In this document: one piece after another, positions 1 through 39,338 of the stretch
Layout: each line of letters starts with the position of its first letter
Position numbering within the stretch: position 1 is the first letter of the stretch
Translations under genes and position numbers: made by a program
The notes under the pieces: generated by a model
The model's database searches: none
What the model was told of the DNA's origin: nothing
Seen by the model: the letters and a program-made list of their open reading frames with translations, nothing else
DNA from: Methylotenera sp.
Lineage (GTDB): Bacteria; Pseudomonadota; Gammaproteobacteria; Burkholderiales; Methylophilaceae
Assembly: GCA_023259635.1 (NCBI GenBank)
Contig: JALRGX010000158.1
Span: forward strand, 1 to 39,338
Direction of reading: 5' to 3'
Length of the DNA: 39,338 bases

Positions 1-19
1 CACTTAAGCCTAAAATACA

Positions 20-48
20 AAACGCCCGATGCGGTGCATCGAGCGTTT
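20..48 (-). terminator. Rho-independent terminator of hppA
   Basis: A 13-nt inverted repeat (20-32 and 36-48, one mismatch) has a 3-nt loop. Read on the minus strand it is followed by a T-rich stretch (TTTTGTATTTTA). It lies about 65 nt beyond the hppA stop, so it most likely ends that transcript. Confidence 0.7.
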
Positions 49-112
49 CTTAATCAACATAAAATAGGTGAATAACTGTCAATCTATTTTAGGATGAGAC
101 AGTAGTTCAGTT

Positions 113-2140
113 TTAAATTAATGGCACTATCAGCAACGCCACAATATTGATGATTTTAATCAGCGGGTTAACGGCTGGGCCTGCGGTATCCTTGTATGGG
201 TCACCTACAGTGTCACCGGTAACAGCGGCTTTATGGGCTTCTGAGCCTTTGCCGCCGTGATTGCCGTCTTCAATGTATTTTTTGGCGTTATCCCAGGCAC
301 CGCCACCGGTACACATGGAAATAGCGACAAACAGACCGGTAACAATCGTGCCCATGAGCAGGCCGCCAAGTGCTACAGGGCCTAACAGCAGGCCGACGGC
401 AACAGGTACCGCTACTGGCAGTAGCGACGGAATCATCATTTCCTTGATTGCAGCCGTAGTCAACATGTCCACTGCCTTGCCGTACTCAGGTTTGGCAGTG
501 CCTTTCATAATGCCTTTGATCTCGCGGAACTGGCGACGGACTTCTTCCACCACTGAACCAGCAGCCCGGCCAACCGCCTCCATGGCCATTGATGCAAACA
601 GGAACGGGATCAGACCGCCGATAAACAGGCCGATAATGACCATGGGGTCACTTAGGTCAAATTTGACTGCAATGCCGGCACCCTCCAGCTTGTGGGTGTA
701 GTCAGCAAATAATACCAGTGCAGCCAAACCGGCTGAACCAATTGCATAGCCTTTGGTGACGGCTTTGGTGGTATTGCCTACCGCATCCAGCGGGTCGGTT
801 ACGTCACGTACGCTGCTTGGCAGTTCAGCCATTTCTGCAATGCCGCCTGCATTGTCAGTGATAGGGCCGTAGGCATCCAATGCAACGACAATACCAGCCA
901 TGCTCAGCATGGAGGTTGCCGCAATTGCAATGCCATATAGACCGCCTAAATGGTAAGCCGACCAGATGGCAATACACACTGAGAGCACTGGTAATGCTGT
1001 TGATTTCATTGAAACGCCGATGCCCGCAATAATGTTGGTTGCATGGCCGGTAGTGGAAGCCTGTGCAACATGGCGTACCGGTGCGTAATCAGTGCCGGTA
1101 TAGTATTCTGTGATCCATACCAGGGCTGCTGTCAGAATCAGGCCAACTGCACATGCGCCGAAAAGCTGATTGGCTGAAATTGCCAATTCACCGGCTGTTA
1201 CTCCTTCAGGAAACATTTTCATTGTGACCACATAGAATGCACCCAATGACAGCAGGCCGGCTACAGCCAAACCTTTATACAGGGCGGGCATTACGTTTTT
1301 CATGCCGGGTGATGCTTTCACAAAGAAACAGCCGATGATGGAGGCAACGATAGATACCGCGCCAAGCAGTAACGGATAGAGTATACCGTTGGCACCTGCT
1401 GTGGTAATGAGCAATCCCCCTAACACCATGGTTGCAATCAAAGTCACTGCATAAGTTTCAAATAAGTCTGCTGCCATACCTGCACAGTCGCCTACGTTGT
1501 CGCCTACGTTATCTGCAATCACAGCCGGGTTGCGCGGATCATCTTCCGGGATGCCCGCTTCTACTTTACCGACCAGGTCAGCACCTACGTCGGCGCCCTT
1601 GGTGAAGATGCCGCCACCTAAACGGGCGAAGATGGAAATAAGAGAAGAGCCGAATGCCAGGCCAATGAGCGGATTTAAATCAGGCGCAGCTTCGCCGCCT
1701 AAAAATGCATAAAAGCCGGCAACACCGAGCAGACCAAGACCAACCACCAGCATACCTGTGATGGCGCCGCCTTTAAATGCTACATCCAGTGCTGGCCCTA
1801 TGCCTTTAGTTGCGGCCTGGGCAGTGCGCACATTGGCTTTAACGGATACATTCATACCGATAAAACCGCATGCGCCTGAAAGTACTGCGCCGATTACAAA
1901 GCCAATAGCTGTGGTTTTGTTAATAAAGACGGCAATCAGGATTGCCAGGATAATACCGACGATAGTGATGGTTTTATATTGGCGGGCGAGGTAGGCGGCG
2001 GCGCCTTGCTGAATTGCACTGGCGATCTCCTGCATGCGTGCATTACCTGCAGGCAAGCCTGAAATCCATTTGCTCATTACTGCTCCATACAGCACCGCCA
2101 GGATTGCGGCGCCGATGGCAACCATTAGTTCGACTGACAT
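113..2140 (-). CDS. hppA: Proton-translocating membrane pyrophosphatase (H+-PPase)
   Basis: This 675-residue, very hydrophobic protein hydrolyses cytoplasmic pyrophosphate and uses the energy to pump protons across the inner membrane. The family signature is clear: the substrate-binding segment [11 protein letters not shown], followed by [19 protein letters not shown] with its Mg-PPi binding aspartates, and a second acidic motif near the C-terminus ([18 protein letters not shown]). The segment GNTTKA carries Lys at about residue 459. In this family Lys at that place marks the K+-independent proton-pumping subclass, and Ala the K+-dependent one. The start is supported by a strong AGGGAGAAG ribosome binding site about 2-10 nt upstream. 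The gene seems to be a single transcription unit, with a terminator at 20-48. Such an enzyme would recover energy from PPi made during biosynthesis. The subclass call rests on that one residue. Confidence 0.97.
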
Positions 2141-2429
2141 GACTTCTCCCTATCTAAATTTTTATCAATTACGTTATTCAGAAACTTTGTGTAAAACGTG
2201 AAAATAAAACTAGCGTGTGAAACCAGGTACTAAACAAAACATTTGTTGCTGCTAAAACAGAATCCAATAAAGCTGAATCAGGCTTGTTTGATGCGGTAAA
2301 ACGATGAGGCGGTTGATCGCTCCTTTGGTTTTTTGTTGTTAATAGATTGTAACGATAGGCCATTATTGCATTATTAAACTGCACTCACAATAGATAACCC
2401 AGTTGTGTTGAATGCAGATGGACATTGTT
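2141..2429. other. Intergenic region between dciA and hppA
   Basis: This 289-nt gap separates two minus-strand genes and must hold the hppA promoter. I see a possible TTTACA -35 box on the minus strand near 2189-2194 but no convincing -10 box with it. A 68-codon open frame here lacks family features and I do not call it a gene. Nothing else is recognisable. Confidence 0.4.
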
Positions 2430-2846
2430 TTAGCTGCCATCTTTGTAAAGCTTGTCCAACGCATCGCCCAGTGGGGTGCCAGTTAACTTTGTGCTCAGTT
2501 CTTTTAAGCTTTTAGCGGCTGCCGGCGAGAGTTTTCGCGGCGTTTTATGTCTGGGTTGCGGGCTAGATTTTACTTGCACTTTTACACGAATTGCAGTAAC
2601 TTCACAGACTTGCTTTTGCAGCTGAATCAATAGACTAGGCAGCAAAAGCTTAATTTTTGCCGCAACGACACTGTTGTCAGCATATACACTTAGTTGTTTG
2701 TTTTTAATGCTACCTGCATGGCTGAATTTAGCGAGGTTATCCGGAGCGATTGTCTCCCAGATTTTTTGTGCGGCCTGAGTTTCTTGCGTACGCGTATACA
2801 GCGCGTTTAGCTCAGGGTTTTTAAGCAAGGTATTGAATCGTTGCAT
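2430..2846 (-). CDS. dciA: DciA-type replicative helicase loader (DUF721)
   Basis: This 138-residue protein has the DUF721 fold over about residues 10-100: an N-terminal helical part containing a conserved Trp (KIWETIAP), then a strand-rich KH-like part (KNKQLSVYADNSVVAAKIKLLLPSLL). A basic, Pro/Lys-rich C-terminal tail follows. DUF721 proteins (DciA) interact with and help load the DnaB replicative helicase in bacteria that lack DnaC. The position immediately divergent from an M23 peptidase gene and close to secA is the classical setting of dciA in beta- and gammaproteobacteria. Only 37 nt separate its start from the start I prefer for the peptidase gene, so at least one promoter must overlap coding sequence. 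There is no good ribosome binding site. Confidence 0.85.
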   Translation of the reverse strand: MQRFNTLLKNPELNALYTRTQETQAAQKIWETIAPDNLAKFSHAGSIKNKQLSVYADNSVVAAKIKLLLPSLLIQLQKQVCEVTAIRVKVQVKSSPQPRHKTPRKLSPAAAKSLKELSTKLTGTPLGDALDKLYKDGS

Positions 2847-2883
2847 GGTTGTTTATATCACGCCGGTAATGATCAGGGATAGT

Positions 2884-3834
2884 ATGAATATCATTTTAGT
2901 CTCAAATAATATGGCGAAAGCGAGAACGCTTTCTATGCTGCAAGTGAGTATGATTTTTGCAGTGCTGGTGTTTCTTTCGGTTTTGATCGCAATGTTGTTT
3001 ATTGTGCCACAGCCGCAAGATGCGCAACAGGGTTCAAAATCATTAATACCCGGTCACCTGCGGTTTTCTTTTAATAATCCCCAAAAACATCTTGATGCCT
3101 ATGCGCTACAGTTAGGTGAATTACAGGCGCGTTTGATGCGCCTGGATGCGCAAAGTGAGCGGCTGGGAAAGTTGGCAGGAGAGAAACTCCCTGAGAGTGA
3201 AAATCCTGTAGATGCAAAAAAAGCACTCCAGGTTTTGCCCAAGCCAGAATTGGCTAGCCCGGTTTCCAGCTTGACTGGTGGAGTTTACCAGGGTGGCCCG
3301 TTAGTTCGGAGTGCACCATTTTCTGAGGCAGAGCTGCAGGCCGAAATTGCCAAGTTAATGGAAAAGGTTGAATTCAGTACGGAACGTTTAAGTAGTATTG
3401 AAGCCAAACTGTTGCAGCAAAGCGTGTTGAAAGATACCTTGCCGAATAGTAGTCCTGTAGTGGCTGCGTATAATTCTTCCAGTTATGGCTGGCGTATCGA
3501 TCCTTTTAAAGGGGTTAGAGCGTTCCATGAAGGCCTGGATTTCATGGCGGCAGAAGGTGCGCCTATCTATGCTGCGGCAGGTGGTATTGTGACGACTGCC
3601 AGACAGTCGCCTGATTATGGTAAAATTGTAATGATCGATCACGGGTCAGGTCTGGAAACCCGTTACGCGCATGCTTCGAAGCTTTTGGTGAGAGCGGGGG
3701 ATCGTGTAGAAAAAGGCCAGAAAATTGCTGAAGTAGGTAGCACCGGGCGATCAACAGGGCCGCATCTGCATTATGAAATCAGATTGGCAGGTAACCCGCT
3801 GGATCCAAGAAAATATCTTAAAGCAAGTAATTAA
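2884..3834 (+). CDS. Membrane-anchored M23 family metallopeptidase
   Basis: This is a murein-hydrolase type protein of about 316 residues. One N-terminal transmembrane helix (about residues 20-43) is followed by a coiled-coil-prone periplasmic linker (about 75-185) and a C-terminal LytM/M23 domain. The zinc ligands are visible as HEGLD (His215, Asp219) and HLH (His294, His296). I choose the ATG at 2884 (MNIILVSNNMAKARTL) rather than the in-frame ATG at 2833. The former resembles the usual N-terminus of betaproteobacterial relatives and has GGGAT just upstream, while the longer form would start inside dciA. All catalytic residues are present, so it may cut peptidoglycan cross-links directly, although some relatives are inactive regulators. 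It lies 170 nt upstream of secA on the same strand. Confidence 0.9.
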   Translation: MNIILVSNNMAKARTLSMLQVSMIFAVLVFLSVLIAMLFIVPQPQDAQQGSKSLIPGHLRFSFNNPQKHLDAYALQLGELQARLMRLDAQSERLGKLAGEKLPESENPVDAKKALQVLPKPELASPVSSLTGGVYQGGPLVRSAPFSEAELQAEIAKLMEKVEFSTERLSSIEAKLLQQSVLKDTLPNSSPVVAAYNSSSYGWRIDPFKGVRAFHEGLDFMAAEGAPIYAAAGGIVTTARQSPDYGKIVMIDHGSGLETRYAHASKLLVRAGDRVEKGQKIAEVGSTGRSTGPHLHYEIRLAGNPLDPRKYLKASN

Positions 3835-4004
3835 CTGTATTAGCAATTAAAGTAGCTTATGGGTAAAGTAACCAAGAAAATAGAAGTAGTACGCATTAAA
3901 TTTAGCAGGTTTAATTAATTCTTCAGTATCCCAAGATTACAATTCCATATTCATTCACACACTAACCATTAAGCTTCATCCTCTAACGGAAAGTCACTTA
4001 TTTC

Positions 4005-6734
4005 ATGATCTCCACGTTGTTCAAAAAATTATTCGGTAGCCGCAATGAAAGGCTTGTTAAACAATATGCGCAGAAAGTTCAGCAGATCAATGCGCTAGAG
4101 CCGGCAATGCAAGCGCTGAGTGATGACGCACTTAGGGCAAAGACGGAAGAATTCAAACAGCGTTATGCCAAAGGCGAAAGCCTGGACAAACTCTTGCCGG
4201 AAGCATTTGCCGTAGTGCGTGAAGGCAGCCGCCGTGCTTTAGGCATGCGTCATTTTGATGTGCAGCTGATTGGCGGTATGGTGCTTAATGCAGGGAAAAT
4301 CGCGGAGATGCGTACCGGTGAAGGTAAAACCTTGGTGGCTACCTTGCCGGCTTACCTGAATGCCTTGAGTGGCAAAGGTGTACACGTTATTACCGTGAAT
4401 GACTACCTGGCCAGGCGCGATGCGGAGTGGATGGGCAAGCTTTATAACTTTTTAGGTTTATCAATTGGCATTAACTTGTCGCAAATGACAAATGAAGCCA
4501 AACGTATGGCTTATGCCGCTGATATTACCTACGGTACCAATAATGAATACGGCTTTGATTACCTGCGCGATAACATGGTCTATAGCGCAGAGGAGCGCGT
4601 ACAGCGTGGTTTGAATTATGCGCTGATTGATGAGGTTGATTCGATTCTGATTGATGAGGCGCGCACACCACTGATTATTTCAGGCCAGGCGGATGATAGC
4701 GTTGAGCTATATACCAAGATTGATGCCGTAGCCGCAAAGCTGATGGCGCAAACTGAAGAAGAGGGTGCCGGTGATTTCTGGGTAGACGAAAAAGCACAGA
4801 ATGTAGTGATGTCTGAACAGGGCCATGAGCATGCTGAGGCTTTGCTGGCAGAAGCCGGATTGCTGGCGGAAGGCTCAAGTCTGTATGAAGCTTCCAATAT
4901 CACCTTGGTGCATCATTTATATGCGTCGTTGCGGGCACGTAATCTTTATCATCGTGACCAACATTATGTAGTGCGTGACGGCGAAATTGTGATTGTGGAT
5001 GAATTTACCGGCCGTATGATGGCTGGCCGCCGTTGGTCAGATGGTTTACATCAGGCGGTTGAGGCTAAAGAAGGTGTAGAAATCCAGAAAGAGAACCAGA
5101 CGCTGGCATCAATTACTTTCCAGAACTACTTCCGTATGTATGCGAAACTGTCCGGTATGACCGGTACGGCAGATACTGAAGCGTATGAATTTAACCAGAT
5201 TTATGGTCTGGAAACGGTTGTGATTCCAACGCACCGCCCAATGCAGCGTAAAGATGCAATGGATAAAGTGTACAGAACCGCGCGTGAAAAATACGAGGCT
5301 GTTATTTTAGATATTAAAGACTGCCAAAGCCGCGGCCAGCCAGTGCTGGTGGGTACAACCTCAATTGAGAATTCCGAGCTGATTTCCAGGTTGCTGACAG
5401 AGGCAAAACTGGAACATCAGGTATTGAACGCGAAACAGCATGAGCGTGAAGCGCATATTATTGAGCAAGCTGGCCGTCCAGGCGTGATTACGATTGCAAC
5501 CAATATGGCAGGCCGTGGAACGGATATTGTGCTTGGTGGCAATCCTGAGTCTGATATCGCTGCGGTTGAAGCGGACACTAACTTAGCCGATGCGCAAAAA
5601 ACCGAGCGTGTGGCACAAATCAAGGCGGAATGGCAAAAACGCCATGATGGTGTATTGGCAGCCGGTGGTTTGCATATTGTGGGCACTGAGCGCCACGAGT
5701 CGCGCCGTGTGGATAATCAGTTGCGTGGTCGTTCCGGCCGTCAGGGTGACGCTGGCTCCAGCCGATTCTACCTGTCACTTGAGGACCAGTTGTTGCGTAT
5801 TTTTGCATCTGACCGAGTATCAGCTATTATGGGTAAGCTGAATATGCCGGATGGTGAGGCGATTGAGCATCCATGGGTAACGCGTGCGATTGAAAATGCA
5901 CAGCGCAAGGTTGAAGGCCGTAACTTTGATATCCGTAAACAATTGCTTGAGTATGATGATGTTGCGAATGACCAGCGTAAGGTTATTTACGAGCAGCGTA
6001 ACGAATTGCTGGAAGCAACGGATGTAGGTGAGACGATTGCTGCAATGCGTGAAGATGTATTAAGAAGCATGATTGCAACACATATCCCGCCTGATAGCGT
6101 TGAGGAATTGTGGGACGTGCCGTCACTTGAGCGCGAATTAAAAGCTGAAACTGGCCTGGATATTCCTCTGCAAAAAATGCTGGAAGGAAATCCTGATATC
6201 CACGAAGAAACACTGCGCGATCATATCATTACAGAAGCTAACAAAGCTTATGCCGAGAAAGAAGCGCTGGCTAGTGCTGATATCCTGCGGCAGTTCGAAC
6301 GTTCAGTCATGTTGCAGAGCCTGGATAACCACTGGCGTGAGCATCTGGCTGCATTGGATCATTTGCGCCAGGGCATTCATTTACGCTCCTATGCACAGAA
6401 AAATCCTAAACAGGAATATAAACGTGAGGCGTTTGAACTGTTTGAAGGTTTGCTGAATACCATTAAAACTGAAGTGACAAAAGTCACAATGCTGGTACAG
6501 GTGAAAACAGAAGCAGATGTTGAGGCGGTAGAAAAACCGGTAGAAGTTGAAAACGTACAATATCAGCATGCCGATTACGATGAGGCGTTAGGTTTAGGTT
6601 CTGCTGACGAGGGTGCAGACGCGACTTTATCTGCACAGCCTATGGTGCGTGAGGGGGTGAAAGTAGGCCGTAATGACCCATGCCCATGCGGTTCTGGCAA
6701 AAAGTACAAGCAATGCCATGGTGTATTGAGTTAA
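4005..6734 (+). CDS. secA: Preprotein translocase ATPase SecA
   Basis: This full-length 909-residue SecA motor drives preproteins through SecYEG at the inner membrane. Visible motifs are Walker A (MRTGEGKT, Lys108), the DEAD-like Walker B and following segment ([17 protein letters not shown]), the preprotein-binding domain, the second nucleotide-binding lobe ([14 protein letters not shown] and [11 protein letters not shown]), and the C-terminal zinc/SecB-binding tail ([16 protein letters not shown]). The zinc tail suggests SecB-dependent delivery. No SecM-like arrest peptide gene lies upstream; the preceding gene is the M23 peptidase. secD, secF and yajC, which assist the same translocon, lie at 32413-35660. 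The Shine-Dalgarno (GGAAAG) is rather far from the ATG, but the N-terminal sequence ([17 protein letters not shown]) fits the family start. Confidence 0.99.
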
Positions 6735-6771
6735 TGGAAAATAGTTTTTTGATAAAAGCGGTTCTTAAAAT

Positions 6772-6969
6772 ATGACTGAAATTGTTCAAGAAGAAGTGCA
6801 ATCACCCTGTATCGGTGTTTGTAGTATTGATGAAGCCTCTGGTTACTGCCAGGGATGCTATCGCACCATTGAAGAAATCAAAGGTTGGTGGAATATGAGC
6901 CAGCCGCAGCAGGAAAAACTGGTTGCCGAGTTGGAACAACGCCAGCAGCAGGCAGTCAGCTTTGACTAG
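6772..6969 (+). CDS. DUF1289 small cysteine-cluster protein
   Basis: This 65-residue protein has the DUF1289 cysteine pattern: SPCIGVCSIDEASGYCQGC (C-x3-C-x8-C-x2-C), then the conserved GWW..S segment. The four cysteines suggest bound metal, but the family has no firmly established function. It starts 37 nt after secA on the same strand and could be co-transcribed with it. It converges with the next gene: only 4 nt separate the two stop codons. Confidence 0.85.
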   Translation: MTEIVQEEVQSPCIGVCSIDEASGYCQGCYRTIEEIKGWWNMSQPQQEKLVAELEQRQQQAVSFD

Positions 6970-6973
6970 CGGT

Positions 6974-8503
6974 TTATAAGCTGTTGCGCTGCAACAGCTT
7001 ATTCAAGGCATCTGGTGCGCAGGTGTCTATTTGAATGACTTTTTTCTGCTCTGTAGCCGATAAGGCCTGCGCCGTTTTTAGTTGGTGCTCCAGCACGGCT
7101 AATGTCGCTTCGGATGCATCATTGCCGGACTGCTGACGTGTAATGATGCGTCGTTTTAACTCTTGCTCAGGCGCATAAAAGTCCAATATTACAAATTCCA
7201 TCTGTTTGGCTAAGGCCAGTTCTGCAAATAAATCCCGCTGTTCTGATTGCAAGAAGGCGGCGTCTATCACTACGGAAAAGCCGGCATTTAGAATTGAGGA
7301 TGCGAGCTCAACTAGCCTGTGGTAAACCAGCGCGATATTTTTCGGCGTATAGAGCCCTTGATTGACTGCATTACCTACATCTTTTTGTGATTCATCGATA
7401 AGGCGTTTGCGCTCGATATCGGTGCGTAGGTGAATCATTCCCAGCTTCTCTGCCATCTGCATAGTGTAGGTTGACTTGCCGGAACCGGAGTAGCCGTGAG
7501 TAATGAATAGTTTTGGCGGTGTTGGTTTGCTGTAACCCTCGGCCATATTCGCGTAACTTTCAGCTTCTTGCAGATATCGCGCTTCTTTAAACTGTTGCCA
7601 ATGAAACAGGGCTACTTTACAACGTACCAAAGCGCGGTAAACCAGATAATAAGGCAGTAAGGTCAGGCCTTCATAATCACCGCTAAGTCTCAAGTAATGA
7701 TTAAGAAAACGGTAGGCCATGGGTTTTAGGCCTCGCTGCTGTAAATCCATGACTACGAATGCGATTTCGTTAATCACGTCTAACCAGTGCAATTCCGTAT
7801 TAAATTCAATACCATCAAACGGGGTGACTCTGTTATTGATCAGTGCAATATTGCCCAGATGTAAATCGCCATGGCACATACGAATGAAGCCGTTTTGTTT
7901 GCGCTGCGCCATTAATCGGGTATTGTTTGATAATTGCAGTTCGCCCCATTGCTCTAATTGAAGTATCTGTCGGCAAAATCTATCATTTGTGATTAAGGGT
8001 TTAATGTCGGTAAAGTTGCCCCTGAACCAATAATGCGTTTGTTCCGGGCTGCCAAACTTGCTGTCGGACACATCGGTTGCTGCATGTAGGTGGAAATCGG
8101 CAATCAGCACTGCTAATTGATCAATAATGGTGGCACTAAGCTCGCCACGGTCAGCAATGTGGCTTAATAGCAGGTTTCCGTCAAATTGCTTCATTTTCAC
8201 CGCGTATTCAATAGCTTCACCGTTACCGTTAATATGCGGGTCCTGTAACGACCCGGTAACCGGTACAACATCAAGATAAAGATCGGGGGCGAAGCGGCTA
8301 TTAAAACGTAATTCTTCCAGGCAGTAGAAATGCCTTTTTTCGAGCGTGGAAAAATCAAGGAAACTGAACCGGACATTCTTTTTAATCTTATAGGCATATT
8401 GCCCGGTCAACAGAATCCAGGAGATGTGGGTTTCAATCAGTTCAATTTTATCTACAGGATGCGGATAGGCTGCAGGGTTTTGTAGTGCCTGAATTAAACT
8501 CAC
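6974..8503 (-). CDS. Fused aminoglycoside-phosphotransferase-like kinase / P-loop ATPase
   Basis: This 509-residue two-domain protein has an N-terminal half (about 1-315) with an APH/choline-kinase fold. Its catalytic loop is CHGDLHLGNIAL and its metal-binding motif is FDGIEF. The C-terminal half (about 330-500) is a zeta-toxin/AAA-like P-loop kinase with Walker A GYSGSGKST. This architecture is widespread in proteobacteria, usually annotated as bifunctional aminoglycoside phosphotransferase/ATP-binding protein. Its substrate is unknown and antibiotic resistance should not be assumed. The start is GTG at 8503, with AAGG about 9 nt upstream. It begins only 28 nt after hvfC on the same strand, so it may be the last gene of the RiPP operon, though a functional link is unproven. 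Confidence 0.85.
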   Translation of the reverse strand: MSLIQALQNPAAYPHPVDKIELIETHISWILLTGQYAYKIKKNVRFSFLDFSTLEKRHFYCLEELRFNSRFAPDLYLDVVPVTGSLQDPHINGNGEAIEYAVKMKQFDGNLLLSHIADRGELSATIIDQLAVLIADFHLHAATDVSDSKFGSPEQTHYWFRGNFTDIKPLITNDRFCRQILQLEQWGELQLSNNTRLMAQRKQNGFIRMCHGDLHLGNIALINNRVTPFDGIEFNTELHWLDVINEIAFVVMDLQQRGLKPMAYRFLNHYLRLSGDYEGLTLLPYYLVYRALVRCKVALFHWQQFKEARYLQEAESYANMAEGYSKPTPPKLFITHGYSGSGKSTYTMQMAEKLGMIHLRTDIERKRLIDESQKDVGNAVNQGLYTPKNIALVYHRLVELASSILNAGFSVVIDAAFLQSEQRDLFAELALAKQMEFVILDFYAPEQELKRRIITRQQSGNDASEATLAVLEHQLKTAQALSATEQKKVIQIDTCAPDALNKLLQRNSL

Positions 8504-8531
8504 AGTAACAGCCTTTATATATTGATTATTT

Positions 8532-9290
8532 TTAAAGCGTGCCGATAATAACGCGTTTGTCCCTCAGGTCTCCCAGTATGGATAGCCCGAATTCAATAAT
8601 ACTCTCAGGTTGAGGATGTTGTAACTCTTTTGCAACTAGAGTGAGTGCTTGCTTACCGGTAATGGTTTTGTTTTGCAGAAGCGAGATCAGTCTATAGGTG
8701 ATAGCGTTCAACTCGATAAATTTTACATTGTCCCCAGTATCGCGGTAGACCAGAAGCTGGGTGCCCTCCGGTTTTTTCGGTTTGTTACGAGGAGAAATTT
8801 TATGCACCGCATAGTCGTAATTGAGCAGCTGCATCGTCGGTGAGAAAACCGGTTTGCTTTTGCTCAAATCACCATCCGGCTGTATATTTTTCAGATCGGC
8901 GGTTCCAGGGATAGAGGCTACCAATAATTCTATCCACTCGTAGTGACAAAGGCTGGTGAAGTAAGGAGGCAGCAGTTCTTGTAATGTGGGACTGGCCGTG
9001 TCCAAAAACTGTAAAAACTGTTCCGGAATTTTACGGAACAAAGGGTTGTTAGCAGAATAGTCCCGCATAAAGGCCTGATTTAATTTCAGCCATTTACGCT
9101 TGCCCAGCAGTTTGCGTGCAACCGGGAAGCAAGCGGAAACGGATTCAAATAAATTGTTAAATACAATTTCTTCATATACGGCCATGCGCTCATGTGGAAC
9201 GCCTTTCATTACCGGGTTGTTCTGCGGGTCACGCAGGCGGGCGGTAAAGGCCAGTTGATAACGTTGGAAGCTTGGCAGCTCTGTAGTCAT
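8532..9290 (-). CDS. hvfC: HvfC-family RiPP maturation partner (DUF2063)
   Basis: This 252-residue protein has an N-terminal DUF2063 domain (about residues 5-100), marked by the RxxVYxExVFNNLxExxxxxFPVARxLLG pattern (seen here as MAVYEEIVFNNLFES and CFPVARKLLG). The C-terminal part resembles the RRE-like portion of HvfC/BufC proteins. In characterised MNIO systems this protein forms a complex with the DUF692 enzyme and helps bind the precursor peptide. It follows hvfB by 8 nt, which fits translational coupling and a stoichiometric complex. The family assignment is strong because of the hvfA-hvfB-hvfC order; the biochemical role is taken from the family. Confidence 0.9.
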   Translation of the reverse strand: MTTELPSFQRYQLAFTARLRDPQNNPVMKGVPHERMAVYEEIVFNNLFESVSACFPVARKLLGKRKWLKLNQAFMRDYSANNPLFRKIPEQFLQFLDTASPTLQELLPPYFTSLCHYEWIELLVASIPGTADLKNIQPDGDLSKSKPVFSPTMQLLNYDYAVHKISPRNKPKKPEGTQLLVYRDTGDNVKFIELNAITYRLISLLQNKTITGKQALTLVAKELQHPQPESIIEFGLSILGDLRDKRVIIGTL

Positions 9291-9298
9291 GGCCTTGA

Positions 9299-10198
9299 TT
9301 ATCCTGAAGCCTTAGACGCTGATTCAGGCCTTGATGCGAAGTTGGACATGGCCTTGTTCTGGCAGGCAGCAATCCTATTGATCTCATGCATTAATACCGG
9401 GAGTGGCGGTATGTTATTGTCCCGCTCCAATAATGTGGGGAATGTGCCGAATAAGCGGTAGGCATCTTCAAGCAATGCCCACACTGGGTCAATGACATCT
9501 TCACCATGTGTATCCACCAATAAACTGGGTGTTTGCTGGTAATGACCAGCCATATGGCTGTAAATAATGCGGTCACCAGGAATGCTGCGCAGGAATTCAT
9601 GCGGGTCAAAGCCGAAATTGACACTGTTGACGTAAATATTATTGATGTCCAGATGCAGCAGGCAATCAGCCTCGCTGATGACTGCATTAATGAAATCCAA
9701 TTCACTCATTTCCGAGATTGGCGCTGCAACATAGAATGAAGCATTTTCAACGCCGATACGCTGGCCAAGAATATCCTGTGTCTGGCGTATGCGCTGGGCT
9801 ACGTAATGTACGGCTTCCTCGGTAAACGGTATTGGCAGCAGGTCGTAGAGATAGCCGTGCTTGCCTTTGAAGCCATCAGTGCAATAACTGAGATGCTCGG
9901 TATAAACCGGTATCTGGTATTGGTGCAGGAATGTTTTAACCTGCTGCAGGAAAGGCACATTGAGTGGGCTGGGACCTCCCAGCGACAGGCACAAGCCATG
10001 GCAGACGATAGGATAGCGCTCAACAAACCAGTCAAGCTGCTTCACGGATTTTCCGCCGGCATTGATCCAGTTTTCAGGGGCGATTTCTACGAAGCTGATA
10101 TTGGCTAATTGCTCTTGTCCGTAAAGTGATTGAATCTGGGGTATCAGCTCTCGCTTTAGCCCCAGACCGGTACCTTGTATCTGGCTGGTGATTGCCAT
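9299..10198 (-). CDS. hvfB: HvfB-family multinuclear iron oxidase (MNIO, DUF692)
   Basis: This 299-residue DUF692 TIM-barrel protein has the ligand-bearing segments expected for a multi-iron centre: EIAPENWI, CHGLCLSLGG, YTEHLSYC, GVENASFY, LLHLDINNIYVN, SHMAGHY and VDTHGEDV. MNIO enzymes oxidatively modify cysteines in ribosomally made peptides. For the Haemophilus HvfB-HvfC pair the products are oxazolone/thioamide groups that bind copper, so the same is the leading guess here. It lies 32 nt downstream of the cysteine-repeat precursor hvfA and 8 nt upstream of hvfC. All motif regions look intact. Confidence 0.93.
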   Translation of the reverse strand: MAITSQIQGTGLGLKRELIPQIQSLYGQEQLANISFVEIAPENWINAGGKSVKQLDWFVERYPIVCHGLCLSLGGPSPLNVPFLQQVKTFLHQYQIPVYTEHLSYCTDGFKGKHGYLYDLLPIPFTEEAVHYVAQRIRQTQDILGQRIGVENASFYVAAPISEMSELDFINAVISEADCLLHLDINNIYVNSVNFGFDPHEFLRSIPGDRIIYSHMAGHYQQTPSLLVDTHGEDVIDPVWALLEDAYRLFGTFPTLLERDNNIPPLPVLMHEINRIAACQNKAMSNFASRPESASKASG

Positions 10199-10230
10199 AA
10201 GTGATTTTCCGGAATAACAAAGTGTATTCG

Positions 10231-10623
10231 TTATTTCATTTCACTACTGCATTTACCTTCTTTGGCTTTTTCGGCACTGCATTTTCCCTCGGCTGCTTTA
10301 TCAGCGCTGCATTTACCTTCATGGGCTTTGTCAGCACTGCATTTTCCTTCAACGGTTTTCTCACCGCCGCATTTGCCTTCATGGGCTTTTTCGGCGCTGC
10401 AGTTACCTTCTGCTACTTTTTCAGATTTTTTCATGTTTGCACCGCATTTGCCAGTGCCGCATTTTCCATCCTTCGCTTTGGTTTGGTTATCTGCTACTTG
10501 ATAGCCGCTGGATAGTGACTTTAATGCAAATGGATTTTCTGCTGCATTGACAGTGCTTGCTGCGATAGAAAGTGCAAATGCGCCGCCGATAGCGAGTGAG
10601 ATGGTTTTTTGTGTCTTGTTCAT
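10231..10623 (-). CDS. hvfA: HvfA-like Cys-repeat RiPP precursor, probable copper-binding peptide
   Basis: This 130-residue precursor has a Sec signal peptide (hydrophobic 8-26, likely cleavage after VNA before AENPF), the conserved NPFALKSLSSGYQVAD segment, then a Lys/Glu/Ala-rich tail. The tail holds eight cysteines, all within variants of E-G-K-C-G/S: DGKCG, TGKCG, EGNCS, EGKCG and four EGKCS. In HvfA-type systems HvfB/HvfC modify the Cys of EGKCG repeats into copper-chelating groups before export through Sec. Here only one of eight sites is the exact EGKCG. There is no cysteine outside the repeats. The ribosome binding site AAGGA is good. The gene lies 60 nt after the anti-sigma gene and 32 nt before hvfB. 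Product chemistry is inferred from the family. Confidence 0.88.
   Translation of the reverse strand: MNKTQKTISLAIGGAFALSIAASTVNAAENPFALKSLSSGYQVADNQTKAKDGKCGTGKCGANMKKSEKVAEGNCSAEKAHEGKCGGEKTVEGKCSADKAHEGKCSADKAAEGKCSAEKAKEGKCSSEMK
10261..10410. repeat. Five 30-bp tandem repeats encoding EGKC decapeptides of HvfA
   Basis: Five imperfect 30-bp units (10261, 10291, 10321, 10351, 10381) encode ten-residue periods starting E-G-K/N-C. A partial unit sits at 10246-10260. The units differ at third positions and in residues 6-10, so the array is old rather than a fresh amplification, but copy number could still vary between strains. Confidence 0.9.
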
Positions 10624-10683
10624 TTTAGATTCCTTGAATAAATATTAAAAAATAATGTGGTTCTCATTAAACAGTTTCGGCAC

Positions 10684-10932
10684 TTACTGATTGGACTCAA
10701 CCGCATGCAAAATCCTGTTTTTTACTTCTAACGGGAGTTTTATAGTGCTGTCGTGTTCTATACTATTTCTGATCCGCTGCAAGGCAGTGCGCAACATAAA
10801 TAGTTGACGCTTAAACTGGCTGCATGGATTGCATATAAAAAGATGCAGTTTTAACAGCAATCTTTCTGACCACGTCAATGGACGGTCTAAAGATTGTGAA
10901 AGGAGTTGGCTGGCTTGTTTACAGGTGAGCAT
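10684..10932 (-). CDS. Short zinc-binding anti-sigma factor
   Basis: This 82-residue protein carries a zf-HC2/ZAS-like signature: an early Cys (Cys4, MLTCKQASQLLS) and H-x3-C-x2-C (HLFICNPC, His30, Cys34, Cys37). There is no transmembrane segment, so it should be a cytoplasmic anti-sigma factor like the MseR/ChrR-ZAS type, rather than a membrane-anchored one. Zinc-type anti-sigma factors often release their sigma factor on thiol oxidation or metal stress. It starts 14 nt after the ECF sigma gene, the usual arrangement for a cognate pair. A comparable sigma/MseR pair lies near DUF692 genes in Neisseria (from memory). Confidence 0.8.
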   Translation of the reverse strand: MLTCKQASQLLSQSLDRPLTWSERLLLKLHLFICNPCSQFKRQLFMLRTALQRIRNSIEHDSTIKLPLEVKNRILHAVESNQ

Positions 10933-10946
10933 AATATTTCACTTAC

Positions 10947-11501
10947 CTAAATCCAATTTAACTCTAAACATTTTCTCAATCCCATCCGGGCTCTATATAA
11001 CATTACCCAGGCATTGGTCGCAGTGATATCAAGTTCCTTACAAATATTTTCATTTTCGAGCTCATGCACATCGCGCAGCATGAAAATTGCTTTTAATTTT
11101 TTAGGTAATTTGCTCAGGCATTCATCCAATACAGCGAGAAACTGTTTTTGTTCCAGTGAATTATCCGGTATATCCATGGCCTGAGGTTTATCCAGCCAGT
11201 GACCGGACTTGTCAAAAAAGTCATCCATGCTAAGTTCTGATGCATCCAGGTCTATGAAGTCGGAAACTGGTTGTTCGCGTAATTGTTTGCGCTGTAAGTC
11301 GATTATTTTATGTTTAAGAATGCCAGTAAGCCAGGTTCTGGCTGACGATTCACCTTCAAAGCTGTTGTTTTTAATGGCAGCCAGCATTGTCTCCTGCATG
11401 GCGTCTTCTGCAAGATGAGGGTCTTTTAATCTTGCCAGGGCAAAGCGATACAGGTAATCGCCATGTGCATTGAGCCAGTCATTGATATTTTTATTTGCCA
11501 T
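10947..11501 (-). CDS. ECF-family RNA polymerase sigma factor
   Basis: This 184-residue sigma-70 family protein has only regions 2 and 4. Region 2 (about residues 12-85) shows the core-binding DPHLAEDAMQETMLAAI and the -10 recognition segment ending in TWLTGILKHKIIDLQR. An acidic linker (about 88-125) leads to region 4 (about 130-180), with the helix-turn-helix LPKKLKAIFMLRDVHELENENIC and CKELDITATNAWVMLYRAR. It is followed at 14 nt by its probable anti-sigma gene and then hvfABC, which are the likely targets. Its ATG overlaps the DUF1841 stop (TAATG), so translation is probably coupled. I cannot identify its promoter sequence. Confidence 0.93.
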   Translation of the reverse strand: MANKNINDWLNAHGDYLYRFALARLKDPHLAEDAMQETMLAAIKNNSFEGESSARTWLTGILKHKIIDLQRKQLREQPVSDFIDLDASELSMDDFFDKSGHWLDKPQAMDIPDNSLEQKQFLAVLDECLSKLPKKLKAIFMLRDVHELENENICKELDITATNAWVMLYRARMGLRKCLELNWI

Positions 11502-11941
11502 TATGCTTTTGCGGCTCGTTCATTCAGCAGTTCAAGGTAGTGGGCGGAATCTAAAGGCACATTGTTATGCTGGGAATGCCAGATGGTTTCCGCCAGGCAT
11601 TCCAGCAAGTCATGCTGTGCGAGGTGTTTGTCGCCATGCTTTTCGAGTAATGTAGCATAAACTTTACTGATGCCGATAGGCTGGTTGATGCTAACCTGCT
11701 CAATCACCGAGAGGTGCAGGCTGATATGCAGGAATGGGTTGGTTTCTCCCATTTCAGGAAAATACTGTTGCTGCATGTAGCGTTCCGGTACGTTTAATAT
11801 TGCATGATATTCCGGATGCATCTGGATGACTTCAACCGCAATTTTCTCCAGATCCGTCAGCACGGCGTGTTGTTTGAATTTGGCCCATGCATCAAATAGA
11901 AATTGGCGTGCCTGATCGCGGCTAGGATTGTATAAGCTCAT
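11501..11941 (-). CDS. DUF1841 protein
   Basis: This 146-residue protein matches DUF1841 by its N-terminus (MSLYNPSRDQARQFLFDAW) and the central ETNPFLHISLHLSVIEQ segment with conserved His residues, followed by HGDKHLAQHDLLECLAE. The many conserved His/Asp/Glu suggest metal binding, but no function is established. It lies 23 nt after the FIST gene, and its TAA overlaps the ATG of the sigma factor gene by one base. Confidence 0.85.
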   Translation of the reverse strand: MSLYNPSRDQARQFLFDAWAKFKQHAVLTDLEKIAVEVIQMHPEYHAILNVPERYMQQQYFPEMGETNPFLHISLHLSVIEQVSINQPIGISKVYATLLEKHGDKHLAQHDLLECLAETIWHSQHNNVPLDSAHYLELLNERAAKA

Positions 11942-11964
11942 GTTGTGTATTGAATACGGGTTAT

Positions 11965-13047
11965 TTATATTGCTGAAAATAAGGAAAGTACTGCCGAATA
12001 AGGCAGTAGCTGATTGCTGCCGTTAATGTAGGTAATTTCACCGTTGCCGTAAAAACCTAATAATGGCATGTTAGGAAAAGTTTGTGTGATGACTTTTAAA
12101 TCACGGTCAACACCATTGTAAAAGTATGGCCCTCTTCCAAGACAGGAAAACATGAGTCCAAAATCTGGCATACATCCGAGTTGTTCGGTTAGGCGGTGTG
12201 TCATTATTGTAATATCCGCTTCAGCTGCGCTTGGGGTGCGTAATGACCAGCTCAGAAATTGGCCGGGTCTGAGTGGCTGTGCCAAGGTGATGCTGCCATT
12301 ATCTTCATCACAGCTAATGATTGTGGTTTGATTGAAATTACCTTGCATGACTGCTTCTGCACTGTCGGCATATAAAACCGTTACTAAGTGCAATGGTACA
12401 TCGGTATCACTTTTACTGTAGGATCTCCATGCTTTTTGTAGTGCGCCTAACGGGGCTTGGTCATTGATTTGCATCAGGTCGAACAGGCGGGTCAGATGAA
12501 TCTGCTGAGGTTGTGTCAGTAACTGCACGCCATGTGAAGTGCCCGTAGCAACGTTTGTGCCTGAGAAAAAAGCTTCTACATGCCCAGAGACATCGCCCCT
12601 GGCATTTTGCCACACTGAAAATGGGCCTTGCCCGATCGCGTCACCAGATACTCCCCCATAACGTTGATCGCCATTATTTAACCAGGTGCTATTGATGGCA
12701 TTCGGCGCTGTGAGTGTCAGTAATGCTTGGTTGTTGATGTTCTTTCTGGGTAATTCCAGTGTGACATTGTCACCAAATACCATCACAGCCGCAGCTGGTG
12801 CATCCAGCACCCAGTCCTCCTCAGTAAAAATTCCTGTCGTGGAGCAACCCATTACCTGTGTACAATTTGCGGCTTTTGCCGCTGTTTTAATAGCGGCTTG
12901 TGGGTTATCGGCAAATTCTGAGGTCAGTAAAAGCAGTACGCTGTTTGCAATGCTGATGTCAGCTTTACGCATGGCATTGGCCACAGCTTCACTCACTAAA
13001 TCTGGAGAAGGTTGACTGCCTAATACGATACTGCTTGCAACTTTCAT
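11965..13047 (-). CDS. FIST domain sensory protein
   Basis: This 360-residue soluble protein consists only of FIST_N (about 30-200) and FIST_C (about 215-340) domains. Marker segments are VMGCSTTGIF near residue 90, and GCMPDFGLMFSCLGRGPYF plus LLGFYGNGEI near the C-terminus. FIST domains are ligand-sensing modules, proposed to bind small molecules such as amino acids; here no output domain is fused. It starts 2 nt after nth and precedes the DUF1841/sigma genes. A role in signalling to nearby regulators is possible but unsupported beyond position. Confidence 0.88.
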   Translation of the reverse strand: MKVASSIVLGSQPSPDLVSEAVANAMRKADISIANSVLLLLTSEFADNPQAAIKTAAKAANCTQVMGCSTTGIFTEEDWVLDAPAAAVMVFGDNVTLELPRKNINNQALLTLTAPNAINSTWLNNGDQRYGGVSGDAIGQGPFSVWQNARGDVSGHVEAFFSGTNVATGTSHGVQLLTQPQQIHLTRLFDLMQINDQAPLGALQKAWRSYSKSDTDVPLHLVTVLYADSAEAVMQGNFNQTTIISCDEDNGSITLAQPLRPGQFLSWSLRTPSAAEADITIMTHRLTEQLGCMPDFGLMFSCLGRGPYFYNGVDRDLKVITQTFPNMPLLGFYGNGEITYINGSNQLLPYSAVLSLFSAI

Positions 13048-13049
13048 TT

Positions 13050-13712
13050 TTAATTCCGCGGCGCTTGGTCCGGTATTAGGTTGAATTCTTTCGCCTTATA
13101 CTCGCACAGGTCTGCAATGCAGCATTGGCCGCATTTTGGTTTGCGTGCAGTACAGGTATAGCGGCCATGCAGGATTAACAGGTGATGTGCATCTTTTATA
13201 AATTCTTTTGGAATTGTTTTAAGGTATTTCTTTTCAACCTCGAGTACGGTTTTACCGGGTGCAAGATTAATCCGGTTACCTAATCTGAATAAATGTGTAT
13301 CCACGGCTATTGTCGGTTCGCCAAAGGCTGTATTCAGAATAACATTGGCTGTTTTACGGCCAACGCCAGGCAGGGCCTCCAGTGCGGCACGGCTGTCCGG
13401 TACCTGCGATTGATGCGCAGTGATTAGTTTCTGGCAGGTAGCAAGTATATTTTTTGCTTTAGAGTGATATAAACCAATTGATTTGATATAGCTTTCCAGG
13501 CCGTGCAGCCCGAGCGCAAGAATAGTTTCTGGAGTGTTGGCAACAGTGAACAGTTGTTCAGTGGCGATGTTAACGCCCTTATCTGTAGCCTGTGCCGACA
13601 GAATCACTGCGATCAATAACTCAAAAGTACTGCTGTGCCTGAGTTCTGTCGTCGGATTGGGGATAGCAATGCTTAAGCGTTTGAAAATCTCTAAGCGTTG
13701 CTGGGCGTTCAT
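13050..13712 (-). CDS. nth: Endonuclease III
   Basis: This 220-residue bifunctional DNA glycosylase/AP lyase removes oxidised pyrimidines in base excision repair. The helix-hairpin-helix LPGVGRKTANVIL holds the catalytic Lys, VDTHLFRLGNR the catalytic Asp, and the C-terminal [4Fe-4S] ligands show the C-x6-C-x2-C-x5-C pattern (CTARKPKCGQCCIADLC). It follows rnfE by 27 nt. The rnf/rsx-nth order is the same as in Escherichia coli, which supports orthology. Length is normal. Confidence 0.97.
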   Translation of the reverse strand: MNAQQRLEIFKRLSIAIPNPTTELRHSSTFELLIAVILSAQATDKGVNIATEQLFTVANTPETILALGLHGLESYIKSIGLYHSKAKNILATCQKLITAHQSQVPDSRAALEALPGVGRKTANVILNTAFGEPTIAVDTHLFRLGNRINLAPGKTVLEVEKKYLKTIPKEFIKDAHHLLILHGRYTCTARKPKCGQCCIADLCEYKAKEFNLIPDQAPRN

Positions 13713-13739
13713 GAATCAACGGTCGTCCTGCACACTTGA

Positions 13740-14423
13740 TCAGTGATTAAGTGCTGGTTTAAGGTTGCTTTGCGGCATGTCTGTTTTTTTGCTATTCCTG
13801 ACCTCGGCCCAGTTGCGTAACGCAATCAGTGCGCCCAAGCCTAAAAACGCGCCCGGAGGTAGTACGGCAAACAAAAAGCCATGGTAATCGGGAATGACGG
13901 TCAGTACGATATTTTTGGCTGCGGGCCCAAATACCAGATCCATGCCGGAGAATAATGTACCCTTGCCTACTACTTCACGGATACCGCCTAGAAAACCTAA
14001 TACCAATGTTAATCCCAGTCCCATCATGAAGCCATCCAGCACCGATGGTGCAAAAGTATTTTTAGCCGCAAAAGATTCAACGCGCGCCAATACAATACAA
14101 TTTACGACAATGAGTGGAATAAAAATGCCTAATACTTTATGCAGGGGATGGGCAAACGCGTTGATGGACATATCAATAATGCTTACCAGCGCCGCGATGA
14201 CGAGAATAAATACCGGAACACGAATTTCGCTGGGCACAAGTTTACGCACCGGTGAAATGGTGCCGTTTGATGCGGCCATTACCAGGGCGGTAGCCAGGCC
14301 CAGACTGATGCCGTTTACCGCAGTTGTCGTGACGGCAAGCGTAGGGCAGAGTCCCAGTAACTGCACAACACCGGGATTCTGCTTCCATAGTCCATTAACA
14401 GTAATTTCTTTGTAGATACTCAT
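13740..14423 (-). CDS. rnfE: Rnf electron transport complex subunit E
   Basis: This 227-residue integral membrane protein belongs to the RnfA/RnfE/NqrD-E family, with about six membrane helices. It starts MSIYKEITVNGLWKQNPGVVQLLGLCPTLAV, whose NPGVVQLLGLCP is characteristic of RnfE/NqrD. RnfA and RnfE are homologous inverted-topology partners that hold a shared metal centre in the membrane. The C-terminal polar tail is slightly long. It starts 8 nt after rnfG and precedes nth. Confidence 0.96.
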   Translation of the reverse strand: MSIYKEITVNGLWKQNPGVVQLLGLCPTLAVTTTAVNGISLGLATALVMAASNGTISPVRKLVPSEIRVPVFILVIAALVSIIDMSINAFAHPLHKVLGIFIPLIVVNCIVLARVESFAAKNTFAPSVLDGFMMGLGLTLVLGFLGGIREVVGKGTLFSGMDLVFGPAAKNIVLTVIPDYHGFLFAVLPPGAFLGLGALIALRNWAEVRNSKKTDMPQSNLKPALNH

Positions 14424-14431
14424 GCTTAATC

Positions 14432-15142
14432 CTAATGTCCGGACTCATGTGCTGATTCGGACAGATGTTCTGATTTTTGTTCCAGTGTATGCTGGTTTTG
14501 CGCATAAAACTGTAATGTTTTTGCTACCGCTTTTACAACTGCACGCGGCGTAATTGTTGCACCGACCATATAATCAAATTTGCCGCCGTCTTTTTTGACT
14601 TTCCACTGTTCGGCCGGTGTTTTTTCGACAGATTCATTATCAAATAGTTTTATCCAGTTACCGCGCGTGATATCGATATAATCGCCCAGTCCTGGAGTCT
14701 CTTTGTATGCAAGTACACGCACACCACTTATCGTGCCGTCTGCGCGGATCGCAATCAGCAGTTTAATGTCACCGCCGTATCCGTCATGTGCAATCGCTTC
14801 CAGTATGACGCCTGCAAATTTATGATCAAGTTTCGCAATGTAGGCTTTACTTGGGGTTTTGTTGCCGAGCAGTGCGTTAGGTTCGATTTCAATTACATTA
14901 TTTAATATATTGTTATCCTGATCATCCGGATGTTTTTTATCGTGCTGGTGTTTGGCATCGCCATAGTAACGCTCATCCGGAAGTATCTGTTTAAATAAAG
15001 CCAGCCGTGCCTCGGCTTCATTTTTTTCGATAGGTTCGCGTGTAATGTTGAATATATAAGCAAGCAGTGCCGTGCCGATCAAGGCAAAAGCTACCATGGT
15101 AGCAGCAGTGACAGAAGTGTGTTTTACAATTGTATCTGACAT
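14432..15142 (-). CDS. rnfG: Rnf electron transport complex subunit G (FMN-binding)
   Basis: RnfG has one N-terminal membrane helix and a periplasmic FMN-binding domain. The covalent FMN attachment motif is seen as VGATITPRAV, with Thr in the S/V-G-A-T-x-T pattern; the segment YKETPGLGDYID is also typical. I place the start at the ATG at 15142 (MSDTIVKHTSVTAATMVAF, 236 residues). The in-frame ATG at 15196 would overlap rnfD by 47 nt and add 18 residues not expected in the family. With my start, 7 nt separate it from rnfD. The segment around residues 65-80 (KHQHDKKHPDDQDNN) is an unusually polar, His/Asp-rich insertion. Confidence 0.95.
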   Translation of the reverse strand: MSDTIVKHTSVTAATMVAFALIGTALLAYIFNITREPIEKNEAEARLALFKQILPDERYYGDAKHQHDKKHPDDQDNNILNNVIEIEPNALLGNKTPSKAYIAKLDHKFAGVILEAIAHDGYGGDIKLLIAIRADGTISGVRVLAYKETPGLGDYIDITRGNWIKLFDNESVEKTPAEQWKVKKDGGKFDYMVGATITPRAVVKAVAKTLQFYAQNQHTLEQKSEHLSESAHESGH

Positions 15143-15149
15143 GGTCGGC

Positions 15150-16172
15150 CTAATCTTTCGGGTGACCAAAAACACGGGGCTGGGTGTGCGCATCAATCAG
15201 CGGCACGCACATATTCATCAGCAGTACGGCAAAAGCTACGCCATCCGGGTAACCGCCATAAGTGCGGATTAGATAGGTAAGGACGGCAGCGCCCGCCGCA
15301 AAGTAGAGTTTACCGCGTGGAGTAGTAGGACCACTTACCGGATCGGTAATGATAAAGAAAGCACAGAGCATGGAGGCGCCACTCATCAGGTGGAATAGCG
15401 GGTCGGCAAAATGAGCCGGGTTTACTGCGTAAAATGCCAACGATATTGCTGCCAGTGCACCTAAGAATGCAGTAGGCAAGTGCCAGCTGATGATGCGTTG
15501 TTGAATCAGGTATAGGCCGCCAAGCAGGTAGGCTGCAGTCACAAATTCGCCGCCTTTGGCACCAAATATGCCAAAAATCGGTGCCTGCATGATGGCAGTA
15601 ATCTCATGCTTGAGCATAAGCTGTGTTTTTAAGTAATCAAGCGGTGTCGCCGAAGTGACCGCATCTATTTTTATCCCAGCCGGTAGTGTGTTGCTGAAAA
15701 TGAAGTGCAGTTGATCCATGAAGCTGAGCTTGGTTTGCGCCAAGATCAACGGTGCAGGCCATTTGGTCATGATGAGCGGGAATGAAATCAGCAATACCGC
15801 ATAACCTACCATGGCTGGGTTGAATGGATTGTAACCAAGTCCACCGTATAGCTGCTTGGCAATTACGATAGCGAAGAATGTGCCAACAACCACTAACCAC
15901 CAGGGAGCCAGTGGTGGGAGTGCCAGCGCCAGTATCCATGCGGTAACCACTGCGCTTAGATCAGACAGGTAGGGACGAATCGGGCGTTGGCGGATTTTAA
16001 GTAAAGCAGCTTCGGCGGCTAATGCAGTGGTGGTCGCCAGGGATATGGTGACCAGAATGCCGCCGCCATAGATCCATGCGTAGGCAAAAATGCCAGGCAC
16101 AAGCGCCAGCAGCACTTTGAGCATGATGCTGCTGACAGCAGGGGCGTTAGTAATATAAGGTGAACGGTTCAA
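15150..16172 (-). CDS. rnfD: Rnf electron transport complex subunit D
   Basis: This 340-residue membrane protein has about nine to ten helices and belongs to the RnfD/NqrB family. The covalent FMN site is seen as AVTSATPLDYLK, where Thr of the SAT motif carries the flavin. GLGYNPFNPAMVGYAVLLISFP is another family hallmark. Translation begins at TTG (16170-16172), supported by CGGGA about 7 nt upstream and by the family-typical N-terminus NRSPYITNAPAVS; no nearby ATG would keep it. It lies 40 nt after rnfC. Confidence 0.96.
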   Translation of the reverse strand: MNRSPYITNAPAVSSIMLKVLLALVPGIFAYAWIYGGGILVTISLATTTALAAEAALLKIRQRPIRPYLSDLSAVVTAWILALALPPLAPWWLVVVGTFFAIVIAKQLYGGLGYNPFNPAMVGYAVLLISFPLIMTKWPAPLILAQTKLSFMDQLHFIFSNTLPAGIKIDAVTSATPLDYLKTQLMLKHEITAIMQAPIFGIFGAKGGEFVTAAYLLGGLYLIQQRIISWHLPTAFLGALAAISLAFYAVNPAHFADPLFHLMSGASMLCAFFIITDPVSGPTTPRGKLYFAAGAAVLTYLIRTYGGYPDGVAFAVLLMNMCVPLIDAHTQPRVFGHPKD

Positions 16173-16212
16173 GTTTTATCCCGGTAACAAGTGTTGTTAT
16201 TGGCTCTAAAAT

Positions 16213-18168
16213 TTAATCTTCTGAATCCGATGCTTTCGCTTTGCCTGTTTGCAAGGCTTTTTCACGGATAGCATCTATTTCGTTAATCTCGGCTTGTACC
16301 GCAGGGCTCGCATCTTCGACATTTTTTGGGCTAATGCCTGCCTGGGCTGCTGCCAGTTTCTGTGCTTTTGCACGTTCGATCGCTGCGGCAATCAGCGCCT
16401 GCTTGTCTTTTTTAGCCTGTTCGGCCTTGGCTTGCGCATCTTGGTCTGCTTCAGCCGGTGCGGTTTCGCTGCTTGTGTGGGCTGTACTAGTAGTCTCAGT
16501 TTCTGTTTTTTCCGGTGTATCATCTGCTTGCGCGGCGGCGGCTTTTAAAGCTTTTGCACGCTCAATGGCTGCAGCAATCGCGGCTTTTTTGGCATCATCT
16601 GTAGTTGCGGCGGCAGCTGGTTTATCTGTTTCTGTTTTTGCCGGTGCGGTTTTGGCCTCTCCTGCTTTTGTGGCTTCAGCTTTGCCGCTGGCAGCGCGCT
16701 CGGCATGTTTCTGTGCGCGCTCCAGTTTCTCTCGTTCAATTCGCGCCAGCCTGAATTCATTGCGCTCACGTGCAAGGTCAGCGGCTTCCTTGGCTTTGTC
16801 TGCAGCGATAATTTCACTTTTCGCATAACGGTAATATTGCACCAGCGGAATGTTGCTAGGGCATACATAAGAGCAGCAGCCGCATTCGATACAGTCAAAC
16901 AGCTTGTAATCATACGCCTTTTCAAAATTATCTGATTTTGAAAACCAGTAAAGTTCCTGTGGCTGCAGGTTTACCGGGCAGGCATCGGCACAGCGGGCGC
17001 AGCGGATGCATGGCATTGCCGGCGGTGGCGGTGCAAACAGGTCAGGTGTTGCTGCAATAATGCAGTTTGCAGCTTTAGTGACCGGTACGTTAATGGTGGG
17101 TAGATCAAACCCCATCATAGGTCCACCCATAATAAAATGCGTAGTCCCTGATTTTGCACCGCCTGCCGCATCGATTAATGTTTGTAGCGGCGTGCCAAAT
17201 AGCACTTCAAAATTTTGTGGCGAGTTCACGCTGCCTGTCATGGTGACAATACGGCTAGTAGCCGGTTCGCCAAAAGTAAAATAGCGATAAATCGCCAGTA
17301 CTGTGGCAATGTTAAATACCTGTACCCCGACATCGGTTGAGCGTCTGTCATGTGGGATCTCAATGCCAAGCACTAAATGAATCAGGCGGCGTGCATCGCC
17401 GCTGGGGTAAAGTGTAGGCACTACTTTGACAGTAGTATTCGTTAAAGCTTTGCAGGCCGCGGTCATGGCGATGGTGGCTTCTGGCTTATTGTCTTCAATG
17501 CCGACAATACAATGTTCTGCTCCCAGCAGGAATTTTACGATTTCCATGCCTTTAACAATTTCATCCGCACGTTCGCGTATCAGCATGTCGTCGCAGGTAA
17601 TGTAAGGCTCACATTCTGCCGCGTTAATGACCAAGGTATGAATGTGTGATTTTCCATCGGCGCGTACTTTAATCTGGGTCGGAAAAGTGGCGCCGCCCAT
17701 GCCTACAATGCCGGAAGAACGTAAACTCGCAATTAATGTATTTTTGTCGGTGTTGCGCCAATCTGTAGTTTGTAATGGTATCCATTCATCTTTACCGTCA
17801 GGCGTTAAGGTGACGCACATATCTGGCAAGCCGGATGGGTGCGGGATAACTTGTTCGCTGATGGCGGTGATCGTGCCGGAAGTTGGTGCGTGTATGGCAG
17901 CCGATACAGTGCCTTCAGCTTCTGCCAGCATTTGCCCTTTCAGTACGCGGTCTCCAACCTGTACTTTTACTTTCGGGATATGCCCTACATGCTGGCGTAG
18001 AGGCAGAACCAGTTTTTCTGGAATAGAAAGTTTGGTAATGGGGCGCGTTGTGGATTCCTGCTTATGACCGTCCGGGTGAACGCCGCCATGGAATTTATAG
18101 ATATCAGCAGTTTCGCCGGTTTGGCCACGGACCAGTTTGCTGGCAAATTGAATGATTGAATTCATCAT
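16213..18168 (-). CDS. rnfC: Rnf electron transport complex subunit C with long Ala/Lys tail
   Basis: This 651-residue peripheral subunit probably takes electrons from or gives them to NADH through FMN. An N-terminal barrel-sandwich domain (about 25-110) precedes the NADH/FMN-binding region ([15 protein letters not shown] and [14 protein letters not shown]) and a SLBB-like segment. Two [4Fe-4S] clusters follow: [15 protein letters not shown] and [14 protein letters not shown]. The last 200 residues are a low-complexity Ala/Lys/Glu tail with two degenerate copies of [19 protein letters not shown], a feature common in proteobacterial RnfC/RsxC. Its start overlaps the rnfB stop by four bases (ATGA). 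A long open frame on the opposite strand across the tail is an artefact of this composition. Confidence 0.96.
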
Positions 18169-18737
18169 GAGGCATGCCCCTCATCTGCAGGCACGGCTTT
18201 GATCGGGATCACAGGATACTTCCACTTCCAGTTGTCAGGCGTTTCAGCAATAGGGTGCATGGTAATGCAATCTACCGGACAGGGCGCCACGCACAATTCG
18301 CAACCGGTACATTCGGAAGCAATAATGGTGTGCATGTGTTTTGCTGCCCCAAGAATGGCATCTACCGGACAGGCTTGTATGCATAGCGTGCAACCTATAC
18401 AGATATTTTCATCAATAAATGCGACAGATTTTGGTTTTGGCAAGCCGTGCTCGGCATTGAGAGGCTTGTATTCCACCCCCATCAGGTCAGCCAGTGCGCG
18501 CGCGCCGGCATCACCGCCAGGCGGGCATTGGTTAATGTCTGCCTCCCCTTTGGCAATAGCTATTGCGTAAGGTTTGCAGCCAGGATAACCGCATTGTCCG
18601 CATTGTGTTTGTGGCAGGATCGCATCGATGCGAGCTACTAGCGGATCTCCCTCCACTTTGAATAGTAGCGCGGAGATGCCGAGCATAATCCCGAGCAGCA
18701 GGGCCAAGCCAAGCATAATATAGAGGGCGGTTAACAT
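18165..18737 (-). CDS. rnfB: Rnf electron transport complex subunit B (ferredoxin-like)
   Basis: This 190-residue protein has one N-terminal membrane helix (about 5-27), an Fe-S domain with [13 protein letters not shown] and a downstream CPPGG cysteine, then two [4Fe-4S] ferredoxin motifs, [16 protein letters not shown] and [16 protein letters not shown]. RnfB is the soluble-side electron carrier that exchanges electrons with ferredoxin. It is 21 nt after rnfA and overlaps rnfC by ATGA. Confidence 0.97.
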
Positions 18738-18758
18738 ATCACTAAAGTTGTTTAAAAG

Positions 18759-19352
18759 CTAATATTTATCAAGCCCGGCAAAGCCCATGAACGCCAGGCT
18801 CATGAGGGAGGCGGTAACCATTGCAATTGCAGAACCTTTAAATGCTACCGGGACGTCAGCGGCCTCCAGTCTTTCGCGCATGGATGCAAATAAAATCAAT
18901 ACCATTGAAAAGCCAACAGCACCACCCATGCCAAATAGCAATGATTCCAGGAAGCTATGGCTGGATTGTGCGTTGAGCAGCGGAATGCCTAATACTGCAC
19001 AATTGGTGGTGATGAGCGGTAAAAATATACCTAATGCCTGATGGAGTGGCGGGAAATTCTTTTCCATGACCATTTCGGTAAATTGCACAACACCGGCAAT
19101 GATTACAATAAAAGACAGTGTGCGCAGGTATTCCAGGCCGTTAGGTTCGAGCAGGTAATGATTGATTCCCCAGCTGGTCATGGAGCCGATACTTAGTACA
19201 AACGCAGTGGCGCCCGCCATCCCGATAGAGGCTTCCAGTTTTTTGGAAACTCCCATGAATGGGCACAGTCCAAGAATTTTTACCAGCACGATGTTATTTA
19301 CAAGTACCGTGCCAAGTAAAATCATGATGTAGTGATGCAAATCAAAAGTCAT
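18759..19352 (-). CDS. rnfA: Rnf electron transport complex subunit A
   Basis: This 197-residue membrane protein has six predicted helices. It starts [36 protein letters not shown], the conserved RnfA N-terminus; LGLCPF contains the Cys thought to bind the membrane metal centre with its RnfE counterpart. It is the first gene of the rnfABCDGE-nth run and divergent from dapA across a 206-nt region. The Shine-Dalgarno is weak. Confidence 0.96.
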
Positions 19353-19558
19353 ATAGAATTTTTTGCTACAGACAGCATATGTGAATCAGAATTATACCGT
19401 TTTTGTCATTAAGCTGATTTAATAAAGCCTGATAAAAGCATTAAGATGTGTAAATAAATTTAGAGCTTGTAAATAGCTTATAAGTTTACCAATAGGGTGG
19501 GTTTATTTATTCAGCTTTTAAGTTAGAATGTAAGATTATAAATTGTTTTAGGTTTGCT
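19353..19558. promoter_or_regulatory. Divergent rnfA/dapA promoter region
   Basis: On the minus strand a perfect TATAAT -10 box lies at 19391-19396, about 39 nt upstream of rnfA, but there is no clear TTGACA-like -35 box at 16-18 nt, suggesting an activator. For dapA, TAGAAT at 19524-19529 is the best -10 candidate, with only a poor -35. The region is AT-rich with no obvious operator palindrome. Confidence 0.45.
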
Positions 19559-20434
19559 ATGTTGCAAGGCAGTTTAGTTGCTATTGTCACGCCCATGTTT
19601 GAAGATGGGCGTTTAGATATTCCGTCATTAAGAACCTTGATTGATTTTCATATTGATCAGGGTACAGATGGTATCGTAATTGTTGGTACTACCGGTGAAT
19701 CACCTACGGTGGATTTCGATGAGCATTGTTTGCTAATCGAAACTGCGGTAAGCCAGGTGAATAAGCGTGTGCCAGTCATTGCCGGGACCGGAGCCAATTC
19801 AACAAAAGAGGCAATTGAGCTTACAAGAAAAGCCAAGGAGTTAGGCGTGGATGCTTGTTTGCTGGTTGCACCATACTACAACAAGCCAACACAAGAGGGC
19901 TTGTATCAGCATTTTAAAGCAGTGGCTGATGCAGTGGAAATCCCGCAAATCTTATATAACGTACCTGGCCGTACTGGCTGCGACATCCTCAATGACACAA
20001 CGCTGCGCCTGGCGGCACATCCGAATATAGTAGGTATTAAAGATGCTACCGCTGGCATTGAGCGTGGAACCGATTTACTGCTGCGGGCACCTAAGGATTT
20101 TGCAGTATTTAGCGGAGATGATGCCACAGCCATGGCACTTATGTTGCTGGGTGCGCGTGGTGTAATTTCCGTAACGGCCAATGTGGCGCCAAAATTGATG
20201 CATGATATGTGCGTTTCTGCCATGGCAGGTGATGTGAAACAGGCGCGCGAAATTAATGCCAGACTGTTTGCATTACACCAGAAGCTATTTGTAGAGGCGA
20301 ACCCAATTCCGGTGAAATGGGTGTTGCAGCAGATGGGTTTGATCAAGACCGGCATTCGCCTGCCGTTAGTAAATTTGTCTACCCAGTACCATGATGTGTT
20401 GCGCTCAGCATGCAAGGCAGCCAATATTCTTTAA
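19559..20434 (+). CDS. dapA: 4-hydroxy-tetrahydrodipicolinate synthase
   Basis: This 291-residue TIM-barrel aldolase condenses pyruvate with aspartate semialdehyde, the first committed step to diaminopimelate and lysine. The active-site residues are all present: the Thr pair in VGTTGESPT (44-45), Tyr133 in LYNVPGRTG, Arg138, and the Schiff-base Lys161 in GIKDAT. bamC follows after 33 nt, the same order as dapA-bamC in Escherichia coli. Confidence 0.98.
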
Positions 20435-20467
20435 CGTAATACTAAAGATTTAAACAAAGAGGTTTGA

Positions 20468-21787
20468 ATGAAACAAGTGAAGATCAGGTCAACTGGCACT
20501 GATATTAAAAACGCTAACATTAAAAACGTTAAGCTTGGCAAATTATCATTGCTATTACCATTATTGCTGTTAGCTAACTTAACTGCCTGCGATTCTATCC
20601 CTTTTATAGATAACTCCTCAGATTATAAAGGTGCCGGTCGTGCGCGCCCATTGGAAGTTCCTCCTGATCTGACGGCGAGTTCAGCAAGTGATACTTACTC
20701 GGTTCCAGGCAGTACCAGCTATTCAAGCTACACTCAAGCACAGGAAGGGCAGGAAGCCGGTGTTGAGAAGGTTCTGCAAACTCCGGAAGGTGTTCGTCTT
20801 GAAAGGGCCGGTGCGCAAAGCTGGCTAGTGGTTGATGCGCCTGCTGAAAAAATCTGGCCGTTAATACGTGAATTCTGGATTGATATGGGGTTTGCTGTAC
20901 GTGTAGAGAATCCGCAACTTGGCGTGATGGAAACCGAATGGGTTGAGTCTGATGCGATTAAAGCCGATACATCAGGTAATGCTCTGGATAAATTTGATAA
21001 ATGGCTGGATAAATTATCAGGGTTTGCTGACAGGAAAAAATTCCGTACTCGGCTTGATCGTGGGGATGAGGCAGGTACTACCGAGATTTATATGACGCAT
21101 CGTTCGGTTTCAGGTGCGCCTGATGACGGTAAAAATCGTATCCAGACCCAGTTGGGTGAGATTGAGACGGGTTACAAGGCCAATGCCAATGACGCCCCTA
21201 AAGGCGATGCCAACGATGCGGAACTGGATGCCGAATTGTTGCGCCGCTTAATGGTAAAACTCGGTATCGAAGAGCAGAAATCTAAGACTATTCTTGCTGA
21301 AGCCGTGGTAGTTAAGCGTGCGGAGGTAGTTAAGGAGTCTGATGGCAGTGCCCGATTGCTGTTGAATGATAAGTTTGACCGTGCTTGGCGCCGTGTTGGT
21401 CTCGCGCTGGATAGAATCGGTTTTGTGATTGAGGATAAAGACCGTTCTAACGGCCTGTTCTTTGTGCGTTATGCAGACATTGATATTGATAACACAACCA
21501 AGAAAAAGAAAGGCTTGTTTGAAAGCCTGAAATTCTGGGGTGATGATGATAAGAAGGAAGATGTGCAGACCCCGGCCGATAAAGAACAGAAGAGCATCGT
21601 TGATAGCTTGAAATTCTGGGGTACTGATGACAAGAAGAAAACTGATCCTGATAAACAGTACCGTATTAAGGTCGCAGATGGCGATGCAGATAAAGCGGTA
21701 GTTACAGTGATTGATACTAATGGAGTTCGTGTTCGCACTACTACTGCAAACCGCATTATTGCTTTAATGTATGAGCAGTTAAAATAG
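20468..21787 (+). CDS. bamC: Outer membrane assembly lipoprotein BamC
   Basis: This 439-residue lipoprotein of the BAM complex helps insert beta-barrel proteins into the outer membrane. A long positively charged N-region and hydrophobic stretch lead to a lipobox ending LTAC (Cys41). The unstructured N-terminal segment with DYKGAGRARPLEVPPDLT binds BamD in the family. Two helix-grip domains follow (about 95-220 and 285-430). The second contains an unusual insertion in which SLKFWG-x-DDKK occurs twice, 26 codons apart. A good AGAGG ribosome binding site supports the start. The insertion makes it longer than the Escherichia coli protein (344 residues). Confidence 0.93.
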   Translation: MKQVKIRSTGTDIKNANIKNVKLGKLSLLLPLLLLANLTACDSIPFIDNSSDYKGAGRARPLEVPPDLTASSASDTYSVPGSTSYSSYTQAQEGQEAGVEKVLQTPEGVRLERAGAQSWLVVDAPAEKIWPLIREFWIDMGFAVRVENPQLGVMETEWVESDAIKADTSGNALDKFDKWLDKLSGFADRKKFRTRLDRGDEAGTTEIYMTHRSVSGAPDDGKNRIQTQLGEIETGYKANANDAPKGDANDAELDAELLRRLMVKLGIEEQKSKTILAEAVVVKRAEVVKESDGSARLLLNDKFDRAWRRVGLALDRIGFVIEDKDRSNGLFFVRYADIDIDNTTKKKKGLFESLKFWGDDDKKEDVQTPADKEQKSIVDSLKFWGTDDKKKTDPDKQYRIKVADGDADKAVVTVIDTNGVRVRTTTANRIIALMYEQLK

Positions 21788-21820
21788 TTTTGCCTTGTAG
21801 TGTAAAGCAGGGGTCAGCCG

Positions 21821-22594
21821 ATGCGTTTTGCCTCATTAGGTAGCGGTAGTGCAGGCAATGCGCTGGTTGTAGAAGTTCAGCAAACGCGTCTAATGCTGGA
21901 CTGCGGGTTTAGTGTTAAAGATGCTCTGGCCAGATTGGCACGTCTAGATCTGGCCCCTTCTGATATTAATGGCATCGTTATTACTCATGAGCACGATGAT
22001 CATGCGGGCGGGGCGTTCAAGTTTGCCGCTAAATATAACATTCCGGTGTGGCTGACCTATGGCACCCTCAAGATGGTGACGCGCTACTTTCCCAGTCAGC
22101 ATGTGCTGCAGCTAAATGTAGTAGATTCCCATACTGCATTTACCGTCAAGGATATGGAGGTGCAGCCTTATCCGGTGCCGCATGATGCGCGTGAGCCCGT
22201 TCAATATGTATTTTCAGATGGGCATAGAAGCCTGGGTGTGCTTACTGATGTCGGCCGTGCAACGCCGCATATAGAAGAAAAGTTGAGTGGCTGCCATGCG
22301 CTGGTACTTGAGTGCAACCATGATGCAACGATGCTGCAGAACGGTCCTTATAGCTGGCCGCTGAAGAAACGCGTCGGTGGAGACCTGGGGCATCTGGAAA
22401 ATAGTGACTCTGCAAATTTATTATCTAAGTTGGATAACAGCAGGCTGCAGCATATTGTAGCCGCACACCTGAGCGCCAAAAATAATACACCGTTACTGGC
22501 AAAAACTGCACTCGCCCAAGTATTGGGGTGTGAACTGGACTGGATTGGCATTGCGGATCAATTGCAAGGATTCGACTGGAGAGCGATCATCTAG
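21821..22594 (+). CDS. MBL-fold metallo-hydrolase
   Basis: This 257-residue metallo-beta-lactamase-fold protein of the PhnP/YycJ-like group has the metal motif THEHDDHAGG (His-x-His-x-Asp-His), with further ligands likely in HDAREP, LTDVG, and the late AAHLSAKNN. The start is MRFASLGSGSAGNALVVE, typical of the group. Such enzymes cut phosphodiester or cyclic phosphodiester bonds in nucleic acids or small molecules; the substrate here is not predictable. It lies 33 nt after bamC with AGGGG upstream, likely the last gene of the dapA-bamC operon. Confidence 0.9.
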   Translation: MRFASLGSGSAGNALVVEVQQTRLMLDCGFSVKDALARLARLDLAPSDINGIVITHEHDDHAGGAFKFAAKYNIPVWLTYGTLKMVTRYFPSQHVLQLNVVDSHTAFTVKDMEVQPYPVPHDAREPVQYVFSDGHRSLGVLTDVGRATPHIEEKLSGCHALVLECNHDATMLQNGPYSWPLKKRVGGDLGHLENSDSANLLSKLDNSRLQHIVAAHLSAKNNTPLLAKTALAQVLGCELDWIGIADQLQGFDWRAII

Positions 22595-22686
22595 CAAAGG
22601 CTTGCTGCTATAGCATCTGGTATGATTTTCTAATTCGTTGATGAGTATTGCCCGATAAATCAGGGCTGGTGGAAGTGATGGAAATA

Positions 22687-22713
22687 AAAAAGCCGACTGG
22701 AAGTCGGCTTTTT
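22687..22713. terminator. Bidirectional Rho-independent terminator
   Basis: A 12-bp perfect stem (22687-22698 with 22702-22713, loop GGA) has a GC-rich core, flanked by A and T runs on the two sides. It sits between the convergent MBL hydrolase gene (plus) and the Ala-rich lipoprotein gene (minus) and can end both transcripts. Confidence 0.9.
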
Positions 22714-22731
22714 GCAGTTGTTGCTAGCTAA

Positions 22732-22932
22732 TTACTCAGCAGCAGCAGGAGCAGCTTCAGCAGGAGCAGCTTCAGCAGGTGCAGCTTCAGCAGGTGCAGC
22801 TTCAGCAGGTGCAGCTTCAGCAGCAGGTGCCTCAACAGCAGGAGCTTCAGCAGCAGGAGCTTCAGCAGCTTTTTCGCCACAAGCAGTAACAGCAAGAGCT
22901 AACAATGCAGCAAGTAGAATAGAACGTGTCAT
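22732..22932 (-). CDS. Small Ala/Pro/Glu-repeat lipoprotein
   Basis: This 66-residue protein starts with a lipoprotein signal (MTRSILLAALLALAVTAC, lipid-modified Cys18, next residue Gly). The mature part is only Ala, Pro and Glu apart from one Lys and a single Val, arranged as EAAPA and EAPA repeats. No domain is recognisable; it may be an extended surface or periplasmic spacer-like peptide. A good AAGGA ribosome binding site and a terminator 19 nt past the stop support a real, probably well-expressed gene. The repeats could change length by slippage. Confidence 0.75.
   Translation of the reverse strand: MTRSILLAALLALAVTACGEKAAEAPAAEAPAVEAPAAEAAPAEAAPAEAAPAEAAPAEAAPAAAE
22746..22820. repeat. 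Five 15-bp tandem repeats in the lipoprotein gene
   Basis: Five 15-bp units, nearly identical (caggtgcagcttcag or the same with one g/t-to-a change), run head to tail from 22746. Each encodes five residues of the EAAPA pattern. The low divergence between units suggests recent or ongoing copy-number change. Confidence 0.9.
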
Positions 22933-23024
22933 TTTTAATTTCCTTAAAGGTTTTACTAGTTGAAAAACTTTTTTTCGATAACTGCTTAAAAATTTTACTT
23001 AATTAGCTATACCGAGTGGCGCAA

Positions 23025-23055
23025 ATTCTACCAGTAATTATAAAAAAAAACAGCT
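23025..23055 (-). promoter_or_regulatory. Putative promoter of the Ala-rich lipoprotein gene
   Basis: On the minus strand an extended -10 element TGGTAGAAT ends at 23025 (TAGAAT at 23025-23030), with a poor -35 (CTGTTT) 17 bp upstream. An overlapping TATAAT at 23037-23042 is an alternative. The 5' leader would be about 85 nt. The surrounding 22933-23120 is AT-rich and holds nothing else I recognise. Confidence 0.35.
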
Positions 23056-23120
23056 TATTTGGAATATTAATAGGTGTTTTTTGAAAAAAGTTCTCACTTT
23101 AATCATTTTTTTTAGATTGG

Positions 23121-23222
23121 CTATTCAACCTTGATTAAAAGTCGGGTATTTGAAGACTGATTATCGGTTTTCCAATTGAGTATTGTGCGGCTAACAGCAT
23201 CTTTTTGCAGCATTATTCCGGC
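23121..23222 (-). pseudogene. Severed C-terminal tail of the secretin-like gene
   Basis: After the TAA at 23223-23225 the same frame stays open for 33 more codons to a TAG at 23121-23123. The translation begins AGIMLQKDAVSR and ends LLIKVE, which looks like the usual C-terminal end of this protein family (Gly-Gly-x-Met-x-x-Arg-Asp-x-Val-Ser-Arg... and a terminal ..IKVE, from memory). A single base change (TTA to TAA) would explain the break. Confidence 0.65.
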
Positions 23223-23966
23223 TTAATCCATCCATTTTCCACGCTCGGTACGCATCACAGTGGTAAGCGTTTCAAAATCAATCATCCTGTTCTGACTCAA
23301 TTGTGAAAACCGGGGAGTAACTTCCAATTCAACCTGGTTGCCGATAATTCTCGGGTGGATTGCAAATCCACTATCGAAGGTAAAAAAATCGGTCGTGCCC
23401 TGTGCGTTGGCATAACGGTGTGTCAGGTTAATCCATTCTTGAGTGTAAGGTATGAATTGCCCGACGCTAATAAAAGCGGTCCCACCGTTAACTACCTGAA
23501 CGAACTGATTGCCGCTGAAGTTATTTATATGTTTCTGCTTTTTAATATTTAATGTTGCACCATTCCTGGTTATTTGGCGGTTATTACCGGTTCTGGCAAC
23601 AACATTGCCCATATGTATGCGACCACTCACTTCATTGTTGCTTATTTCGGAACCTTGGTTCTGGCTGCGACTTATTGTTATTATAAGATTCTGGGGTTCT
23701 GTATCCAGTGCGTTGATTACTTGCTCAATTTCTGCCATGTTTTCAGGACTGGTACGTATAATCAGGTTGTTTTTTATAGCGCTAGCCGAGCCCTGATTGC
23801 CAACAAGAGGCAGGATTGCCGGTAAGATTTCTTCAGCAAAGCGGTGCTGCAGTGTGAGAATTTTAAATTCTGTTGCTGCGATAGTATGCCAAGCGAGACA
23901 GAGTCCGGAAATGAAAACCAGGCAGGACTTGATGAATGTTGATGTCTTGTGCTGAGCTTCGTTCAT
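23223..23966 (-). CDS. Secretin-N-like periplasmic protein, apparently truncated by a stop codon
   Basis: This 247-residue protein has a signal-peptide-like N-terminus (hydrophobic 13-30, ending TIAATEF). A secretin short-domain-like segment follows (about 33-100: LTLQHRFAEEILPAILPLV, then NNLIIRTSPENMAEIEQVINALD). A beta-rich part (about 150-245) resembles the secretin barrel domain (VNGGTAFISVGQFIPYT and GNQVELEVTPRFS). It is too short to be a true secretin channel; such small relatives are widespread and uncharacterised. The reading ends at GKWMD, followed by TAA, but the same frame continues with family-like sequence, so the product has probably lost about 34 residues. It overlaps the upstream gene by ATGA. 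Confidence 0.75.
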   Translation of the reverse strand: MNEAQHKTSTFIKSCLVFISGLCLAWHTIAATEFKILTLQHRFAEEILPAILPLVGNQGSASAIKNNLIIRTSPENMAEIEQVINALDTEPQNLIITISRSQNQGSEISNNEVSGRIHMGNVVARTGNNRQITRNGATLNIKKQKHINNFSGNQFVQVVNGGTAFISVGQFIPYTQEWINLTHRYANAQGTTDFFTFDSGFAIHPRIIGNQVELEVTPRFSQLSQNRMIDFETLTTVMRTERGKWMD

Positions 23967-24463
23967 AGTCCAAGTGGTCTTAGGGTAATTGCATCCTCGG
24001 TTGCTTCCATGAGTTCCGTAAATCTATTATTGAGTACCGCTACATTCTGTGTATCATTCAATGCATATTTGAACCGCGCCTGATCTATATGAATACGTTT
24101 AACATAATGTGCCCCGTCGGCTAATATAAAGCAGTCTTTGGCATGCTTGACTGACGTATTGGTGACATGTACATGCATTTTATGTCCGTAAACTTCCAGA
24201 AGTTTTAAAAGGCGCGGGCATTTATTCTGGAAGAAATCGGTATCCTGCAGAATAATCGTGATCTGGCTTGCGATATTGGCAGTCAGGAAGTTCTCCAATA
24301 AATTAAATTTATCCAAACTTGTAAAGTGACCATGGCTAAGATCCTGGTCAAAAATTAACAGTTCGTTATGTGCACTTTCCAAAACAAGGTTGATTGCTGT
24401 GCTATATAGTTCTTCGCCTGTAATAATCTTGTCGGGTACAAGGTCGGCAGCATTATTTATCAT
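23963..24463 (-). CDS. DUF7931-like protein, PLD-like fold suspected
   Basis: I take the ATG at 24463 (MINNAADLVPDKIITGEELY, 166 residues) rather than the in-frame ATG at 24511, which would overlap roxA. The sequence has LLIFDQDLSHG (about 38-48), a CPRLLKLL segment, and HAKDCFILADGAHYVKRIHIDQAR (about 110-133). These resemble a protein domain found alone or fused behind GNAT acetyltransferases and reminiscent of phospholipase D HxK patterns. That family call is from memory and tentative. The function is unknown. It lies 11 nt after roxA and overlaps the secretin-like gene by ATGA, so the three genes form one operon. Confidence 0.6.
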   Translation of the reverse strand: MINNAADLVPDKIITGEELYSTAINLVLESAHNELLIFDQDLSHGHFTSLDKFNLLENFLTANIASQITIILQDTDFFQNKCPRLLKLLEVYGHKMHVHVTNTSVKHAKDCFILADGAHYVKRIHIDQARFKYALNDTQNVAVLNNRFTELMEATEDAITLRPLGL

Positions 24464-24474
24464 GGCGGCAGTGG

Positions 24475-25662
24475 CTATTCGTTGAAATGAAGAAATCCCG
24501 CCAGATACCATTCATGTAATTGCTGTAATAGCATTTTATCGGCTGTAGGGTGTTGGCTGATATCTTCTGTATTAAGCGCACGTACATCGGCAAGCTTGGC
24601 AAGAATCATCGCTGATTCTCCGGTAAATAATGCAGCTTCTCCGTTTAAGTAAAACGTATTGCCGGTAAATAACATCTGGCTTTTCAGGTCGAGCATGATG
24701 CCATGGGTTGCAAGGTGTTTATTAAAATTACTCAGGCTGATTTTTTTGTTCGGGTCGAACACTACATCAGGTTTTGGCTCTGAAAGATAAGTACCTAAAA
24801 AATCAGCTACATCGTGATTTGACCATTGAATGCTTTTTAATATTTCAGTTACTTTATTCACCATGGTGCCGCTGATTTCGGCCGCATGTTCCTGTAGGCA
24901 TAGATCAGCATCTTCGTACATTCCCGCTATGCTCAGTTGTCCCTGATTTAATTTGTCCTGCATATAACCAAGAAACTCTGTTGCCAGTTCTTGATTCTTG
25001 GGCGCGCGGAAACCAATAGAATAAGTCATGCAATCTATCTTGCCATCGCTGACAGCGATACCCCAGTGTGCAAGCTGCGGCGGCAGGTAGAGCATGTCAC
25101 CTGCTTCCAGCAGCCATTCCTGTGCAGTATCGAAGTTTTTCAGTATGCGTAAAGGCGCACCCTCTACCAGGGTGAGGTCTGTCTGCTCACTGACACGCCA
25201 CAGTCGTTTGCCTTGACCCTGTAACAAGAATACATCATAACTGTCAAAATGTGGCCCAACACCGCCGCCATCTGGAGCGTAACTGACCATCAGATCATCT
25301 AACCTGGCGTGTGGAATGAAGCTGAATTGCTGCAGTAATTGGCTGGCTTCGGGCAGGAAGTGATTTACACTCTGCACTAACAAAGTCCAGCGATGCTTAG
25401 GGTCAGGTTCGTCAGGCAATCTGGCAAAATCTTCATCATCAAAAGGGCCGTGGCTGGCAGACCATTGCCCATTAATTTCTTCAACAATGCGTGATTGAAC
25501 CTCATCTTCACATGCTAATCCTGCCAGTTCTTCCGGGCTGAGCAGCCCTTCAAAATCCGGCATGGCATTCTTAATCAGCAGGGGTTTTTTATGCCAGTAT
25601 TCGGCTAAGAATTGTGCAGGTGTAAGGCCGCCGAGTAATTGTAATGCTTCGTTTTTTGCCAT
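24475..25662 (-). CDS. roxA: JmjC/cupin ribosomal oxygenase (RoxA/YcfD family)
   Basis: This 395-residue 2-oxoglutarate/Fe(II)-dependent oxygenase is related to YcfD, which hydroxylates an arginine of ribosomal protein L16. The iron triad is seen as GPHFDSYDVF (His138, Asp140) and LAHWGIAV (His199) in the cupin core. The N-terminal segment (FLAEYWHKKPLLI) and the C-terminal winged-helix-like part (about 275-390) match the family. It is the first gene of a three-gene minus-strand operon, divergent from pyrD by 157 nt. The exact ribosomal substrate is inferred. Confidence 0.88.
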   Translation of the reverse strand: MAKNEALQLLGGLTPAQFLAEYWHKKPLLIKNAMPDFEGLLSPEELAGLACEDEVQSRIVEEINGQWSASHGPFDDEDFARLPDEPDPKHRWTLLVQSVNHFLPEASQLLQQFSFIPHARLDDLMVSYAPDGGGVGPHFDSYDVFLLQGQGKRLWRVSEQTDLTLVEGAPLRILKNFDTAQEWLLEAGDMLYLPPQLAHWGIAVSDGKIDCMTYSIGFRAPKNQELATEFLGYMQDKLNQGQLSIAGMYEDADLCLQEHAAEISGTMVNKVTEILKSIQWSNHDVADFLGTYLSEPKPDVVFDPNKKISLSNFNKHLATHGIMLDLKSQMLFTGNTFYLNGEAALFTGESAMILAKLADVRALNTEDISQHPTADKMLLQQLHEWYLAGFLHFNE

Positions 25663-25819
25663 AAGTAGATTCAGGTATCGCTGATTAGTCAGATGAACAT
25701 TATGCCACTGCCATGCAGAGGTGACTATCAGCGAGTGCCCTGTAAAGCCAAATTGCCTATTTGTATGTGATATACGAGCTGGTAATCATGATGGCATGTT
25801 TTTAAAGTAAAATTACACC

Positions 25820-26836
25820 ATGAATACTTACTCACTAATTAAGCCACTGATCTTTCAGTTTGATGCTGAAACTACTCACAACCTGACCCTGAAAAGCCTG
25901 AAGTATGCCGAGAAATTCGGACTGCTAAAACTTTACCCTGCAGCACCAGTCTGCCAGTCGCGGCAGGTGATGGGGATAACTTTCCCTAGTCCGGTTGGAC
26001 TGGCTGCTGGTCTGGATAAAAACGGGGCTGTAATCGATGGGATGGCAGCATTGGGTTTCGGTTTTATCGAGATAGGCACCGTTACGCCACGGCCGCAGCC
26101 TGGTAATCCTAAGCCTCGTCTGTTCAGGGTTAAAGAGGCGCAGGGTATTGTGAACCGTTTTGGTTTCAATAACCTGGGTGTTGATAATCTGATTGAAAAT
26201 GTAAAAGCTGCCAAATTCAAGGGGGTATTGGGTATTAATATTGGCAAGAATTTTGATACGCCGAATGAAAACGCGGTGGAGGATTACTTGATCTGTATGC
26301 GTAAAGTATATGCGTACGCCAGTTATATTACGGTCAATATATCCTCACCAAACACCAAGAACTTGCGTGCGTTGCAGGAAAAAGAAGCGTTATCAGGACT
26401 GCTGGCAACCTTGAAACAGGAGCAGTTAAAGCTGGCGCAGACGCACGGACGTTATGTGCCGATTGCATTGAAAATTGCACCAGACCTGGAATGTGAACAA
26501 GTGAACGAGATTGCTGATCTGCTGGTTGCACATAACATTGATGCGGTGATTGCAACTAATACCACACTAGCCAGGGATATGGTGCAAGGCTTGAAACATG
26601 CAGATGAAACCGGTGGTTTGTCTGGCGCTCCGGTACGCGAGAAATCTACACTGGTGATTCAGCAGTTATCGCAGCGTTTGCAAGGTGCAGTGCCAATTAT
26701 CGGTGTTGGCGGCATATTAAGCGGTGCCGATGCAGTTGAAAAAATTGCTGCGGGTGCAAGCCTGGTGCAGGTATACAGTGGGTTGATTTACAAAGGCCCC
26801 AAGCTGATACACGACATTTGCAAATCATTGGGTTAG
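25820..26836 (+). CDS. pyrD: Dihydroorotate dehydrogenase (quinone), class 2
   Basis: This 338-residue FMN enzyme oxidises dihydroorotate to orotate in pyrimidine synthesis and passes electrons to ubiquinone at the inner membrane. Class 2 features are the amphipathic N-terminal helix ([20 protein letters not shown]), FMN-binding [34 protein letters not shown] and the catalytic Ser region [12 protein letters not shown]. No Shine-Dalgarno precedes the ATG; TAAAAT at 25808-25813 would put the transcription start at or next to the ATG, so leaderless translation is possible. Confidence 0.97.
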
Positions 26837-26857
26837 CCCCGGTTTTTGGCTGTGGAA

Positions 26858-27469
26858 ATGGCATTGCCGATTCTATACTCCTATCGCCGCTGCCCTTATG
26901 CGATGCGGGCGCGCATGGCGTTGAGTTATGCGGGAATCTCTGTTGAAACCCGAGAAATTTCACTTAAGGAGAAACCTGCGCATCTGTTGCGAGTGTCAGC
27001 TAAAGGCACGGTGCCGGTGCTGGTGCTTCCTGACGGCAAAGTGATTGACCAAAGCCTGGATATTATGTACTGGGCATTGCAGCAGCATGATGTCGATGGT
27101 TGGCTCAATGCAGATCCAGAAGTGGCCGGGTTGCTAATCGCAGAAAATGATGGTGTGTTTAAACAGAGTCTGGATCGGTATAAATATGCAATTCGTTTCC
27201 CCGAGCATCCAGTTGAGCATTATAGAGCGCAAGGGGAAGTATTTCTGAGCAAATTAGAACAGCGCCTGCAACAAGATTCTTTTTTGTTAGGTAACACTAT
27301 TAGCCTGGCCGATATTGCAATTTTTCCATTCATACGTCAATTTGCAGCAGTGGATAGTAGCTGGTTTGAGTATACAAATTACATCAAGCTTCAATCCTGG
27401 CTGCAGCATCTGGTTAAGTCTGCGTTGTTTGAGCGGATAATGGTTAAGTACCCCGTCTATACAGCTTAA
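26858..27469 (+). CDS. Glutathione S-transferase family protein
   Basis: This protein of about 203 residues has an N-terminal thioredoxin fold containing YSYRRCPYAMRARMAL (Cys active-site motif CPYA, as in omega- or glutaredoxin-like GSTs). The glutathione-binding KGTVPVLVLPDG and QSLDIMYW segments follow, then an all-helical C-terminal domain with the N-capping box ISLADIAIFPF. I use the ATG at 26858; an in-frame TTG at 26846 is less likely. It follows pyrD by 21 nt, so it may be co-transcribed. The Cys at the active site suggests thiol-transferase or deglutathionylase chemistry rather than conjugation. Confidence 0.88.
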   Translation: MALPILYSYRRCPYAMRARMALSYAGISVETREISLKEKPAHLLRVSAKGTVPVLVLPDGKVIDQSLDIMYWALQQHDVDGWLNADPEVAGLLIAENDGVFKQSLDRYKYAIRFPEHPVEHYRAQGEVFLSKLEQRLQQDSFLLGNTISLADIAIFPFIRQFAAVDSSWFEYTNYIKLQSWLQHLVKSALFERIMVKYPVYTA

Positions 27470-27506
27470 ACGTATAGGCGCTTTTAATCGTGATGCAGTA
27501 TTACGT

Positions 27507-28163
27507 CTATTCCGACTCTATTTTCCAGCTGGGTAGGCGCCAGACAAGATAGATGGCAGCTATTCTGAATATGAAGATTAAACCGGCGGGGATGAAAATA
27601 CAGAGCCATTGTGGTATCTGGAATTCATTGAATGCTACGACCAGCAGGCTGCCGGCAAATGCAATCACCGCATATGGCTGATGGTCGTTGAAGGCTTTGG
27701 GGATTTCGTTGCATAAGATATCACGCAATACTCCCCCGAAAACCGCTGTCATGACGCCCATCAGTGCGCAGATAATCACGGGCATTTGCAGCATCAGTGC
27801 AGTCTGGGTGCCCAATGCAGCGTACAGCCCTAAACCAAGCGCATCAGGAATCAGGATCGCTCGTTCTGTCAGCTGGATATGTCTGCTGCGCATAAATATC
27901 ATTGCGAACAGGCAGAGAAACAGCATGAGCCAGAGCCAATGTGAGTGATCAACCCAAAAGAACGGACGCCTATCAAGCAGTATGTCACGCAGGGTACCAC
28001 CGCCAAAAGCCGCGACGCCAGTTACGACAAACACGCCGAATGCATCCAGTTTTTTTCTCGCCCCAGCGATTAAACCAGAAAGGGCAAAAGCAAGGGTGGC
28101 GCAGACCTCAATGGGCACCTGAAATGTTGAAGCGGTTACTGAGGTCATAGGCACATACTCCAT
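27507..28163 (-). CDS. TRIC-family (UPF0126/YadS) membrane protein
   Basis: This 218-residue protein has about seven membrane helices arranged as two UPF0126 repeats. Each contains a glycine-rich kink: VAAFGGGTLRDILLDRRPFFW and MTAVFGGVLRDILCNEIP. Bacterial TRIC proteins are trimeric cation (K+) channels; other transport roles have been suggested for some relatives. The ATG at 28148 (MTSVTASTF) has GGAG at a better distance than the one at 28163, so the true product may be 213 residues. It is 61 nt downstream of clpA on the same strand and converges with the GST gene. Confidence 0.9.
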   Translation of the reverse strand: MEYVPMTSVTASTFQVPIEVCATLAFALSGLIAGARKKLDAFGVFVVTGVAAFGGGTLRDILLDRRPFFWVDHSHWLWLMLFLCLFAMIFMRSRHIQLTERAILIPDALGLGLYAALGTQTALMLQMPVIICALMGVMTAVFGGVLRDILCNEIPKAFNDHQPYAVIAFAGSLLVVAFNEFQIPQWLCIFIPAGLIFIFRIAAIYLVWRLPSWKIESE

Positions 28164-28224
28164 TCCATGGAATGAGTGAAACCCAGGTTTGATAATCTAC
28201 GCCTAAGAAAAATCAGACGTTGCT

Positions 28225-30504
28225 TTAATCTGCCGTTGCTACTGTACCGATATTTTCGCTCGATGCATTTGATGAGAATACGAGTTTAACTTCGTCTTTA
28301 TCATCAAGATCAACATGTACACTGCCGCCGCTGGCTAATCTACCGAATAACAGTTCATCAGCCAATGCCTTGCGTATGGTGTCCTGGATCAATCTTGCCA
28401 TCGGACGTGCGCCCATGTGCGGATCAAAGCCCTTCTTGCCAAGATAAGCTTTTAACTTATCACTGAAGGTTGCTTCGACTTTCTTCTCATGCAACTGGTC
28501 TTCCAGCTGAATCAGGAATTTATCAACGACACGGAGGATAATGTCCGGTGATAACGCAGAGAATGAAACGATTGCATCCAGACGGTTACGGAATTCAGGT
28601 GAGAATAAGCGTTTGATGTCCGCCTGCTCATCGCCGGCCTGTTTCGAGGCGGTAAAGCCCATGCTGGATTTAGACAGGCTTTCAGCGCCGGCATTGGTGG
28701 TCATGATGATAGTGACGTTTCTGAAATCAGCTTTGCGCCCGTTATTGTCTGTGAGCGTACCATTATCCATCACCTGCAGCAGGATATTGAAGATATCCGG
28801 GTGCGCTTTTTCAATTTCATCCAGCAGTAATACGCAGTAAGGATGTTTGGTGATGGCCTCGGTCATCAGGCCGCCCTGTTCAAAGCCTACATAGCCAGGA
28901 GGCGCACCAATCAAGCGTGACACGGCATGGCGTTCCATGTATTCACTCATGTCAAAGCGAATCAGTTCAATGCCCATAATATAAGCCAATTGTTTTGCTA
29001 CTTCAGTTTTGCCGACACCGGTCGGGCCGCTGAACAGGAAGCTGCCGATTGGCTTGTTGTTCTGCCCCAGTCCGCTGCGTGCCATTTTTACGGCGGAAGA
29101 CAAGGCTTCGATCGCTTTGTCCTGACCAAATACGACAGCTTTTAAATCACGTTCTAATGTTTTAAGTGCATTACGGTCATCGCTGGAGATGTTTTTCGGC
29201 GGGATACGTGCAATCTTGGCAATAATGTCTTCAATCTCTTTGTTGCCAATTACTTTTTTCTGCCTGGATTTTGGCAATATGCGCTGGGCTGCACCAGCCT
29301 CATCAATCACATCAATAGCTTTGTCTGGCAGGTGGCGGTCGTTAATATATTTAGCTGAAAGCTCCGCAGCGGTAGTAAGTGCATTCGCTGTGTATTTCAC
29401 ACTGTGATGTGATTCAAAACGTGATTTAAGTCCTTTCAGTATTTCTATCGTTTCGGCAACACTAGGCTCAACGACGTCTATTTTCTGGAAGCGGCGTGAC
29501 AATGCATGATCTTTTTCAAAGATGCCGCGGTACTCCTGGTAGGTAGTCGCGCCTATGCAGCGGAGTGAACCATTTGAAAGGGCTGGTTTTAGCAGGTTGC
29601 TGGCGTCCAGAGTGCCACCGCTGGCAGAACCCGCACCAATCAGCGTGTGGATTTCATCGATAAAGAGAATTGTATCCGGTTTTTCTTCCAGCTGTTTCAT
29701 CACAGCTTTCAGGCGCTGCTCAAAATCGCCACGGTATTTAGTGCCTGCGAGTAGGGCGCCCATGTCGAGTGAGTAAACCACTGCATTGGCAAGTACATCC
29801 GGTATATCTTTCTCAACAATACGGCGTGCCAAACCTTCGGCAATTGCTGTTTTGCCTACGCCTGCTTCACCTACCAGCAATGGGTTATTCTTACGGCGGC
29901 GGCATAATGTCTGCACAACACGCTCAAGCTCAGATGCGCGGCCAATGAGCGGGTCAATTTTCCCTGCGGCTACCTGAGCGTTCAGGTTGATTGTGTAGCT
30001 TTCCAGAGCGCCGCTCGGGGCAGCTTCTACATCAGCCTCAGTTTCACCGCCCTCAGGTTTTGCCGTCTCGCCTACCTTTGAAACGCCATGGGAAATGTAA
30101 TTCACTACATCCAGACGGGTGACGCCCTGTTGATGCAGGAAAAAAACAGCATGTGAATCTTTTTCGCCATAAATCGCGACAAGAATATTGGCACCGGTAA
30201 CCTCTTTTTTGCCGGATGATTGCACATGCAGCATGGCGCGCTGAATCACACGCTGAAAGCCTAGCGTAGGCTGCGTATCTACTTCATCCTGGCCTATAAC
30301 GGTTGGCGTGTGTTCTTCAATGTATTGACTCAGCTCGGTACGCAGTACTTCCAGTTTTGCACCGCATGCGCGCAAGACTTCAGCTGCTGTAGGGTTGTCG
30401 ATCATGGCGAGCAGCAAATGCTCAACCGTGATGAGCTCATGGCGCTTCTGCCTCGCATCCATAAAGGCCATATGCAAACTTACTTCTAATTCTTGCGCTA
30501 TCAT
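28225..30504 (-). CDS. clpA: ClpA, ATPase subunit of the ClpAP protease
   Basis: This 759-residue AAA+ unfoldase feeds substrates to ClpP. It has an N-domain (about 1-140), then D1 (Walker [10 protein letters not shown], Walker B ILFIDEIH) and D2 (Walker [10 protein letters not shown], Walker [13 protein letters not shown]), with the sensor/arginine segments in [11 protein letters not shown] set the start at the ATG at 30504 ([14 protein letters not shown]), which has AGGTAA upstream and matches the known family start and length; the longer frame would overlap clpS. It follows clpS by 25 nt. clpP is not in this window. Confidence 0.98.
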
Positions 30505-30529
30505 TTTGTTACCTGACTTTCTCTTGGAT

Positions 30530-30841
30530 TTATACCATTTCAATAATGCATTGCAGGGGATGTTGCGCTTCCCTTGCGTGGTTCATTACCTGACTCATTT
30601 TCGTTTCTGCAATATCTTGCGGGTAAATACCGCAGACCCCAACACCTTCAATATGCACTTTGAGCATAATTTGTGTGGCTTGTTCACGGCTTTTATTAAA
30701 AAAACGTTCAATAGTTTCAACCACGAATTCCATTGGGGTGAAATCGTCATTTAATAACAATACTTTAAACATGGGGGGCAGTTTGGGTTTTGCAACCTCA
30801 GGCTTAAGTACGGTATTACTTTCATGAGCAGGATTAGCCAT
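30530..30841 (-). CDS. clpS: ClpS, ClpA adaptor for N-degron substrates
   Basis: This 103-residue adaptor has the conserved core [20 protein letters not shown], followed by [19 protein letters not shown]. It binds the ClpA N-domain and presents proteins with destabilising N-terminal residues. The N-terminal 20 residues are the usual flexible extension. The Asn-Asp-Asp and the hydrophobic pocket residues are present. The clpS-clpA order is standard. No clear Shine-Dalgarno is seen. Confidence 0.97.
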
Positions 30842-31020
30842 AATTAAAATTTATTTTTGTTGAATCTATTTTGAGCTAAATAGCAAAAAATTCAAGATTA
30901 ATTTAGGGGAGCTTCCATAAATACATTCCTTTGGAACATATATTCTACGGAAACGTTCATTACGGATGTATTGCACCCAAACTCTGTATTTAGAGAAATG
31001 TCTTTAGGTGTGAAATAGTA

Positions 31021-32292
31021 TCAAGGGAATATTTTGACGCTTTTTACAATTCTGTCTTGCGTTTGAATGATTTCAAGTCGGTGCGTACCAATTTTGAAAC
31101 TGGTATTGGGCTCCGGAATGTCTTCAAAATGCTCCAGTATTAATCCATTGAGCGTGCGTGGGCCATCCAGGGGTAAGCTCAGGTTTAATTTCTTATTGAG
31201 ATCGCGCAAGGAACTGCTGCCATCTACAAACCAGCCACCGTCTTCTTCCTTGTGGTAACTACCGGCGCGGGAGGGAGATTGTGTAGTGAAGTCGCCTATG
31301 ACCTCTTCCAGGATGTCCTCCAGGGTAACCAGGCCTTTAAATTCACCATACTCGTCAACAACTAGCGCGACACGTTGCTGTTTTTCCTGAAATTGCTGGA
31401 TTTGTGTAAAAAGCGGTGTGCCTGAAGGAATGAAATAAGGCTCTGAAATCACTTCAAGCAGTGCATCTTTATCAAGTTCATCTCCGTGCAAATGTTCACG
31501 CAGGTGGCTAATTACGTTACGTACATGCAGTATGCCGATAATTTCCTCATGTTCGCCCTGGCGTACCGGCAGCCTAGTGTGCGGGCTGTTGGAAATGTGT
31601 TTTAGTATGTCTTCAATCGGCAGGTCAAAATTGATACTTTCAACCATGGTATGCGCAGTCATGACATCATCTACCGTGATCTTCTCCAGTTCGAACAAGT
31701 TGAGCAGGATTGCGCGATGCTTCTGTGGCATAAAATGCCCGGCATCGGTCACAATGCTGCGCAGCTCTTCCATAGTGAGTGATTGTGTTGTCTGCTCAAA
31801 ATTGATTCTCACGCGCAATAACCGTAACAGGGCACCTACAAACAGATTTATAAACCATACTGCAGGATATAAAACCTTAAGTAACGGATAGAGTATATAA
31901 CTACAGAATATGCCCAGTTTTTCCGGATGGGCGGCAGCGATTACTTTAGGCGAGATCTCGCTGAATACCAGAATGGCGAATGTTACAGCTAGTGTGCCGG
32001 ACATCAGTATCCATTGCCCCTCACCAAACAGTTCTACAATGATCACGGTGACGAGTGTGGCTGAAGCTGCATTTGCGAAGTTATTACAAAGCAGGATGAC
32101 ACTGAGCAGTTTATCGGTTTTAGCAAGCAATGCACTGGCCAGGCGTGCGCCGCGATGGCCTTCTTTAACTAAATGGCGCAATCGGTAGCGGTTGAGCGAC
32201 ATCAGGCTGGTTTCGGCAATTGAGAAGAAACCTGAAATAAGCAGCAGTAGGGCAAGGCCGCCTAATTGCCATGAAATAGGAATATTATCCAA
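31021..32292 (-). CDS. CNNM/CBS-domain transporter (CorB/CorC, HlyC family)
   Basis: This 423-residue protein has an N-terminal DUF21/CNNM membrane domain with about four helices (about 5-190), marked by SGFFSIAETSLMSLNRYRLRHL. A CBS pair (about 205-330; MTAHTMVESINFDLPIEDIL and VALVVDEYGEFKGLVTLEDILEEVIGD) and the C-terminal CorC_HlyC domain (about 345-423) follow. Relatives are Mg2+/Co2+ efflux or Mg2+ transport proteins, sometimes Na+-coupled. The start is TTG (32290-32292) with no visible Shine-Dalgarno; the N-terminal sequence MDNIPISWQLGGLALLLLIS fits the family, so I keep it. It lies 179 nt upstream of clpS. Confidence 0.88.
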   Translation of the reverse strand: MDNIPISWQLGGLALLLLISGFFSIAETSLMSLNRYRLRHLVKEGHRGARLASALLAKTDKLLSVILLCNNFANAASATLVTVIIVELFGEGQWILMSGTLAVTFAILVFSEISPKVIAAAHPEKLGIFCSYILYPLLKVLYPAVWFINLFVGALLRLLRVRINFEQTTQSLTMEELRSIVTDAGHFMPQKHRAILLNLFELEKITVDDVMTAHTMVESINFDLPIEDILKHISNSPHTRLPVRQGEHEEIIGILHVRNVISHLREHLHGDELDKDALLEVISEPYFIPSGTPLFTQIQQFQEKQQRVALVVDEYGEFKGLVTLEDILEEVIGDFTTQSPSRAGSYHKEEDGGWFVDGSSSLRDLNKKLNLSLPLDGPRTLNGLILEHFEDIPEPNTSFKIGTHRLEIIQTQDRIVKSVKIFP

Positions 32293-32361
32293 GGGGTGTG
32301 GTTAAGCTGTTGATGAAGTTAAGAGTTTATACGTGAGGGATGATGCAAGGCAAGTAAGGTT

Positions 32362-32397
32362 AATCACTTACTGTGGTTTTCAACACAGCAAGTGATT
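32362..32397 (-). terminator. Hairpin downstream of secF
   Basis: A stem of 14 bp with one G-T wobble (32362-32375 with 32384-32397, 8-nt loop) begins 15 nt after the secF stop. No T tract follows on the minus strand, so it may protect the 3' end or need Rho rather than act as a classical terminator. Confidence 0.45.
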
Positions 32398-32412
32398 GTT
32401 GGGTATATGCCT

Positions 32413-33378
32413 TCAGGCAAATTCTGAGGGGTCAGGCTCGATTACTTTTTCTTTGCTCTCGCCCTCTTTCTTTTCGGTGTTACCAATCAGGTTGGCGCGG
32501 TTAACGCCCAGCCACATAGCGATCGGGCTGGCAACCAGTACGGAAGAGTAGATACCGAACAAAATACCGATGGTTAGTGCAAGGGCAAAGTTATGCAGTA
32601 CTTCGCCACCGAACAGCAGCATTGAGCCTACCATTGTTTGCGTCATCATGTGCGTGATAATGGTGCGGGACATTGTACGGGTAATTGCATTGTCAATGAC
32701 CTGTGTTACGGTTGCTTTACGCATCTTGCGGAAGTTCTCGCGCACCCGGTCAAACACAACTACAGACTCATTCACTGAGTAACCCAGAACAGCAAGTACC
32801 GCGGCGAGTACGGTCAGGTTGAATTCCCATTGGAAGAATGCAAAAAAGCCCAGGATGATCACTACGTCATGCATGTTGGCGATAATTGCAGCAACCGCAA
32901 AACGCCATTCAAAGCGCAGCCACAGGTAAAGCATAATGCCAATACATACAAAAAACAGGGCCAGGCCGCCGTTCTCATAAAGTTCGTCACCTACTTGGGC
33001 CCCAACTGATTCTACGCGACGTACTTCCGCATTTGCATCCGCAGCCACCAGCGCTTGTTTTACCTGCTCGGATAATTGCGACACAGAAAGTTCAGGTTTT
33101 ACCGGCAGGCGGATTAATACATCACGGCTGGAACCGAAATTTTGAACCGTAGCTTCTTTCAGGCCTATGCTGTCAACCGCCTTACGCACGCTTTCCAGAT
33201 TTGCGGCTTGCGGATAGTTGACTTCCATCACGGTGCCACCTGTGAAGTCCACGCCGAAATTTAGACCGCGTGTGGCTAAAAAGAAAACCGCCAGTATGAA
33301 TGTCAACAATGAGATGGTCGTGGTAATGCGGCCATAACTCATAAACGGGATGTCTTTTTTGATTCTGAATAATTCCAT
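32413..33378 (-). CDS. secF: Protein translocase subunit SecF
   Basis: This 321-residue membrane protein has six helices and a periplasmic P1 loop (about 35-130). Hallmarks are GVDFTGGTVMEV near the first loop and GYSVNESVVVFDRVREN in the fourth/fifth helix region. SecDF uses the proton gradient to pull translocating proteins from SecYEG on the periplasmic side. It lies 30 nt after secD; the C-terminal tail is charged (Lys/Glu-rich). Confidence 0.98.
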   Translation of the reverse strand: MELFRIKKDIPFMSYGRITTTISLLTFILAVFFLATRGLNFGVDFTGGTVMEVNYPQAANLESVRKAVDSIGLKEATVQNFGSSRDVLIRLPVKPELSVSQLSEQVKQALVAADANAEVRRVESVGAQVGDELYENGGLALFFVCIGIMLYLWLRFEWRFAVAAIIANMHDVVIILGFFAFFQWEFNLTVLAAVLAVLGYSVNESVVVFDRVRENFRKMRKATVTQVIDNAITRTMSRTIITHMMTQTMVGSMLLFGGEVLHNFALALTIGILFGIYSSVLVASPIAMWLGVNRANLIGNTEKKEGESKEKVIEPDPSEFA

Positions 33379-33408
33379 AATTTTTACTCTGGTATTCTGT
33401 ATTTAAGA

Positions 33409-35256
33409 TTAGGCTTTATAAATCTGGCCGATTGAGATTTTGGTCAGTTTTTTACGACGGTAGCCATAAATAGCATTCACAAGTGCGCGTGATACAACAA
33501 CAGCACTGAACATCGAGGTTAATATCCCCAGTACGTGTACAACCGCAAAACCTTTGATCGGACCAGTACCAAACATGAATAGCGCTAAACCTGCAATCAT
33601 GGTGGTGATGTTGGAGTCCAGGATCGTATCGAATGCACGGTCATAACCGGCATGGATACTTGCCTGTGGTGTATTTCCGTTGCGCATCTCTTCACGTACG
33701 CGTTCGTTGATCAGTACGTTGGCATCAATCGCCATACCTAGTGCCAGCGCAATCGCAGCTAAACCCGGTAAAGTGAGTGTTGCTTGCAGCATGGATAAAA
33801 TAGCCACCAAAAGTAGCAGGTTGGTAGCCAGCGCAATGACAGATACGGTGCCGAATACCACGTAGTAAATGATCATCATCACTGCAATGGCTGCAAAACC
33901 CCATAATGTAGAATGAACACCGCGATTGATATTCTCTACACCCATGCTTGGGCCTACGGTACGCTCTTCAACAATGTCCATAGGTGCAGCCAGTGCACCG
34001 GCTCGTAGCAGCAGTGAAATGTCGGTAGCCTCTTGTGTGTTGGCCATGCCGGAAATTTGCACACGGCCGCCGCCGATTTCTTCATTAATCACAGGTGCAG
34101 TGATGACTTCAGTATTGCCTTTTTCGATCAGCAATATTGCCATGCGTTTGCCTACGTTTTCACGTGTAACTTGTTGGAATACACGTGCACCGCGGCCATC
34201 AAGTGTTACGTTAACTACAGACTGGCCGGTTTGGCTGTTAATGCCTGGACCTGCATCAGTGATGTAATCACCGGTCAGTACCACGTTCTTTTTCACTAAA
34301 ATCGGACGGCCTTCACGGTCCTTGAATACTTCATCACCAACAGGTGCCTGACCTTTGTCGGCTTTTTCAAGCGTAGCGTAGTCGGATTTTTCTTCATCAA
34401 CCAGACGTATTTCCAAGGTCGCGGTGCGCCCCAGGATTTCTTTTGCCTTGGCGGTATCCTGTACGCCTGGCAGTTGAACTACAACGCGGTCAATGCCTTG
34501 TTGTTGAATGATCGGTTCGGCTACACCTAATTCATTAATACGATTATGCAGGGTTTGAATGTTCTGTTTCAGTGCGAAATCCTGAATACGTTTTTGTTCA
34601 ACGGCATTCAAAGAAGCAATCAGCAGTTTGTATTCACCATTGGCTGACTCTTTAAGTGTCAGGTTCGGATATTCCTTGCTGAGGATCAGCCTGGCTTTTT
34701 CGAGTTCAGTCGTGTTGGTGAAGCGAATTTGTACCGCCTGCCCTTCACGGCTAACGCCGGCGTAGGAGATACGCTCTTTACGCAATGCGGTTCTGAAATC
34801 GCCGATGAAACGCTCGGCTGCTTTGTCCAGCGCAGCTTTCATATCAACTTGCAGCAGGAAATGTACGCCGCCGCGTAAGTCCAGGCCCAGGTACATCGGT
34901 TTGGCGCCCAGGCTGCGCAGCCAGTCAGGTGAGCGGGATAGTAAATTAAGGGCAACAGTGTAATCGCTGCCTAGATTTGCCTGCAGAATATCTTTTGCCT
35001 TGATTTGCGTGTCGGTGTCTTTAAAGCGTGCTTTAACCCCGCGGGCATCCAGATAGATGCCATCGAACTGGATCGCTTCTTTTTTGAAAATATCTTCAAC
35101 CTGGCCCAGTAATGCCGGATCAAGTTTGGTTGTGCTCTTGGCCGGAGTAATCTGCACTGCCGGAGATTCGCCAAAGAAGTTTGGAATCGTGTAAATAAAG
35201 CCAATCAAAATTACGATGGCAATAAAAATGTTTTTCCACATTGGGTAGCGGTTCAT
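33409..35256 (-). CDS. secD: Protein translocase subunit SecD
   Basis: This 615-residue SecD has a first membrane helix (about 8-25), a large periplasmic region (about 30-445) and five C-terminal helices. Hallmarks are LGLDLRGGVHFLLQVD, LGVAEPIIQQQG, the P1-head segment, and ALGMAIDANVLINERVREE, which contains the conserved Asp needed for proton use. It is 30 nt upstream of secF and 89 nt downstream of yajC, with a strong hairpin in that gap. Confidence 0.98.
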   Translation of the reverse strand: MNRYPMWKNIFIAIVILIGFIYTIPNFFGESPAVQITPAKSTTKLDPALLGQVEDIFKKEAIQFDGIYLDARGVKARFKDTDTQIKAKDILQANLGSDYTVALNLLSRSPDWLRSLGAKPMYLGLDLRGGVHFLLQVDMKAALDKAAERFIGDFRTALRKERISYAGVSREGQAVQIRFTNTTELEKARLILSKEYPNLTLKESANGEYKLLIASLNAVEQKRIQDFALKQNIQTLHNRINELGVAEPIIQQQGIDRVVVQLPGVQDTAKAKEILGRTATLEIRLVDEEKSDYATLEKADKGQAPVGDEVFKDREGRPILVKKNVVLTGDYITDAGPGINSQTGQSVVNVTLDGRGARVFQQVTRENVGKRMAILLIEKGNTEVITAPVINEEIGGGRVQISGMANTQEATDISLLLRAGALAAPMDIVEERTVGPSMGVENINRGVHSTLWGFAAIAVMMIIYYVVFGTVSVIALATNLLLLVAILSMLQATLTLPGLAAIALALGMAIDANVLINERVREEMRNGNTPQASIHAGYDRAFDTILDSNITTMIAGLALFMFGTGPIKGFAVVHVLGILTSMFSAVVVSRALVNAIYGYRRKKLTKISIGQIYKA

Positions 35257-35307
35257 AGTCAGGCTCTAGTCAATTCGTTGCAGTTTTAATACGGATTTGA
35301 AATAAAT

Positions 35308-35337
35308 ACGGCTAAATTTAACTTTAAATTTAGCCGT
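35308..35337 (-). terminator. Perfect hairpin between yajC and secD, terminator or attenuator
   Basis: A 14-bp perfect inverted repeat (35308-35321 with 35324-35337) starts 8 nt after the yajC stop. On the minus strand it is followed by ATTTATTTC, a moderately T-rich tract. It could end part of the tgt-yajC transcripts before secD. Confidence 0.6.
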
Positions 35338-35345
35338 GAGTATTT

Positions 35346-35660
35346 TTAGATGCTTTTGATGGTGCCTTTTGGCAGGGCACTCTGGATAGCGTGTTTTTGT
35401 ACAGTAATTTCAGTTTCCGGGGCGATTTCAAGTACTACAAATGCCTCTGTTACTTTACTCACTCTGCCGACGATGCCGCCGGATGTAACTACCTCGTCAC
35501 CTTTTTGCAAGGCGGCAATCATGTTGCGTTGTTCTTTCGCCTGCTTCATTTGCGGACGAATAATCATGAAGAAGAATAAAACAAAAATTACGATCAGCGG
35601 CAAAAAGCTTGCGAAATCAGTTGTTGCTGCTGTTGCTGCATAAGCATTTGAAATAAACAC
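35346..35660 (-). CDS. yajC: Preprotein translocase accessory subunit YajC
   Basis: This 104-residue protein has a single membrane helix (about 17-36, FLPLIVIFVLFFFMIIRPQ) followed by a cytoplasmic domain with KGDEVVTSGGIVGRV, the YajC signature. It associates with SecDF and the holotranslocon. The start is GTG at 35660, with AAGAGAG upstream. It lies between tgt and secD, the standard order. Confidence 0.97.
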   Translation of the reverse strand: MFISNAYAATAATTDFASFLPLIVIFVLFFFMIIRPQMKQAKEQRNMIAALQKGDEVVTSGGIVGRVSKVTEAFVVLEIAPETEITVQKHAIQSALPKGTIKSI

Positions 35661-35776
35661 GATATAACTCTCTTAAAATAAACAAAAACTTTAGGGTGCT
35701 TCTATAAAAATCAGCTTCAAATTCTAGCACATAGTTCAAGACGATTGCAGGATACTGTAAATCAGCCCCATGAAGA

Positions 35777-37131
<1,355 letters not shown>

Positions 37132-37791
37132 ATGAACAAAAAAATTATAGTAAGTGCTATGACAGCGACTTTTATATTTAGTGGCTGCGCTAATATGACA
37201 GAGACCCAGCAGGGCACCGCTAAAGGCGCAGCAATTGGTGCAGGTGCCGGTGCTGTCGTGGGCGCGGTTGCCGGTGGCGGCAAGGGCGCTGTGATTGGTG
37301 CGGCGGTAGGTGCTGCAGCCGGTGGTGTGGCTGGTAATATTTGGTCCAAACGCATGCAGGAACAAAAAGCACAAATGGAGCAGGCTACAGCAGGTACTGG
37401 TGTTGCAGTGACACAAACTGCGGATAACCAGTTGAAACTGGATATTCCTAGCGATATTTCATTTGATATTGGTCGCGCAGATGTTAGGCAGAATTTCAGG
37501 CCTATTCTTGATACCTTTGCCAAAAGCCTGTTAAGTAATCCTGCGACTACCGTAACAATTATCGGTCATACAGACAGCTCCGGGACGGATGCGATTAATA
37601 ACCCGTTATCAGTAAACCGTGCTGCAAGTGTCCGCGACTATTTGGTAGCAAAGGGAGTCGCCTCCAGCCGTATTGGTATAGATGGCAAAGGTTCTCACGA
37701 ACCGATTGCACCGAATGACACTGTCGCCAACCGGGCTAAAAATCGCCGTGTAGAAATTTTTGTAGCGGAACCGGCACCAGCCGCACATTAA
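37132..37791 (+). CDS. OmpA-family peptidoglycan-binding lipoprotein (YiaD-like)
   Basis: This protein of about 219 residues has a lipoprotein signal ending in FSGC (lipid Cys near residue 17), followed by a glycine-zipper membrane-like stretch (about 31-72, repeated GAAIGAGAGAVVGA-type pattern). The C-terminal OmpA domain (about 105-212) contains IIGHTDSSGTDAINNPLSVNRA and NRRVEIFV, the residues that grip diaminopimelate in peptidoglycan. I start at the ATG at 37132 because AGGAG lies 7 nt upstream; an in-frame ATG at 37084 would bury the signal peptide. It probably tethers outer membrane and cell wall. Confidence 0.92.
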   Translation: MNKKIIVSAMTATFIFSGCANMTETQQGTAKGAAIGAGAGAVVGAVAGGGKGAVIGAAVGAAAGGVAGNIWSKRMQEQKAQMEQATAGTGVAVTQTADNQLKLDIPSDISFDIGRADVRQNFRPILDTFAKSLLSNPATTVTIIGHTDSSGTDAINNPLSVNRAASVRDYLVAKGVASSRIGIDGKGSHEPIAPNDTVANRAKNRRVEIFVAEPAPAAH

Positions 37792-37809
37792 ATTAATTCA
37801 AAGTAATTT

Positions 37810-37851
37810 GCCAACAAAAAAACCGACATTAATGTCGGTTTTTTTGTTGGC
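37810..37851. terminator. 42-bp perfect palindromic terminator
   Basis: Two 21-nt arms (37810-37830 and 37831-37851) are perfect reverse complements. The centre is a GC-rich CCGACATT core, flanked by A7 and T7 tracts and an outer GCCAAC/GTTGGC clamp. It lies 19 nt after the lipoprotein stop and separates it from pssA; it would work in both directions. Confidence 0.92.
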
Positions 37852-37864
37852 AGGATACAATTTC

Positions 37865-37894
37865 TTCACTCCGCGATTATTCATGATTTATACT
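37865..37894 (+). promoter_or_regulatory. Putative promoter of pssA
   Basis: TTCACT (37865-37870) and TATACT (37889-37894) are 18 bp apart, predicting a short leader of about 20 nt before the pssA ATG. Confidence 0.4.
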
Positions 37895-37922
37895 TAGCAC
37901 ATACAAACTGTATGGTATTGCT

Positions 37923-38708
37923 ATGATCGAACCTAAACAAAAACTATCCCGTCGTAACGCTGAAGGCAGTTCATTACGAACACGCGGCATCTATCTGCTG
38001 CCCAATCTGTTTACGTCAGCGGCATTATTTTCAGGGTTTTATGCCATTGTGCAGGCTATGAACGGTAATTTTGAATATGCGGCCATTGCTGTTTTTATAG
38101 CGATGGTGCTGGATGGGCTGGATGGCCGTGTTGCGCGCATGACCAATACGCAAAGCGCTTTCGGTGCTGAATATGACAGTCTGTCAGACATGGTTTCGTT
38201 CGGTGTGGCGCCAGCGTTGATTCTTTATGTGTGGGCATTGAAGCCTCTGGGTAAGCTGGGCTGGATTGCTGCTTTTATCTATTGTGCCTGTGCGGCGCTG
38301 CGTTTGGCACGTTTTAATACGAAGCTGGATGATGAATATCAGGATAAGCGTTATTTTCAAGGGTTGCCTAGCCCGGCGGCAGCGGCGCTGCTCGCAGGTT
38401 TTGTTTGGGTGTCTTATGAATATGGCGTGAGTGGGCGTGATGTGTTCTTTGGGGTACTGAAGTGGAAATGGATGGCGTGGGCAATTACTGTGTTTGCAGG
38501 CGCGTCTATGGTGAGCGATTTACGTTATTACAGCGGCAAGGATATTAATTTAAAAGCCAGTGTGCCGTTTTTTGTGATTCTGGGTGTTGTACTGGCATTA
38601 GTGCTCATTTCCTATAGTCCGCCAGAAGTGCTGTTTCTGGTGATGGTGGTATATGCACTTTCCGGATACGTAATGTGGTTGCGGCAAAAGCTTAAAGCGA
38701 GTAAATAA
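37923..38708 (+). CDS. pssA: CDP-diacylglycerol-serine O-phosphatidyltransferase
   Basis: This 261-residue membrane enzyme makes phosphatidylserine from CDP-diacylglycerol and serine, the precursor of phosphatidylethanolamine. The CDP-alcohol phosphotransferase motif D-G-x2-D/A-x-R-x8-G-x3-D-x3-D is present as DGLDGRVARMTNTQSAFGAEYDSLSD (given by its pieces DGLDGRVAR and GAEYDSLSD). About eight hydrophobic helices follow the N-terminal LPNLFTSAALFSGF. It belongs to the subclass II integral membrane type, not the soluble enterobacterial one. Its place before leuA is common in betaproteobacteria. Confidence 0.96.
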   Translation: MIEPKQKLSRRNAEGSSLRTRGIYLLPNLFTSAALFSGFYAIVQAMNGNFEYAAIAVFIAMVLDGLDGRVARMTNTQSAFGAEYDSLSDMVSFGVAPALILYVWALKPLGKLGWIAAFIYCACAALRLARFNTKLDDEYQDKRYFQGLPSPAAAALLAGFVWVSYEYGVSGRDVFFGVLKWKWMAWAITVFAGASMVSDLRYYSGKDINLKASVPFFVILGVVLALVLISYSPPEVLFLVMVVYALSGYVMWLRQKLKASK

Positions 38709-38718
38709 TCAGGGCAGG

Positions 38719-38768
38719 TTAACCTTTGAATTTATTTATCACTATGATAAATAAATTCAAATAGTTAA
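38719..38768. terminator. Long AT-rich hairpin after pssA
   Basis: A perfect 17-bp stem (38725-38741 with 38745-38761, loop CTA) is extended by five outer pairs (38719-38723 with 38764-38768) beyond a small internal loop. It begins 10 nt after the pssA stop. No T run follows, so I call it terminator-like only. Confidence 0.55.
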
Positions 38769-38772
38769 ACAC

Positions 38773-38801
38773 TTGCGTAACCGTCTGAAAAACATTATAT
38801 T
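38773..38801 (+). promoter_or_regulatory. Predicted leuA leader promoter
   Basis: TTGCGT (38773-38778) and TATATT (38796-38801) are separated by the ideal 17 bp. The predicted transcription start (about 38808) lies only a few bases before the ATG of the Leu-rich short frame at 38811. Confidence 0.6.
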
Positions 38802-38810
38802 TCTACCATC

Positions 38811-38918
38811 ATGTTGAACTCAAATATCATCTATGCTTCTTTCGCACTTGGCTTGTTAGCTAGTGCTCTGTTATTACGCAAAATGTTTGCGTTACGCCTG
38901 CGTGCGTTACTGCGCTAG
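38811..38918 (+). CDS. Candidate leuA leader peptide (Leu-rich, 35 codons)
   Basis: A 35-codon frame starts MLNSNIIYASF and ends FALRLRALLR. Eleven of 35 codons are Leu (TTA five times, CTG three, TTG two, CTT one), including a run LLL at 20-22 and a cluster L28, L30, L33, L34 just before the stop. It sits between a good promoter and leuA and its stop codon lies in the loop of a GC-rich hairpin, as expected if ribosome stalling at Leu codons controls downstream RNA folding. No Shine-Dalgarno precedes the ATG, so it may be leaderless, or the working peptide may start at the internal ATG (38883; 11 residues with four Leu). A small membrane peptide is the alternative. Confidence 0.5.
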   Translation: MLNSNIIYASFALGLLASALLLRKMFALRLRALLR

Positions 38919-38994
38919 TGCGCAGACTATATCCCCCCCCCATTCTAGTATTAAAGCCCGTTGCACCTGATGTTAGTAACCTGGTGCTATTTTG
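38910..38994 (+). promoter_or_regulatory. Candidate attenuator structure upstream of leuA
   Basis: A 6-bp GC hairpin (38910-38915 with 38920-38925, loop TAGT) overlaps the leader stop codon. Direct copies of TGCGTTAC upstream offer competing ACGC/GCGT pairings. Downstream, GCACC (38963-38967) can pair with GGTGC (38983-38987), followed by TATTTTG, a weak terminator. Between them is a run of nine C (38933-38941). The remaining 38995-39054 is AT-rich and carries the leuA ribosome binding site region. Confidence 0.4.
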
Positions 38995-39054
38995 AGCTGA
39001 ATAATTCAAGTGATATTTAGCTAAAAACTGAATAAAAAAGTTAGGTAACCGTAT

Positions 39055-39338
39055 ATGAACCAAACCACTAAAAAACAAGACCAGATTATTATTTTTGATA
39101 CCACATTGCGCGATGGTGAACAGAGCCCGGGCGCAGCAATGACCAAGGAAGAAAAAATTCGTATTGCACGCCAGCTTGAGAAATTGGGTGTTGATGTGAT
39201 TGAAGCTGGCTTTGCAGCAGCAAGCCCTGGTGATTTTGATGCGATTCATGAAATTGCAAAAATCATTAAGAATTCAACAGTGTGTTCACTTGCGCGTGCC
39301 AGTGAAAATGATGTGCGCCGTGCGGGTGAGGCTATTAA
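39055..39338 (+). CDS. leuA: 2-isopropylmalate synthase, 5' part (cut by window end)
   Basis: The first 94 codons of leuA run off the window. The enzyme condenses 2-oxoisovalerate with acetyl-CoA, the first step of leucine synthesis. The N-terminal signature [19 protein letters not shown] holds the metal-binding Asp and catalytic Arg. The next segment, [19 protein letters not shown], is also diagnostic. The C-terminal leucine-feedback domain is outside the window. A leader region with a Leu-rich short frame precedes it. Confidence 0.96.

Follow-up and report, generated by a model that had tools for sequence, protein, structure and literature searches.

In Neisseria, NMB2140-2145 form one operon under its own sigma factor, and in the available part of that report the transcripts were clear only when the sigma factor was overexpressed or MseR was deleted (PMC2893595). 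The gonococcal neighbourhood comprises an ECF sigma factor, DUF2063, DUF692, a periplasmic protein and DoxX, as described in the accessible portion of PMC2954202, and the gonococcal peptide, gonophorin, carries EGKCG repeats (PMC13097082). Peptides of the hvf/EGKCG type bear 5-thiooxazoles (PMC13097082; PMC13419390), and both copper binding and 5-thiooxazoles have been demonstrated for EGKCG relatives (PMC13097082). SigF of Caulobacter controls two DUF692 clusters (PMC3511200, in extract). In Haemophilus under HOCl all four genes of the DoxX cluster (DoxX/DUF2063/COG3220) are strongly RpoE2-dependent, and without RpoE2 no significant HOCl induction of the matching genes is given in the available sections (PMC7907618). 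The adjacent rpoQ of Cupriavidus has, as far as the extract goes, no shown role in gig, the role being assumed by the authors (PMC10304878).

The DNA analysed here (the window, 39,338 nucleotides from a Methylotenera-like host) contains a locus of this kind. A sigma factor, an anti-sigma factor (ASF), a precursor, an MNIO enzyme and a DUF2063 partner are encoded by five consecutive minus-strand open reading frames separated by 14, 60, 32 and 8 nt, and the ORF coordinates thus bear out the order, strand and spacing given in a sequence-only reading of this DNA. The ECF sigma factor (10947..11501, minus strand; 184 aa; Sigma70_r2 6e-14, Sigma70_r4_2 6e-12) passes the TIGR02943 model of its family with 194 bits (cut-off 162). 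The small ZAS-type ASF (10684..10932, minus strand; 82 aa; zf-HC2 5e-8) passes antisigmaE NF052368 with 72 bits (cut-off 50), and its zinc-ligand pattern C4-X25-H30-X3-C34-X2-C37 was verified at each residue. By script the ZAS spacing C-X25-H-X3-C-X2-C was found in 49 of 50 ASFs adjoining intact sigma factors, window included; the one that failed, L107, seems by eye to have the motif in its DNA. The sigma dN/dS against the nearest relative was 0.027, the lowest among five genes tested and rough given a dS of 1.9, which tentatively points to strong constraint in the window lineage; values from broken sigma genes and from comparisons with saturated dS were set aside.

The maturase gene hvfB (9299..10198, minus strand; 299 aa) encodes the sole PF05114 match in the 2.2-Mb assembly (MbnB_TglH_ChrH, 3e-99). 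Its product passes NF003818 (393 bits, cut-off 360) and matches structure 3BWW at 3e-73, in an alignment that covers the DINN and DTHGE stretches. The hvfC product (8532..9290, minus strand; 252 aa), a DUF2063 protein with an RRE (PF09836 1e-21; PF22106, NGO1945_C, 2e-27), passes NF050145 (250 bits, cut-off 142) and matches structure 3DEE at 3.7e-15. A DoxX gene (HvfX/GigT), common though not universal in such clusters, is missing here, the two PF07681 matches of the assembly lying on contigs other than that of the window, and the assembly (92% complete) gave no match for MsrB, the regulon partner in Neisseria and Haemophilus.

The hvfA-type precursor (10231..10623, minus strand; 130 aa, 8 Cys) has no Pfam match, hence no DUF2282. 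It passes the loose repeat model NF050137 (33 bits, cut-off 19.5) and falls below the strict equivalog NF050188 (39 bits, cut-off 95). With HvfB and HvfC passing curated hvf models and HvfA the loose one, the identification of an hvfABC-type MNIO RiPP cluster in the sequence-only reading was correct; the copper-binding groups that it expected on HvfA are to be updated in their chemistry to 5-thiooxazole (PMC13097082; PMC13419390). A Sec-type signal peptide, judged by eye, spans about residues 1-28 (10540..10623, minus strand). Residues 30-45 (10489..10536, minus strand) carry the motif NPF...L..GYQVAD, which is kept in 50 of the 51 HvfA compared and is predicted to be the RRE-binding leader, and the pattern of the first core pair, DGKCGTGKCG (residues 52-61; 10441..10470, minus strand), is kept in 49 of them. 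The variable tail (10234..10410, minus strand) consists of repeats of about 10 residues with six Cys, five of them in Cys-Ser; overall, KC[G/A] context is found at 3 of the 8 Cys of the window HvfA and five of the 8 precede Ser. Across relatives, in statistics that omit L091, L104 and L116 (no precursor by script) and L111, KC[G/A] accounts for 139 and Cys-Ser for 94 of 293 core cysteines, and the HvfA sequence drifts within the family. The script placed a precursor at the same position in 51 of 54 hvfB loci, window included. In L104 a two-Cys precursor is visible although the script found none.

These features are best explained by a captophorin/oxazolin-type MNIO RiPP operon that buffers periplasmic Cu(I), with the sigma/ASF pair as a losable modulator, and we would give this reading a probability of roughly 0.7. 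HvfA would carry both a Sec signal and a leader for the RRE of HvfC to grip, and HvfB, with an iron cofactor, would oxidise the Lys-Cys core cysteines to 5-thiooxazoles, so that the exported peptide could bind and buffer Cu(I) in the periplasm. Oxidation of thiols, or metal, may disarm the zinc-cysteine ASF, upon which the MseR-type pair of sigma and ASF, lying in one directon with hvfABC, would raise expression, with autoregulation of the unit being probable. The pair would thereby modulate a basal transcription, supplied either by read-through from DUF1841 and upstream genes or by a local promoter, and a modulator of this sort could be lost without losing the peptide. Counting against this reading are the HvfA score below the strict model and the KC[G/A] context at only 3 of its 8 Cys, the lack of a visible sigma-dependent promoter, and the absence of DoxX from the cluster and of an MsrB match from the assembly.

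The upstream neighbourhood is compact. The DUF1841 gene (11501..11941, minus strand; PF08897 1.7e-55) has a stop codon that overlaps the sigma start (TAATG), the junction reading AAAGCATAATGGC with the sigma start inside the stop codon; this overlap had been overlooked in the sequence-only reading. Upstream of DUF1841, and likewise overlooked, are a FIST gene (11965-13047) after a 23-nt gap and, after a further 2 nt, a gene at 13050-13712 that we take to be nth-like. Given the overlap and the closeness of these genes, sigma is no obvious start of its own transcription unit. Of the 45 loci with sigma and hvfB whose fetched stretch includes DUF1841, 34 have that gene on the upstream side of sigma at a distance of at most 150 nt. 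Rfam gave no match within the window, and a generic scan of 8300-14500 found 8 promoter-like elements against 11.1 expected and 11 terminator-like elements against 6.7 expected.

An intact sigma orthologue (at least 59% identity) was found in 49 of 100 family genomes, with hvfB just downstream in 45 of these 49 relatives. Counting the window, 46 of the 58 family loci classed have intact sigma and downstream hvfB, all 46 with ASF and an hvfC match, and the linkage spans 14 genera. Of 27 loci read over 1.5 kb downstream in other families of the order, 12 showed the same gene arrangement, which was also found among named relatives outside the family. Ten hvf-bearing relatives are without a working sigma, which is absent or decayed. 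Their hvfB frame is unbroken in all ten, and the hvfC matches are unbroken in the three decayed-sigma loci read whole. The sigma state changes seven times on the HvfB tree, which takes in L120, L265 and L116 as added or relabelled sigma-less rows (L120 with one stop in the matched stretch by one listing and none by another, L265 short) and was built without G039 (contig edge), the rows lacking HvfB (L085, L086, L097, L109, L112, L113) and L111 (below 45% identity); G061 breaks at a contig edge.

The forms of decay differ between genomes. In G077, G089 and G007 sigma is split over two or more frames with stops; ASF is also split in G077, where FIST is broken, and FIST is mostly gone in G089. 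G042 has stops in sigma and one stop in ASF, located on a different contig from its hvfB, and short stretches in G070 were read by eye as sigma and ASF remnants. The genomes with sigma decay are all drafts in which single cases may be wrong, but assembly error is thought an unlikely cause, since the nth, DUF1841, hvfB and hvfC matches of G077, G089 and G007 are free of stops and frame changes.

A search for an ECF promoter footprint before sigma or hvfA, by dyad counts, two-block search, Neisseria consensus and spacer alignment, found none. The best dyad before hvfA, TTGA-N13-TAAA, occurred in 9 of 45 non-redundant stretches (shuffle maxima 4-8) and the best before sigma in 11 of 39 (4-5), while the two-block search reached 78.3 before hvfA (shuffles 32-37) and 109.5 before sigma (37-44), with 40 restarts against 10 for shuffles. 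By position and letters these signals were read as conserved 3' ends of the ASF and DUF1841 genes and rejected as promoters. The Neisseria-type consensus GTMAGBWTT-N12/13-CGTCTAAH gave a mean best score of 11.57 in the 200 nt before sigma at 49 loci (shuffles 11.59) and 13 in the nth-to-hvfB stretch of the window (shuffles 12-14); sigma may use another consensus. The ASF-hvfA spacer of the ten nearest genomes aligned poorly except at the ribosome-binding site. RTGNTTSAAT stands before sigma at 25 of 56 loci, always with an ATG 5-8 nt further on, and at none of the 10 loci of the window genus. With the ATG spacing, each of 13 genomes has 5-28 copies of TGMTTSAAT, compared with 0-9 copies of the pattern reversed, and because of this number no claim is made for it as a regulon marker. 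In the sigma-less genus g20 an RpoE-like pair, GGAAC-N-GTC, stands before hvfA in 3 of 8 sigma-less stretches (L264 and L116 left out) and 0 of 44 sigma-bearing ones, a looser pattern giving 1 of 44, with chance about 0.002 per stretch; the pair was chosen after its three carriers, which are close relatives, had been seen. Three further genome-wide matches that were read include none before a recognisable rpoE, and the pair is at most a weak lead in g20.

The sequence-only reading had the sigma factor direct the operon, and this is partly supported. A dedicated, operon-directing sigma at the window locus rests on linkage, in line with the Haemophilus RpoE2 analogy in the available part of that work, and the missing promoter footprint and the ten sigma-less hvf relatives speak against it. 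In its strongest form, sigma would be the master of hvfABC and the operon silent without it, which we regard as rather unlikely. The 45 of 49 relatives with hvfB downstream would fit, as would, from the extracts, the Neisseria transcripts (PMC2893595) and the strong RpoE2-dependence of the four Haemophilus DoxX-cluster genes (PMC7907618); by analogy, the induction lost without RpoE2 favours a stronger role than that of a modulator. Against a master stand the seven changes of sigma state on the HvfB tree, the unbroken hvfB frame that each of the ten genomes has kept, the intact hvfC matches of the three decayed loci and the lack of a visible promoter motif before hvfA. The sigma-less relatives have possibly been rewired, and they are no test of the window locus itself. 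Since relatives seem to have kept the peptide genes through several losses of the switch, it is probably a helper rather than a master.

At the other extreme, sigma and ASF might mainly serve other genes and be neighbours by history, with transcription of hvfABC starting upstream or at a housekeeping promoter of its own. Two genomes keep the pair apart from hvfB: G001, a single-contig genome with no MNIO match, and G083, where the pair stands beside a SecA-like gene and the one MNIO is on another contig. Moreover, among 80 named sigma relatives only 37 carry an MNIO in the 3 kb downstream, some contigs ending early, and the Cupriavidus rpoQ case in the extract of PMC10304878 is of the same tenor. 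Linkage over 14 genera and beyond the family would nevertheless be odd without a shared role, and the Haemophilus and Neisseria regulation results, in their available parts (PMC7907618, PMC2893595), make this explanation doubtful too. A copper-uptake system of the chalkophore, methanobactin-like kind instead of a buffer is very improbable, although the enzyme superfamily is the same and the host a methylotroph: HvfB passes the HvfB model and scores 33 bits against the 325-bit cut-off of the MbnB model TIGR04159, which places the locus outside the methanobactins. Methanobactin precursors also differ from the architecture of a Sec-like signal and repeats seen here.

If sigma is a losable modulator, the Methylophilaceae would offer a natural experiment on the regulation of a widespread copper-binding RiPP, in which the operon is retained by sister genomes whether or not they have the switch, and the drifting Cys contexts of HvfA would be natural substrate variants for tests of cysteine acceptance by the MNIO. 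As a speculation that we think unlikely to hold in full, the captophorin operon of this family has escaped its sigma factor repeatedly, seven times by the tree, and the peptide has two parts, the fixed first Lys-Cys pair always becoming thiooxazole and the drifting Cys-Ser/Cys-His tail providing free thiols or substrates of a wider-scope HvfB, which would make a hitherto undescribed metal peptide with mixed ligands.

The precedent of sigma-controlled DUF692 clusters in Neisseria and Caulobacter, invoked in the sequence-only reading, is found in the available parts of PMC2893595 and PMC3511200. In Caulobacter the SigF-NrsF bufferin clusters share with the window an ECF sigma and anti-sigma factor, there controlling DUF692/DUF2063 clusters (PMC3511200); in the extract, however, NrsF spans the membrane six times and the precursor belongs to DUF2282, whereas the window has an 82-aa zf-HC2 ASF and a Lys-Cys repeat precursor. 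The window cluster falls outside the bufferins (Buf1/Buf2), having no DUF2282 and an HvfB below the BufB cut-off (262 against 310 bits). With the captophorin fontiphorin (fonABC), whose product binds Cu, it shares a Lys-Cys 5-mer core and an MNIO with a PME1 partner (PMC13097082). All double variants but Ala at position five blocked FonBC, while five of the eight window Cys precede Ser, and one Cys-Tyr substrate was modified once in that work (PMC13097082).

Like the oxazolin hvf system of Haemophilus influenzae with its RpoE2/HrsE pair, in the available part of its description (PMC7907618), the window has HvfB, HvfC, an HvfA-like Lys-Cys precursor and a ZAS anti-sigma factor; unlike it, its HvfA is below the NF050188 cut-off, DoxX is lacking from the cluster and sigma adjoins hvf, the H. 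influenzae rpoE2 lying, by locus tags in that source, near msrAB with the hvf genes elsewhere. As in Neisseria (NMB2140-NMB2145; NGO1943-1948, which appear to correspond gene by gene), sigma and ASF adjoin DUF2063, DUF692 and a periplasmic protein (PMC2954202, in extract), and the zinc ligands of the Neisseria sigmaE/MseR system, C4, H30, C34 and C37 in the portion available, have the same numbers as in the window ASF (PMC2893595). The arrangement differs, as far as these extracts show: the Neisseria pair (NMB2144, NMB2145) follows the RiPP genes and closes the cluster at one end, and DoxX is present there, whereas in the window both genes precede hvfA, DoxX is missing and sigma overlaps DUF1841. 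This kind of cluster is already known and the window adds another member, which by its sequence is nearest to captophorin/oxazolin clusters with an MseR-type sigma/ASF pair.

The five-gene order and placement proposed by the sequence-only reading (8532..11501, gaps of 14, 60, 32 and 8 nt) were confirmed, on the minus strand, and so was the identity of the hvf cluster, in that HvfB and HvfC exceed the curated cut-offs of Pfam and NCBIfam. In these databases the sigma factor is TIGR02943 and the ASF is a ZAS-type anti-sigma factor (zf-HC2, antisigmaE). The precursor scores above the threshold of the loose KCGExKCG_twice model (33 versus 19.5 bits) and below that of the strict HvfA equivalog (39 versus 95 bits). 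One correction to that reading is that the sigma start sits within the DUF1841 stop codon (AAAGCATAATGGC); FIST and nth-like genes come immediately before these, separated by 23 and 2 nt. The closest named relatives of this sigma are from Methylotenera assemblies (83% identity). The window assembly (2.2 Mb, 159 contigs, 92% complete) holds one MNIO match, two DoxX matches, both away from the cluster, and no MsrB match. Genes at 13740-19352 that resemble an Rnf electron-transport cluster lead on the same strand towards nth-FIST-DUF1841-sigma-hvfABC.

HvfB aligns with 3BWW (E = 3e-73) and keeps the DINN and DTHGE stretches, where N175 falls in the NN of DINN and D242 and H244 in DTHGE, as counted along 3BWW and with HvfB numbering assumed identical. 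Alanine variants at these three positions of the H. influenzae enzyme are inactive (PMC13419390). HvfC aligns with 3DEE (E = 3.7e-15). The ASF residues C4, H30, C34 and C37 carry the same numbers as those given for Neisseria MseR (PMC2893595).

The precursors were compared as 51 HvfA from 54 hvfB loci. A leader motif is common to 50 of them and the first pair pattern occurs in 49, while the contexts of the 293 core cysteines vary: KC[G/A] at 139, Ser next at 94 and His next at 22. Window HvfA carries DGKCG, TGKCG, EGNCS, EGKCG and four EGKCS. For FonBC, the studied Lys-Cys enzyme pair, PMC13097082 describes position five as blocked by all double variants except Ala, and a single modification of one Cys-Tyr motif. 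Given the Cys-Ser sites of window HvfA, either its HvfB may be more tolerant than FonBC or the HvfA tail may stay partly unmodified.

Some sigma match was found in 99 of 100 Methylophilaceae genomes, an intact orthologue (at least 59% identity) in 49 and PF05114 matches of all kinds in 66. Loci were fetched for all 49, and hvfB lies directly downstream of the intact sigma in 45, spanning 14 genera; the exceptions are G001, G083, G026 and G061, of which G061 lies at a contig edge. Adding the window and loci that lack an intact sigma gave 58 loci, classed as intact sigma with hvfB (46), intact sigma without hvfB (4), broken sigma (3) and hvfB without a sigma match in the stretch (5); three more loci with a distant sigma type were not counted. 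Outside the family but within the order, hvfB follows sigma in 12 of the 27 loci read (1.5 kb flank; one at 37% identity). Among 80 named sigma relatives, on contigs some of which end early, 37 have an MNIO within 3 kb downstream, two Methylococcales bins included, and a script found a ZAS ASF in 62. This sigma family thus extends beyond the RiPP. The one-contig genome G001 (L097) has sigma and ASF at the usual nth-FIST-DUF1841 site and no MNIO match, which makes it a starting point in the search for other targets of this sigma. A few family members have a second type of sigma/ASF pair (46-48% identity): by eye, a DoxX-like gene follows it in L112 (G014:C1), and in L111 (G021:C2) a bufferin-like cluster, with an MNIO and a precursor that contains Cys, is found some 7 kb downstream.

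A working sigma is missing from ten hvf-bearing genomes. It is absent from five (G024, G067, G094, G076 and G082), where the DUF1841-hvfB interval fits hvfA alone, reduced to short remnants in G070, and disrupted by stop codons or shifts of frame in G077, G007, G089 and G042. The five genomes without sigma and G070 have no further close sigma match (best E 3e-4 to 4e-8). Completeness of these drafts is modest, at 48% (G070), 81% (G094, G082), 87% (G089), 90% (G042, G007) and otherwise 92%. HvfB is unbroken in all ten, although a contig end cuts it in G082 and it lies on a different contig from sigma in G042. A maximum-likelihood HvfB tree (68 rows, sigma-bearing outgroups) requires seven changes of sigma label, all forced by well-supported branches (5-95% range 7-7 over 200 bootstrap trees); the labels show some clustering, with a mean of 9.5 changes under shuffling and a count this low in 2 of 500 shuffles. 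The count itself is blind to gain versus loss; support for loss comes from the outgroups, which bear sigma, and from the remnants. With most dS above 1 and ratios therefore rough, hvfB dN/dS is 0.058-0.073 among sigma-less L118, L119 and L120, 0.069 and 0.073 in sigma-decayed versus sigma-bearing pairs, and 0.064 and 0.071 in two sigma-bearing pairs, a third having saturated dS. On these ratios hvfB remains under purifying selection. Fewer sigma factors in pelagic Methylophilaceae are already known (PMC6794327); our literature search found no report of sigma loss specific to the hvf locus.

Dyad counts, a two-block search, the Neisseria consensus and spacer alignment across ten close genomes yielded no acceptable sigma-dependent promoter. 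Motifs above shuffle from the first two were read as coding ends, and the consensus was not enriched over 49 loci (mean 11.57 versus 11.59 in shuffles). Such a promoter may still exist, perhaps with another consensus, and might sit within DUF1841 or at a greater distance from the operon. A weak lead is the RpoE-like GGAAC-N-GTC pair that precedes hvfA in three loci of related genomes without sigma (L118, L119 and L265, genus g20). Separately, a conserved element, RTGNTTSAAT, stands 5-8 nt ahead of an ATG where sigma begins in 25 of 56 loci (e.g. L071, L076, L098) and in 0 of 10 from the window genus. If sigma has a leaderless transcript, this might be its -10-like element; alternatively, it might mark a tiny leader ORF.

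The earlier proposal that the sigma factor directs the operon is thus upheld as to linkage but weakened by the losses and by the promoter searches. The locus is best read as a captophorin operon with a probably copper-binding product; its sigma pair, of the MseR type, appears non-essential across the family and would lift expression in response to thiol or metal stress. For the window locus, copper binding and thiooxazoles are predicted from relatives described in PMC13097082, and induction from those in PMC2893595 and PMC7907618. In Haemophilus the matching genes are strongly RpoE2-dependent (PMC7907618), which supports sigma control generally and counts somewhat against a role as mere modulator. 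Our weighing is unchanged by this, since Haemophilus is a different species with a different arrangement.

NrsF-linked sigma factors are reported for Buf1, not Buf2, clusters, and EGKCG clusters are described as precursor, MNIO, DUF2063 and DoxX (PMC12452194). Neisseria has an EGKCG-type cluster (PMC13097082) with adjoining ECF sigma and ZAS anti-sigma genes (PMC2893595, PMC2954202), so that the kind of cluster is already known; the repeated loss of its sigma switch and the drifting HvfA core add interest to the locus.
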